In this document: positions 1-64,000 of the stretch, one piece after another
How the letters are laid out: each line of letters begins with the position of its first letter
Numbering within the stretch: position 1 is the stretch's first letter
NCBI GenBank assembly: GCA_029959195.1
Contig: CP114123.1
Location: 1,922,001 to 1,986,000 of the forward strand
Direction of reading: 5' to 3'
Source of the DNA: Dictyophora rubrovolvata
Taxonomy: Eukaryota > Basidiomycota > Agaricomycetes > Phallales > Phallaceae
Length of the DNA stretch: 64,000 bases
Made by a program: the position numbers and the translations under genes
Notes under the pieces: generated by a model
Database searches by the model: none
What the model was told of the DNA's origin: nothing
What the model saw: only the letters and a program-made list of their open reading frames with translations

Positions 1-1150
1 TATAGAAATCATAATATATGACACAATTCTAATTGGACAAGTTTCGACATATTGATATGGGCTGTATTCATTGTTTATCGTATAGTCCACCCTCTACAAA
101 ATAAAATAGAATACAATGCGATGCAAAACTATCAAATGCGTCTCCTACAATTAAAGAAATTATGAGAAAATCCGACGACGCTCGATCCACAACAGTCGGA
201 AAACGCGTTGAATCGACCTTTTTGAGTTTTATTTGTTCTGTTTCAATATTGATAAATAACGTAAGATTTATGAGCACTAATATTGATCATTGTATATCGT
301 TTCAATAACCAAGAATGCCCTCTTATTTACGATCCTTTGCTGTTTAGCCGTCTTTGCTCTTCACTCGCCGTTCTTCACTTCACCTCCAGCCTATTCCCTC
401 GATTCACAAACATGAAATTCGTCTATATCACTCATATAAATCGCGTTCCAGCCTATTATACCCAAATTCTCCCGCCAAACGCCAAACCTCCTCGGTTTTG
501 TCAAAACATTCATTCAAACGAACCATAAGGATTCAGAGTTGAATTACATAGCGGTGAGACGGTTTATTTATTCAAGCTATACACATAACTATTACACTAC
601 GAATATTCTATTATCTGAATACATTTTTTCAAAGGGGCAGTGGCAGGGGTCAACTTTGACAAATTTGACAGCTGAGGAACGCTCACCGATTGATGGGATC
701 AGTCATACCAATCGGCTGTTCACCGCGCCATTGAACCAATACTAACGTGCTTTAATTGAGCTTAACTAACAATTTTTTAAAAATACACATCGTCAGTGAC
801 GATCACCAAGAGCAGCCAGAATAACTTAAAAACGAATGAGTCCTCCTCGTCTGCATGAGACATGTGGTCTGCGAATTTGATGTTGACGTGGAGGAGCCGT
901 TAAACCCAGTCGGCCTGAGTCCGCTGATTATGCACAGGTCGCGTGACCCCGCGTACGTTAGGAAACCATCTTCGAAGCCTTCAAGCATTTGTCATTTGTA
1001 CAGTGGAGCTTCGCTGTGAGCGTAATAATCACAGGCTGTCATTATTTGATCATTAAGCGTACTCAAGTGGGATTTTTTCACAGGCTTGAATAAAAATGGA
1101 CATATTCAATGTAAGTAGTATGTAGTATCCGATAATGTTCCAAGAAACAT
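1..1150. other. No supported gene
   Basis: Only short overlapping ORFs occur here, none with a recognisable motif, a credible exon chain or a counterpart elsewhere in the window. The base composition is AT-rich. It may be the left edge of the duplicated block that starts near 1180. Confidence 0.5.
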
Positions 1151-1179
1151 CGCAGGTGTTCTTGGGGTGTTTTAACTGA

Positions 1180-1560
1180 GTAGAACAGGTTGTTTGCTTG
1201 CAATTGCCATTCAGCCGGGGTGGGGTCCTTTTGAACTACCTAATGTATTGTAAGTTTTTGCCCTTTTATATTTAATGTCCTTGATAGTTTATACGTAAAC
1301 CGAAGTTGGTCCTATGTCAGTTTTTCACTGTAAGTGGATAGTGTGTTAAATATGCATCATAAATGTTTACGGAGCAGCTCCAGAGTAGTCGTATAATCTT
1401 AAATATTCGCACTGCGGCGAACCGACCGGGAGCGACGTTGAATGATACATCTACTAGTAGTAGTAGTCTGGTACCCGGGCCCACTTTATGTTTGTTCAAT
1501 CAGTTGAACAGGCCAGGAATACAGGAACAACATGCTCTTTATTTGGCATGTTGAAATTTG
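1180..1560 (+). pseudogene. C-terminal fragment of a DUF6533-type membrane protein (copy E)
   Basis: Only the last exons of a DUF6533-family protein are visible. The stretch runs in the same order as 23870-24190 of copy A: a segment around GGGTCCTTTTGAACTACC, an intron starting GTAAGTTTTT, a short exon ending TTTTTCACT before another GTAAG donor, and the exon for RIILNIRTAANRPGATLND. That tail matches LVLNLREVAAKQSG in copy A and LILNIRAAAANQPG in copy B, the conserved end of this family. The transmembrane exons are missing upstream and the tail is followed by unrelated sequence. I read it as a truncated relic left by tandem duplication. Confidence 0.7.
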
Positions 1561-1639
1561 GTTGAAGTCTTCGTTACGCGTTACATACGTTACTGACACA
1601 GTGACACACATAAATCGCGGAATCAAAAAAAAAGTACAT

Positions 1640-2230
1640 CAAAGAATGTTCAACGTTTCGGTTTTGCCATGTGCGCACCGTCCACTTTACTGTGATGCTG
1701 AAGCAATCCAATTCAGTCATGTCATCTTTGTGTGTCAATGAAAAGGAAGCATAGACGGGTTGATTGTTAATTGATCGAGCAATGGCTTGGCAACGGCAGA
1801 GTCCCAGTAAGGGTGTTTCCGCCGGTCGCCTTACATTCTGACACGTACTTATCGCGGCTCAAACGGTGCAGATTCACTGAATTCGGATCATTTAGTGTTG
1901 TAGTCTTGGAACAGATCGTGTTTCTTAAGCAAAACGTTCTTCGAGCTTTTTTTGTAGTCTCAGGGTGCGCATGCGGCATTATCCCTTCTGTGCTCAAGTA
2001 TCAAAATTTTGTTGAAACCACGACTCCTCGCAAGCCATGACTTCTTTCTATTTGCCGATTCTTCCAATATTTTTGACTTTTGGTTTCTTGTAACATTTAT
2101 GAATTCAACTTTCATTGTCGCAGGCAAACATTTGGAGTTCGTTGCGCTTCCAAACATTTTCCAGCTTCATCGTTACCAACAAGGGCAGGCCTTCTTCAAT
2201 AAACTGTTGTACGAGCTCTGTGCGTGAGTT
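1640..2230 (+). pseudogene. Relic of an unrecognised gene family, copy 1
   Basis: Two blocks match a second copy on the opposite strand at 47640-48252. Around 1680 the reading LKQSNSVMSSLCVNEKE matches LKQPGSDTSSLCANEKQ, and around 2140 FVALPNIFQLHRYQ matches FVALLNILRLHRRS. The matching blocks lie in different frames with intron-like sequence between them, so the gene was probably multi-exonic and is now decayed, at least in this copy. I do not recognise the family. Its place between a DUF6533 fragment and the YLLYRKL relic is the same in both copies, which shows it moved as part of the same duplicated block. Confidence 0.45.
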
Positions 2231-2439
2231 GCGGGTCTGTATTGACACACTGTTTGTTAGCAGTAATCTAGATTCTCGTTAATGGTGTAATACCTTTCTC
2301 CATCCTCATCTCATGCCGGCGCCTTCCAGACACGTCGTCATTGACATATTGACAATCGTCCATCTACGACAGGTCTGTTGCGGTTCTCAAAGATGACTCA
2401 ATAATGCGTCATTATTTGTTTGAGTCAATCTGCAAGATT

Positions 2440-3240
2440 TCCAGTTGCCGTCTTGACGTTGTCTTTCGATATATGATCTCGTAGATTCTCTTCGCCACAA
2501 CCTCTAATTCAGAAGGCTCGTCTTTACCGCTGACGTTGTTGGACCCAGGGCCCTCCATTATGACTTGACAGGTCATTCTCAAAGGTGCGTGTGTTTTGTC
2601 TATTGCTCCCTTTTGCTCTCAGCTTCCGATACAAAAGGTACACGAAAACGGCTTCTAAAATAAGTTGGTGAACGCCTGGGTTGCAAGTTCGTTTGTTGTT
2701 AGAACTGCTCGTTCTAGGACTCAACCATGTATCAGTCACGGCTGGATGAATTAGCGAGGCGCGAAGCAAGCCTCTGAAAGATGCAAATTACCGGTACCGA
2801 TTAATTTACCGATGTGACTCTCGGTAATAATGATATACCCTTTTCACGCATACATCAATGTCTAGCCTGGGGAAGAGATCCGCGAAAATGATATCATCAT
2901 CAGAAGTAGTAGCTTAATTCATTCTGTCAGTTGAATGGTGAGACCCAAAGTGAACGCAGTTCTGGTCGGTGTTTGCCCAAGTGAGATGCCAGTGCGTCTT
3001 GCTTCAGTGTTTTTTCTGTTTCTCGAGAAATTAAAGGACACCTTTAGTACTCAAGTGTCATATATAACATATACCTCTACCATCTACAAGTGTCCAGTTC
3101 TACACCCATACATTTGAAGCCCTCATCCACATTGAGCCGTAGTCTCAGATCTTCCGTGGAGTATTTGATATGTAGAATTAATTGCATTGCACACTTCTGA
3201 AGCTGATTACTCAATTACGAACATCACTCAACATGTGGTA
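2440..3240 (-). pseudogene. Relic of a gene with a YLLYRKL motif, copy 1
   Basis: Read on the minus strand, the segment contains FVYLLYRKLRAKGS, matched by VYLLYRKLVERE near 43510 and SVYSLYRKLKARGRE near 47350. DNA similarity also covers the upstream part (ACGGAAGATCTGAGACTACG, like 43018 and 46807) and an exon-like block ending before a GTATG donor. In all three places the motif region diverges from the neighbouring DUF6533 gene. No domain is recognised, and all three copies are interrupted in the frame that carries the motif, so the family looks decayed here. Confidence 0.45.
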
Positions 3241-3289
3241 AACTTGGTAACTATATATTATGAGGGCGAAACATGACCACTGTTATAGT

Positions 3290-3966
3290 TATTCTGTAGA
3301 TTAACATCGAAGTGGAATCGTGTGTCTCATCCAGTTTATCTCACTCGTTGGCATTCACCTCATGCTTCACTTGGTTTACATGATTTCACGAAAATGTTTC
3401 GCCATTCCTTGCATGTAGACGTAACATCCTTTTAATGATGCCAGTGGCATAGCATGTACCATACAGGCACCATCACAATGATCACATGCATCAGAAAATT
3501 TGAGCGCATTATCCGTTTGAGTCTTGTCAATATCTGCGATGAATTTATAATCAAAGATACACTAGAAATATTAATGTGGCGAAACACTATTATTGAAATG
3601 CTATTAGTAACAAGTGTTTAACTGATTCATGTCTATGAATGTTTGCAATTCAAGTCTCTTTTTGTGTCTACAAACTGTGAATTGTCAATGCCGTATTATT
3701 AGATGCATTACACACACCCTTTGGGTAGTGGTGGAGTGTAACCATTGTGGGCATTCACCTCATGCTTCATTGGTTAACACAATAATTATATAGTCCCATG
3801 AGATCTTTGGTGGTAGATGCGATATCAACTCAATGATGCTGGCACTGATTGGCCCCGCCCACTGGCAGCGCCATGATCATATGTATATACATCAGAGAAT
3901 TTGAGTGCATGTTAACCGTTTGTCTCGATTATCTCTAATAAATTTAACATGATCAAAGATACACTA
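3290..3966. repeat. Dispersed repeat R, left part, two tandem units
   Basis: Two units of about 0.4 kb follow one another: each has a block like GGCATTCACCTCATGCTTCA (near 3350 and 3749), then ATGATCA...CATCAGA.AATTTGAG, then AATTTA..ATGATCAAAGATACACTA. The first unit continues without a break into GAAATATTAATGTGGCGAAA at 3567. The second stops at CACTA where the 18.5-kb insertion begins, and continues after it at 22507. A third, inverted copy lies at about 46000-46560. It may derive from the intergenic region of the duplicated gene pair. Confidence 0.75.
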
Positions 3967-3980
3967 TGTCACAAAAATTG
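3967..3980 (+). repeat. Left terminal inverted repeat of the Plavaka element
   Basis: TGTCACAAAAATTG, directly preceded by the TA duplication. It pairs with 22491-22504. Confidence 0.8.
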
Positions 3981-4083
3981 ACAGGGCCGGATCAGGCCTC
4001 GTCAGAACGGGGATACCTGACAGAACCTTGAATGGCCGGATAGGGCTCAAGACTTACATCTAGATGGTCAGGACTGGTCAGGA

Positions 4084-4118
4084 CAGGACCCCCGTTAATC
4101 CCTATTAAGGCCGGCACC
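4084..4118 (+). repeat. Inner element terminal inverted repeat, low-coordinate end
   Basis: Starts CAGGACCCCCGTTAATCCCT and continues to GGCACC. It is the exact reverse complement of 13667-13701 and is preceded by TCAGGA. Confidence 0.85.
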
Positions 4119-4448
4119 CAAAAACCCCAATTTTGGGCATTTCAGCCCGAATGCCCAAGGCCATTTTTAGCCCAAATCTCCCCTGGCATACCTATTTTTT
4201 CAGTCCACCCAGGCCCGAAAGTGAACCTGGCCTCTGGGATCGAATTTTCAGTCTGAAATTCAGCCCCAGCCTGTAAAATCCCATTTTCGGCCCCAAATGC
4301 AGCTCCAGCCTCTAAAATCCCATTGTTGGCCCGAATATGGCCTAATATGACCTCCCAGCTTCTAAAAAGTGCTAAGAAGTGTTAACTGAGGTTGTTGATC
4401 CAAAAACAATTAGATTTCTATTTTGAGTACTTGAGATAGCTAGCATTT

Positions 4449-7400
4449 TTACATTTCTTCATCCTCGTCATCTCCCAACTCTTCTTTTTCTCCCTCTTTT
4501 TCTCCCTCTTGCTGTTGTTCCTTCTTCCCTTTCTTCCCTTTCTTCCTTGTTTTTGCTGTGGTGCCATCTTTCTTAGCATGCAACCTCATAGCTTTGTATG
4601 CAGTAACAATTGACAATCTCACCTTCTGAAAAGTCATGAACAAATCATGAGCTGCTTTTGTGATTACCAGTATCTCAACCACTTCTCTTTTCATTATAAC
4701 ATTACCAGGAACCCGACACAACCAACATTGGCCTGGCAAATGGCAGAACTCCTTGGCATTCAATACCAAATTTCTCTCTGGGACTACTCTGAAGTAGTCT
4801 CCATACCATGGCTCAAAGAGCTGTACGGAGAGATAAGAAATCTTCCCAATCGTATCACAGCTGGGGATCCAGCCATGTACCCCATGGTTACCACCACCTT
4901 TGCTGTATATATGTATAACTAAGTAATATGATAGATCAGCCAGCATCCTAAAGCATACAGATAAATTTCATACACATACCTTTGACAATCAACAAGCGTT
5001 CACCCACAGAGGCGAACCCATAATGGCCAGGTTGAAGCACTTCAAACTCACTGACTTCTCCATTGTTGAGGTAATTCAACAGCGGAAGATTATGTTGGGC
5101 ATAAATCTGCATTCTCTTTTTCATCCTCTGATAATTATGTCAAAGGACAAGCTCTGACAACGGAGTTCATACTCACCTCAGATGAAACCCTCCTTGCCAC
5201 CTGTTGAGCATTGGCAGCATTCCCAGTCTTGTTAATTACTGCTTCTCTATCACCCATCCATCGAACCTGTTATTGTAAGCCAGCACCAATTCCCCGATCT
5301 TCTTGTTTCCGGATAACCTCAGCAAATTTCCGCATGAGCTTAACTTGATTAGACATCTCTTCTGTCAGTTTTGGCTCACTAAATTGTTTCGAGCCATTGG
5401 CAGCTTGTTTGGTCTGATGTCTGCACCGCAATCGAACCAAGGTTGAATAGTCTCAAGTACCCGAGGCTGTGTGTAGCTCAATGTTGGACTTGCTTAGTAA
5501 AGAACGTGGTAGAGGAGTAGACGCAGATATTTGATGAGCAGTGCGGATGGCCATGAAGTCTGCATGGGTGTCCGCTTCAGTATCTTCTGGTAACTCCCTA
5601 CTAAAAGCAGCACGATTGAATTGAATTAGTTATGATAAATTAAGGAGTTCACATACATGCAAGCTGTTTCTTCAGCCAATGACGCTATTGATGCCAATAT
5701 CAAGTCATCCTTGCGCGTCTCAATTTTTGTCTGCCCAAGGCATGCCTTCAACATACTGCAATACGTCTTCCAGTTCATCTTCTTCATTGGGAGATGGTGC
5801 CAGTGATTCATCATGAGAGTTGTTGTCTGAGTCGCTATCTGAGTCACTGTCAAGAAGAAGACTCAACTGCATGCACATAAGCTCAAATTGTCGCTTTGCA
5901 TTTGCACGGTCACTGCCTTCTCTAATACCCTGGTCAGCTGCCGTGAAAAGGTTAGAGACAGCAGGAAGTCTTCGTCTGGGATCAAGGAAGGTAGGTAGAG
6001 GGATGTCTAACTGGGAGAATAGCATGTCTGCCTCCTGATATGATTGTTGAGCAATCTCCTGGATCTGTTCATCTGAAGGAAACCTAGATAGTTCTGCGAG
6101 ATCAAGGTGCTGTGCATCATACCAAGTATGAAGATATCTGCTGGCCCGAACCTTTCTGCTGACTTTGGTTGCCAAGAGAATACCACGCATAATTGCACCA
6201 AGTTTTGGAATACAATAGATAGTATTAAGAAATGTGAAATCCGTGATCTGCTGGTGCAATTCACCAAACAAGTGTTCACATACTTCAGTAGAGTGTAGCC
6301 ATGGGAGAAAGGGTGCCCGGCCCTCGTAGTGATGCACATAGTCCCGGTAGATCACAATCAGGCCCACCAGCCCATTCACGACCATTTTGACTATGTTGAA
6401 AGCTTCTCTGGACATGAAGTATCGTTGACGTGGATAAGCAGCTTTGTCCAGAAAAGCCGCCCAGATATTGAAGAAGTAATATGCACACATCGCCATCTTA
6501 ATGCGTTCTAGGTGACTGATACTTTGATTTTGGATAGCATCCACTAATTCTCCCCAAATGAACAGGTATATAATGTGTCCAACAGCTTCTGGATAGTTGG
6601 TTGCTAGATGATGCAGTGTGTCTGCATTCATAAGTTGAAGAGCGGCGGCATCGTCTTATTTGTTGCCTTTTGTGATATCCGTCATATATAAAGGACTTCC
6701 AGGTTCTTCTGCGATATTATGTATCAATTCATACGACGCAGTGTAGTTGCCCAACACTAGCAATCTAGCCCCCGAGAAGAGATTGTTTCTTCCAGTTTTC
6801 CGACAATGATTAGAGTCCTGAACAACCATGAACTGGAAGCCGTTCAGGACAGGGATGACAAATTTAAGAGGCTGGATATCAGGCAAATCATGAGGAAGAG
6901 TGATCATATATTGAATGTGAGAGTCTGCTTTCTTGATGAGGAGATTTTGGTAAACACGCTCGACCTCGGTGCCATCGGATGCGACAGATACTACATGAAG
7001 GTTGGCTTGTCCCAGGCCGTCTAGAATCCAGCACGTCATGTCATACAGTGCATGATGATCATTGTGGTCACCAATCACTTTTGCAGCAAGTACCAAAGGA
7101 GGAACCTTTGGTAGTGGTATCAACAATGCCCACAATCATATCTGTACAGAAACCATGAGTTTGATGCAAGTATTTGAAGGTTCAATTCTCTGTCACCTTC
7201 GTGGCTTTCTGTATATTTCCCTCTTTAATAATTTGTCTCATCTCCTGTTCATTAGCTATGCGAACAGGATCTCCTAAACCACCAACCAGAAACCAAGCAT
7301 CAACCTTATTATCGTAATACACCCGCAAGGCTGGCAGAAGTTTTGTGTCATCCACTGCGAGAGCCAAAGGTCCTTCATAATGGACATTGGTGATGTATGC

Positions 7401-9376
7401 GGTGGCCCAAGTAAATATGTCGGAATTCCACACAATTGGAAATTTGGGTTAGTTTGCCTGCTGTTGCCTAGTGTAAGGAACAATGAGTGTCGGTGGTATG
7501 AGTGAATGAGTTATATGAATGGCTTACTGAATACTATGAGGGGTTCGGCCAGTGAAATGCAGGCAAAAGATTCTGTAGGCTCGAGGCGCAACAATGCTTG
7601 CTAAAAAGCAAAAATCCTCCAAAATAGGTGGGTACTTCATGTTCTGCATGTTGACGCCATGAGCTTCTTTATCTGCCTGCACTGTCGTAGCCTCAACCAA
7701 TCCCATAAAAACTGGTTTTGTCTCAAACTGGCCGGCCAATGCTGCCTTAATGAAGTTTATAAGGACATTTCCAGTGACATCCTACACATACAGGTCAGCT
7801 GTAAACATGCAACAAAGCCATTGAACCTACCTGAAATAACTCAGCCAAGCTGCTGATGCGCGAGGGCAGGAGCTAAGCAGAGAGCTTCAGGGAATCAGTG
7901 AATGTGTATCTCACTCAAAAACAAAGGGGGGAGCCAAAAGCTAATCTTATTCTAGTGTAAAGAGAATTTTTATATACATTTTTGATTATAAGTCTAATGC
8001 AAATTCGGAGTTTTAGTATTTGAAAGATGGGAAGGATTTGTGAGGTCATGGGAAAGCTGTGTCAGCACTTGGGAATGGGGACAGAGATGTGCGGAAAATA
8101 AAGAGTTTCTGAATTATAATAAAAATGAACTCAACAAAGGATTCTCCTTGTAAGCTATTATAATCCTCAATACCGCAAGCCTTCAAATATATTTAGCTCA
8201 ATTGTTCATTCCTGTATGGCTTGTTCAAATACTTATAGTCCTTCGTTTCAGGTGTTTGTTTGTCTAGTGCTCTCTGAAATGCCTTAGATCGCAGAACCTT
8301 GTTACAATGTGAACATAATTGCTGGTAGGATGAGAGGACTTCTGGCTACACATGATGGCGTGAACACAGGTCCTAAGATGATCATTTCTCCATGTGCGAG
8401 TTTGGACTTGTGCTTTGCCAACCACGTCCTTTTCACAGGAACTGAGCTGACCAAATGTCCAATTAAACTTTTCATAAGCAAGTGCCACAACTGATACCCC
8501 GCCGCCACCACTAACACTTGTGCATTATAAATAGCGTTGGACTTTGGTTTGGATATCTATAGTTATCCCAGTGCACAGGCATTCAACGACTTCAAGATGT
8601 GAGGAGGTTTTGGTGGTAAGTGGGCGCTTTTCCTCCTTTTTGAAGAATGTCTTGAGTGGCATGGCATTTCCACCTTTGCCAGCCTTTTTACAACTCTTAA
8701 TATGCTTCCTAAACTTTGTTAGGTTGTAAGGGTAATCCATGCATACCCAGTTTCCGCATGGAAAGTGACAGATATTTTTGAGATCGCCATCTTTGAACAT
8801 GGCTTTCTCATCCATTACCCGTGCTTCTTCACGCCACTTTCGTTCATGATCTTCATCAATTAACAAGGTTTTGTTTTTATAGGCTAGGTTCATATTGTGC
8901 ACATAGTTTGTTGATGGACAAAGTGCTTTCGTGGTTGGTTTTTTTGATGGGAGTTCTGGTGCCTCCATGTCGGTGTCGCTGGTATCCGAAGCGGCAAAGT
9001 CTTGACGACTTTTCCTCCGTTTATAGAGCGGACTTTTTTGAGGTGTGGATAGGAAATGTTTTTTTGGAGGAGGAGTTGATGGAGGCGAAAGGTGGCTGGG
9101 GCGCGGTCCTTGTGGTATGGTATGGGGACCTGACAAGTGGTCGGATTCTGAGTCTGATTCATCCTCATAAGAAGAATCATCTTCATTATCACCTTCATCA
9201 CCACATTCAGCATGAGTTCCAGGAGACGTCTGAGCACCCAGTTCTGGTCTATCTAGCTCTGTTCCTGGCTGGTTCAATGTTGCTCCAGTGTTCGTGGCTT
9301 CATCTGAACAAGAGGTGGTTAGGGGATGTGATAGGCTTGAGATTGGTGGATTGCCGTTGTCTATTTGATAATCCAT
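4449..9376 (-). CDS. Zn-finger transposase of a THAP9/P-element-like family, multi-exon, probably decayed
   Basis: Exons lie in order on the minus strand. The N-terminus (9376-8525) is acidic and Ser/Pro-rich and ends in a finger-like segment with CHFPCGNWVCM and KFRKHIKSC. A helical segment follows (8488-8264, FNWTFGQLSSCEKDVVGKA), then KPVFMGLVEATT and NMKYPPILEDFCFLAS (7739-7524). The catalytic half has ALAVDDTKLLPALRVYYD (7433-7182), VASDGTEVERVYQ and VQDSNHCRKTGRNNLFSGAR (7135-6656), and LPWLHSTEVCEHLFGELHQQ (6631-5720), giving plausible D, D and E positions. A Lys/Glu-rich tail ends at 4449. I recall this protein as abundant and mostly unnamed in Agaricomycetes. The P/THAP9 comparison rests on the order of acidic motifs only. 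Several exon joins need frame changes I could not match to good splice sites, so activity is doubtful. Confidence 0.7.
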
Positions 9377-9857
9377 TGTAGATACTAAGTTGTCACTATC
9401 TGGTGTCGACCTAATATACTGTAATGATCTCTAAGATGGAAAGATAGATTTAATTCGAATGAAAAATGAGGATTAAATACAAAAGGTCTGAGGACCACAA
9501 TGTAAGCTAAGGACATAATGGAAGGACTAAAAATGAGGACAAGAAAGGAGTGTCCGTACGGACAAACAAACGATGAGGACAAAGAACCTAAATATACTCT
9601 AAACGGGCGCTAGGGACCTCGTGTAGGGAGCTGTGCTCCCTTACACCATGAGACCACTAACTAAGGTTAACTGCTTGGTACTGCCATAGGAAGCTGGTTC
9701 AGAGGTCCCTTGAGATTCACCTGTCTGGGTTGACTCATGGAACTAGTGTTCAGCACAGTTAGTACTCTATACAAACTACAAAAGCTAGTAGTACTAACCT
9801 TGTGGGACACCAAAAAGTTTCCTACAATGGCCTTAAACTATGTTAGTCAGTGCGCAG
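9377..9857. other. Between transposase start and 2256-bp unit; remnant of protease 3' part
   Basis: This 0.5 kb should hold the last codons of the Ulp1-like protease (its coding sequence stops at 12114 on the other side of the inserted unit) and the promoter of the transposase. I could not follow the protease frame with confidence beyond the insertion. Confidence 0.4.
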
Positions 9858-10685
9858 TGTAACGATCCGAAGATAATAGCTAAATGTCGTAGCTATCTAT
9901 ACAATCGGAAAAACTACGAAGATATTTTGTTTGAGGCCGTCTAGTCTCCGTGGAGCGGGTCCTGGTGCTAATTTCGTAAGGAGGAGGGTGGGGGAATAAT
10001 ATGATATTTAGTGAGTGTGTGTGCGTCGATATAAAACCAACAACAACAAAAAAATGATGATCCTAAGATCGTGTGTGTGTGAGGGGGACGATAAATGTGA
10101 GTTGCGATAAAATGGTGAGTCAATACGCCGTCGATAATACAGCAATGATAATCTGTTTTAAAGTTAGTAAGGCTTCAACGACAATACGAATCGTTGAGTT
10201 TATACTCCGAGGCCTCACTCAGAGTAATCCAAAGAAATAGACGTGAGCGTAGAAATAGACTAGAGACGAAACTTGACTTGAACTTGACTTAAACTGAACT
10301 AAAACTTGAGACAACCGTTCCGGTAGATTGCTGCTGTTACAATTATTTACACGCAGTATATATACCATTTGGAAACATAAAGGAAAGCAGAATGATCACT
10401 CATCATTCGCCATGATAACAAAAGGAAACAAAAAGAGAACAAAGAAACAAAAGAAAAAAGGAGAAAATGATGGAGGATACAATTACAGAAAAAGGGGAAT
10501 CGCATATGTGGTTAGGGGGAATAGGAGAAATATGTTGAAACAAAAAGAGAAACAAAAAGAGATCAAAAGAAGACGATGAAACCGGATTCCCAGCATAGCT
10601 TTACCAAAATCACCATCTGGCACTTCTCGCGCTACCTCTTACCCAAAACTATAATCTTACCATCCCAAACTTCTTACTGATCTGG

Positions 10686-11252
10686 TTATTGTTGACGAGA
10701 TCTTCTTCTTCGTGGCTGTGGCGCAATAATAATGGCTATGGCAATGCTTAACAATACCAGATCTTGAACGAGATTGGATTGGAGATCGGAATAGGAAGGG
10801 AGGGTTTGATTTCCAACAGAGTAGTCGGGAGGGGATGGGATGGCAGATAGGGGTGCGTCTATGAATAAGAATTGAGTATAACTTCGAAATTGATGACGAA
10901 AGACCAGTCTCCAGATTGATTCTTCTTGACGATTTGTTGAAAGGAACTCGACAAACTCATACGATTCGTCCATGACATTGACGTTGGTTCGTTCGTACAG
11001 GGTTAAAGCTCGTGGATATCCTATCTCCAGATCGTCATAAGGAATAGTAATCTCCATTAGTGGCTGTGGAGTAATCGGAAGCATTGTGGAGGGGTCGACA
11101 TCAATTTCAGAAACAAGAGTATTGTAAACGCGAAGTCGTGAGAGGAAATTAGGGTTGGGTCCGAATCTGAGAGAAGAACGATATTCAAAAGGGAAGAAAG
11201 GGAGTTGAAAAAGGGGAATAGGGGAAGTAGGAGTATCGTTATTGTCCGACAT
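10686..11252 (-). CDS. Unit ORF2, 188 aa, unknown function (inverted copy)
   Basis: Identical in translation to 17292-17858; see that entry. It begins MSDNNDTPTSP and ends in a hydrophobic stretch followed by RRRRSRQQ. Confidence 0.5.
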   Translation of the reverse strand: MSDNNDTPTSPIPLFQLPFFPFEYRSSLRFGPNPNFLSRLRVYNTLVSEIDVDPSTMLPITPQPLMEITIPYDDLEIGYPRALTLYERTNVNVMDESYEFVEFLSTNRQEESIWRLVFRHQFRSYTQFLFIDAPLSAIPSPPDYSVGNQTLPSYSDLQSNLVQDLVLLSIAIAIIIAPQPRRRRSRQQ

Positions 11253-11357
11253 GATGATATGAGTTAACCAAAATTTTTAAGCGCTAATGAAATGTCCAGA
11301 AAGAAAGAAGGAGATGAAATACAAATCTAATCGCTTATCCTAATCAAGCCTTTTGTC

Positions 11358-11990
11358 CTAATTTCGTCCAAGAAGGTTTGAGCAAACGCATCGGATCTTT
11401 CGGAAGGATCGTTTGGATGGAGAAGAGGGGAGAGATATTGGTTCTGGCGAATGGGGTGAAAAACGAGACATTTGAGGATCTACAGGAACAAGATTGGCTG
11501 GTCTATATGGGCTATGTTTTTGTGTTTTTATGTTTTTCATGACAACCCAACGACTTGGCACATCTAGAACCAGGAATGTAAATTCGAACCCTTCTTGTGT
11601 CACTAACCAAATCCGATATGAGTCTTTAACGGCTGATTCGGGTGTAGAATAAACATTAATAATTGTAAACCAGTCTAATCGTTCCTCGATATAAACCTTT
11701 TCTCCAAACATGAGACCGGGGTGAACCAAATCCGAACTTCTGCATTGATGAATAATAAGAGGTGGAGGGAACTTCGGGAGGTACGTTTCTTCGTCGATGT
11801 CGAGACTCGCATATTGGGAACTATAGATATAAAGAGTCGTATGCAGATCCAAATCGTATGTCCTTGGACTGGAAGGCGAAAAACGAAAAGGTGATATAGA
11901 TTCATCGTCGGAGGGGGGTAATGACTCGGTGGGAGATGCTGGAATGGGCAAAGAAATTGATGATGTATAGTGAAATGAAAATGCGGCCAT
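11358..11990 (-). CDS. Unit ORF1, 210 aa, unknown function (inverted copy)
   Basis: Identical in translation to 16554-17186; see that entry. The ATG chosen gives MAAFSFHYTS. The frame stays open a little further upstream but without an ATG. Confidence 0.5.
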   Translation of the reverse strand: MAAFSFHYTSSISLPIPASPTESLPPSDDESISPFRFSPSSPRTYDLDLHTTLYIYSSQYASLDIDEETYLPKFPPPLIIHQCRSSDLVHPGLMFGEKVYIEERLDWFTIINVYSTPESAVKDSYRIWLVTQEGFEFTFLVLDVPSRWVVMKNIKTQKHSPYRPANLVPVDPQMSRFSPHSPEPISLPSSPSKRSFRKIRCVCSNLLGRN

Positions 11991-12113
11991 TTTTTGTAAG
12001 GGTTTTGATTTCAAGAGGCTGTGGTGTATCGGTTAAGTTTTTGGTAGTTTGAAACTCCACTTTGAACCAAAATTCGGAACGTTTCCTTATTAGGAAGATT
12101 TTGGTGCGCGACA

Positions 12114-13236
12114 GCGGCTCGGTCTTTTGGCATCCAAAGTGGGTCTTGGAATATGGTGTGTGCCAACGCATTCACAGCACATACTCCACATGAGATTGCA
12201 TCCTGCTGCTTCCTAATTGGAAGCTGATTATGCAGGTGAGTGAAATGAGTCTGAAATGTGTGCTCAATCCATTAATCCAGTGCGTGGTCAACCCATGTCA
12301 GCCCAGACCCATCTAGGGAATCACCTAACAATTTGGTAAGTAAACACAAATATTTTTTAAGTATTATCACTAACCATATCTAATTGTTTTCTCCAAAAAG
12401 TCTACATGAAAAGGAATCCAATGATTGCTGTTCAAGTTGGCAATGAAATAAAGGTCAGTGCATCCACAGTTTTTTACCATATTTTCAACGGTGGCTAATA
12501 CAATATTGTCGAACTTTTCATCCTTCAATATCGTCACCAGTGACAAGGTCTACAAAAGAATGCGACGAGAACCTTGAGGCTTTTTCAGCAAATGCATCTC
12601 AAGATGAGAGATCATGGCATCGACTACTATGTTGTCCAACCATTTGTTGGATAACAAACGTACAAATTCCATAGTTCAGGTGGGCCCATGAGGCATTTTC
12701 ACATCGGAATTCCACGGAAAAATGGTCAACAGATTATGAACATCATCCACTGTAGCTTGCAATGATGCGTTCAGGGCGTGTTTCCTTTGTCGCAATCCAA
12801 GCAACCACATCTGGCAGTCTTGCCACTGGCCCTTCGCTTCGATCAAACGGTGAATTTCTTCCCAGTATCTGAGGATTCAAAAGGGAAACCTTTCCTTGCC
12901 TCTGAAGTTGAGCGACTGTGCGCCGTTTAACCACTGTGTGGCTAATACTTTTTTGAGTTCAAATATAACATGCATTGGTGGAATGAGCCGGGGCGCAGGA
13001 AAGTCTGTGACTGGGGGTAGGTTGGAAAATAAAAGGGCTACAGATTTGGAGCTTGGATTATAGCCAGTGATAAATGGCAAATCAGTTTGAAGAAAATCGG
13101 CTATGCTGATATTCGAAGCGACTGTGTCCTGGTATCTAGTGGGAACAACCATAAGGTCGCCAAGCGCGTCTTTGGCCTTGGGTGCCTCCAGATCAATTGG
13201 GGGTGTTTCAGGATATGATGCTCCTGATGTTATCAT
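12114..13236 (-). pseudogene. Ulp1/C48-like cysteine protease of the inner transposon, split by an insertion
   Basis: Probable start at 13236 (MITSGASYPETPPIDLEAPK), an upstream-domain segment with VVPTRYQDTVASNISI and FSNLPPVTDFPAPRLIPP, then the protease core: LLSNKWLDNIVVDAMISHL near 12650, LNSNHWIPFHVDFLE near 12420 (catalytic His), YGDSL (catalytic Asp) across an intron from about 12372 to 12322, and QQDAISCGVCAVNALAHTIF near 12190 (catalytic Cys after a Gln-Asp). This is the Ulp1-type order His-Asp-Cys. Such proteases ride in several eukaryotic transposon groups. The 2256-bp unit enters right after the Cys motif at 12113/12114. The coding frame also changes near 12745, so the gene is broken at least twice. 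Confidence 0.75.
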
Positions 13237-13666
13237 TGTCGAAGTAGTATATAATATGAGAGTTTTGAAGAATGTAACTGAGGATACAGAAAAAAAAACT
13301 GACAGTGGAGTCCACAAGCATCCATTGACCGATCTTCGCCTCTAGTGCTATATTACACTCTAATTACACTCTGTCGTGGGAGAAAAAGTAGCGTCCACCA
13401 GAATCGAATGGGCGAACAGAAATGGAGTCCTAAAAGGCACCATCACCGGTACCCTTAGGCCATCAAGCCTACAACTTTGTCCCAGATATAGAGGTATAAG
13501 GGGATATGAGACCGACCCACCTGCCCGAATTGGGCCTCCGACATACGTTCCACTGACAGGATCTAGCCTGAGTAAAACGCCCCCGGTATCAACACCCTTC
13601 TAACCAAAAAAGCCCGAAATCCCCCTGGCCTTGAGGGTTCCAGAGTCCCTCAGATAGCCCAAAAAC

Positions 13667-13701
13667 GGTGCCGGCCTTAATAGGGATTAACGGGGGTCCT
13701 G
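13667..13701 (-). repeat. Inner element terminal inverted repeat, high-coordinate end
   Basis: The exact reverse complement of 4084-4118, ending GGGGGTCCTG and followed by TCAGGA. Confidence 0.85.
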
Positions 13702-14527
13702 TCAGGACTGGTCGGGACTGGTCAGGATGATCGGGATGATCAGGCCTTGATCAGAAACCCTGTGCTTGATCAGGACTATCAGGAGATGGTCAAGAATTTG
13801 AGTGAGGATCAGGGCAGGGTTTACCAATCAGGATGACATCGAGCGGATTGGGACATGTATACCAGATTAGGTTTTTTAATTCCCGACTCACATGCCATTA
13901 AATAGCAAATACATGCAAAACAACATCCAATTTTTATTATTTATTTGTAATTAAATTTTCAGATTATTTATTAACTAAGAATCACTAACTAAATGCTACG
14001 GGCTTCACGGCCAATGTCGAAAGTACAAGTCTAAAAAAATTGGACTTAATCTGGGAAAAATGAAAGTGAAATCCTTACTTTTTAGCCTGGAACACCACGG
14101 TCATAACATGACTTTAGAAAGGGCTTGTTCTTGCAATAGTAGTAGCAACAAGTGGGACGACCATGTTGAGATTAGAAACACCCCACGATTATCTGCAATT
14201 GCGAATGTCCACTGAGGTAAGTTTGCCAAAAAAAACCACTTACTTTTATGCAACTTTGCTGTGGTCCTGCACTCATAGGTCAAAATAGTGTGGGAGTCTT
14301 GGATAGACACTTACGGCTGCACCCAAATGGTGGAAAGGGAAAAAGAACTGTCTCATAGGCATTGCATTCCCGTTGCTCTTATATGTGAGCCTATATGCCT
14401 TAGTAATCTGTCGCTACTTGAGTATCCCTGCATGCCATGAAATATGCAACCGGGAATTGCAGGTCGTTCACTACCACCTTTTTCCTCCCGTCTTTCACTC
14501 ACAACATCACATAAAGTTAAAATCGCC
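13702..14527. other. Plavaka subterminal region and non-coding sequence
   Basis: The first 150 bp are a run of GATCAGG/GGTCAGGACT motifs that continue the left subterminal region at 3967-4083. The rest has no convincing ORF. Confidence 0.5.
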
Positions 14528-15083
14528 ATGCTCTCTGGCTCTGAAACAGAACCAGACTTTGACTCAGAAACAGGTCTTCCATTCCCAGACCAGAAAAAAA
14601 CTGTAAGTAATTTTACACATGTTGATTATTAATAGCTTGGAGAACTTAGGCCGTGATGCTCTTTAGGATCCAACTCAACGCATGGTGACCGATGCGTGTG
14701 CAGGCTTTGAACAGGTTTTGAACCATGTTCGACTAAACATAGATCTTGACATTTTAATTGATGAAATCCAGGCTGTCAAGAATGAGGTTAGAGCTGTGAG
14801 GACGGAGGTTAAAGGGCTGAGGAACGAGTTGCGGGCAATTAGGGAAGACATGACAGAAATAAGGACAATACAAAAAGTGATCTTTAGGTTGTCTGAGGTG
14901 ACAAAGGAAGAAATGAGACAGTTAAAGATGTCGCAAAGAGACATGCTTATGGTGTGTGAGGCGATGAAGGAAGAAGTGGAAGGAGGAAAGAATTATCAAA
15001 GGGCTTCAGTGGTGGAGATGCATAGTGTTTTTCAGGCTTGTGTTCAAGGGTTTGCGAATATTGCTGATGTCAGGGTATGCTAG
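14528..15083 (+). CDS. Small coiled-coil protein inside the Plavaka element, 3' end replaced
   Basis: Two exons: 14528-14602 (MLSGSETEPDFDSETGLPF...) and 14667-15083, joined in frame by a 64-nt intron with GTAAGT and TTTAG. The product is about 164 residues. Exon 2 has a long run of charged heptads such as EIQAVKNEVRAVRTEVKGLR and LRNELRAIREDMTEIRTIQK, predicting a parallel coiled coil. The last codons (RVC) come from the LTR-like repeat that starts at 15068, so the original C-terminus is lost or displaced. It may be an accessory gene of the transposon; I know no named family for it. Confidence 0.55.
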
Positions 15084-16340
15084 CGTCGTCCCCTTATTTT
15101 CCTTCGTTTATCTTCGGTTCTAGTTTATCTTATTCATTCCCTTATTTCTCGTATTTTATCCCATTTCCTGCATTCCCCCTTCCTTCCGTATTCCTTTCTT
15201 TCCTTCCAATGGGCGCTGAGTGTCATGATCCAATTCATGACATCACTAGCGATACGGATTCCTTATTATATTCCCTTATCTTATCATACTTAAACATTAT
15301 CTTATCACAATCACTTCATAGACGCCACGACCGGAAGTCTTATCAGACTTCAGCGCCGTTTTTACAAAGTCCTAGAGGCCGTCATCTTCCTAGGACTTAC
15401 AGTAAGCCGCGGATAGACCTTTGGTATAAATTCTAGTTCCAAACCGCGCATGAGATCATCTATGACGGTCGTAGGTCCTTATGTGCTTTCCCTTTGTTCT
15501 TGTTGCCTCATGTTTGCCACATGGCAAACTGACCCTGCATATACCTATGATACTCACGAATTGCTATGACATGTATATGTTCTCAAGTTCGTTATCTATT
15601 TCAAACTGAGATTCAAACCTCTAGCGTACTTGTATATAAAGCCTCCTATACTTCGTAGCTAGACTTCTCTTCAGACTTAATATCGAACCTAGTTCGATAT
15701 CTCAATATAGTCTTCATTTCCCAATAGCGCTTCAGTCATTTCCAAACACTTTAAATCTAAACCACCCGTAGCGATAACGCCGTTCCGGCGTTGGATCCGC
15801 TACTTCTTCCATCTCTTGTTCTTCTGCTTTCTAGTCGACAATCTATTCTACCAGATCATTTTAGACTTCTTAGAGCTTTGGCTCAACGAGATTCTACGAC
15901 AACTCGAAGATCCCGAACGACGTCAGGACAAGTAGAGCCAATGTCCAGAGGACTGTCATGGTACAACCCACTCAGGTTGAGACCGCGCTCTACGACATTA
16001 CGGTGACGTTTGTATCATCATTAAATACAATTATTAACGTTTATACATTCGTCACCAATACCCGAGAATCGGTACTTAACACTGAGCGCCCGTTCCCATC
16101 AGAGCCATGGCCTAGGCCCCGGCTAAAAGTCTGGGACCAGCGCGTATCTGCGCCCAGTCCATGAACCGAAGGCCACATATGGCCTTCGCCGTTTTTTCAT
16201 AGTATATAGTTAGTAGCCCTAGAGGAGGGATCCCTAAGTTTGTTCTCTTAGAATCCCCTCCCTCTAGGTGAGTTAGTATTTTTCCAAAATACATTTTGCT
16301 TAGGATCCCCTCCCTCTAGTCTGAGTGAGTAGCCCTGACA
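15068..16340 (+). repeat. 407-bp LTR-like repeat X, split by a solo LTR
   Basis: Ends TGTCAGGGTATGCTAGCG and TAGCCCTGACA. Without the 861-bp insertion and one copy of its 5-bp duplication it is 407 bp, the same length as the related copy at 50671-51077. TG..CA ends suggest the LTR of a Ty3-like fossil. No target duplication is evident, so it is not a clean solo LTR. Confidence 0.65.
15221..16081 (+). mobile_element. Solo LTR, 861 bp, inserted in repeat X
   Basis: Begins TGTCATGATCC and ends CTTAACA, flanked by CTGAG on both sides (15216-15220 and 16082-16086). The uninterrupted target GGTACTGAGCGCCCG is present in the other copy of X at 50814-50828. A fossil of an LTR retrotransposon reduced to one LTR. 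It is younger than repeat X. Confidence 0.9.
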
Positions 16341-16430
16341 GAATCTCCCAGGGCTAGAGACTCACCAGATCAATATAGACATGTCTCCTCATAGTTTGCC
16401 AGATATCCCTGTGAGAGACTGCATGACCGA
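16341..16430. other. 90-bp segment between repeat X and the 2256-bp unit
   Basis: Either Plavaka sequence or leader sequence of the element whose LTR is X. Too short to decide. It ends CCGA, repeated after the 2256-bp unit at 18687-18690. Confidence 0.4.
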
Positions 16431-16553
16431 TGTCGCGCACCAAAATCTTCCTAATAAGGAAACGTTCCGAATTTTGATTCAAAGTGGAGTTTCAAACTAC
16501 CAAAAACTTAACCGATACACCACAGCCTCTTGAAATCAAAACCCTTACAAAAA

Positions 16554-17186
16554 ATGGCCGCATTTTCATTTCACTATACATCATCAATTTCTTTGCCCAT
16601 TCCAGCATCTCCCACCGAGTCATTACCCCCCTCCGACGATGAATCTATATCACCTTTTCGTTTTTCGCCTTCCAGTCCAAGGACATACGATTTGGATCTG
16701 CATACGACTCTTTATATCTATAGTTCCCAATATGCGAGTCTCGACATCGACGAAGAAACGTACCTCCCGAAGTTCCCTCCACCTCTTATTATTCATCAAT
16801 GCAGAAGTTCGGATTTGGTTCACCCCGGTCTCATGTTTGGAGAAAAGGTTTATATCGAGGAACGATTAGACTGGTTTACAATTATTAATGTTTATTCTAC
16901 ACCCGAATCAGCCGTTAAAGACTCATATCGGATTTGGTTAGTGACACAAGAAGGGTTCGAATTTACATTCCTGGTTCTAGATGTGCCAAGTCGTTGGGTT
17001 GTCATGAAAAACATAAAAACACAAAAACATAGCCCATATAGACCAGCCAATCTTGTTCCTGTAGATCCTCAAATGTCTCGTTTTTCACCCCATTCGCCAG
17101 AACCAATATCTCTCCCCTCTTCTCCATCCAAACGATCCTTCCGAAAGATCCGATGCGTTTGCTCAAACCTTCTTGGACGAAATTAG
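16554..17186 (+). CDS. Unit ORF1, 210 aa, unknown function
   Basis: Single open frame from MAAFSFHYTS to SNLLGRN. No recognised domain. The middle has beta-rich alternation (TLYIYSSQYASLDIDEETYL, then RIWLVTQEGFEFTFLVLDVP). The ends are Ser/Pro-rich with a basic C-terminus (SPSKRSFRKIRC). It resembles ORF2 of the same unit: DLDLHTTLYIYSSQYASLDI pairs with RLRVYNTLVSEIDV, and YRIWLVTQEGFEFTFLVLDV with WRLVFRHQFRSYTQFLFIDA. Both arms of the inverted pair encode the same protein, so the frame has been kept at least since they separated, which may be very recently. Function unknown. Confidence 0.55.
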   Translation: MAAFSFHYTSSISLPIPASPTESLPPSDDESISPFRFSPSSPRTYDLDLHTTLYIYSSQYASLDIDEETYLPKFPPPLIIHQCRSSDLVHPGLMFGEKVYIEERLDWFTIINVYSTPESAVKDSYRIWLVTQEGFEFTFLVLDVPSRWVVMKNIKTQKHSPYRPANLVPVDPQMSRFSPHSPEPISLPSSPSKRSFRKIRCVCSNLLGRN

Positions 17187-17291
17187 GACAAAAGGCTTGA
17201 TTAGGATAAGCGATTAGATTTGTATTTCATCTCCTTCTTTCTTTCTGGACATTTCATTAGCGCTTAAAAATTTTGGTTAACTCATATCATC

Positions 17292-17858
17292 ATGTCGGAC
17301 AATAACGATACTCCTACTTCCCCTATTCCCCTTTTTCAACTCCCTTTCTTCCCTTTTGAATATCGTTCTTCTCTCAGATTCGGACCCAACCCTAATTTCC
17401 TCTCACGACTTCGCGTTTACAATACTCTTGTTTCTGAAATTGATGTCGACCCCTCCACAATGCTTCCGATTACTCCACAGCCACTAATGGAGATTACTAT
17501 TCCTTATGACGATCTGGAGATAGGATATCCACGAGCTTTAACCCTGTACGAACGAACCAACGTCAATGTCATGGACGAATCGTATGAGTTTGTCGAGTTC
17601 CTTTCAACAAATCGTCAAGAAGAATCAATCTGGAGACTGGTCTTTCGTCATCAATTTCGAAGTTATACTCAATTCTTATTCATAGACGCACCCCTATCTG
17701 CCATCCCATCCCCTCCCGACTACTCTGTTGGAAATCAAACCCTCCCTTCCTATTCCGATCTCCAATCCAATCTCGTTCAAGATCTGGTATTGTTAAGCAT
17801 TGCCATAGCCATTATTATTGCGCCACAGCCACGAAGAAGAAGATCTCGTCAACAATAA
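17292..17858 (+). CDS. Unit ORF2, 188 aa, unknown function with hydrophobic tail
   Basis: Starts MSDNNDTPTSPIPLFQLP. The core is similar to ORF1. The C-terminus has LVLLSIAIAIIIA followed by PQPRRRRSRQQ, which could be a short tail anchor with a basic end. It follows ORF1 by 105 bp on the same strand. The older copy at 51078-51328 keeps a recognisable remnant (LLYHNEFLFMDAPTNAI against RSYTQFLFIDAPLSAI), so the ORF belonged to the family before the recent copies arose. No homologue is known to me. Confidence 0.55.
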   Translation: MSDNNDTPTSPIPLFQLPFFPFEYRSSLRFGPNPNFLSRLRVYNTLVSEIDVDPSTMLPITPQPLMEITIPYDDLEIGYPRALTLYERTNVNVMDESYEFVEFLSTNRQEESIWRLVFRHQFRSYTQFLFIDAPLSAIPSPPDYSVGNQTLPSYSDLQSNLVQDLVLLSIAIAIIIAPQPRRRRSRQQ

Positions 17859-18686
17859 CCAGATCAGTAAGAAGTTTGGGATGGTAAGATTATAGTTTTG
17901 GGTAAGAGGTAGCGCGAGAAGTGCCAGATGGTGATTTTGGTAAAGCTATGCTGGGAATCCGGTTTCATCGTCTTCTTTTGATCTCTTTTTGTTTCTCTTT
18001 TTGTTTCAACATATTTCTCCTATTCCCCCTAACCACATATGCGATTCCCCTTTTTCTGTAATTGTATCCTCCATCATTTTCTCCTTTTTTCTTTTGTTTC
18101 TTTGTTCTCTTTTTGTTTCCTTTTGTTATCATGGCGAATGATGAGTGATCATTCTGCTTTCCTTTATGTTTCCAAATGGTATATATACTGCGTGTAAATA
18201 ATTGTAACAGCAGCAATCTACCGGAACGGTTGTCTCAAGTTTTAGTTCAGTTTAAGTCAAGTTCAAGTCAAGTTTCGTCTCTAGTCTATTTCTACGCTCA
18301 CGTCTATTTCTTTGGATTACTCTGAGTGAGGCCTCGGAGTATAAACTCAACGATTCGTATTGTCGTTGAAGCCTTACTAACTTTAAAACAGATTATCATT
18401 GCTGTATTATCGACGGCGTATTGACTCACCATTTTATCGCAACTCACATTTATCGTCCCCCTCACACACACACGATCTTAGGATCATCATTTTTTTGTTG
18501 TTGTTGGTTTTATATCGACGCACACACACTCACTAAATATCATATTATTCCCCCACCCTCCTCCTTACGAAATTAGCACCAGGACCCGCTCCACGGAGAC
18601 TAGACGGCCTCAAACAAAATATCTTCGTAGTTTTTCCGATTGTATAGATAGCTACGACATTTAGCTATTATCTTCGGATCGTTACA

Positions 18687-18849
18687 CCGAGGAGAAGAGA
18701 GATGACCCAGCACACACTTGCAAACCGCAAAGCACCAAGCGGCAGAGTGATGTTAATCTCAAAGTTCACTGACTGTCACACATGTCACACTGGCTGCTCT
18801 CCATGAAGTTCGCCGGCGCAATGGATATGATCTCAAGTTTATAATAAAG
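18687..18849. other. Plavaka sequence between the 2256-bp unit and the transposase
   Basis: Begins CCGAGGAGAAGAG. No separate ORF is supported. Confidence 0.4.
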
Positions 18850-21800
18850 GTATGTCTCATTCATTCATTGTAATTCAGAGTGATTTATGTGGTGTAAATA
18901 CAGACAAGTGGATTGACAAGCCACGCAATGTCCAACTACAAAATAATGAAGCTTGGTGCAGCATATGTGCACAAGTCAGGAAGAGACGTCGGATTGACAA
19001 GCACATTGAAAGCTGTCGGTACCAAACCATTGAATCACCTGCATCATAAGCAAGGCAATCATCCCGTGCTGATGCTGATTCTCATGATGCTAATTCAGCA
19101 TTCCTCAGCCCCAGATGAAGGACCAGGTATGGCCGATTCGAATGCCTGTGTATTGCCTAATTAACCATTTTTATAGATGAACCTGAGTATGAAGGAGGAC
19201 CCGAGTCTGAAGAAGAAGCTTCTAATCCATATCAAGGCAGTGCGCCAGCAAGTAATAGCCCACAGGAGTTTATACAGGTCATTCCCCATCCAGACAGTGG
19301 AATGCCCCCCAGCATAATTGTCTTGGATGAACCCAATCCACCACACACGTCACCACAACATCATCCTACATCTAGCCTCTATGATAGCCAGCCTTGGGCT
19401 CCCTTCCGAATGCGAGCCGATTTTGAGTTTTGTCGTACAATGGTCACTAAAGCACTTGACTGAGAGACAATAGAAACATTGTTGGCAGGATTCAACAGCT
19501 GGTGGGTGAAGGAGAGTGATATAACTATCCGGAACTACAAAGAATATCAGCAGTGTTTGTCTGCTGCTCGCAAATTTGGTGTTCAAGTAAGTATGCATCA
19601 GTCGCCTCCCTGCAGGATTTCATCTTGACATAAATGCTCGAAGTTTCAGGAAGCAACAGTAGTACATAACTTCAAGGGCAAAGATTACACATTCACCTTT
19701 CAATACCGCAACCCATGGTGATGTGTATTAGACTGGGTCACTGATCCAACATTAGCAGAATCAATCTCTTGGTATCCTGTTGAGAAGTGGCTATATCACA
19801 AGGGTCGAATTACTCGGTTATATGATGAACTTAATACTGGTGAGTGTTGGTAGGAAATTCAGGTAAATATCCACTGGTTGTAAGTTCCGGCTCATGCAAT
19901 GATCTGTGACTTCACCAGGAATCTCTGCCCAAAGGCAATGAACATCCGCATTGTTTCCTTCCACTGCACTTGTGGCTCGATAAAAGCAGTGTAGCAAAGA
20001 CCGTCACCAAACATCCTATAATACTCCGGGCTGGCTTCCTCCCAAGTGCCATTCGCAACAGCTCTGGGAATGGCGGAGGTGTCTTGATCGGGTACATGCC
20101 AATAGTAGGTCATTGTTTAGGTACTCACCTAATATGATATACCTGACATATTCCCAGATTACAGAAAACAATAGTTCGGCCGAAGAAGAAGATGATTCCA
20201 TGACCTCCGTCGAGTTTGCGAGGTTCAAACAAGAAGTGTATCACAAGATTCACCATGTTATTTTCCGCACAATTCATGAGCGCTCTCATGATGGTGACAC
20301 TGTCCCCTGTGGGGATGAAATCACCCGCATCTTACATCTGGGAATCTTTATCCATGCCATTGACAATGAGGAGGCATGTTGTATATGTGGAACGCGTGGG
20401 GCGCAAGCCAATTACCCATGCCCACGTTGTTTAACTCATCGTCTCTCACTCACTCAACTAACGGCGTCACCCAACCTTCAGACTCAGGAACACATGAAAG
20501 CGATTTTCGAAGAAGCATCAATGCTCCCTGCCACTGCAGCTGAAAAGCTCCTCCAGGACTCAGGACTACATTTAGTCAAAGTAAGTATTTGTGCTCCTGA
20601 ATCAATCTGAGATTGAAGCGTGTCCAGAATGCATTTTGGAGTATCGCCAACTCCGATCCATACTTCGCATATTCTTATGATATGCTACATGCCATGGACT
20701 CCGGCGAATGGGGCAAACACCAGTGGGTGTTATTGACGGAGAAGATACTAAATGTGCACGATCTTAGGCAGCTTACTCTTAAGTAAGCATATTCAGTAAC
20801 CAACATTCTCAATTTTGATTATTTCGCCCCTTTTAAGCATGTGGGAGATTCCCAGATGGCGCTCACTCAAGCATTTCAAACATGTCACGGGCGTAGATTT
20901 TGCGGACGGCAACAGCTATCGTGACATATTAAAGGTATGTATTCTATGGTTCGATAATGCAATGTACTTATAATTGTCAGTGCATTATATTTTGCTTAGT
21001 GAGCATACTTCCCGCAAAGTCACCAGTGATACATTGCTTCCGTACTTTGGCCGTCATCCGGAGTCTCGCCGTTCTCCGTCCTGTCTCCCGAGAACATATA
21101 GCGTATTTGATGGAGTGTCTCCCTACCTATGAAAAGTATTGCACGGTAAGTCCACCACCATGTCACTAATAATCGTGTACTAATTATTTAGGAATTAACA
21201 CGACTTTACGGCAAAAACTACGCGTACCCGAAGCATCATCCCCTTGTCCATTTGCCCTTTGATTTGGAAATGAAGGGTTCAACGGACAACTATACCACAC
21301 GGCCTGGTGAAGGATTTCAGCAAGAGGTGCAGCAAGCTTATGATCAGACAAATTTTCGTGACACAGAGGCACAGGTGCGCATCTACTTAACATAGATTCT
21401 CACAAAATGTTTATATACTCCCTCAGATGACTCGGATTGATGAGAATCAGGAGGCGATAGCCAGAATAACCCTGGCCGTGAATGAATATGACAAGGCTGA
21501 ACAAGCGGCTGTTGAGGAGGAGACTAATAATGACGGGGGACAAGCCGCCTCCAGCAGTAATAGGAGGTGATCATTGGAAGATGGGATCCCCGTTGCCCAC
21601 GATTTCTGTGGAGCAGTGGGAGATAGATGCGACTGGGAGACGTCCTTTCAATCAGTTTGAGAGCCGGCTGAGGGTTTTTTTAACGGAATATTTACCCGAC
21701 ACTGAAGAGCCGTTAAATTCGTTCCAGGTACGCTTTCAATTGTTCAAATTGCCGTCCTAATAATATTTAGGTTAAACCTTATCAATGTATTTATCTGAAG

Positions 21801-22211
21801 TACCGCTCTCTAGAAAACTGGCAAGAAAAGGAAGACATCTTACGATGTAATCCGGAATTCTTTGGTCGACCCCGTTATGACTGTGTTGTGATCAACACAG
21901 AGCCTATATCTTTCGGTCGTATTCACGCTCTATTTACCTGCAAAAGTCCCTCTCGCAAATCTCATAATATCGCATTGATAACATATTTAGAACCTTCATC
22001 ATGGAAACCCAAAACGAAATGGGAGGGCTGTCAAGTCTTCAAAGAGTCCAATAAAGCCGAGTTCGTCTTTGCGAAATACCTCATCCGCGGCTGCCACATG
22101 ATCCCAGCATTCGACAAGTCAGGCAGAATTTTCTATCTCAACGATTTAGTGGACTCGGATGCTTTTCTTCGATTTTTCCTCAAGACACGGCTCTACCAGA
22201 CAGATATATGA
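18850..22211 (+). pseudogene. Plavaka-family transposase, multi-exon, decayed
   Basis: Plavaka hallmarks appear in order: an N-terminal finger WCSICAQVRKRRRIDKHIESC-like block (18955-19012), PWAPFRMRADFEF (19395), the catalytic-domain start WLDKSSVAKTVTKHPIILRA and SGNGGGVLIGYMPIV (19970-20110), CPRCL (20420), KNAFWSIANSDPYFAY and YDMLHAMDSGEWGKH (20620-20720), the RWRSLKHFKHVTGVDFADG segment (20860-20905), FQQEVQQAYDQTNFRDTEAQ (21318-21377), and a C-terminal domain ending KTRLYQTDI at 22211. Introns with GTAAG donors separate the blocks. In-frame stops in otherwise well-aligned exons (near 19461 and 19721) show the copy is dead. Plavaka transposases are related to CACTA/EnSpm enzymes and act on DNA in the nucleus. 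Confidence 0.85.
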
Positions 22212-22490
22212 CACAGCATGTATATATAGCGACGAATAAACAGTTTTTTAATCTGCATAGCTGGTACTGACAGTGCTTACGAACTTGATAGTCGCGACCG
22301 GTATCCGTCAGTCCGTCAGCACCAAATCAGGCCGTCAGCCACCGTCAGGACCTTCGGGCTCGGTCAGTCTAGGGCTCTGCCAGTCACCGGCACTCGCGGC
22401 CCATCTCCATCAGCGACCATCAGTCGTCGTCAGTCGCCGTCAGGACCTTCAGGCTCCGTCAGATCGGGACCCTGCCAGATCAGGCCCGAG
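22212..22490. repeat. Plavaka right subterminal repeats
   Basis: About 0.25 kb dense in CGTCAG and GGTCAG-type motifs (for example 22309-22470), typical binding arrays near the ends of CACTA-like elements. Confidence 0.6.
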
Positions 22491-22504
22491 CGATTTTTGC
22501 GACA
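22491..22504 (-). repeat. Right terminal inverted repeat of the Plavaka element
   Basis: CGATTTTTGCGACA, followed by the TA duplication at 22505-22506. Confidence 0.8.
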
Positions 22505-22700
22505 TAGAAACATTAATGTGGCGAAATGCTAGTAATGTTCTTCTGAATTTAGTTCATGTCCGTAATTGAATGTGATGTCGCAAACTCAACGGAGCCGAAG
22601 CCGCTTCATGCTATGTCCTCAAATATGAAGTGAGATGAAATATGGATACCAACTTTCAAAGTACCTCAGTCACTAGCTTCTGTATACCTGCAATCCTTGA
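22505..22700. repeat. Dispersed repeat R, right part
   Basis: Continues the unit interrupted at 3966: ACATTAATGTGGCGAAATGC, then ATGTTCTTCTG..TTCATGTCC and ATATGAAGTGAGAT. The same order is found inverted at 46265-46420. Confidence 0.75.
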
Positions 22701-22730
22701 TAATACACCTACATTTCGAGTCAACCTCCA

Positions 22731-24291
22731 TTGTCCATTTTTTCAACCGTGTCCGCTAGTTCCCAATCTTTGTTCAGTATTCTGTCCTCATCCCAAATTA
22801 GTGGATATGGTCTAGGTAATAGTGTCATGTATATTGTCATTTCGTTAACTGACTGTGTTTTCTTAGCTGCAGTCACTACTATGTTGCTATGGGATATCAT
22901 GATCACCTTACCCAGAGAAGTATGCCGTGCGATTGACTAGTTTGTTTTCTTGTCGTCTAAACCTTCGCATAGAAATTATACATATGGTCGTAAGCTCCCT
23001 TTTCCGTATGATTTCGATGGAAATTGGACCTGAAGCTATTAGATATCACTCAAGGGTTAATTGGACTACTCTATTTTATATAACCACGCGTTATTTGCCT
23101 TTCATCGTCAGCGGGTACGTCAATTGTGCATGATGTCAGTTTATTGCATATCTGTTGATGATTTTCAAAGGATTTGTCTGTCACTGACTTCTAACGTGCT
23201 GAACAGTATCGGCGCTTCACCTTCAGATCTGTTCGTTAGGCATTTGAGCATATTCTATATTATTCCGTGGTTCGTCGTATTGGGTTGCACTGAGATACTT
23301 TTCATAAGAAGGAGTAAGCGATCAAAACGATTCATCTTTCGGACAGACCCTGACCAAAATAGTTGTTGCATTGCATGGTGGCTCAAAACTACTTCTACAA
23401 ATCTTAACTGGTTTATTGATTTGTGAATTAATTTCCACGCTTGTCGTTTTTTTCCTTTTCACTTTGAAAAATCAGTCCATAAGTAAGTAAACTTACCACC
23501 GTGCTCATCTGATGAATTCTCGTACTACTTTATTCTTCCACAGTACACATCACGATAGTTATCGGAGGCCAGACTCTTGGCCAGACATCTGTTCTGTTTT
23601 CTGAAACCTACTTTGCGTATGTAGTACTTATTTGCACAGGAGAAGTGCTCATTGCTCATGATTCACATTCCATAATCCTCAGGTTTCCAGGACTTGTATT
23701 TCAAGCTGTTCTAGTCATACTTATCATGAAGAAAGTAATCTCGGATTGGAGGTTGGGGGTGGCAAGGTGCAATCTTGGGTCTACTTTGATCCGAGATGGT
23801 TTATGGAGTTACTTTTTTAATTTATGTGAGTAATTAATTTTATTCCTAAATATTTTAACGAAGTGGAAAAGGTGGTTTGCTTGTAATCGTCATTCGGCCG
23901 CAGTGGTTGCGTGGTCCCTTTGGACTACCCAATTTACTGTAAGTTTTTGGCCTTTGATATTGTACTTGATAATTTATGTTAATGCGAATATAAACCGGAA
24001 GATGGTCCTATGTCAGTTTTTCAGTCACTGTAAGCGGGTAGAATGTCAAGCCATACATCATAAATGTTTACGGATCAATTCTAGAGTACTCGTTTGGTTT
24101 TAAACCTTCGTGAGGTGGCGGCAAAACAATCCGGATCGAACAATACATCTACTGTTGACCCCGGAACCCGTTTTATATTTGGTCGAAACATCAGGTCTCT
24201 CCTCGGATCCCCAAACGATGAGTTATCAAGGCCATATCATTACCATGATCTTGGAAACAATCTGGACTCTGACAGTGATGATAATGATTAG
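22731..24291 (+). pseudogene. DUF6533-type multi-span membrane protein, copy A
   Basis: The exon chain matches copies B and C: an N-terminal exon ending SGYGLG, a helix with AAVTTMLLWDIMITLPRE (22869-22919), the 14-nt exon 22973-22986, NWTTLFYITTRYLPFIVSG (23059-23118), IIPWFVVLGCTEILFIRR, VVALHGGSKLLLQILTGLLI, FPGLVFQAVLVILIMKK, LIRDGLWSYFFNLC (23790-23829), and the tail LVLNLREVAAKQSGSNN to DSDSDDND. DUF6533 proteins are predicted seven-helix membrane proteins abundant in basidiomycetes; their ligands are unknown. Where copies B and C start with ATG, this copy has GTG (about 22750), and no in-frame ATG is seen just upstream, so it may be silenced or start elsewhere. Confidence 0.7.
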
Positions 24292-24611
24292 GGCGCTGGT
24301 AGGCTCACGAACAGTTCCTCGTTCCAGGTTCTAAACTATAGTTCATTCTGAATGTGTCTTTGTTGAATATAACTAGTAGTGCATGATGCTCTAGTAAGGC
24401 GGGGGTGGAATCTTGAGTGGTGATTGTTAAAATTCGGTTGCAGCGAGGGAGCACTCACACCAGAGACTATAAAAATCAACCCAAGAAGAACTACATTTCA
24501 TGCAGCAAACAGCAAACAGTATGAAGAGGAAAAAAACAATCGGCGTTGGCAGCTTCATTGCCAAAAAATGATTTTGGGTTAACTACCTATTGTCTGTCTG
24601 TCCGAGTCCGC
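24292..24611. other. Intergenic, no feature seen
   Basis: Between the stop of DUF6533 copy A and the stop of the convergent HsbA-like gene. No repeat or ORF supported. Confidence 0.5.
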
Positions 24612-25557
24612 TCAAAAAAACTCTTTTCTGAGTATATCAAATTCATTTTTGGCATTTGGAATGTACCCTTCTGTAAAATAAACCTTCTTATCCTGCATTT
24701 CGACATTGAAATAAGCCATCTGTAAAAGAGAAGAAAAGGGTAGCTTACCGGGGGTGTAACAGAGAGTAAGATCTGTAGATAGTTCTAACGAAAAGAAAAT
24801 CAGTATCCTTTTTTGTTTTTTTTTTTTTGCAATGGGTCTGTTGATATACATACAATGGTATTAGTTTCCAAATTATCAAAGAGCTGGGGAGCGGTTTGAC
24901 TAAATCCGGGGACAGAATTAAGCACAGGCTTTTGTTCAACGAGGTCGGCAACTAAGACTTGTATAAGCCCATAGACGGAGTCTAATTCAGGATGAGCTTG
25001 GGAGAATTCATCATCTGTAATTGTAGGAGCATGCTATATATGGTGTTTGCAATCATGTCAGTTTTAGTGGTTGTATACGTCAGTGCTAAAGCATTCTTAC
25101 TTCCAGGTCGGCGATTGCCTTTAAGTTTAAAGACACATGTCAATGGTCAGAGTCTAGTGCATTATTTAGTTAAAAAGCATTGAGCAAACCTTTTGAAGGG
25201 ATTCTATAAGGTTATCGTATTGGTCGTTCATCGCCTGCCGTGAAAGGAAGAAGAAAAAAAGGTGGCGGAAGGTCATGAATCATTAGTGCAAAAATAAATT
25301 ATTTACAACGCACCGCGACAGCAGCCGTCAGATCTGAAATTGATGAAAGCTCCTCAACGGCATAATCAAGCCCCGCCTGGTTAATTACTCAACATTGAGC
25401 ATATCAGTGGAACTTTGAATGTATACGGGATACGCACGATTGCGGTCTGGACATGCAAAAGCTCAGGAAAAAGATCAGACGCGGTACGCTGGTAGGCGTT
25501 GATGGCGGAAACAGTGGCGAAAGCAGCCGCAAGAATGATAACACGGAGAGAGACCAT
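24612..25557 (-). CDS. Small secreted HsbA-like protein
   Basis: Six exons joined by five phase-0 introns give about 177 residues. The start MVSLRVIILAAAFATVSAIN is a clear signal peptide. The mature part is alpha-helical: AGLDYAVEELSSISDLTAAV, AMNDQYDNLIESLQK, an 18-nt exon for AIADLE, TDDEFSQAHPELDSVYGLIQ, VLVADLVEQKPVLNSVPGFS, and a last exon MAYFNVEMQDKKVYFTEGYI ending in KEFF. The pattern of helices with a conserved AI.DLE and a KP.L segment resembles the hydrophobic-surface-binding (HsbA/galactomannoprotein) family, secreted proteins that coat hydrophobic substrates. The family call is by pattern only. The exon structure is strongly supported by consistent splice sites and frame. Confidence 0.7.
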
Positions 25558-26085
25558 TGTATGGGGGGTGGTTCACTGGCAATGGACCTTCTTTTTTATA
25601 CCCGAAACGGAGGAGTGGAATGGGTTGGATTCAATGCCACGCTGGCTCGGAGGTTATTACCGATGCATATTCGATTATTAGTTAAAGGAAGACTTGGCGC
25701 TCTCTGCTCTGCAATGGGGTGTAATAAAAGTAGTTGAAAAGTATACTCGGTTTCCTTTCGATACGATTCTGGTCCAGAACTCATGGTCAATGCATGCATT
25801 TTCCAAAGAAAACATAGTAATATTAATGAACATGATCGACCTCGGGGAATACATGTGAGTATTATTTCTTGGAATGCAATTCGGGCATGGGTTAAAAGAC
25901 ACTCACTACCAGCTATGGAAATTGGACCGAGAACTACCAGCGCAGGGACTTCTGGTACGTCATGTCATCAACGTCATGTCATGTCACTGAGCCTCTAACG
26001 GTGCGTTGAATTATGTGACGAAAGGAGAAATGTCACACAAAGGTTTTTTTGTTCCACTCTCGTGAATCACGTCTGCAATGTCCTC
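25558..26085. other. Intergenic, no gene supported
   Basis: Promoter side of the HsbA-like gene and 3' side of the ACT-domain gene. Short ORFs only, with no motif. Confidence 0.5.
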
Positions 26086-26789
26086 CTATGCCAAACCGTG
26101 TACTACCCATCCGTCCTGTCGTAATACTTCCACCGCGTGGGTGGCATGTTCCAAGGGTATCAAAACGTAATCGGTGTTCCTACAGGAAGATAGGTTGATG
26201 ATAAGGCTCAAGTTTCAGAAGAAAAGAAAAATTCAAAAACAAGACATTGAATCGAGCAACAAGTCCGTGACTTCAATGTCGCCAAAAACTCTCGAATTCG
26301 CTGCTAAAATAGCTGGAGCCATAAGGAAATTACGTAAACCCACCAAGTAGACAGGGCAAAAATGGGTATTTTCGCATCTTTGAGAGGTAACGTGAGATGA
26401 TTGAGAATTCCTACGAGGTCTATTAACGATTTCATTTGAAGTGATTATCATCATGATTATAATAGCAGTTGCCTCTCTGGTTAGTTATTCTAAACAAGAC
26501 TGGATAAGACCGAAGACATACTCAGTTCCATGGGGCCCTGTACTCGGATACAACTCCACTTGGACATCCTCACTCCTTTCTGGGGTTCGTCGAGTTTGCC
26601 ATCTGATACGATTGATATTTCCTCGCCCGTACGTGTAATGGATATAAACCGATCACTGTTTTCCTGGTGAGTGACGATAAGGTCGAGTGTTTGCTTGGAA
26701 AGGGCATGACTTGGTAAAAACTGATACAGATAAAAAGTTTTCGGTTGAAAATGGAGATCCAGCACAACAGATTCCGCGGGTGGCGGCAT
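26086..26789 (-). CDS. ACT-domain protein (CASTOR/ACT_7-like)
   Basis: Three exons give about 142 residues. Exon 1 runs from MPPPAESVVLDLHFQPKTFY through ISITRTGEEISIVSDGK and WSCIRVQGPMEL. After an intron (GTATGT to CGTAG) exon 2 reads ILNHLTLPLKDAKIPIFALS. After a second intron (GTGGGT to CTGTAG) exon 3 reads NTDYVLIPLEHATHAVEVLR and ends VVHGLA. The order of SITRT.EE.SIV, GPM, IPIFA(L)ST and TDYVL is that of the paired ACT domains of the amino-acid-binding CASTOR-like family. In fungi these are small soluble proteins of unknown partner. The length is normal and nothing is missing. It is divergent from the gene at 27037. Confidence 0.85.
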
Positions 26790-27036
26790 TCTTTTGCAGA
26801 ATAAAACAAAACAAAACAAAACAAACAACACACACTAATAATTGAAGGGTCTTCCCCCCTTCGCTGGTGTCTTAGATGGTTATTTCGATCTCCGCTTCAA
26901 TTCTGCCACACAGGCTTAGACGAGTCGCCCCACCCACACGGGTCCCGTCAAAAGCAACAGGGGGTTACACGCTCCGTCACAACGTTCCACGATCCTGAGG
27001 GGAAAAGAGGAACAACGGACATTTTTCGAAACAATA
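26790..27036. promoter_or_regulatory. Shared divergent intergenic region
   Basis: 247 bp separate the start codons of the ACT-domain gene and the 576-aa gene. It contains a (AAAAC)n-type run at about 26802-26828. No specific factor site is claimed. Confidence 0.4.
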
Positions 27037-28302
27037 ATGGACAGCAGTTCGGCCACAACCGCCCCACACCCAATTGGCATCAAAGCACCCTCCTTACCGT
27101 TCTCCAGTAGCACATCAAGCACACGAAAGCGGTCAAGGGGTTCGTCAGAGGACGGCGACAACGGCAACAGCGGCGGCGGCGGTGCTGGAATCCCAGCGTC
27201 TTCTAAAGAAGAAAAACGCCTCAAAGCGAGAGAAAGACAGCGTCGGAAACGTGAACGCGATAGATCTGGTCGGGATAGATCTGGAGGGTCGTCGTCTATG
27301 GTTACTCTCTCACCATCCCTCGTGCCTGTTGGTGTCGCTGGCGTAGGCGTTGGTGGTGTTTTTCCTCCACCGGACGAAGAGGCACCGCAGATAATGAATA
27401 TATACGGACATCACCATCATCCACCACCACCACCACCACCCGATGGACTTGTCAATGACCCAAACTCGAGTCCTGATGCCACCTCAACGCCGAATGGGCA
27501 TGGAAGAGGAGGTAACAGAGCACCATCGGATTCGAGCAATTTAACACCAGAAGAGATGGCCAAGAAAGACAGAATCCGTGTTGCGGCGAGAGAAAGACAG
27601 CGTAAACATCGTGCGGCCGTTAAAGCGAAACGCATGGCCGAGATGGGCATCGCTATCGTTACTCCAGGCGGCGGTGTCGATCAATCTGCATTGCACTATG
27701 TCATGAATGAGCATGGTCACTACGACCCCGTCATGCAAGATCCAACGGCTGTTCATCATCCACACCACCCGCATCAACATCCTGGTCATCCTCCACATCC
27801 GCCACCGCCACATCCACATCATCTTCAGGTTCTACCTGAACCGCCTTTTCCCGTCCCACAATCTCATATGACCGCAGGACAGACATTCGCTCAAACACTA
27901 CTTTTATCCATCTCGTGTACACCTATGCTTAAACAACACTTGCTACGGAGTTTACATCTGTCAGAAGAGGAACTAGGCTCGTTAGAGCCTATGATCGCTT
28001 CAGCATGGGATCACTGGGCTCATGATGTACGTATGCCGCAAAATCATCAAACATCCCACTCGTTACTCAATCTCGATGTGCAGCGAGCGTTCCATTACGC
28101 AGCAGCAGCAAGCGCACCAGTCCCAGGCTCAGCAGCAGACCACAACACACCCTCAACGTCCTACAACATCCCTCCACATCCACCAGGCCCACCAGGTACC
28201 GGTCCACCCGGTCCAAGTCCACCAAACCCATCGACGCAGCCGCCGCCAGGTGCAGGTACAACCTCAGCAGCAACAGCCAGCACATCCGGCAGCACAACAA
28301 AC

Positions 28303-28339
<37 letters not shown>

Positions 28340-28767
28340 CAAACTCGAATCCACACACTCTCTACTCCACCGACTTCCGTGAACGTTTTCAAAGACCGCT
28401 TGTCGCACCTTTCCCGTCCAACGCACCCATTCTTCGACCGATGCATCATCATCCGCATCTCTCGCATTCTCATATGCATCCTTCGAATGGTGGTGGACCA
28501 TCTTCGGGTACGAATGGAAGTTTTGGAGAAGATGAAGGTGATTCGGACGGACGGGATCGGGATGAACGTCAGCGTGGTGATGAGCGGAAGGCGAGGTCAC
28601 CACCGACTGCTTCGAATAATACTGCTGATTCGATTGATCCGAATCTTGAGTCTGAAGGTACGAGTCATGTGCGTACCGCTGAACCTAAGAATAGTAATTC
28701 GTCACCTACTACGACTCAACAACAATCTGAACCTTCTACGGACAAAAAATTGGAGGAGATGGAATAG
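27037..28767 (+). CDS. 576-aa low-complexity nuclear-type protein with twin basic motifs
   Basis: One long open frame from MDSSSATTAPHPIG to KKLEEME. Two related basic segments, KARERQRRKRERDR (residues 63-76) and AARERQRKHRAAVKAKR (183-199), share ARERQRK and would suit nucleic-acid binding or nuclear import. Around 283-335 is an ordered-looking patch, QTFAQTLLLSISCTPMLKQH then LHLSEEELGSLEPMIASAWD, probably the conserved core. The rest is rich in His/Pro (HHHHPPPPPPP near 125), Pro/Gly and a poly-Gln run near 425, followed by a charged tail. No named domain is recognised; a transcription-related role is a guess. Introns are not required. Confidence 0.65.
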
Positions 28768-31205
28768 GATATGGAAAGAAAAAGGAGAAGAGGGGTTGCT
28801 AGTACATAATGATTGCTGTCTGTTTCCTTTCTTTCTCTTCTTCTCTTTTTTCTTCATTTTTTTTGTGTTTCTCTCTCTCCGTCTCAGACTCTATCTCTTG
28901 TCTCGCTCTCGATGTATTTTTCTTTCTCCATCCTATTAGTCTTTTTCTCTCTCGCTCTTAGCTATTACGTTACGTCTCTTCCCACCTTTTATCTACCTAA
29001 ACCTAGGCTGTACCCAATAACGAAACATGTCTCGCCTCTGTCCTCATTTCCCATTCTAAGTAGCCTGTTTTTTTTTTCTTCTCATCTTTCTTCCCACCCC
29101 TGAACCCGAATCATGCCATGTGCATGCATGCGCACCCCGGAGCTCGGTGCTGTGCCTCTCTCTGCCCTGCCTGCCACCTCCTGCCAATATCTCGAATTCA
29201 AAAACAGGTTTACGTAATAGAATTTAAATTCTGTTTCGTTTCGTTTCGTTTCATTTCATTGCGTTCCTTGTTCTTCCTTTCTTCCTTTCTCTCTCTCTTC
29301 TGTATCACAGAATTTTAACTCTCGAAATCAGGTGATCATGATTCATGGCATCCCCAAGTACTTAACTTCCACGATGTATTATAATAATAATAATTTTAGG
29401 AAAATTTGTACTGCATTAATTAGTCAATTCGTGTGGAGATATTACACTGTACATGTGCTGGCACTCTCTTATAAGATCCACGGCACTTCAACTGGCTGGC
29501 TCCAACTGGCAGATGGCTATCACAATAACGTAATTCTGCAGACCTTTTACCACAATTAAAGCTATGTAACCAGTGCCCCTATTTATTAGAAGTTCAGCTG
29601 CCTTGATCAATTTTGAAGTCAGGTTCTAGATCAACTGCGAATCGCGGTGCGCCAGTCAATATAGTTATTTAGTATATTATCAGGCTCGCGACTTTAGATT
29701 CTTAGTTTACCGTCTATAGGTAAATCCCTTCCAAATACAAAAATCAAATACCAGTTATGGCTTACTTGAGTCGTTCGCCCAGAAGACCAATATATGCGCC
29801 GGCACCACTTTAACAACTCCAAGTCCGCAATGCACCCGGGCCCGGTACCGGTAAAAGTACCTACATTTCGGGACTAGAAAGACCTACCCGTAGGCATAGC
29901 GGTAAAACAGCCATGGGCGAAAGTTTATTTACTTAAAAGTGATGAATAGTAACACAGCTGGAAAAAAACCCCATTACCTCGCATCCGTGGTAGAGGTTTT
30001 TGATTGACTAAATATAACAATGGGACCAAAATGACCCAAAAGAATTACAAGTCTCGCGATCAGAGCAAGAACGGGACCCACTGCCAAAATGGATACTACT
30101 TGCACGAATTGCTCCAAGCAAATACGGGCATGCGCTGTGAGGGATGGGATATCCAGATTGGATGTGATGTGCTCTCCCACTGGTAGTCAGGTTGGGTCGG
30201 AGTGAAGCAACTGGATGGGAAAGAAAAATTTCGACATTACTGAGAAGGGAAAATTGTGTTGATGGCTTCACTAGAAAGCTCAGCGCGCGTTGAAGACCAG
30301 GAAGTGCATATATGCTACTCGCGGTTGATAGGACCTTTTCCCGGGATCATAACACATGGTGTGGCATGATGATTGATACACAATAACTTACATGCAACGT
30401 TTTAATACATTGTCATTATTCTTGCTATCTTTACATTTACTAAAACCCCGTGAGATGTTTGGTCTCTATAAGTTGCCAATGGGTACTTTACACAATAGAC
30501 CATGCTTCCGATCTCGAGAGTCTTGATTTATGTGAAATAGGTTATGATTATCGTACAATGGAAAAGAATCACACGACCTCTGTTGAGTCCGGGAACTCCC
30601 GGACAAGAGAATTCGTCAGTGTGACAAATGAGAGCGCCGAGTAGAATAACAGAAGGGGAGTTTTATTGGGAGACCATAATTCAGCTTTGTATTGACCTTA
30701 TTTTCTACTAAAATACATTTTCTATCTTATATCTCCTCTTCATCAGACTCCCTTTTTCCCCGTCAGCTCCTCCTGGCTCTCTTCACCTCTCATCTATTTG
30801 GTCTGGAAGTTCGACATACGTATTACTGGGTGCCTCATACTAATGTGAGAGCGAGTCATCGACAGATCGCTTTTAACTACCTTGGATGATTCTCCCTGCC
30901 CAACAATACAGCCTCGTAGATCTAATCCAAGGATTATTACAACCAATAAGGCATGATACATCTTGCCTGAGTGACCAAGATTGCTGAAAGTTCTTTATGT
31001 ATCATCAGATAAAGAACATTGTATTTCGCTCGGAAAGGATATCAAAGTGCACGCACCTTCAAGAGACAAAGGTCGGCCCACACCCCACTGCCTTTTCATC
31101 AAATAGGCAATTATGTACGTGATTTGAAATTCTTTGGGGTGTCTTGAGTTTTAAAAACGTACAAAAACTGTTTCGTACCGAATTTGAGTCGAAGTCCGAT
31201 GACCC
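28768..31205. other. Long intergenic region, pyrimidine-rich then AT-rich
   Basis: The first 0.5 kb is strongly C/T-rich (TTTCTCTCTC-type, 28810-29110), probably the 3' region of the preceding gene, with a (GTTTC)n-like run near 29236-29260. From 29300 to 31200 there are no convincing exons. A short phrase CCTCATA...GTGAGA.CGAGTCATCGA occurs at 30833 and again at 31812, a hint of a decayed repeat. Confidence 0.45.
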
Positions 31206-31577
31206 TCAACTATAATGTTTACGGTTCATCATAGTTTTATGCTTCACAACCATTAATTTGTGAAGTGTGTCTGGCTCAAGGCTTTCACGGCGAAGTGAGA
31301 TAGTATCTCTACCTCCAGAAAACACCCGTTTAACTGCAACAGCTGATCCTGTGAAAAATGTATGTATATGTGCTAGTGCAATAAAGCGTTGGATTAGACG
31401 TACTGGTGCCCTGTTGGATTTATTCAGGTGAATAGGTACGGTTACTGGAAGAACGATGAAACAATGTACATATGCATGTCTGCCGCTGAGAAACCATATT
31501 ATAATGAAATAGTAGAGGCGTGTATTTTTGGGAGATAGGGTGTTCATTAGAAAGACGGAGTCCTGAACACGACACAA
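31206..31577 (-). pseudogene. hAT transposase C-terminal remnant
   Basis: The end of this open frame, GSAVAVKRVFSGGRDTISLR then ESLEPDTLHKLMVVKHKTMM, matches the hAT dimerisation region (typical S.VD.ERAFS.GR pattern). The upstream part does not align to the catalytic core, so only the 3' exon of a dead plain DNA transposon remains. Confidence 0.7.
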
Positions 31578-31962
31578 TCAATATATATGAGTGAGCTAGA
31601 ACAGGAACATTCACCAAAGTAGATTGGCAACAGAATAGTAATAGTTAATACATCTAGATGGGACACAAGTGAAGCGTGAACTGGATATCAAGCTTTGGAA
31701 AGGAAATCATACCTTGACAACCTCATCGTTTGAAGTCAACCCCGACATGACCACATCGGCGTACAACTTCTTCCAATTCTTCCTCTATTCTGTCACCTGT
31801 GCACCGCGGGATCCTCATAGTGTGAGAACGAGTCATCGAGTCATCGTTGAAATTGAGAGGTGATAAAACAGATTTAACGAAGGATCCGATTTCCCACACT
31901 TTGCAAGGGGCTTTCAACTCATTTCAGGCTTTCGTTCAAGTTTGCCAACCATCAAACGTTCT
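31578..31962. other. No gene supported
   Basis: Short ORFs without motifs; contains the second copy of the GTGAGA.CGAGTCATCGA phrase. Confidence 0.4.
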
Positions 31963-32277
31963 TTATGAGAATTTCGAACTTAAGCACGATACCACAGTGG
32001 GTGACGGGCGGAACCCAGGCCTGACACAGACCCACAGAACGATGGGACCGACGTGCTTTCCATGTTCGGCAAAACGGATGACGTCGATTGTCGTCCACCT
32101 GACAGTAGCAGACTTCAGGTACTTGTAGACGCGTGTATCCTCCCATACGGCGGCGAACTTTTCGTCGAAGACTGGCCTGATCTCCTTGATTGGCGATACC
32201 GCTATGGCACGATACCATAGTTTCCAGTTAGTGAACGTTTTTGAATCGAGCATTTTTTGCAACTTGAGTTGCTTCAC
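31963..32277 (-). pseudogene. Fragment of a repetitive Agaricomycete protein family
   Basis: The frame reads FTNWKLWYRAIAVSPIKEIR, WTTIDVIRFAEHG and PIVLWVCVRPGF. I recall families with W.S.D.VR and P.VLWIGV.P in mushroom genomes, always unnamed. Only one exon-sized piece is present and it abuts the gypsy fossil, so it is probably a broken gene. Confidence 0.45.
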
Positions 32278-32297
32278 GAAGTATGCTTCAGGGCCAG

Positions 32298-33480
32298 TTA
32301 GCCTGAGCTTCTCCGACGGGAGCCCCGTACGAAAGGCCCATCCATCGGATTTCCGCGACCTGGGCGGTGAATAATTTCAACAATGTTATAGCTCTGAATA
32401 GTTTCTTTCCAATGAGCATGTTGAGGGGGTAAATGGTCGTTACGAAGTAGGTTAGCAACCGCAATACAATCAGTAATAATGGAGATACGTTCACCCCAGC
32501 AAAACTTATGGAAATGTTCCAAGGCGAACTTCACCGCAGCAAGTTCTAGAATAAAAGAATGGGCATTGCACAATGACTTTGGAACAAGTTTGGATGCAAA
32601 GTGAATAGGAAACAAAACCTTCTTGGCAGGATCTGAGGCTGAAGGGGCATGATGCCATTGGGCTAGAAAGGCTGCGACACCCACACGGGAAGCGTCTGTT
32701 CCAATAACAAAGAGTTCACCAGGGAAATGAGGGTGTAAAACGGGGACAGTTGTCAAAGAGGTTTTCAGACAAGCGAAAGCTTTCTCGTGTTCCAAAGTCC
32801 AGAGATGGGAAATGGGAGCCGTCTGGAGGGCAAGCTTGTACGCACCCTTCTTGGCTGACTCAGGAACACGCACGGAGCGGATCAGAGAATAAAGGGGTTC
32901 TGCTATCTCGGCGAACGCAGGAATACAAGGTCTGAAGAAAGATGCTGTGCTGAGGAAACTGAGGAGTTCACGAGCCGACGTAGGGGTGGGCCAAACTAAA
33001 ATGGAGGAAACCTTGTGATGACCGACAGTAACACCCCGCTTGCTAAGGGTCATCCCGGACCAAAGGATCTCCTTAACGAAGAGTTGTATTTGGCTGGGGC
33101 AAGTGCAACGACGGAAAATGTCGAGGAGAATGTCAAAGAGGAAGTCCCAATTGTCGTGACCCGAGCACAGATCGTCCATTTGGGTTTCAAGGTAAGAGCC
33201 AATGATATCCCCAAATACTTCAAAAATCATCTCCTGACAAGTGGCTCCAGCACCAGTCAAACCAAAGGGCATTCTAGTGTTTCGAAGGCAAGCCGCCGTG
33301 GTAATACGTCGCCGTCTCTGGACGTCAGCGTCCTCGACTGAACTAGGGAGGTCGTCTGTAGAGATGAAGCATTCAGAAGCCGTAGTGATAGTAGAAGACG
33401 TGGGTAGGGGATTTCATCGCAATGTCGAAGCACAGGTCGAGGAACTTCTGCATCGGCCATTGGGGAGGAGGGAATAAGGT
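32298..33480 (-). mobile_element. Ty3/gypsy pol fossil (reverse transcriptase and RNase H part)
   Basis: The minus-strand translation gives a reverse-transcriptase/RNase H region with MPFGLTGAGATCQEMIFEVF, the MDDLCSGH catalytic neighbourhood, FLSTASFFRPCIPAFAEIAE and the RNase H start VIGTDASRVGVAAFLAQWHH. It is a broken, partial element: protease, integrase and both LTRs were not found nearby. Probably old. Confidence 0.85.
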
Positions 33481-33956
33481 GAGTACGAGACAATATGAAA
33501 ATCCTAATGGACTTACTTGTACAAGTAGATGATAGACCGTGTAGAGAACTTTAAGGTAAGCGATATAACCGTAGAGTACAACGAGGATTTTATAGCAAAA
33601 GAGAGAAGCTGGACTTTAAGTGGCAAGACTGTAAGTTTTCGATAAATTAGGCCTGCTTTGAATATATCATTGTCCATACGAATGGTATCCTAATTATGAG
33701 CTATGTCGCTTAATGTATCTGACAACTTACCTCATTAATCCGTGATAAACTTGAACAACGGGCACAAACAATCATACAAATGTGTTCCACGATATACGAA
33801 TCTATTAATTAACGCCATACCTTCCACTTTCACTACGTAGCCAATACACGAATTACATTGTTGTAATATGTAGATACTGTTTCAAGAAAAGAATTCAGAC
33901 TTATTAACCCAACCCAAAAAAAGAAAGGAAACCAACTCCAAACTCATCGCCAACAT
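33481..33956. other. Intergenic, no feature seen
   Basis: AT-rich spacer between the gypsy fossil and the stop of the lipase gene. Confidence 0.5.
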
Positions 33957-36260
33957 TCACAACCCCTCGTCATACAACTTCCTACACAATGCAACATAAA
34001 ACCTCTCCAAATCAAACCGATGCCCCTCCGAAAATCCATTAAGAGCCGCCCAGCTGGAACCCGACTTTGACAAGCCCGAGCCTGACAACTTTGTACTCTG
34101 ACCCGAAAAGGTAAGTGAATCAGAAGACGACGATCCGCCAATACTAGTAGCAGAAAGAGCGGACAAAGCCGAACTTTGAGCCTCAGTCTTTTCCATAGCA
34201 ACGGCCGCGTTCCCGGTCTTGTTCTCCCCCGAACCAGAACCAGAAACAGCACCAACCCAATCTCTCCACATTTTCCACCCTTCCTCCCAATCAAAATCAA
34301 GTCCGACACGATTCAGTCCAATTCCAATTCCGCCCCCTTTATCACCGTTACCATTACCATTACCATTACCACTGTCGTCCCCCTCGCCACCAGGAACAGA
34401 ACCAAATCCACCAGTCCCTCTAATATCCCAATGATTACACCCTTCAACAACCCCTAAAAACGTTCCCCATTTTGCACTCGAGATCGGAACAAGACCATCA
34501 TTTCCTTTCAGCGTTGTCCGAATCGTGTCTGCCGAACTCGCTTTAGGAGCGTGAAAAGCAGATAAATGTGGATGTGATAATGTCATTTCGTGTCCTTGTC
34601 CTTGTCCTTGCATTTGTGACGCTAAAGCTTCTTCTTCCCTGCTTTCTAGTTCTTCCGCTGCGTCTACTATCATCTTGGGTATCCAGAGTGGATGCCATAT
34701 GCTCATCTTGTGAGTACGGGCCGCAATTGAGAAGTACTTTACGCCTGGACGCAAACACGAGTAAAAAGTAAAAACCCGGAACGGTTTTTTTTTTAAAAAA
34801 AAACGGTGTAACTCACTTGGATCATCGGGTGTATACGGGTTGAAACTATCTCTCAGAAAACTAGTGGTGAGATTAGAGTATGCAGGAGAATCGATTAGTG
34901 ATAATATAAGTGATGTGAAGCTCGATGGGAGGGATGGGAGGGATTGGAGAATGTTGAGATGCGCGCTGAGTTTAGATGCTGATGCTGATGTGGGAGAACC
35001 TGAATCTGGTGAAGGTATAGTCGATGCAATTGGAGGGGTAGTCCAAGGGAAAGTGTCAGAAGAGGGTTGGGTATCGTTTGAAGGATGAGGACGACTCAAA
35101 AGTGGAGAGCTTAGAGAGTATGGAATTGGCCGTTTTGGTTTGTGTGAAGTGCCAGTGGGAGGTATGTGTTGTAGTGTTGTGGATGAAGGGAATGGGAAGG
35201 GCCGGGGTGAACCTATTCCTATATTTGCCTGAAAAAAACGGTTTGAGCATTGAAAACTCTCGTGTTATTGTAGTTCGGATTTAAGAAATACACCATGCAC
35301 CAGTCCATGAAAGGCGAGCCTCTGTGGGGTACCGAAAGCGACGTTAAAGAAAGTGATCTATATCCTGTTGGTCTAATGTGTGTTATGAGATGTCGACAAT
35401 CCAATCCACCCTGTTCATTGCAATAACTTGATCAAGGAATGCATCCGGTGTCTTTCTGGATAACAACGTACCATTGAATGAGCAACAAAATTGACATCCC
35501 TCCCTTTCACTCTCTCTTGTAAGAATTGATCCATCCGTTCGGCTCGCGATGATATGGATGCAGTACTAAACAAAAAGAAGAACAGTTTGTATGTGCGGCA
35601 TAAGCCAAGTGGTGTATAATAACGTACCCGGGAACGCCGGTAACAACAACCTCAGCGCCAACTTTCTTCAGAATACTCATCACGTTGGACCAATAGTGCA
35701 TTCGGAGCTTGGGAAACGACTCCGGACCGCGTACATCGAAACCATACAGACCTATGATCCGAACGAGATTAGCATCCAGTTGAGTAGCAGCGAATCACGG
35801 ATGGTACCATGACACAACACAATGGGATAGCGTGGCGCACGCGCAGAATCAAACAGCTGAGGATTGTGTTTCGCAGTTTCTTTCTGCTTGTCGTTGTTGT
35901 TCTTGTTTTCTCGTGTCTGCGTCTGTGTCTTCTCCGGATTGTCTGAGGTACGTGGCAAGGCACCATTGGCGTCGGAATTCCCTACACACTCCCTATGGAT
36001 ATCTTATAATTAGAGCCATATACAACCTCTACAACTTCAAACACCCACCCATCCACACCACCACATCCAACATCCTCACCAGGTCCAGCACTCAAACTCT
36101 TCGGGCCTTCCTGAACCGGCTGCGGCACGCCATCCGCATTGAAAGCGACCGTAGCCTTCTTAGCCATCACATAATGTTGCGAAATAGAAAACACCGAAAG
36201 CGCATTAAACAGCCGTCGAAGCAAGCTTACAAATGAAGTAGAAAGACATATCGAGGTCAT
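33957..36260 (-). CDS. TGL2-like triacylglycerol lipase (alpha/beta hydrolase)
   Basis: A multi-exon gene. The likely start at 36260 gives MTSICLSTSFVSLLRRLFNA, a leader-like N-terminus; ATG at 36167 is an alternative. Core motifs follow: YPIVLCHG, LYGFDVRGPESFPKLRMHYW, VVVTGVPG, TASISSRAERMDQ, the nucleophile elbow FVAHSMGGLDCRHL, and SVPHRGSPFMDWCM. The large last exons carry SLILSLIDSPAYSNLTTSFL, VKYFSIAARTHKMSIWHPLW, and the acid/His region GNDGLVPISSAKWG and EGCNHWDIRG. This order matches yeast Tgl2 and its fungal relatives, which hydrolyse acylglycerols at mitochondria. The protein carries a Gly/Asn repeat (GNGNGNGNGDKGGG) and Ser-rich low complexity before the C-terminus that the family core lacks. 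Confidence 0.85.
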
Positions 36261-36508
36261 CCGTCGTTGCAGGTCAAAAGGGATGTCATATATAGTGGGG
36301 GAGCGTAGTAAGGAGCGATTATGTAATAGGATATTTTGGGCGCTTCTTTGGTGCACACGTTCGTATCACTTTTAAGCAACCTTAATCCTTCTTTGGTTAT
36401 ATCTTTTGATCTTTTTGAATTCTTTTGAAAACACGTGCAATGTAATTGTACAATTTGGAAATTATGTTTCTCCTAGATTTCAGCCACGATGCCTCATGGC
36501 AATACGAT

Positions 36509-38258
36509 TCATATCTTGGCATTCCGCAGACCAGGGTGCACCAAAATTTTGACTGAAAACGCAATGTCAATGCCGAGAACAAAAAAACAACAAAACTAGC
36601 ACTCACTCTGATTATCTTTATCATTAATCAATTTCTCAATTCCCTCCTGCAACACATCCTCGATTGAAATCTTCGACGTAATCAACTGCTCGACGCCCGT
36701 AAGCCTCCCATCAGCAAGAGCCTCAATAACCTCAGGATGAACTCCAACATAACAACAAGTAGACGTAAGAATTCTCTCTCCATAAAAGATATTCATCATA
36801 TTAACATTCGGCTTAGACCCCCACATCGCAATATTCATAATCGTACCCCGTGCTTTTGTCGCAGAAATAGCAGTATCAAGACCAGGCGGACTTCCGGCGC
36901 ATTCAAAAGAAATATCAACGCCCAGCCCGTTCGTGTTTTTGCGGACTTCAGAAACGACGTTTGAGGAGCGTGGATCGTAGGCTGCGTCTGCGCCTGCTTT
37001 GAGACTGTTTTCGCGCCGCGTTGTTGCGGGTTCTGAGACGGCTACCCATTTGCATCCGCGCGCTTTGAGGACTTTGACGACGAAAAGGCCGATCTAGAGT
37101 GGATTGTGTTAAATAGAGGTTTCGAGTTGAAGGTGTGAGATAAGTATTTACGGGTCCGCTTCCTATGACGAGACATTTGTCCTCGGGTTTGAAGTTTGCT
37201 CTTTTGACGGCATACCACGCTACGGATAATGGCTAGTTTTTTGTAAGTATTGAGCCTCTGTGATTTATGATTTGATCAGCTCACCTCAACACAAGCCCCA
37301 ATTTCAACTAAAATTACACCAATCTCAATAAATCACTGCGGGACACAATTCAAAGAACGTACGAGGAACATGCTCCGGTAACAAATGAACACAACTCGTT
37401 TTAACGGAAATATATTCCGATAAGCCTCCTCCCCATCCTTTTCAACCAATATCAATTTCCAGCTTTGAAACGCAACCTTGACCACGAACCCGTAATGCCA
37501 TACAACCCCAGCCGCGGACAAATATTATGCGTACCAGCCGGACAATAAGTACACGTAGGGTCGACACAATCAAAGAGCGGTTCCCTAATCCGAACGTTAT
37601 TATCCAATTTCATACATCGCGTTCTGACGAAATACGTACACGACGGCTTTCCTCCCCACAGGATATTTATTCGGATCCACACCTTCACCTATAGCAACAA
37701 TCGTTCCTGAGAATCTACACATCCGAAGATTATCAAGTCTTTCCAATAAACGTATCAAAGCTTTTGAACGCACTCGTGACCCAGAGTAATGGGAAGAGCT
37801 TCTCCAGTCGTTGGATGTGGGTGTTCCGCACTTTTAGGACAGGTGATAGGTCCTTCAAGGTATTCATGTCTGATAAAAGTATTTAGGATGACACAATTGA
37901 ACATGACACTAAGAAAATGGAGATCTCACAAATCGGAACCGCAGATACCACACCAACCGATCTGTATATTTAGATAAACATCGTCGACGATCCACATCAA
38001 CGATAACGCCACAGCATCTTTGAAAATCGTGATGATCATACCTTCAATTTGACTTCACCCGGTTTTACTTCGGGTTCTAAACCAAACCAAGAGACGAATC
38101 AATCAAAACACAAAATGGTGCCAAGTGCCAAAGTCAATGCAAATAACCTACCAGGAACATCTTCAACTCTAATATCCTACTCAAATTCGCAATCAGTAAT
38201 CAAATTTTGAAGATCTCGGGACGTTTACCTTATTGCCGTAATATCTCGCGGCTCGCAT
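36509..38258 (-). CDS. Zinc-dependent medium-chain dehydrogenase, butanediol-dehydrogenase-like
   Basis: Heavily split gene starting MRAARYYGNK at 38258. Motifs in order: WCGICGSD with the catalytic-zinc Cys, LHEYLEGPITCPKSAEHPHP, ITLGHE (zinc Glu), the structural zinc site CVDPTCTYCPAGTHNIC, GGGLSEYISVKTSCVHLLPE, ACVEPLSVAWYAVKRAN, the Rossmann turn VIGSGPIGLF, VKVLKARGCKWVAVSEPA, and SFECAGSPPGLDTAI. The last exon is joined by a GTGAGT..TTCAG intron and ends IKILVHPGLRNAKI. The overall layout is that of fungal (R,R)-butanediol dehydrogenase-type alcohol dehydrogenases (NAD(P)H-linked oxidation of vicinal diols or acetoin reduction, cytosolic). The exact substrate is not decidable from sequence. 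Confidence 0.85.
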
Positions 38259-39078
38259 ACTCTCAATTGAAGATATAGAGGATCGAGTTAATCAGCAGAT
38301 TTGGACCAAGAGTTTGCGGTATGTAGATAACGCGAACGACCTACTAGCCTGTGAACGGGTGTTCGGGGCTTATATAGCACAGATCTTCCACAAACACGTC
38401 GTAATCACGAGGGTATATAGGAAGCTACACCGATCCTCGGGCTGCGATTGGAGTTTCCCCCGTTTTCCATGCTCTCGGGCTGGCTATGGATTGTTAGGCG
38501 ATGACCGGCCGGAGTTCGTGCTGTCAGTGGGTAGTGTGTGTCATGTGGTCTGTCCGTGTCTTGTGATCTGATCTTCTTTCGGCGCGGCGCTTATATATGA
38601 TTCAATAGATTGCAAGTCATTGGTGAATATGATTCACGACGTTCGTATTTGAAGATGTTCAGTTGCTTGGTTGCGTCATCGTTTGTATGTATCTCATTAG
38701 GGAAACATTCATCAGGTCTCGGAGCTCGGGAGCTCGGTGTGTGTGAAATCGTACGCTCATCCCAACGGAGTCTTTTTGCACACGTCAGTATATTTAATTT
38801 ACTGACTCTTATCTTCAAACCTAACACACACATGTTGTCAGTAGAGAAACAAAGCTTCGACAGTATTTGTGCCTCGTTGGGGTTTGTGTTCCCATCTCTC
38901 AGCTACGTATGCATTCAAACCTGCGCTCACTTCAATCACTTTATCAATTACTTAAATATAGCTTCATTGAAAAATGTACAAATCATATATTGCCTACACG
39001 AAACAATGTTAGATTACTGTATACAAACCAGTATGCCTATCCCCTTTGCTTCTATCCCTGACAGACTTTAAGTCACCG
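38259..39078. other. Intergenic, no gene supported
   Basis: A 150-codon plus-strand frame at 38610-39071 has no motif, domain or splice support and a composition typical of non-coding DNA. I do not call it a gene. Confidence 0.5.
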
Positions 39079-40124
39079 TTAGACACCCCGGTTCTCCTTT
39101 TTCTTCCTACTGCTACTGGCCATACTGGGCGCATTGCTCACCCCAGATTGTTTAACGACCCGGGCCACCTGCTTTCCGAGTCGATTAAGTATACCAATTC
39201 CCTCAGATGAAGCATTGTTCGGCACTCTGTTCGACAAGCTTTGCGTAGTACGCGAAATCGCAGGAGTCGTGTAATTCATCGGATACACTATTCCCCCGCC
39301 TTCAAACATTATTGGAGTTTGGTGGGACACCTGCATCGGCATTGAAGGCCCTCGATATTGAGCGGGAGGTGTCCAAGTCAACTGAGGTTGAGCTTGAATG
39401 GGGAGTGGCAGAGTGTGCTGGTAAATGTCAAAATCAAAAGGCTCGAGGAGCTCAAATACGCTTGGTGGCAAAGGCGAGGGTCCGGATGTGTCCTCTAATT
39501 CGGGCTTATATTCCATACGCAGACGAGACGGCTTCTGTGGGGTATGCATCCTCCATGAAGGAATCGGTTTAGTGATCGCACAATCTCCGTTGACGTCCCG
39601 TGGTTCTCGTATTATTGGTTTTCTCTTCCTGGGCCTGAGATGGGGTGGTAAACGCTTGGTCGACACTGTTCTCGAAATCGGGTTTCGTGGCTGGCTATGG
39701 TCGCGACGGGGCTCGACAGGGAGGTTCGACGTGTCGCGTCCGACGACGCGTGTTTCGTCAATTGGGCGCGGGTTCCTGCTTGGAGTTCTTCCCCTTTCCA
39801 TGGGTCCAAAGCTTGGAAAACTTTCCGGCGCAATGAGAGCAGGATGATTGTAGCTTGAAATGTTAAAAAAAAAGGATTATTTATGGTTCGCATTTTAGAG
39901 AGAACGAATCTCACAATGTAAAACCATCTGACTCTGATTCGAACTCGTCGTCCTCAAAACTATCTGGATCCTGGACGGGCGGCGCGTACATAACCCAGTA
40001 GACCGGTGTGTCACCATCTAGGTCAGGACGAGGGGTGAAATTCTCGTGATTTCTGTTGATGATAGAGTTTGACAGGTGCAAATGTCCTCAAGAAACTGGT
40101 AACATACCTTGGTGAGGGCGCCAT
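39079..40124 (-). CDS. Unknown Pro/Arg-rich protein, three exons
   Basis: Exon 1 (MAPSPR) is joined by GTATGT..CAACAG to an acidic exon, PVYWVMYAPPVQDPDSFEDD then EFESESDGFT, and by GTGAGA..TTCAAG to the long last exon (GPMERGRTPSRNPRPIDETR onward). Both joins keep the frame. The basic N-terminal part of the last exon holds LPPHLRPRKRKPIIREPRD. The middle has SVFELLEPFDFDIYQHTLPL, perhaps a short linear motif. The end is KKKENRGV. Total about 300 residues, largely disordered. I recognise no domain. Confidence 0.65.
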
Positions 40125-40971
40125 AAAATGAGCCTTCAATTTAAATTAAGAAATGGTTGTGACGTTGATGAGTGAATTGAGAGAAGGAGACTGTATTTGA
40201 AGCTATGTGTTCGATAAGAACTCGATGCAGTCGCAACACTGGCAGAACACGACGTGGTTCAACAATTCGAACAGTTCACGGTCGTGATTTTTCGCGTCAC
40301 ATAATAAAACCTTATTAAAGGTAAAAGTTATGGGGACGTTGATAAAAATACCTTGTCTTGTCCATTCCCGATCATTCGTGTCCATCCGTCCATCGTCCGT
40401 ACCAGCGGGACTGTCCGACTGTCCAACCATTTATGTGCTAAGCAAGGCCTTTTCCATTCATTTCGTGACGTCAAATTTGTCAGTCTTTCGTTAACCCAAC
40501 GTTCCATTCCATCTGGCATCTACACTTGCTTTGTTTCTTACTCCCTTTGTTCACCTTAAGCTTTAGGCACGTCTAATCCAAGCTATGCTGCTGCAGTAGT
40601 GTCATTCGCCGGCCGATATCGAGAAATACAGAGTTTATCCATTAACTGTGTAGTCGTCTTCACATATATGTGAGTACGTGCACATGTATGGGTGTGATAT
40701 GCTATGTTTTGCCATTGCCGACCGTCGGTAGTTTCTCGCTCTAAGATGGGGACCAACCATGGATGAAGATCATCCAATGAATGGATTTCGAAGCCCTTTA
40801 CAATGACTATGCACCGCACTGATGAATATTCGGACAGATCTCGTTATTGGTTCAGTAGCTAAACTTTCAGAGGACACTTCATAAACAGCAGTGGAAATTA
40901 AAGAAAAAGTTGGAATGAACTGAGCACTGAATTTTGTTGGTCTAGTTCATCAGAGCGATACCCTGAAATAA
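40125..40971. other. Intergenic, no feature seen
   Basis: Spacer between the promoter of the Pro/Arg-rich gene and the 3' end of DUF6533 copy B. Confidence 0.5.
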
Positions 40972-42566
40972 TTAGTCATCGAAGTCCGAATTGTGTTCGA
41001 GATCATGATAATGATATGGTTTTGATAATTCATCGTCTGTAGACCCAAAAACAGGCTTGATGTTTTGAGTAAACGTCAAGCGAGTCCGTGTGCCAGCAGA
41101 TGTATCGTTTAACGCTCCCGGTTGGTTTGCCGCCGCAGCGCGAATATTTAAAATTAGGCGACTACTCTGGGGCCATTTGTTCGGTGAATTCAAAAAGTAT
41201 ACGTTTGGCCTAAATTCACTCACAGTAATTGAAAAACTGGCATAAGACCATCTTTAGTATATTATGGAAATCAGCTAATAGTACAATACCAAAGGGGAGC
41301 CATCAAAAACTCACAGTATATTGGGCAGGTTGAAAAGACCACTCAACCACGCCGGCTGGATGAGAATAACAAGCAAACCAGCTTCTCTACTTTATTAAAC
41401 TCTCTATGAGCAAGAGTGAATTACGGACCTAGATTACAAAAGTAGCTCCATAGGCCATCTCGGATTAGAATAGACCCAAGATTACCCCTTGCGGTCCCTG
41501 ACTTCCAATCCGAGATTACTTTCTTCATTATCAGCATGACTAAAAAGGCTTGAAACACAAGTTCTGGGAACCTATGGGTCATTTAGTGTATGTATATCAT
41601 GAGCAGTGCAGATAAGCACTACGTACGCAAAGTAGGCTCCGGGAGGAAAAACTGGGATCTCCGATGATAATTCGAGCAAAGGGCCCAAAAGCGATGCGAT
41701 GATTACTATAGAAGATTAAAGCGGTACAGGAATCCTTTAAATCAGCATGGTGATAATTTTACTTACCTGGGAACGACTCGTTAAAGATAGTGAAATAAAA
41801 AAGAAGAAAAAGCGCAGAAACCAGTTCGCAAATTAGTAAGCCAAATAAGATACGTAAGAGTGGTCTTGAGCCGTTATACAATGCAATAGCTGGTAGGGTG
41901 GCACTGGTCAGGATCTGTCCAAGATATGAATTATCAATCGTTCTGACTTACTTCTTCTTACAAAAAGTATTTCAGTGCAGGCCAATACGACAAACCACGG
42001 AATAGTATAGAATATGGTGAAAGTTTTGGCAAACGGTTGAAGAGATGCAATTGCCGTATCATATGGCACACATCCGTCTGCCAAAATGTTTTCATTGGCT
42101 TTTGTGCAAACGGATTGTTCAAACTGCAGCAGTAATAAACAAATCCTTCAAAGATACTCAGCAGATATACAATCAACTATCATGTATAATTGACGTACAC
42201 GTTGACGGTAAAAGGCAAGTAACGAGTGATTATATAGAATAGGGTGGTCCAATTAGCTTCTGCATGATATCTAGTAACTTCAAACTTGGTTCCCATCCAA
42301 GTTATACGGCGGAAGAAGCTTACGACATTATGTATAATTTCTATGCGAAGGTTTAGACAACACGCAAGTAAACCACATCATTTCACGACATACCTCTCTG
42401 GGTAAGGTGATCAAAATATCCCATAGCAGTACAGTAGTGGTCGCAGCTAAGAAGATAGACTCAGTTAACAAAATGCTAATATATATGTACTCTCACCTAG
42501 GTTATAATATCCACTACTATCAAATGGGCCCAGAGTACTGACAGAGTAAGGAGATTCAGCGGACAT
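40972..42566 (-). CDS. DUF6533-type multi-span membrane protein, copy B
   Basis: Start at 42566 (MSAESPYSVSTLGPFDSSGY). Exon 2 gives AATTTVLLWDILITLPRE, the signature first helix of DUF6533. The 14-nt exon at 42327-42340 follows, then NWTTLFYIITRYLPFTVNVY, a helix near FTIFYTIPWFVVLACTEILF, later helices, and the tail LILNIRAAAANQPGALND to DLEHNSDFDD. About ten short introns. The family is predicted to be seven-helix membrane proteins of unknown ligand, expanded in basidiomycetes. The gene pairs divergently with the YLLYRKL relic starting at about 42780. Some middle exons were matched by eye to copy C only, so an internal defect cannot be excluded. Confidence 0.7.
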
Positions 42567-42779
42567 GGGAAGGTGGGGGTTGAGTCAAATAGAACTATCA
42601 AAAGGTTATAGGTATATAGGCGGTGTACTTCTGAGAATTGGTGTCCCCGTTCCGTCTTACTTCGTACTGGGGTACAACAGTCGGCATACAGCGGCCGTGA
42701 CTCCGTTGGGCAATGATTGCAACATTTGAACACTTATATTGTGTTAAAAAAGTGAAGCATGAGGTTAACTCAGTGGCTG

Positions 42780-43620
42780 CGCATCAGGAAACACCGCTGA
42801 GAAAAAAATGAAAATCGATTGAATGAGACAGGCGATTTCAGTTTTCTCCTCGATGTTGATCTCTTGAACAAGTGGTCGTTTTTTGCCTCACATACTCAAG
42901 CTTACCACCTGTTGAGTGATGTTCGCAATTGAGTAGCCGGGCGTCGACGTTGATGGGCTGGGTGACGAGCTTCGGTTTGCAGATTGCAATCAATCCTACA
43001 TATCAAACACTATCCCACGGAAGATCTGTGAATACGGCTCAACGTGAATGAGGGTTTCAAAGGTATAGATGTAGAACATACTTGTAAATATCTCTTGAGG
43101 ATAGTATACTTAGCCAAGTGTCCTTTAATCTAAACACTTGAAAAACAGAGCAAACACTGGAGTAAGACACGCCATCTCACTTGGACGTAACTGCGTTCGT
43201 CTCGGGCTTCGTGAATTAGAATGATTTGCCACTTCTGTTGGTGATGTTTCCGCGGATCTTTTCCCATTGCAATTGCACAAAAAAATCATCGGTGTAGTAT
43301 GTGTCAAGGAAGATGTCACCGCCGCACCGGGAGTCACATCGACAATCAGTACCGACTGTAACCGATAAATCGGGTGCATCTCTTGCTGACTCATTTTCAA
43401 GTTACAGCCGCGACCTCTTCGTGGTTGGATTTCAAAACGAAGAACGAGCAAGATCGAGACGACCTCCCTACCCATGCGTTCGCCATTTCAAAGGCTGGTG
43501 TACCTGTTGTATCGGAAGCTCGTTGAAAGGGAAAAACAAAGCACACCTTGGAGAATGATCTGTTACATAGGTCGCAGATAAACGGTAGCCGTCATAATCT
43601 GATTCATAAATAGGGGATCC
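42780..43620 (+). pseudogene. Relic of a gene with a YLLYRKL motif, copy 2
   Basis: Aligns with 2440-3240 (inverted) and 46620-47480. Matching blocks are ACGGAAGATCTGTGAATACG (43018), TTTCCGCGGATCTTTTCCC (43247), and VYLLYRKLVERE near 43510. Similarity continues in GGGATCCTGGGTCCAACGAC (43613). No intact frame spans these blocks. Confidence 0.45.
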
Positions 43621-44195
43621 TGGGTCCAACGACGTCAGCGGTGAAGACGAATCTGATTGAGACGGAAACTAGAAGATCTTTCAAATGGATTCCAACAGGC
43701 AATGACGCGATTCACCCATTATTAGGAGCTTCCGATGCATTGGCTTTGTGACGACCTGTTCACATGGGACAAGACGAGACTGCAAAAAGGTATCACACCA
43801 TAATCAAGGAGAGTCTGAATCTATTTCATAGACAACAAATAGACAACGTGTCAATAAAAACACGCGATTCACGCATAGAGTATGGTACAACAGTTTATTG
43901 ATGAAGTCAAGTCAGCGGACATAAGGACGAAGAGCGCGACGAAGCTGGTGGAGCAATATTCAATATGCAATGATCATTCAACGAATCGATCTTGAAGCCC
44001 TTTACAATCGCTGCCAATTGCGCTGAAGCAGTACAAGAGCGAGTGAATAGGCGTTCGTACAGATCTTGTTATTGGTTCGGTGGGGGTACTCTCAGGGAAC
44101 ATTCCATAAACAGCAATAAAAATCAAGAAAAAAAATAGTAATGAACCGTGTTGCATGATATGCTGAAGAGCCCTGAATTTCGTTAATGGTCCAGT
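43621..44195. other. Spacer of the duplicated block
   Basis: Contains GGTATCACACCATAATCAA (43790), also present at 47558 and, inverted, near 2290, showing that the duplicated block includes non-coding sequence. No gene supported. Confidence 0.5.
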
Positions 44196-45819
44196 TCATT
44201 GGAGCGATACCTTTAATTCATCATCGAAATCCAAACCAATGTTTTCGAGATCATGATAGTGATATGGGGTTGATAATTCATCGGCTTGAGGCGCAAGTAA
44301 AGTCTTGATATTTTGAACAAATGTAGAACGGGACCATGGGTCAGCGGCGGGAGATGTATCGTTCGTTCTTGGTCGTTTTGCCGCCGCAGCGCGAACATTT
44401 AAGACTAAGCGAGTGCTCTAGGGCCGTTCAGTAAATAGCAAAAACCAAAACGTAGGGTGAGTCAAATTCCACTTACAGTGACTGAAAAACTGACGTAGGA
44501 CCATCTTCAATATCCAAATCAGCTAATACAATACCGTTGAATGGACTGTCAAAAGCTCACAATATATTGGGTAGCCCAAGAGGACCACTCAACCACACCG
44601 GCCGAGTGACAATTACCAGCAAACCACCTATTTTATATTCGATTAAAATGTCTCCGGATAAAATTAATTACCCACATAGATTAAAAAAGTAGCTCCATAA
44701 ACCATCTCGGATCACGGTCGAAATAAGATTGCTCCTTGTTATCTTCGACCTCCAATCCAAGAATACTTTTATCATTATAAGTATGACTAAAAGGGCTTGA
44801 AATATAAGCTCCGGAAACCTGCGGATGATTGAAGGTATATTAGAAGCACTATCCTGCGCAGATAAGCCCTACGTTACGTACCCAAAGTAGGCTGAAGAAA
44901 ATAAAACAGGATTTTTTGAATTAAGAGGAGAGTCAAAAGATAACTCGGGGACTGTGGAACAACAAAGCGATACAATAATTCATTAAGTCTGCATGGTGAT
45001 GGATTTACTTACATACGGACGACTCATTGTCCAAAGTAAAAAGATAAAGAGAAACGAGTGCGGAAACCAATTCACAGATAAGGAAAACAGCTAAGGTGCG
45101 CGAAAGGAGTTTTGAACCACCATGCAAGGCAACGACTGGCCCTGGTGAGAATCTGTACGAAAGATGAATCATTCTGATCGCTTACTTCTTCTTATGAAAA
45201 GTATCTCATTGCAAGTTAATACGACGAACCACGGAACAATATACAATATGCTGAAATTCCTGACGGACAGGCTTGAAGATACCGTATCTAATAGCGTCAT
45301 GCACCCGAAGTCATCCGAGTTGATTTTGCATTGGATTGCCAGAATGTCGGCTCCCCCAAACTCCAGCATTGACAGTAGTAGAAAAACCCTTCGGAGAATA
45401 GTCAACAGATATGCAATAAACTGCCATACATAGCTGACGTACACACTGAAGATGAAAGGCACATAACGCGTAATTATATAGAATAGGGTGGTCCAATTAG
45501 CCCTTGAGTGATATCTATTATAGTGACTTCAGACTTGGTTTCTATTACAACCAAATGGGGAAGGGAACTTACGACCACATGTATAATTTCTGTGCGAGGG
45601 ATTAGATGATAGGGAATAAACCAAGTCATTTTATGGCGTACTTCTCTTGGTAAGGTGATTAAGATATCCCATAACAAGAGAGTACTGGTTGCAGCTGAGA
45701 GAACATATTAGTCAGAGTTAACTCAATGATAATATATACACACTCCCACCTAGGTTATATTTGCCAATTATCGACGGGTTTAGAACACTATAAGAGGATT
45801 GGGATACAGCAGATGGCAT
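44196..45819 (-). CDS. DUF6533-type multi-span membrane protein, copy C
   Basis: The best preserved copy. Start at 45819 (MPSAVSQSSYSVLNPSIIGK), then AATSTLLLWDILITLPRE, the 14-nt exon 45576-45589, NWTTLFYIITRYVPFIFSVY, ILYIVPWFVVLTCNEILFIR, VVALHGGSKLLSRTLAVFLI with CELVSALVSLYLFTL, FPELIFQALLVILIMIK, VIRDGLWSYFFNLC and the tail STRLVLNVRAAAAKRPRTND, ending ELKVSLQ. Splice sites are canonical at the joins I checked. Predicted seven-helix membrane protein of the DUF6533 family; the ligand and pathway are unknown. It lies in an inverted duplicate of the block that holds copy A. Confidence 0.75.
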
Positions 45820-46619
45820 AGGAAAAAAAGCTCAATGGTGTCAGGGTGAAATGGAGCTATCAATTAAAGGATAGATATATAGCGACTGGTGGCTGATGGT
45901 ACCCACACTTCATGTCACTTCATATGTGTGTGTGAATACATTGAGCCCCTGGGAGGCCGAGCATAGCCCTAGTGCATGAACTCGCGAGCGTTGAGATGGC
46001 CGTGTCGCATCATGGCTCGTGTGCAATTCGCTCATTGGCAGGCCTTCAAGCTTCAGGCCTCAGGTGTGTAATGAGGTGTTTGTTTCCGCTGTATGGATCA
46101 TCCTCTTCTTCTTTCTTTCGGTTCATCTAATTTCCCTCGTGTTTTGAATCATGATGAAGCATCTAGTTTTATTGATGTATTCAAAAGGACATTCATCACC
46201 TTTCAGTCCTTGAGCAGTTGATTCTTTGTGACGGCATGTTGTCTGAAGTGATGCTATATCTTCAAATGATGCAGTCATATCTCACTTCATATCTGAGGAC
46301 CTAGCATACAGTAGCGTCGGCTCCGCTGAGTGATATTCCAATGCGACATCACATTCATGGACATGAACCAGAAGAACATTCACTATTAACATTAACAATA
46401 ACAATTTATCACATTAATATTAGTGTATCTTCGGGCGTGAATTTATCAGAGACAATCTGTTAACGCATTGATGATGGATGTGGATCATTATCAGGGCATG
46501 CTATGCTAGTGTCATTAAAATGATACTACGTCTATATATGAGAGGATTTTGTGAGAGCATGTAACTGTCAATTGTGATAATCAAGCGAAGCACAAGGCGA
46601 ATACCAGTATCGTCTACGC
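45820..46619. repeat. Intergenic region with inverted copy of repeat R
   Basis: From about 46000 to 46560 the reverse complement matches R: GATACACTAATATTAATGTG (near 46430), TTCATGTCCATGAATGTG and ATATGAAGTGAGATATGAC. This copy is not interrupted at the TA where the 18.5-kb element entered its counterpart. Confidence 0.7.
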
Positions 46620-47480
46620 ACTGAGGAACACCGCTGAGAAAAAAGATAGATTTGATGAGCACACGCGATTAGTTTATCTCTTCGACATTGGTTCACTGGT
46701 CAGTTTTTTGCCTCATATAAACCTAGTAATTGATACCATCTGTTGAGTCATGTTCGCAACTAGTCGGGCGTCGACGTTGGTCCGCTGCAGCCTAGTTATG
46801 TACTTCACGGAAGATCCGAGAATACGGCTCGACGTGAATGAGAATTTCAAGGGGATGTAGAGCTGGATGCCCGTAAACACTTTGAGAAAGGTTTATACAA
46901 GGTATACTATGATGCTCTAGCCGTTTCTAAGAAAACTAACACCATCCGACTCACTTTAATAGACAATTGAACACCGACCTATTTCGAGCCTTGTCATCCC
47001 GCTGACAGAATGAATGAAGTTGTTGCTTCCAATGATGATTTTCGCGAATTACTTCCCAAGGCTGAGCATCAATGTATGTATGTGTGATTGATGTGTGAAA
47101 AGTGTATATGTAACTTACACCGGTAATTCAATATTACTGGTAACCGATAACTCGGACAACTGTCAAACAACTGTAAGTCAGTATCTCTCTGCTTCTTGCC
47201 TCACTAATTTAGTCAAGTTATAGGTGTGATTGGTTCACGATTGGACCTCAGAACAGTGAACCGAAATTCTAACAATAAAGATCGAAGTGAGCTTTCAACC
47301 CAGGCATTCCTTATCTCTTGTCTCAAAGCTGATTCTTTCCGTGTACTCGTTGTATCGCAAGCTAAAAGCGAGAGGGAGAGAAACAGACAAACTTGCGTGG
47401 CACACACCTTGGAGAATGGTCTCTTTATTCGCGGATAAAACTATGGTCACCACAAGTGGGTCTAACAAGTAATGGTGCGT
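46620..47480 (+). pseudogene. Relic of a gene with a YLLYRKL motif, copy 3
   Basis: Matches the other two copies: ACGGAAGATCCGAGAATACG (46807), an exon-like ATGAATGAAGTTGTTGCTTC block before GTATGTATG (47010-47085), and SVYSLYRKLKARGRE near 47345. This copy keeps an ATG and a donor site where copy 1 has neither, but the downstream frame is not continuous. Confidence 0.45.
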
Positions 47481-47639
47481 TATCGAGGCATCTGTCAGGA
47501 AATTCTGTGGCAGATGGAAGATTGTCTTAGTCCAAGGGACAGGACGAGGCTGAAAATAGGTATCACAGCATAATCAACGAGAGTCTGTATTTACTAGTAT
47601 CAATGCAGATCGGCACAGTCTATTATTAGCTCAGATTAT

Positions 47640-48252
47640 GATACGACAATTAATTGGAGAAAGACCGACGATGAAGGCGAAGAATGTTTAAAAGCGCAAC
47701 GAAATTGACCTGCAACAACAAAAGCTGATTCAAATCTTGCAGACGTTCCAAGAATGATATGAGAAGTTCTGTGGGGAGTTAATACTAAACGCGGACAGGC
47801 AAAGAACGGTTATTACGCTGTTCCTTCTTTCTTTCTGATTCTACCAATACAGTGCTCGTAAACCGCCCAATCTCAACGGAGGAAATTACATTGAATCTCA
47901 CCTCTCGTCTTAAGCTAATAAGCCTAACCCACTTGTTGACGTATAATCTGACTACCAACAGGAAAATAGAGATATCAATTCACCTTGTCATTGAAAAGAC
48001 ACAAGGTCTCAAGCAAACGCGGATTCGACTATCGTTGGGTAAAACTAGCCATTTAGATATCCTTGGTGACGGAACGAAAACCGGCCCATTTGCCCATACC
48101 TGACAAATTTGTTTTTCATTGGCACACAGGGATGACGTGTCCGAACCGGGTTGTTTCAACACCACAGCCATAAAGTGGACGGTTTCAGTGAATTGAAGTA
48201 GAACGACGAAACGGATATGCCATATACGTCGGACGACGGACATACCCTTCAA
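47640..48252 (-). pseudogene. Relic of an unrecognised gene family, copy 2
   Basis: The frame from 48252 reads RRIWHIRFVVLLQFTETVHF, then LKQPGSDTSSLCANEKQICQ and VWANGPVFVPSPRISKWLVL, and after an intron-like gap FVALLNILRLHRRS near 47690. It matches 1640-2230. This copy keeps a longer frame than copy 1. No domain is recognised. Confidence 0.45.
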
Positions 48253-49219
48253 AGCCCTTGCTCAACCTCGGACCAAGTTAAAACTGAGTTGGGCCGACTG
48301 GGATTGGATATAATGTTCGGTGCAATTTTATGCAGGCGCTTAGCAAATTGAATTACTGCTGTGCGATATTCGTATCCCCGAGAGGTGGGTTTGAGCTGGA
48401 ATTCTCAAAAAAAAAAAAGGGGGATTAAATACAGTAAACGAATGTGGCAGAAGATCAGACGGGAAGACCGGCGACCGCATGTTGAATGGCTGTATCTGCC
48501 ACAGATTTCATTTCCTGGATAAGGAATTGGAGAACAGTCGACTAATCTTGAACGGAGTCAGGAAGCTTAATGAATGCGAATCAGCACAGGTAGTTATCCG
48601 GGCTAAATTGGACTCACGGATGGTATGTACGCGATATGATGGCACATTTGTGAGGTTGTCTTCCCACGGAAAAGTTTTGATTGTCAACCAAAGAACATAT
48701 AAATTGGCCACAGGCTGGCTGATCCGAAGCTAGCAGGAGTCGAGCAAGACGCAATAGGACCACCACATAAAATTGTAGTCTCTGCAGGAGCGGGTTGAAA
48801 AGCGAAAGGATCGTGAGGGCCGTTTTCGCAGGCGCAAGGTGCGTATTAAAGTCTGGCCATGAAGCAGTCTTCCATCTTGACATGATTTAATCCAGAATAC
48901 GTACTACTTCGTGCGCATGTGGGTCAAGAGCGAGTCCCGGACTGAGGATGTGCTACTGCTTCAGAATGAGGTCGAGTGCAATTCATGGGCGCAGAGGTTC
49001 AGACATGGAAAAATCCAGCCTTCAACGTCAATTTTGGATGTTATAGTCGACGTTGTCAACGACCGCCGGCAACCGACCGACAACATTGTCACATATGTAA
49101 CGCATAACGCACCCGGAAATATCCGGAAACATGTTCACACGGCACAGCGCACTAGGTCGAACCAGCTTCCGCTAAATTTAGTAAGCACGGTGTAAGGGTC
49201 GGCTTACCAGATCATGCCG
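48253..49219. other. No gene supported
   Basis: Several 60-90 codon frames on both strands without motifs. A hydrophobic frame on the minus strand (48883-48614) could be an exon of the neighbouring decayed gene, but no join is visible. Confidence 0.4.
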
Positions 49220-49227
49220 CGAATGAC

Positions 49228-50246
49228 GGGATTCCAGTCGATTCGTCTCATTCGGCTAAGCGGGCTGGTGAGACCGGTGCAGGGAAACTCATAATTAGTA
49301 ATAGCAAAAATAATGTCAGAATAAATCATTGTCACACATTTTAGTCTCCATTCGTTCAGCCGTGCCGTGCCGTTCAACAAATAAAAATAAACTCAAGTAT
49401 ATTATCAGCATTAAAGACTTTGAGTACAAGAGCTAAAAATAAAGGCCGACTTGGCATGTATAACGGCAAGGCGCATTCACAGAGTTCAGCGGGAAATCAT
49501 TGGTGATCCAGAGGGTATCCATGCTGGTAGTGGTTGTGTAAGGGGAGGTAGTGGATAAGGATTGGAAGGACAAGTCCAGACATTAGGATGAAATGGAGGG
49601 TGTTGCGGGAATGGAGGATAAGTGTGCTGCATTGGGAGGGAAGGTCTGGGGATGGGGTGACAGATAAGGATTATGGTTAGGGTGCTGCAGGAAAGGAGGA
49701 TAAGCAATTTGGGGATCCTTTATCATGCGTCAGATCATGACAGCATTGCCTTGTCTCCAACAGAGAGACACAGAATATCACGTGGAATGTACGTTCAATT
49801 CATTTCTTTCCTTTCCTATGTTTACATTCATTTTTACTAGCTACTCCTCAAAGTCATACCGACTGTGACTATAATCAAGTATCTTCTTCAAGTGCCAGCT
49901 CGTCCACCACATCTTCCAGCAAAATTACCCACTGGGAAATATGCCCAGTGTGTGATCACGCATATGAAGAGGGGACTTACTTTACTCACTTGAGAAATGA
50001 CTGCAAATCTCCCTTTGCAGCCTCCCCTCCCTAATAGAACACTATGTTTACAACCTTTACTTATGAATGCTCAAAATATACTCGAGTTTAATTGTTGAAC
50101 GGCATGACACGGCTAAACAAATGGGGGCTAAAATACGTGACAATGATTTATTCTGACATTATTTTTTTCTATTACTATTTATGAGCTTCCCTGCACCGGT
50201 CTCACTAGCCCGTTTAACCGAATGAGACGAATCGACTAGGAACCCG
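49228..50246 (+). mobile_element. 1019-bp non-autonomous hAT-like element
   Basis: Flanked by CGAATGAC on both sides (49220-49227, 50247-50254), an 8-bp duplication. Inverted ends of about 150 bp with good similarity begin GGGATTCCAGTCGATTCGTC and, from the other side, CGGGTTCCTAGTCGATTCG. An 8-bp duplication fits hAT. The interior keeps a small Zn-finger frame but no catalytic domain, so it must have depended on a transposase elsewhere. Confidence 0.8.
49850..50034 (+). pseudogene. Zn-finger (C2HC) remnant within the hAT-like element
   Basis: The frame ends at TAA 50032-50034 and reads a Ser-rich stretch followed by ICPVCDHAYEEGTYFTHLRN and DC. The spacing Cys-x2-Cys-x11-His-x4-Cys is like the DNA-binding fingers at the N-terminus of transposases, including the Plavaka copy at 18955. 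No start codon is certain. It is probably the surviving N-terminal exon of the parent transposase. Confidence 0.5.
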
Positions 50247-50254
50247 CGAATGAC

Positions 50255-50670
50255 TCACTAGTCATAAACAATAAACCATAACTTCCGAATCATCTTTCTT
50301 TCATTTTGACTCATTAAATAAATACTTCATGACTCCCTTATGACTTGAATAAATTTCCTTTTTCGTACACTCATTAAACATATAAAAACCCCTTCTGTAT
50401 GCTATTCCTTTCCCTAGACTTCGAATTAACAAAGATTAAAACTCTCATCACTCTAAGCTCCAAGTCTATCAACTTTGAAGCTCTAAATTTCAGCAAAGTC
50501 ACCTCTTATTAACTAATTATTTCTAGCGACTTTACATATGGGGGGCCCCTTGACCTTTTACCACAATCATCAAATGATCAGGTCACACAAATCACACCAA
50601 AAGAGAGAAAAAACAACATACATAGACACAAACTCTCATGGGATACGAAACCCATAAGTACTGCTACCCA
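50255..50670. other. AT-rich spacer, possible LTR-element leader
   Basis: Non-coding, including TATAAAAACCCC near 50381 and a G/C patch GGGGGGCCCC (50539-50548). No ORF. Confidence 0.4.
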
Positions 50671-51077
50671 TGTCAAGGTACGCTAGCGTCGTCCCCTTCT
50701 TTTCCTCTGTTTATCTTCGGTTCTAGTCTATTTTATTCATTTCCATATTTCTTGTATTTTATCCCATCTCTTGCATTTCCCTCTCCTTCTGTATTCCCAT
50801 TTTCCTTTTAACGGGTACTGAGCGCCCGTTCCTATCAGAGCCATGGCCTAGGCCCTGACTAAAAGTCCGGGACCAGCGTGTATCCGCGCCCAGTCCATGA
50901 ACTGAAGGCCGCGTATGGCCTTCACCGTTTTTTCATAGTATATAGTTAGTAGCCCTAGAGGAAGGATCTCTAAGTTTGTTCTCTTAGGATTCCCTCCCTT
51001 TAGGTGAGTTAGTATTATTTCCAGAATATATTTTACTTAGGATCCCCTCCCTCTAGTCTGAGTGAGTAGCCCTGACA
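50671..51077 (+). repeat. LTR-like repeat X, uninterrupted copy
   Basis: 407 bp from TGTCAAGGTACGCTAGCG to TAGCCCTGACA, the same length as the 15068-16340 copy without its insertion. It preserves the empty target site of that insertion. Confidence 0.75.
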
Positions 51078-52781
51078 GGTGGTTCATATTCCATCGACCT
51101 CTTTTATATCATAATGAATTCCTTTTCATGGATGCGCCTACAAATGCGATCAACAATCACCCTGTCCCTGCCTATTATCCACTAGAGGTTGATACATCCC
51201 AACCGCTTCCCGAGTATCTTGAACATAGACCTCTAGTTCCATATGATTGGAGCCCTTTAATGAGAGTTCAACAACAAAACACATGTATACATATGGCAGT
51301 GGCATATGCACATCGTTTCCGAGGTTAGAGGAAGAGAATGGAAATTGATCTTGAGGCTGTATAGCGCTTATCGATGGTGATGTCTATTTTTGGGATAATT
51401 AGTAAGGATATTACCTCCTAATTTCATCATTCCATCCTCTTTTGCCCTTTTAATCCTAATTCTCTTCAATTGTGTCATGCTGTTTGTTCTTTTTATCATC
51501 TCTTTAAATCTATTTATCTTTCCCTCTATGTAGTTGTATAGTTTCACTGACTCGTCTATTCCTCTATTTATCCATCCAATTCTTTATTTCCTTCTTTCCT
51601 TTACAAATCTGGCATACAATTACTAATTGTATTGCCATCCAAACTTCAAAAATATTTCTTTTTGTTCTAAATGGTATAAATACTGCATGTAAATACGTGT
51701 AACAGCAGCAATCTATTGGAACGGTTGTCTCACAGTTTAGTCTAAGTCAAGCCAAGTTCAAGTCAAGTTTCATCTCTAGTCTATTTCTATGCTCACATCT
51801 ATTTCTTTGGATTACTCTGAGTGAGGCCTTGGAGTATAAACTCAATGATTCGTATTGTCGTTGAAGCCTTACTAACTTTAACAGATTTCTATTGCTGTTT
51901 TATCATCAGCATATTGTCATACCATTTTATTGTGAATCTATATTTATTGTCCCCCTCACGCACACAAGATCTTAGGATCGTTTTATTTGTTGTTATTGTT
52001 TGGTATTAAGTTCCTGAAGTTACTGAAGATACCGGACTTCGGTTAACTCAGGCAGACTCACAGGACTGATGTCACAGATGATCAGTGTACTGAGCAGGCT
52101 TCAACTTATGTGTTGCACCACTTACTTGTACATGCTCAGCGATTTGCTTCGCAACACTCCATGGATAGCAGATATATCAGTCAGAGGTTTGAGACAGAGT
52201 TCAGAGTGAGTCCGGATTTAGTGGTCAGATTTTAGAGACAAAAGTATCAAACAAGAATAGCCACGAGTCAGATGACTAGTTTGATTTCAGAACTGAGGAA
52301 CTAGATACATGATTCGGGGTTATTTATACTATGGGAATGTACTAGTTTGTCAGCACTGATAAAAGTGGTTTAACAATAAAACACGATTCGGATTACAATA
52401 AAATAATAAGACTAAAACGGGAATGAGTGGATTCGGAATACAATCAGTTATTGTATTCTAATTTGGGTAATTCGGGTTTAACAGATTACTTCAGAGAAAA
52501 CATAATCATAATGGATGTAACATAAGTTTTATAATCTTCGGAGTCATAATTCGGAGTAATATCGGTCAGCGGGTTTATTGGCAGATCTGGATCTTGACAT
52601 TTGGTTTGTTATCGACGCTCGCACACTCGCTATATCATTTATTCCCCCATCACGTCCTCGTTACAAAATCAGCACCAGGACCTGCTCCACAGAGACTAGA
52701 TGGCCTCAAACAAATATCTTCATAGTTTTTCCGATTGTATATTTAGCTACAACATTTAGCTATTATCTTCGGATCGTTACA
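51078..52781 (+). repeat. Older, truncated copy of the 2256-bp LTR-like unit
   Basis: Similar to about 17640-18686 of the complete unit: the end of ORF2, the TATA region (GGTATAAATACTGC near 51674), GAGTGAGGCCTTGGAGTATA, and the end GGATCGTTACA at 52781. The first 1.2 kb is absent. It is interrupted by a 596-bp insertion. Clearly more diverged than the two complete copies, so it is an older fossil of the same family. Confidence 0.75.
52004..52599 (+). mobile_element. 596-bp solo-LTR-like insertion
   Basis: Flanked by TTTGG on both sides (51999-52003, 52600-52604). The surrounding sequence is continuous in the complete unit at 18496-18520, so the insertion borders are exact. No ORF. The ends resemble LTR termini; family unknown. 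Confidence 0.75.
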
Positions 52782-52998
52782 GCAGATACACGCCAGTCCC
52801 GGACTTTTAGCCAGGGCCATGGCCATGGCTCTGATGGGAATGGACGCTCAGCACCTGTTAAAGGGAAAATGGGAATATGGAAGGAGAGGGAAATACAAGA
52901 GATGGGATAAAATACGAGAAATATGGAAATGAATAAAATAGACCAGAACCGAAGATAAATGTAGGAAAAGAAGGGGACAACACTAGCATACCCTGACA
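52782..52998 (-). repeat. Partial inverted copy of repeat X
   Basis: Reverse complement of the first about 217 bp of X, ending CTAGCATACCCTGACA. With 50671-51077 it makes a palindromic cluster around the truncated unit. Confidence 0.75.
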
Positions 52999-53079
52999 GG
53001 ATAGGCAGTAGAATTTACATTATGACATGATACCGTGATGATGAGCCAATGCTTAGCTCTAGCTGCGAGTCATGAATAA

Positions 53080-53640
53080 CTTGCATGAGAAAGTACATGA
53101 TAGTATACTCAGACTTAGTTGAGCAACATATTCAAGTCACATATCCCATGAAAATACCTGTTATGAGCACTTTATTGATGACATGCTGAAAACTTTCTGA
53201 GTGCAAAGATGGTGCAGAGGCTGTGAAACGATGTAATGACTAATGAGGCGAACCACTGCAAATGTTGCAGCATCATCTACATGCTAATGATTTTGAATCA
53301 GATGTTACTTTACTGTAACAAGGAAAAAAAGGATAAGACATACAGTCGTCTGAATTGGAATGCTAACTGATTCACCAGAGCTTGTTGAAGATAGACAGCA
53401 CCACTAAGTGTGAGCACTTGTGTAGATAGTTTTAGCTTAGTCACACACTCACCTAAAGGTTCAAGGCTTCGCCTTGAACTCTTTAGCTATATTCTGCTGC
53501 CCGTAATATAAACTATATTACCCTAGCTGTTGTTAGAGCTACAGTCCTGACTTGACACAATGACAATTGATGGTAACCAAATGAGCACAACGAAAACTTG
53601 TTATCATGAGAACAGAAAACAAGGATATGAAACATATCTG
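53080..53640 (-). pseudogene. Decayed duplicate of 54640-55240
   Basis: Shares AATACCTGTTATGAGCACTT (53153 and 54717), a block around CTGTAACAAGGA.AAA..G.ATAAGA, and the end near CAGTCCTGACTTGACA. It contains a 34-nt near-perfect hairpin at 53453-53486. No intact frame. Confidence 0.5.
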
Positions 53641-53779
53641 GTGGGTAGAAAAGCAAACTCAGTACTCACATGCATAAGGCTTCGAGGTCAACTCTCTAGG
53701 ATCTCATTGCAGCCAAGCCTACCCCAGTGACTGACGTGAAAGAATGGAATCAATACAATAATTGATTGTTAAAAATAGT

Positions 53780-54545
53780 GATGGTTTGACGTACCGGGCC
53801 TCGAACTCCAGAAGGCACGAAGGGAAAAAGGAACAAATACAGCAACCATTTCGCAGACAAGTAAGCCAGTCAATAAACATGGAAGTAGTGTTGAACCGTC
53901 ATACAATGCAACAACTGATTCCAGTCAAGATCTGTCCGAAATATTGACCAATGAATTAGTCAACTTCTTCTCATGAAGAGTACCTCCGTACAGCCTAACA
54001 CGATGAACCACGGCATGGTATAGAGTAAGTCAAGACTCTGAATCATGATAACCTGCCCTGAAATTCTGGATGTATCATTCAGCACGATAATTAATGTCAG
54101 TTCCTTGAGTTGCAGTCCTAAACAACCCCTTGGGCCGCCCCTTGAAGCAGAATCAGCAGATAATGAATTACATGCAAATAAACCGCTGGCAATAAAAGGC
54201 AAATAACGAGTGATTATATAGAAAGAGTGGCCCTTGAGTGATATCTGGCATTTTCTTTCAGTTTTCACTAAAATATGACGGATAAAGGAGCTTACGACCA
54301 TACAGTGTATAGTTGCTGTTTGACGGGTTAAATGATACGAGAATGACCTGTTATTGCACTACATACTTCTTTGGGTAAGGTAATCAACATATCCCATAGC
54401 AACAAAGCAGTAACTACCGCTAAAAACATAGTTAAGAAAAAAAATGACAAATATAGATGCTCCTCTCACTTAGGTTATATCCGCCAATAATCCATTCGAA
54501 TTGAAGAGTTTGATTATAGGTAACAAGTGAAGCCGTGATGGACAT
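53780..54545 (-). pseudogene. DUF6533-type protein, copy D, 3' truncated
   Basis: Start at 54545 (MSITASLVTYNQTLQFEWII). The signature helix is encoded around 54375-54420, a short exon of about 17 nt follows at 54295-54311, then YIITRYLPFIASG, LLYTMPWFIVLGCTEVLFMR and VVALYDGSTLLPCLLTGLLV. The remaining helices and the LVLN..R tail are missing at about 53780. It is a truncated host gene copy. Confidence 0.65.
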
Positions 54546-54639
54546 AGGAAAAAAATGTTAAGAATGAAGCTATTAAAGATTATATAAAGAGCCGTCAGTG
54601 ATCGAGCGTGGAACGTTGGTATTCATATATACTAGAAAT

Positions 54640-55240
54640 ATCACGGCGTTCACTTTGAAATTGGATAGTATAGCTCCGACACAGTTGAACGTCATGACGG
54701 GCAAGTCACATGGTAATACCTGTTATGAGCACTTAATTAATGTGTTGAGGACTTTCCGAAAGACCTTAGTTCACTGCGACGGCGCGAAGACCTCGCAAAA
54801 CCATGTTGGATGAGGTGAGGTAAACCCTTGAGAATGACACGACATTATCTAAAAACAAATAAGAGCGCGTCATTGATGAATTAGGATGCCGGGTATTCTG
54901 GTAAACGTATTCCGCTTCCTTCAGAAGCATCGCCTTCTTTTAAATGTTCGACAAGTAGTAGATGTATTAAGTAGATATTTTTGCACTGTAGCGCCCCATG
55001 CTGCGGCAGTTTAGATAAGAAATATTGGGCTCCCAAGAACCCCAACTTTATACCCCAGCAAAATAAATAAATAGACAGTGCAAAGGCTGAGAAACGGTCT
55101 TTACCGTAACAAGAAGGAAAGAGAATAAGATGCACCACAGTTGAGCTAGAGGCTGGAGCGCTAACCGATCCATCGGAGTCGGAGCTGCCGGAACTACAGT
55201 CCAGACTCGACAACCGATATGACCAAATGAACATGACGAG
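54640..55240 (-). other. Repeat unit with a 117-codon hydrophobic frame
   Basis: Paired with 53080-53640. The minus-strand frame 55234-54881 (MFIWSYRLSSLDCSSGSSDS...) has a hydrophobic stretch FSAFALSIYLFCWGIKLGFL, so a small membrane protein is possible, but no splice or homology support exists beyond the duplicate, which is decayed. Confidence 0.35.
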
Positions 55241-56914
55241 AACTTGTCATCCTTAATGGTACATGGGAATGGAAAAATGGAAAAATGAACAACAGGTGCA
55301 GTTTCCTCTTGGCCGTGGTCCCCGCAGAGAAAAAAGCTTTGCGAGTCACAAGTGTGACATTATCTCTGATCTCATAGCTTCTTACTTCACGTTGACTGTC
55401 ACTGACTGAGTGTTCGGGCCAGCACAGTCATATCAAAGAACTAGCGTTCGAAGAACGATCAAGCTAGAAGCTGATCATTGGACGCTGGATGTCCCGATTT
55501 TGGATTTGAGATACCGTGATATTTACGATCGCATGGAACCGCCGAACTCACCGATTTTCACAATTGGCTAGTGACCCGATCTTACTACATATCGAGTCAT
55601 TGACGTACATACCCTCAGCCAACAGTTACAGCTTTATCTTTGATCTATCAGGACTGGCATCCGTTTCGCATCATCATCGTATATAGGGATTGTGATACTT
55701 CGACTATCAGCACACGCGACCTCCAATCAAGTTGACAGGCACTAAATCGAATGACATGATAGTATGATAACATTGGCAATATTAGTGAAATGACTCCTTT
55801 GTTGTGCGACGGTACGTTCATTTTTGGGGCGCTTAGAGGATTGAAGATTTTATATTTTAGATCGACGTACGTACGTTCATGCACATCATCCGGTACCTAA
55901 ACTGACCCCACGATGTCGGAAAGCCTTCTATCGCCTTTTGAACGGGTCACATAATACTATGGTATTAATGCTGTGTGATCTGATTCGAGGTTTGTTTCTT
56001 TCCCATAGCCTGAAATGTTGTTGAGACAGGCTACGAGTCGAGAACCGCAGCTAACAATCAAGTTCGACCCGGCCCAAAAGAACGGAAATATAGAAGTGTA
56101 TGTCGCGCAAATCATTCCCCCAAATCACTGTAATTGGGCACAAGCGAAGCAGTCGTACGAGAGCGTCCGAATAAGAGCGACAAAAATATACTCTAGCCTA
56201 GTGGACACTGGCCCACACAAATTGGGGTGTCAAGCTACGCATACTAATATGGTCGTCGATCGGCTATGCATACACCGGCTATTTATTACCATTTACGGAA
56301 AATTAGCTTCCACAAATGTCATGTTTTTCGACTTCTTTCACAGCCACTATAGACTATGTTAATGAAAATCAAGCAAATTCGATGCTGATATGGTCCCTTT
56401 TGAAATTGACTCGAGCCAATCAGTGTCGATAGAAACCGATCATGAAATTGCAAAAACCCTGCGCTGTACTGCGCATCAAATTCAATGCTTCAATGCTATT
56501 CATCTGCTGCGAGAGGTCCGGGGTAGCCGAAAGAAGATATGTATATGTATATATGTAATTGAAAAGGCGGAGAAGTGGAAGAAGCGAGTGATAAAGCTAA
56601 AGCTTGATAGGACGATGTTCCATTCATGTTTATCATGTTTGTGTTTGCAGATGTTTTGCAAATGCAATCTAAATCGGTCACGAGAATGTACGAATTGGCA
56701 ACCTGTGCGCCTTTCATAGTAGATGGGCGAGTTAAAAGGGAATCATTTATACAATGAGAAGATGTTTGTGAACATGTGAACGATGCAATTTCAAAAGCTA
56801 ACCTATAAAAGAAATGATCATATGAGCGATGAGCCATATCTAGGGCCTGGGATGCCAGTAGTAATTAATAGTGGAAATGAACGAACCACATGTATTTTCC
56901 ATTACATGTCTTTT
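55241..56914. other. No supported gene
   Basis: Frames at 56015-56362 (+) and 56496-56837 (-) have no motif and no exon partners. I see no repeat structure. Confidence 0.45.
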
Positions 56915-57760
56915 TTACATACTGTCGGAGGCCAACAACAAACCTAGCCGTATATCCCAGTCTTGCGGCAAAATCGTGGACAGAACTGTGTGTTCCGGAC
57001 CTACGTACGTCGTAAAAAATATGAATCCGACAGTGGGGACATGACATGTTAGAACAACGAGAATGCATCCTAGCAGGCCATTGTTCTGATTAACTACTGA
57101 ATGTCTTTGTCTGGTCCTGATTGCCTCGTCCAGGGTTTCACCCTGGAGTTCGGAGATGTTCTGAACGACTGAATGAGAGTAGCTGAACCTTCGCGTGCGA
57201 TAGGGTTGATTCCGAACATAATTCAGGTGAATTACGAGAGCCTGACGGTCCATGACTGAGACATCGTTTTGGATATCCAAAGCAGATATAGCTGCGTCAC
57301 CGAGCTAGGAATTGAGACTTAGACAAAAAAATGATATTGAATTTGTTGGTTAGTTGACGCGTACCGCTTCTCGCCATTGTACACCAAACAACTGCAAATC
57401 TTTCATTGCATGTTGTTGGTCCAAGGAGGTCATCCCCGATATATCAACAGCCTGAGATAGGTTGATAACGCATTCCGGTCGATGAACATGGTGAAAATGG
57501 TTGATCAAGCATGCTAAACTCTGTAGATTCCTTTATCGTTGATGAATTGTGCATTAGAAAGAGAAGTAAATGCAGCTGGGACTAACGCAGTAGTGGGCCG
57601 CGGAACAGTAGATGCAAGGAGAAGGAACCGCATCTCTGACTTGCGAAATCATGCGACCACAACTTTTACAGCCGACGTGGAATGTGCTATAGTCGGGTGC
57701 CCATAATGGATAAGGATTCTGTGCAACTATATCGCGATTTAGGTGGACAATTGGCCTTGA
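56915..57760 (-). CDS. Possible membrane protein with Cys-rich segment, structure uncertain
   Basis: Exon-like blocks on the minus strand: a Cys-rich piece GCKSCGRMISQVRDAVPSPC then IYCSAAHYC near 57620-57700, ACLINHFHHVHRPECVINLS and QAVDISGMTSLDQQHAMKDL ending QLFGVQWREA before a GTACGC donor (57365), and after CCTAG the last exon LGDAAISALDIQND to ASDSM. The last exon contains a hydrophobic helix LLGCILVVLTCHVPTVGFIF. The 57365/57305 join keeps frame; the join between the Cys-rich piece and the next exon did not, so the upstream model is doubtful. The start codon was not found. Family unknown. Confidence 0.45.
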
Positions 57761-58657
57761 AACAAAGGAAGAGATTGTGGATACTCACTATTATCCATAT
57801 CGTGCCACGCAAAGCTGATTTTTGAGATGTACAGGAGCAAAGGGAAGGACCTTATTAATAGTAATCGCACAGTCTCGCTTCAAAGCCTGTGGCGGAGTCA
57901 GTAGTGTTTTTCTTCAAGTTTCAAAGATCTTATTTTTTCGACCCTTGGCACGGCTAGCGGCATGTTTCGCAAAGGACCGACAGTTCGGCCCAGGCCGGGC
58001 CAGACACCTCAGTCTACGTCATCGCGTGAACAGCCGTTTCTCCGAAAAGGAAACACCGACGCCGATGCCGCCCAAGGCGAAAATTGCAAGAAAATGGACG
58101 GAAACAATGTCGCAAAAATACGCACGTTATCTTTTTCTTGTAATTCGTTCCAAAATGTAAAAATGTCTAATTTTTAAAACCGGTACGAAATATTCCCGTC
58201 GCTGCCCCGTGAACAAGTTATGAGTGCCAGTTGTAGCTGTTTTCTCCAAAAATTACAGCATAGAGTATGCATTGGAAGTGGAAGACATGCAATAAAAAAA
58301 AGAAAAACTTTTTTGGCTCTCATTAATTTTTGGACGGTATCCTACAGCATTGGTTAGACCTGATTTCTATCTCCAGTTCTTTTCGTTTGGCTTGCTTCTT
58401 TAGAAGTGCGATGTCGGCCTCAAGGGAGCCAGGGACGAATGCGCAATTTATTTTTGTAAGATCTGGCTATGAATTGTTCTTTCTCTTCAGCCAGCTCATT
58501 TTACACTGGCATTTTCACAGAAAATCCCCATCCGCGCCATCATGTGAATCGAGATCCATTTCACCTTGTGTTTTTATTTTTTGAGGCTATCGCGGCTAGC
58601 TGATCCTTATCTTCGGTAAGTCCCGGAAGGAACAAACCGTCCAACGTTTAGCTGGCC
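57761..58657. other. No supported gene
   Basis: Only incidental frames; promoter side of the oxygenase gene is included at its right end. Confidence 0.45.
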
Positions 58658-60416
58658 ATGACAACCATCTCTTCAGACTTGCTTACCCAGGCCAAAAATT
58701 TGGAAGATACGGTATTCACTGAAATTCCTATCATGTTAGTTCTTCATCGTCATTTCTAGTGTGTGATTAATTGCTGATCTTGTGCGATTGTCTTTCTAAC
58801 TACGTAGCGACCTGCAGAATGCTCGTAGCCCCGACCTGACATTGCGACGAAAGATCGCAGGGGATATCCGGGATGCTTGTCTTACTGTCGGATTCTTCTA
58901 TATCAAAGTTAGTGTATACGCGATGATTACTCTGAGAACACACTTTTGACTCGACTTATCAGAACCACGGTATGCCTGAAGAACTCCCACTTGATGCTGT
59001 CGAGAAAGCAAAACCGTTTTGGGACTTGCCGGAAAGCGAAAAATTGAAGGTAGGTAATTCAATGCTCTCTTAGTGCCGAAAAATACGACCAATATCATAC
59101 TTCAGTACGACATCCACAACACACCCAACTTCAAAGGATATGTACGTAATCAAGCTCGTTACGTGTACACTTTGTTGGAGTTTGAACACGCTTTTTTGAA
59201 TGTTCACAGACAGCTCTACTGGCAGAAAACGTTGACCCAGAAAATAGAGGAGACCTACACGAAGGCTACGAGATCGGATGGGAAGAAGAGGACGGAAATA
59301 GTGGGATTAGACAAGGAGATGGTGCTATGTCAGGACAGAATGTGTGGCCTGCTGATATGCCTGAGTTTCGGACTGCCACATTGAAATATTAGTGAGTTAG
59401 AGTGTAATTTTTCTCTTCACTTGCTTTGCCTTATTTACTATGGCTTTCTGCTTGTAAGTCATGCTGCGGTTAAGCTTGGACAAACGCTGTTTCCCCTATT
59501 CGCACTAGCTCTAGACCTTCCCGAGAACTTTTTTGATAATAAGGTAATGTAACACATTTCGTATTTTCAAAATTTTCTTAATATATTTGACGACATTGTG
59601 ATTAGACCACTAAACCAGCTGCAATCTCACGAACATTGCATTACCCACCTCAAACAGGTGTCGTTGATGACAGGATAATAGGGATAGGTGCTCATACCGA
59701 GTAAGTTCCTGGATTAAGCCTCCTGAGCCAACCTTTGATTTCACGAAACAAGTTACGAGGTGAGGATTTGCCATCTTTTCGTTCAACACCTCACGACGGC
59801 CTTGAAAGTGTTTCACGATCCTCTGGCAAGATCAAAACCCCGCACTACAAGTTCTCAATAATCAAGGTAAATGGATTGATGCCATTCCTATATCAGGAAC
59901 ATTAGTGGTCAAGTTCGTCCATGACCGTCTCCTATCCTAGAGCCGTCAACTAAAACCACGTTATGTAGTTTAGGTGATCAACTTGCTCGATGGACAAGTT
60001 CGTACCAAAGGCAACGGGACGATTCTATTTGAACTGACCCTTTCGCTACCTTCAGACGACGTCTTCAAATCTACGGTACATCGCGCCATAAACCGTACAG
60101 GGGTCAGACGATACTCTATTCCACTGTAAGCACCAAACCGAAATCTGGAAAATGGTGAATTCGCCAAACTCTGACTCTTGACACGCGGGTATAGATTTTT
60201 CGGAACGGACTATGACGTTACACTAGAGGTACTTGTCAAAACATATAACATTTGCTTCCTACAGCTTTTTTTATATAAACTTTACCTTATCTTTAGGCTC
60301 TTCCGAGCTGCGTCTCACAAACACGACCCGCGAAATACGAGTCCGTCAAAGCGGGCGACTATGTCAAAGCTCGTTTAGCAGCTTCTTACGCACATTCAGC
60401 TCCGAATAACGCGTAG
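58658..60416 (+). CDS. 2-oxoglutarate/Fe(II) oxygenase, isopenicillin-N-synthase-like fold
   Basis: Thirteen exons and twelve short introns give about 341 residues, normal for the family. The start is MTTISSDLLTQAKNLEDTVF, followed by the DIOX_N region IPIIDLQNARSPDLTLRRKI, ACLTVGFFYIKNHGMPEELP, DPENRGDLHEGYEIGWEEED and RTLHYPPQ. The iron site is complete: GIGAHTDYE (His and Asp, D formed across an intron) and DVFKSTVHRAIN (distal His), with RRYSIPLFFGTDYD giving the Arg-x-Ser 2-oxoglutarate anchor. It ends SVKAGDYVKARLAASYAHSA. The fold is certain. Substrate is not: this fungal branch includes enzymes of secondary metabolism and uncharacterised housekeeping members. No biosynthetic cluster surrounds it. 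Confidence 0.9.
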
Positions 60417-60551
60417 TTTTTGTAAAAACATATTATGTGCATCCAGATTTTTTTTGTACTTGTACTTGTTGTTGTTTGTTTTGTTTTGTAATCTACACAT
60501 TGTGACACCTTTGTTGGACAAGCACTTTCCTTTTTGTGTATCAAACGTCGA
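60417..60551. terminator. Convergent 3' intergenic region
   Basis: 135 bp between the stop codons of the oxygenase and the methyltransferase genes. T-rich runs (TTTTTTTTGTACTTGTAC...) probably serve 3' ends of both; no precise signal is claimed. Confidence 0.35.
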
Positions 60552-62810
60552 TTAGCGCACTTGATACATTTGAACAGTCATCCCCTGTGGTTTACCCTCA
60601 TCTCCCTCCTTCAAAACACAATAGTGAATCTCAACGTCTAACTCTCTCGAATTGTTTTCCCTCTTACGGCAATATAACGTCCCTGAAATAACCGAACCTA
60701 TAAAAAACAAGAAAAACTGAGCGTTCGTACTTTGTGTAAGGTATCGCCCTTTCGCTTACCCTCCTCAGCCTTAATCGGTTCTCTCAACAGAAAAATCGCT
60801 TGCTTCCAATGCGTCGGAATACTCATCGGCCCAGTACTAAAACTCACTTCCTTCCCCTTCTCGACACCAGCACCAGTACTGTCCTTCCTCCGTGCTTTGC
60901 CGGGGATTTGCCAAACTTCCGCTAAAGCGGGTTCACCATCTTTAACCAAACTAACTTCAACATCATCTGAAACAGGTAATCCAGTATGAGTGAAAAATGT
61001 GTCGAAATAGAGTATGAAAGCGTGTGCTTTTGTGATTTTTTGGTGTGCTGTTAGGCGGAATGTTGATGAGAAGTTTAAGGACTGGGGTGTTACTGTTGCG
61101 AGGTGGAGGTTCTGAGCATCATAGGGTTTGGGATTAGTTTTTTTGTTGATTGTGTGGATGGTTACCTTGATGCAATCCACGTTGGTGACGAGTGTTTCGG
61201 GTTCTACAGTATCGATAATCGCATCTTGATAGACACCTTCAGCCATAGCAGACAGGTCGAACCCTGGATGCAAACAAATTGCAAACGTCAACATTACACA
61301 AAAGCAGTATAAATCTACTCTAACTTACCATATATATCAGTCCAAAACTCCACCCGAGCCTTATAAATATCCTTAGCTTCCGATAAGCCAAACATGATAC
61401 GAGTTTGAGACGGAGCCATAACACCACCAGGTTTCAAAAATCGATCTCGGGCGACTAAGACGGAATCTAGCATTGATTCGTAAAGAAGTGCATATCCCAT
61501 CCATTCGGATACTATTACATCGACTTTCTCAATTTCGTCTGGGAGTGAGATTTGTTCGATTTTTCCTCGGACTACCCTATTTCATTATAGATTAGCAAGT
61601 CAAATCTGAACTTTCCGACGATATAACATACGTGATGACATCGTCAAAATTATTAGCTCGAACGTTTTTCTGAGCTTTTTCTGCGATATCACTGGCATCT
61701 ACAGCAAAAACCTTTCGAGCACCTGCTTTGGCTGCGAATAGAGAAAGGATTCCAGTACCACAGCCCACGTCTAAAACGACGGCACCGCGGAATATAGCCG
61801 GATTGCTAAGGATGAATGAAGCGTAGGACGATGTGCGAACCTTATCTTGAATCATGACTGCATGGATATCTAAACAAGGGTGTGAGTTAGTCATTGGTCA
61901 TAATTATGAACCATATAAATATACCATTCTCAGCGTAACTATCAAAATAATGCGTATCATCATCTCGTGGCTTAGGAGCCTCGTTTACAGAAGCACCTCC
62001 GCTCATTTCATCAATCAATGTGACCAAATCCTTTGAACGACCTTCGACGAGTCTTCTGTAATCTACCAAGTCTTGTCGTGCGCTTCTAAGCTTTTCTTCG
62101 AGCCGTTTGATTTTTCGAGAAGCAAGCTTAGGAATGGACGGTTCTTGCCGCGTCTTCGAAGTAGTCCCTTCTTTGGGTGCAGGTGTGGGTACGTTTTCGT
62201 CTTCGGAATCTGACCAATCATCAAAGAGGAGTTCTTTAAAAATTAGAAATATGATCAGCGTGAAATTGGTGCGCTATCATAAAAAAACTGAGTATAGTAC
62301 TGACGAAGGAGAGGGTCATCTTCAATGACTGGACGCAAATATTGGTCGTCAGAGAAGAAAGATTCTTGTCCCGTTAGTCCAACGACGGATTGCGGTGTTG
62401 GCCTCTAACAATATGAAGATCTGAATGAAACGAGTAGTAAAACGAACATGAGACATACGTCTTTCCGGATGTAGTTTATTAAACGCACGCGATTGTGAAA
62501 GTCAAGGTCTAGAGCCAAATCGTTAGCCACCCAAAAGGGAAAAACAACACGGTAAAGCCATACCTAATCTAGCACTCAATGATCTAATATCAACGCCATA
62601 TTTCGTCTTATCATGCTCCAAAGCTGATCCAACCGAATTGAAAACTTCAACATCAAACAGGGATTTGCAGGATGGTCTCCCTGAATCTGACTCTATCCAA
62701 TCGCTCCATGTTTCTTCATCCTCCTGTTCTTCTTCTGAAGATGAAGAATGTGAATCTGATTCCGAATAGACTGCGCTGAGAGGTGTACCCTGAATATGAA
62801 ATGCACTCAT
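60552..62810 (-). CDS. PRMT3-like protein arginine N-methyltransferase
   Basis: Start MSAFHIQGTPLSAVYSESDS at 62810 and an acidic Ser/Glu N-terminus. The PRMT3-type region follows: SLFDVEVFNSVGSALEHDKT, LDFHNRVRLINYIRKD, and SFFSDDQYLRPVIEDDPLL. A coiled linker contains KIKRLEEKLRSARQDLVDYR. The catalytic core has YFDSYAENDIHAVMIQDKVR, motif I VVLDVGCGTGILSLFAAKAG, VFAVDAS, and the double-E loop SEWMGYALLYESML. The barrel carries FDLSAMAEGVYQDAIIDTVE, and the last exon ISGTLYCRKREDNSRELDVE ends VQMYQVR. PRMT3 methylates ribosomal protein uS5 (Rps2) in the cytosol using S-adenosylmethionine. The N-terminal finger characteristic of animal PRMT3 is reduced: only one Cys and one His are seen where Cys2His2 is expected. 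Confidence 0.9.
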
Positions 62811-62914
62811 TTTCAGGTGAAGGACGGCAAAAAGATTGGAGGCGCGAAGTTTGGGGAATTTGTCAGCATTTGTCAGCAATTTGAGATCTCGCCAACTAGC
62901 ACGATCGCTCAGAG
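62811..62914. promoter_or_regulatory. 104-bp divergent promoter of the PRMT3-like gene and CCDC25
   Basis: The two start codons face away from each other with only 104 bp between them, so the genes must share or overlap promoter elements and 5' UTRs. Confidence 0.6.
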
Positions 62915-63941
62915 ATGGTTATTTTCTTCAAATCCACTGGTATTTCCTTTTCTTTTACATGTCTTAGTTAATTCATATTTTGCGTGTGTTCAAGCTGTAG
63001 ATCCTCCGGTTGTCATTTATATGGGAAGGGACAAAGAAGAAAGTACGTACTCCCACTGTCTCATGATCGGCCACCTAAAACCTTCCAACAGACGAAGACT
63101 TGATAAAATACGCTTGGTCCGTTCATTGAACTATCGGAAAAAAGATACATCTATATCCAATGTTTCGACTGGTTCAACAGGCCTCAAGATGTTTGGTTCC
63201 ACGTCGATAAGCTATCATCTGCACACGTCTATCTTCGTCTTCCGGACTCTATAAAGTCTTGGCAAGAGATTCCGCAGCCTTTACTTGTAGATTGTGCGCA
63301 GTTGGTTAAGGCGAATTCTATCGAGGGGAATAAGAAGGATAACATCACTGTTGTTTATACGCCGGCGAGTAATTTGAAGGTATTCATTTGCGTTGGTTTC
63401 CGAAAAAGAAGCCTTTTTAAGAAATATACTTGTAGAAAACGGGTGATATGGCCACGGGTCAAGTATCCTTTCATGTTCATAATGATGTCAGTATACAGTT
63501 TTCTGAAAATCTGCCGTGGACTCGATTTGAGGTTTTTGTTCCTGACCCTATAGGTTAAACGAGGTGAGACTCTATTCCCTAACAATTTAGCCCTGATTGA
63601 ATCCGATACTGTCTAGTTCATATTCCCAAACGAGAAAACGTCATCGTCAACCGGTTAAATAAGACAAAGGTCGAAAAGGAAGTTGATCATGAACAAGAAC
63701 AGGTAGATCGCCTTAAAGCGGAGGCTACGGCTCGACGGGTTGAGGCACAAGCTAGAGTAAATTTTGCAGCCACGTTCTGTCTCTTTCCAACTCATTTTTT
63801 TTGTAGCGTAAGGCAGAAATGGAACTAGCGAAAACCAGAGAAGCGGAGAAAGCTGCACGATCATACGACAGTCTTTTCAGCGGCGAGTATGAATACAATG
63901 AGGACAAGACTGCCAAAGAACTCGAGGAAGATTTCATGTAA
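62915..63941 (+). CDS. CCDC25 homologue (NFACT-R/DUF814 domain)
   Basis: Eight exons give 208 residues, the length I recall for human CCDC25. MVIFFKST is followed by DPPVVIYMGRDKEE, NEDLIKYAW, PQDVWFHVDKLSSAHVYLRL, PQPLLVDCAQLVKANSIEGN, NITVVYTPASNLKKTGDMAT, VSFHVHND, an exon of only 10 nt (63554-63563) coding VKR plus one base, then HIPKRENVIVNRLNKTK. It ends with a charged helix, EQEQVDRLKAEATARR to YEYNEDKTAKELEEDFM. The domain is the NFACT-R fold shared with NEMF/Rqc2. In animals CCDC25 has been reported as a DNA-sensing membrane protein; in fungi the role is unknown. All joins keep frame. Confidence 0.92.
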
Positions 63942-64000
63942 ATTAGACACGTATATCAAATATTTTGAAAATATCTCTATTTTCTTTTTGGGATTTACAT
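63942..64000. other. Right edge, 3' flank of CCDC25
   Basis: Only AT-rich downstream sequence; nothing else fits in the remaining 59 bp. Confidence 0.6.

Follow-up and report, generated by a model that had tools for sequence, protein, structure and literature searches.

A 2256-bp unit that occurs twice, in inverted orientation, in the Dictyophora rubrovolvata window (the whole analysed stretch of 64,000 nt) is probably a self-standing, non-autonomous LTR-like element (probability about 0.5) that would be moved in trans by an integrase of the gypsy or Ginger1 type as candidate mover, with putative roles for its two ORFs. The unit has the predicted anatomy of a single LTR, with ORF1 and ORF2 in the U3 part, a TATA box, an R-U5-like leader and TG..CA ends, and its copies stand as single units, each in its own 4-bp, CG-centred duplication. 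The features in the window are as follows.

9854..9857, no strand: target duplication of copy 1, GCAG (CpG transition from GCGG)
9858..12113, minus strand: complete unit, copy 1, inverted, with 1 mismatch to copy 2
10686..11252, minus strand: ORF2 of copy 1
11358..11990, minus strand: ORF1 of copy 1
12114..12117, no strand: target duplication of copy 1, GCGG (the pair reads CCGC/CTGC in element orientation)
16427..16430, no strand: target duplication left of copy 2, CCGA (4 bp)
16431..18686, plus strand: complete unit, copy 2, subfamily 1, with TGTCGCGCACC..GGATCGTTACA at its boundaries
16554..17186, plus strand: ORF1 of copy 2, encoding an orphan protein of 210 aa
17292..17858, plus strand: ORF2 of copy 2, encoding an orphan protein of 188 aa with a hydrophobic, then Arg-rich C terminus
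18180..18187, plus strand: TATA box, TATATATA, unit position 1750, in a core block found in aligned members of all three subfamilies
18210..18686, plus strand: predicted R-U5-like tail, 477 nt, ATG-free on the plus strand and swapped as a block between subfamilies
18687..18690, no strand: target duplication right of copy 2, CCGA (4 bp)
51079..52781, plus strand: 5'-truncated relative with remnants of a subfamily-3-like ORF2, a tail of the same type and an interruption at ~52002-52600

Both arms are 2256 bp long with the termini TGTCGCGC..GTTACA, and 9858-12113 differs from the reverse complement of 16431-18686 by a single mismatch at 12067, which is unit position 47 (99.96% identity). The initial annotation had described two near-identical inverted TG..CA units of this length about 4.3 kb apart, the direct one in a perfect CCGA duplication; its coordinates are exact, the spacer of this one inverted pair in the repeat search measures 4309 nt, and CCGA is present on both sides of 16431-18686. 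The arms are not a chance pairing, because the whole unit recurs across the genome with the same ends. Among 435 pairwise comparisons of 30 copies, the window copies differ by 1 and all other pairs by at least 19, except for a second inverted neighbour pair (L015/L017) that also has just 1 difference. The near-identity of the window copies is most simply explained by local gene conversion between inverted neighbours.

These arms could be taken as the termini of a single long inverted-repeat element spanning 9858-18686, as had also been proposed; their near-identity and the existence of the second near-identical inverted pair speak for it. We consider this highly improbable and reject it because a separate target duplication flanks each of the window arms and inverted neighbour pairs occur in both orientations and at different spacings. 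The outer flanks of the window arms differ, L015/L017 is oriented opposite to the window pair, and many copies, among the matches listed, have no neighbour at all. The two copies in the window come from independent insertions by one mobile family; they do not form a palindrome.

The search for further copies with the same ends, suggested at the outset, recovered at least 37 complete copies in the genome at 95-100% identity (41 rows, 37 of which cover 1-2256). Both unit ends were found at 30/30 loci, with one copy (L028) internally deleted near its 3' end. The ends listed comprise 100 of 132 5' ends and 100 of 107 3' ends, and among the end pairs listed 60/75 lie 2.16-2.29 kb apart. ORF1 and ORF2 are carried by three coding subfamilies.

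Many solo copies with duplications of 4-5 bp had been named as support for LTR identity, and among 36 complete copies scored, 28 have 4-bp duplications that are exact (16) or differ by a CpG transition alone (12), with 8 others. Copy 1, flanked by GCAG/GCGG, belongs to the CpG-transition class. Two copies were excluded from this count: L028, whose match stopped short (flanks CCGT and ACGT, plus strand), and L063, whose left flank is cut. A central CG is present on at least one side in 35/36 copies (frequency of CG in the flanking DNA, 2.6%), while the outer bases vary (CCGG, ACGG, GCGC, TCGG and others). In subfamily 2, just 1/5 copies has an exact or CpG-explained duplication. The length of 4 bp is confirmed by an uninserted paralogous site (L010), to which the flanks of L023 minus 4 bp align without gaps across 689 bp. 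The unit thus has the TG..CA ends and a duplication within the 3-6 bp expected of an LTR retrotransposon or solo LTR.

The TATA box and predicted U5-like tail of the initial annotation can be read in the sequence, with TATATATA in place and a 500-bp tail that includes the ATG-free stretch of 477 nt. Against an expectation of 3.3 ATG, that stretch has 0 (lower tail 0.01); tails B and C are less strongly depleted. In 3/3 tail-A subfamily-2 copies examined, a module switch falls at unit positions ~1750-1800, and all sequence 3' of approximately the predicted start of transcription is exchanged. The predicted tail is a separate module, joined to differing coding parts near that start. Ordinary recombination begun in a conserved promoter could also explain the exchange at the TATA block.

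Both ORFs are present in both window copies upstream of the TATA box, as first reported; their supposed relatedness fared less well, with local alignments reaching z 4.7 and 5.8 in 2/6 comparisons and 0.9-2.6 in the remaining four, and an hhalign probability of 15%. Neither protein has a significant match in Pfam, PDB or contig scans, and no relatives were confirmed elsewhere (ORF1 and ORF2 in viral contigs; ORF1 in genome contigs, where the host was the sole fungus). The proposed comparison of synonymous and non-synonymous changes gives, for ORF1, a dN/dS of 0.23-0.28 between subfamilies 1 and 2; between subfamilies 1 and 3 synonymous sites are near saturation (pS 0.77-0.82 vs pN 0.45-0.50). 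These substitution patterns show purifying selection on the predicted ORF1 and ORF2 proteins between subfamilies, but selection on ORF2 is weak within subfamily 1 (0.6-0.77), and one pair of subfamily-3 ORF2 sequences gives 1.41. Coding within U3 has a precedent in MMTV, whose Sag is a single protein coded in the U3 of a complete animal provirus, whereas two ORFs are found here.

The copies could be true solo LTRs of a family whose U3 codes for two proteins, the internal part having been lost from every copy by LTR-LTR recombination or the parent being lost or extrachromosomal. The TG..CA ends, TATA box, ATG-free tail and switch near the U3/R position are in keeping with this reading, as is the greater recombination expected of long LTRs, which should recombine more readily. 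A paired-copy test was based on all 75 RT (RVT_1), 69 rve and 61 H2C2 places and on at least 192 ORF1 places from the three subfamilies, including fragments and short subfamily-3 pieces, from ORF searches scoring up to 150 candidates; 24/147 ORF matches, on subfamily-3 places or under the subfamily-2 cut, were left out. Direct copies flanking gag-pol sequence, the proof of LTR identity named in the initial annotation, were not found: among the matches listed, 0/21 direct same-subfamily pairs at ≤15 kb, old copies included, enclose a same-strand RT, rve or H2C2. One diverged same-subfamily pair on C1, 15.1 kb apart, has a lone rve 0.4 kb before the second copy, with no same-strand RT. Three mixed-subfamily pairs (5.9, 9.6 and 14.9 kb) enclose same-strand retroelement domains; all four of these direct pairs are tentatively read as nested insertions. 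Among 26 LTRs of a control gypsy family in the same genome, in contrast, at least four copies remain full-length. The absence of enclosed RT or integrase from the 21 pairs, set against this control, therefore disfavours solo LTRs of a gag-pol family.

The flanks and spacing of the copies bear on the same reading. No common internal sequence was found in 55 distinct 3' flanks, of which 5 pairs are alike and lie in apparent target repeats, and TGG occurs within the first 6 nt in 5/55. Within subfamily 1 (30 copies), the two same-contig, same-strand copies most similar to each other, L001 and L003, have 20 differences and are separated by 189 kb. Solo LTRs are thus a possible explanation that we lean against. 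What stands of the original solo-LTR interpretation is an LTR-like mobile unit with target duplications and many copies sharing the same ends, in which two conserved ORFs precede a TATA box and a tail resembling a leader, with module exchange near the predicted U3/R position; what does not is the usual sense of the term, given the lack of gag-pol pairs. Gypsy-type LTRs and solo LTRs share with the unit the TG..CA and TGTNR ends, the 4-bp duplication and the TATA box, as well as the leader-like tail and the exchange near U3/R, but the unit differs in that no full-length form was found and in having two selected ORFs in its U3 part. Candidates for a larger autonomous version with different coding content (L059 and six regions where one end was over-long or lacked a partner) proved to be truncated or interrupted copies.

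No mover of the unit was identified. The one resident gypsy family with readable LTR ends has 5-bp duplications, and no LTR pair was recognised at the fetched ends of family D. At 11/61 H2C2 places the 3 kb upstream contain no same-strand RVT_1, which leaves room for a lone integrase-type gene; the other 50/61 lie behind an RT. The unit might be a non-autonomous DNA transposon of the Ginger1 type that a gypsy-like transposase moves by cut-and-paste, its LTR resemblance being inherited or convergent. As described in the available part of PMC2836005, Ginger1 elements have TGTNR ends, TIRs of 40-270 bp and 4-bp duplications (CCGG 75%, CCGT/ACGG 24%), and the unit shares with them the CG-centred 4-bp duplication and TGTNR at both ends. 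It differs in lacking long TIRs and a transposase, and in having an LTR-like promoter and leader: the inverted ends (TGTCGCGCACC / TGTAACGATCC) agree at 7/11 bases, no inverted repeat linking both ends was listed, and no gypsy-integrase-like transposase was found in the unit, neither ORF1 nor ORF2 having any Pfam match, though one may act in trans. No Ginger1 transposase was identified, and the TATA box, leader and module exchange would be left unexplained. We regard this origin as unlikely.

Among non-autonomous LTR elements, TRIM, Cassandra, Helenus and Ajax are moved in trans, and some Helenus families are known just as fragments and solo LTRs (available part of PMC10886601); non-autonomy and mobility in trans, the latter proposed here, are what the unit would share with them. 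Helenus and Ajax have two LTRs with RNA-gene-like sequence in the LTR, and Helenus has a PBS and PPT between them (same part of PMC10886601), whereas the unit is protein-coding, with no Rfam match and no tRNA found in it. The layout of two LTRs around a PBS/PPT, as in Helenus- or Cassandra-type TRIMs, was not recognised at the 3' ends listed, nor was a unit-to-unit junction within 30 nt: none of 11 matches falls at one of the 100/107 3' ends listed, which do not include tail-C ends. With no tandem junction recognised, where an R-U5-U3-R RNA would come from is hypothetical. A literature search outside Repbase, including the available parts of PMC2836005, PMC10045372, PMC9674265, PMC10886601 and PMC12730594, found no published description of the element.

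For the preferred reading, an LTR-like element moved in trans, the following steps are envisaged. RNA would start downstream of the TATA box, and a template RNA (R-U5-U3-R) read off tandem or circular copies would yield one LTR-sized DNA; the exchange at U3/R may come from template switches made by a reverse transcriptase acting in trans. A gypsy- or Ginger1-type integrase, also acting in trans, would recognise the TGTNR ends and insert the unit at CpG. ORF1 and ORF2 may be accessory proteins that aid expression, packaging or escape from silencing. We tentatively suggest, as a conjecture we would not favour at present, that an LTR has here turned transposon, replicating through RNA as an LTR-sized unit with borrowed RT and integrase, inserting specifically at CpG, the dinucleotide most often lost from its copies, and maintaining, in three lineages that reassort, two orphan proteins of its own.

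A relation between LTR retrotransposons and DNA transposons has been argued from integrase similarity in the work on Ginger elements (available part of PMC2836005). If the LTR-sized unit itself moves, the line between these two classes would be blurred. The reading, if true, would give a fungus a protein-coding LTR family with two orphan proteins under selection and a clear CpG target. Because young copies with intact ORFs exist, its movement and its proteins are both open to experiment.

Both inverted arms described in the initial annotation are 2256 bp long, with 1 mismatch and a spacing of 4.3 kb, exactly as claimed there. Each is an LTR-like TG..CA unit encoding two orphan proteins, ORF1 (210 aa) and ORF2 (188 aa), 5' of a TATA box; subfamilies 1-3 are distinguished by the coding part. 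The window contains:

9858-12113, minus strand: copy of the unit
15221-16081, between the two units: ordinary solo LTR (TGTCATGATCC..ACTTAACA), with a 5-bp duplication, CTGAG, at 15216-15220 and 16082-16086
16431-18686, plus strand: copy of the unit
22826-24110 and 41113-45520: further diverged repeat families (similarity ~79-95%), in both direct and inverted orientation
51079-52781: interrupted and diverged relative of the unit that retains the shared tail and remnants of a subfamily-3-like ORF2

The unit family is real and recently active. Further copies, which the initial annotation proposed to look for, were recovered by a DNA search of the host genome (28.24 Mb, 11 contigs, judged fungus-like by its transposon content and the wording of the initial annotation; the window is C7:1922001-1986000): at least 41 matches, of which at least 37 cover positions 1-2256 at 95-100% identity, a lower bound with the best 40 of 211 candidates scored. 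Allowing ≤3 mismatches, 107 places carry the 3' end of the unit and 132 carry the 5' end (reversed-pattern controls, 0 and 1, respectively). Of 100 listed 5' ends, 75 have a same-strand partner among the listed 3' ends no more than 8 kb away (a few 3' ends are used twice and some pairs lie inside duplicated stretches); the length is 2.16-2.29 kb in 60 of the 75 pairs. The ends, on whose constancy the initial annotation had staked its reading, are identical at 30 of 30 loci; the search match covers the full length at 29 of them, and L028 lacks an internal segment close to the 3' end. Elsewhere, at C1:875538-900266, C8:694018-713245, C7:1555158-1565577 and C10:1383589-1399581, matches form mirror images with equal or almost equal scores, which suggests large inverted duplications.

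Many solo copies with 4-5 bp duplications had been named in the initial annotation as support for LTR identity, and 4 bp is the length found. In 36 complete copies of the three subfamilies (L028 and L063 excluded), the 4-bp flanks are identical in 16, differ by a CpG transition only in 12 and differ otherwise in 8. Exact, CpG-explained and other duplications number 16, 9 and 4 in subfamily 1 (n = 29), 0, 1 and 4 in subfamily 2 (n = 5), and 0, 2 and 0 in subfamily 3 (n = 2). At least one of the two flanks has a central CG in 35 of the 36; the CG frequency in the left flanks is 2.6% of dinucleotides. When the unit and 4 bp are removed from locus L023, the remainder aligns without gaps to locus L010 over 689 bp (660/689 identical), and L010 is an uninterrupted subfamily-3 unit at that insertion point. 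The unit is therefore mobile, duplicates 4 bp and targets CpG. Three units (L012, L029, L030) lie a few bases apart, in both orientations, in copies of one CpG-rich repeat motif; this site is a CpG hot spot.

In a comparison of 30 subfamily-1 copies (435 pairs), the smallest distance, 1 difference, occurs in two pairs of inverted neighbors (next, 19): the window pair and L015/L017. The orientation of one pair is the reverse of that of the other. The single difference is near the 5' edge in both (positions 47 and 5), and no flank match between partners touches a unit boundary among the matches listed. L015 and L017 have equal stop counts in both ORFs and share 4 private changes. Gene conversion is the simplest reading of this near-identity, the other being that a decayed copy, mobilized in trans, hopped to a nearby site.

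Searches with ORF1 and ORF2 gave no match in Pfam (E cutoff 1 or 5) and nothing significant in PDB (best E 0.6). Homology of the two proteins to each other, asserted in the initial annotation, is possible but the signal is weak. Protein searches of the genome returned at least 151 ORF1 and at least 150 ORF2 matches, with further ones added by subfamily-3 ORF1; counting each fragment separately, ORF1 places number at least 80, 43 and 69 for subfamilies 1, 2 and 3. Identity to subfamily 1 is 47-52% (subfamily 2) and 30-32% (subfamily 3) for ORF1, and 32-35% (subfamily 3) for ORF2. Both ORFs are intact at 13 of 30 subfamily-1 loci. CpG transitions account for 519 of 853 base changes among the 30 copies, and for 16/16 (ORF1) and 14/16 (ORF2) stop-making changes. 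The proposed comparison between copies, restricted to distinct non-CpG changes, gave a nonsynonymous/synonymous ratio of 0.26 in ORF1 and one of 0.6 in ORF2. For ORF1, dN/dS between subfamilies 1 and 2 is 0.23-0.28. When subfamilies 1 and 3 are compared, synonymous sites come close to saturation and about half of nonsynonymous sites are kept. By these measures both genes are maintained, the within-subfamily evidence for ORF2 being weak.

A core block containing the TATA box (unit position 1750) is common to the three subfamilies in their aligned members, and it persists where the tail that follows, the R-U5-like 3' module, is of a different type. Three subfamily-2 copies (L067, L068, L074) resemble L065, also of subfamily 2, as far as about position 1750, but from about 1800 onward they resemble subfamily 1. 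The informative sites of each copy split 30 to 2 (L065 to subfamily 1) in bin 1700 and 1 to 22 in bin 1800. Two tail types are also found with subfamily 3. ATG is absent from the 477-nt subfamily-1 tail, for which shuffled sequences predict 3.3 (lower tail, 0.01); counts are 0 in both tail-A subfamily-2 copies counted, 3 and 4 in tail B, and 0, 1 and 2 in tail C. Judged from sequence, the TATA block, tail and switch point match the expected appearance of U3, R and U5. Exchange at the U3/R border is the outcome expected of template switching during LTR replication; ordinary recombination may also account for it.

Such anatomy would also fit true solo LTRs whose parent element is missing; direct copies flanking gag-pol had been named as proof of LTR identity. 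All 75 RT, 69 rve and 61 H2C2 places were compared with ORF1 places, and none of at least 21 direct same-subfamily pairs at 1.5-15 kb (8, 1 and 12 by subfamily, some being halves of one interrupted copy) encloses a same-strand RT, rve or H2C2 domain. One pair 15.1 kb apart encloses a lone rve adjoining the second copy, and three mixed-subfamily pairs within 15 kb do enclose same-strand domains. The closest same-contig, same-strand pair of the 30 subfamily-1 copies is 189 kb apart, with 20 differences. As a control, a resident gypsy family has its 275-bp LTR at 26 near-complete places, 8 of which form four direct pairs, 7.4-7.5 kb apart, each with rve inside. If 4 of 22 insertions keep their inside, the probability of none among 37 complete subfamily-1 copies is <0.001, a value that longer LTRs may shift. 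We consider this solo-LTR reading rather unlikely.

Less likely still is a Ginger1-like DNA transposon. According to PMC2836005, Ginger1 elements have 4-bp duplications (CCGG or CCGT/ACGG) and TGTNR ends as in gypsy elements, but they also encode a transposase and are bounded by TIRs of 40-270 bp; the unit shares their 4-bp target with central CG, its outer bases being variable, but falls outside this definition. Helenus-type TRIMs carry a pair of LTRs together with a PBS and a PPT, and fragments and solo LTRs are all that survives of some families (PMC10886601); dependence on other elements is, in our reading, common to them and the unit, but the unit does not fit the TRIM definition.

Ends were read for one resident gypsy family, which makes a 5-bp duplication (CGGAC) and is therefore not an obvious mover. 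The 61 H2C2 places comprise 50 behind a same-strand RT and 11 that are not, and a mover could be among them, with or without such an RT. We give a probability of about one half to a self-standing LTR-like unit that is moved in trans.
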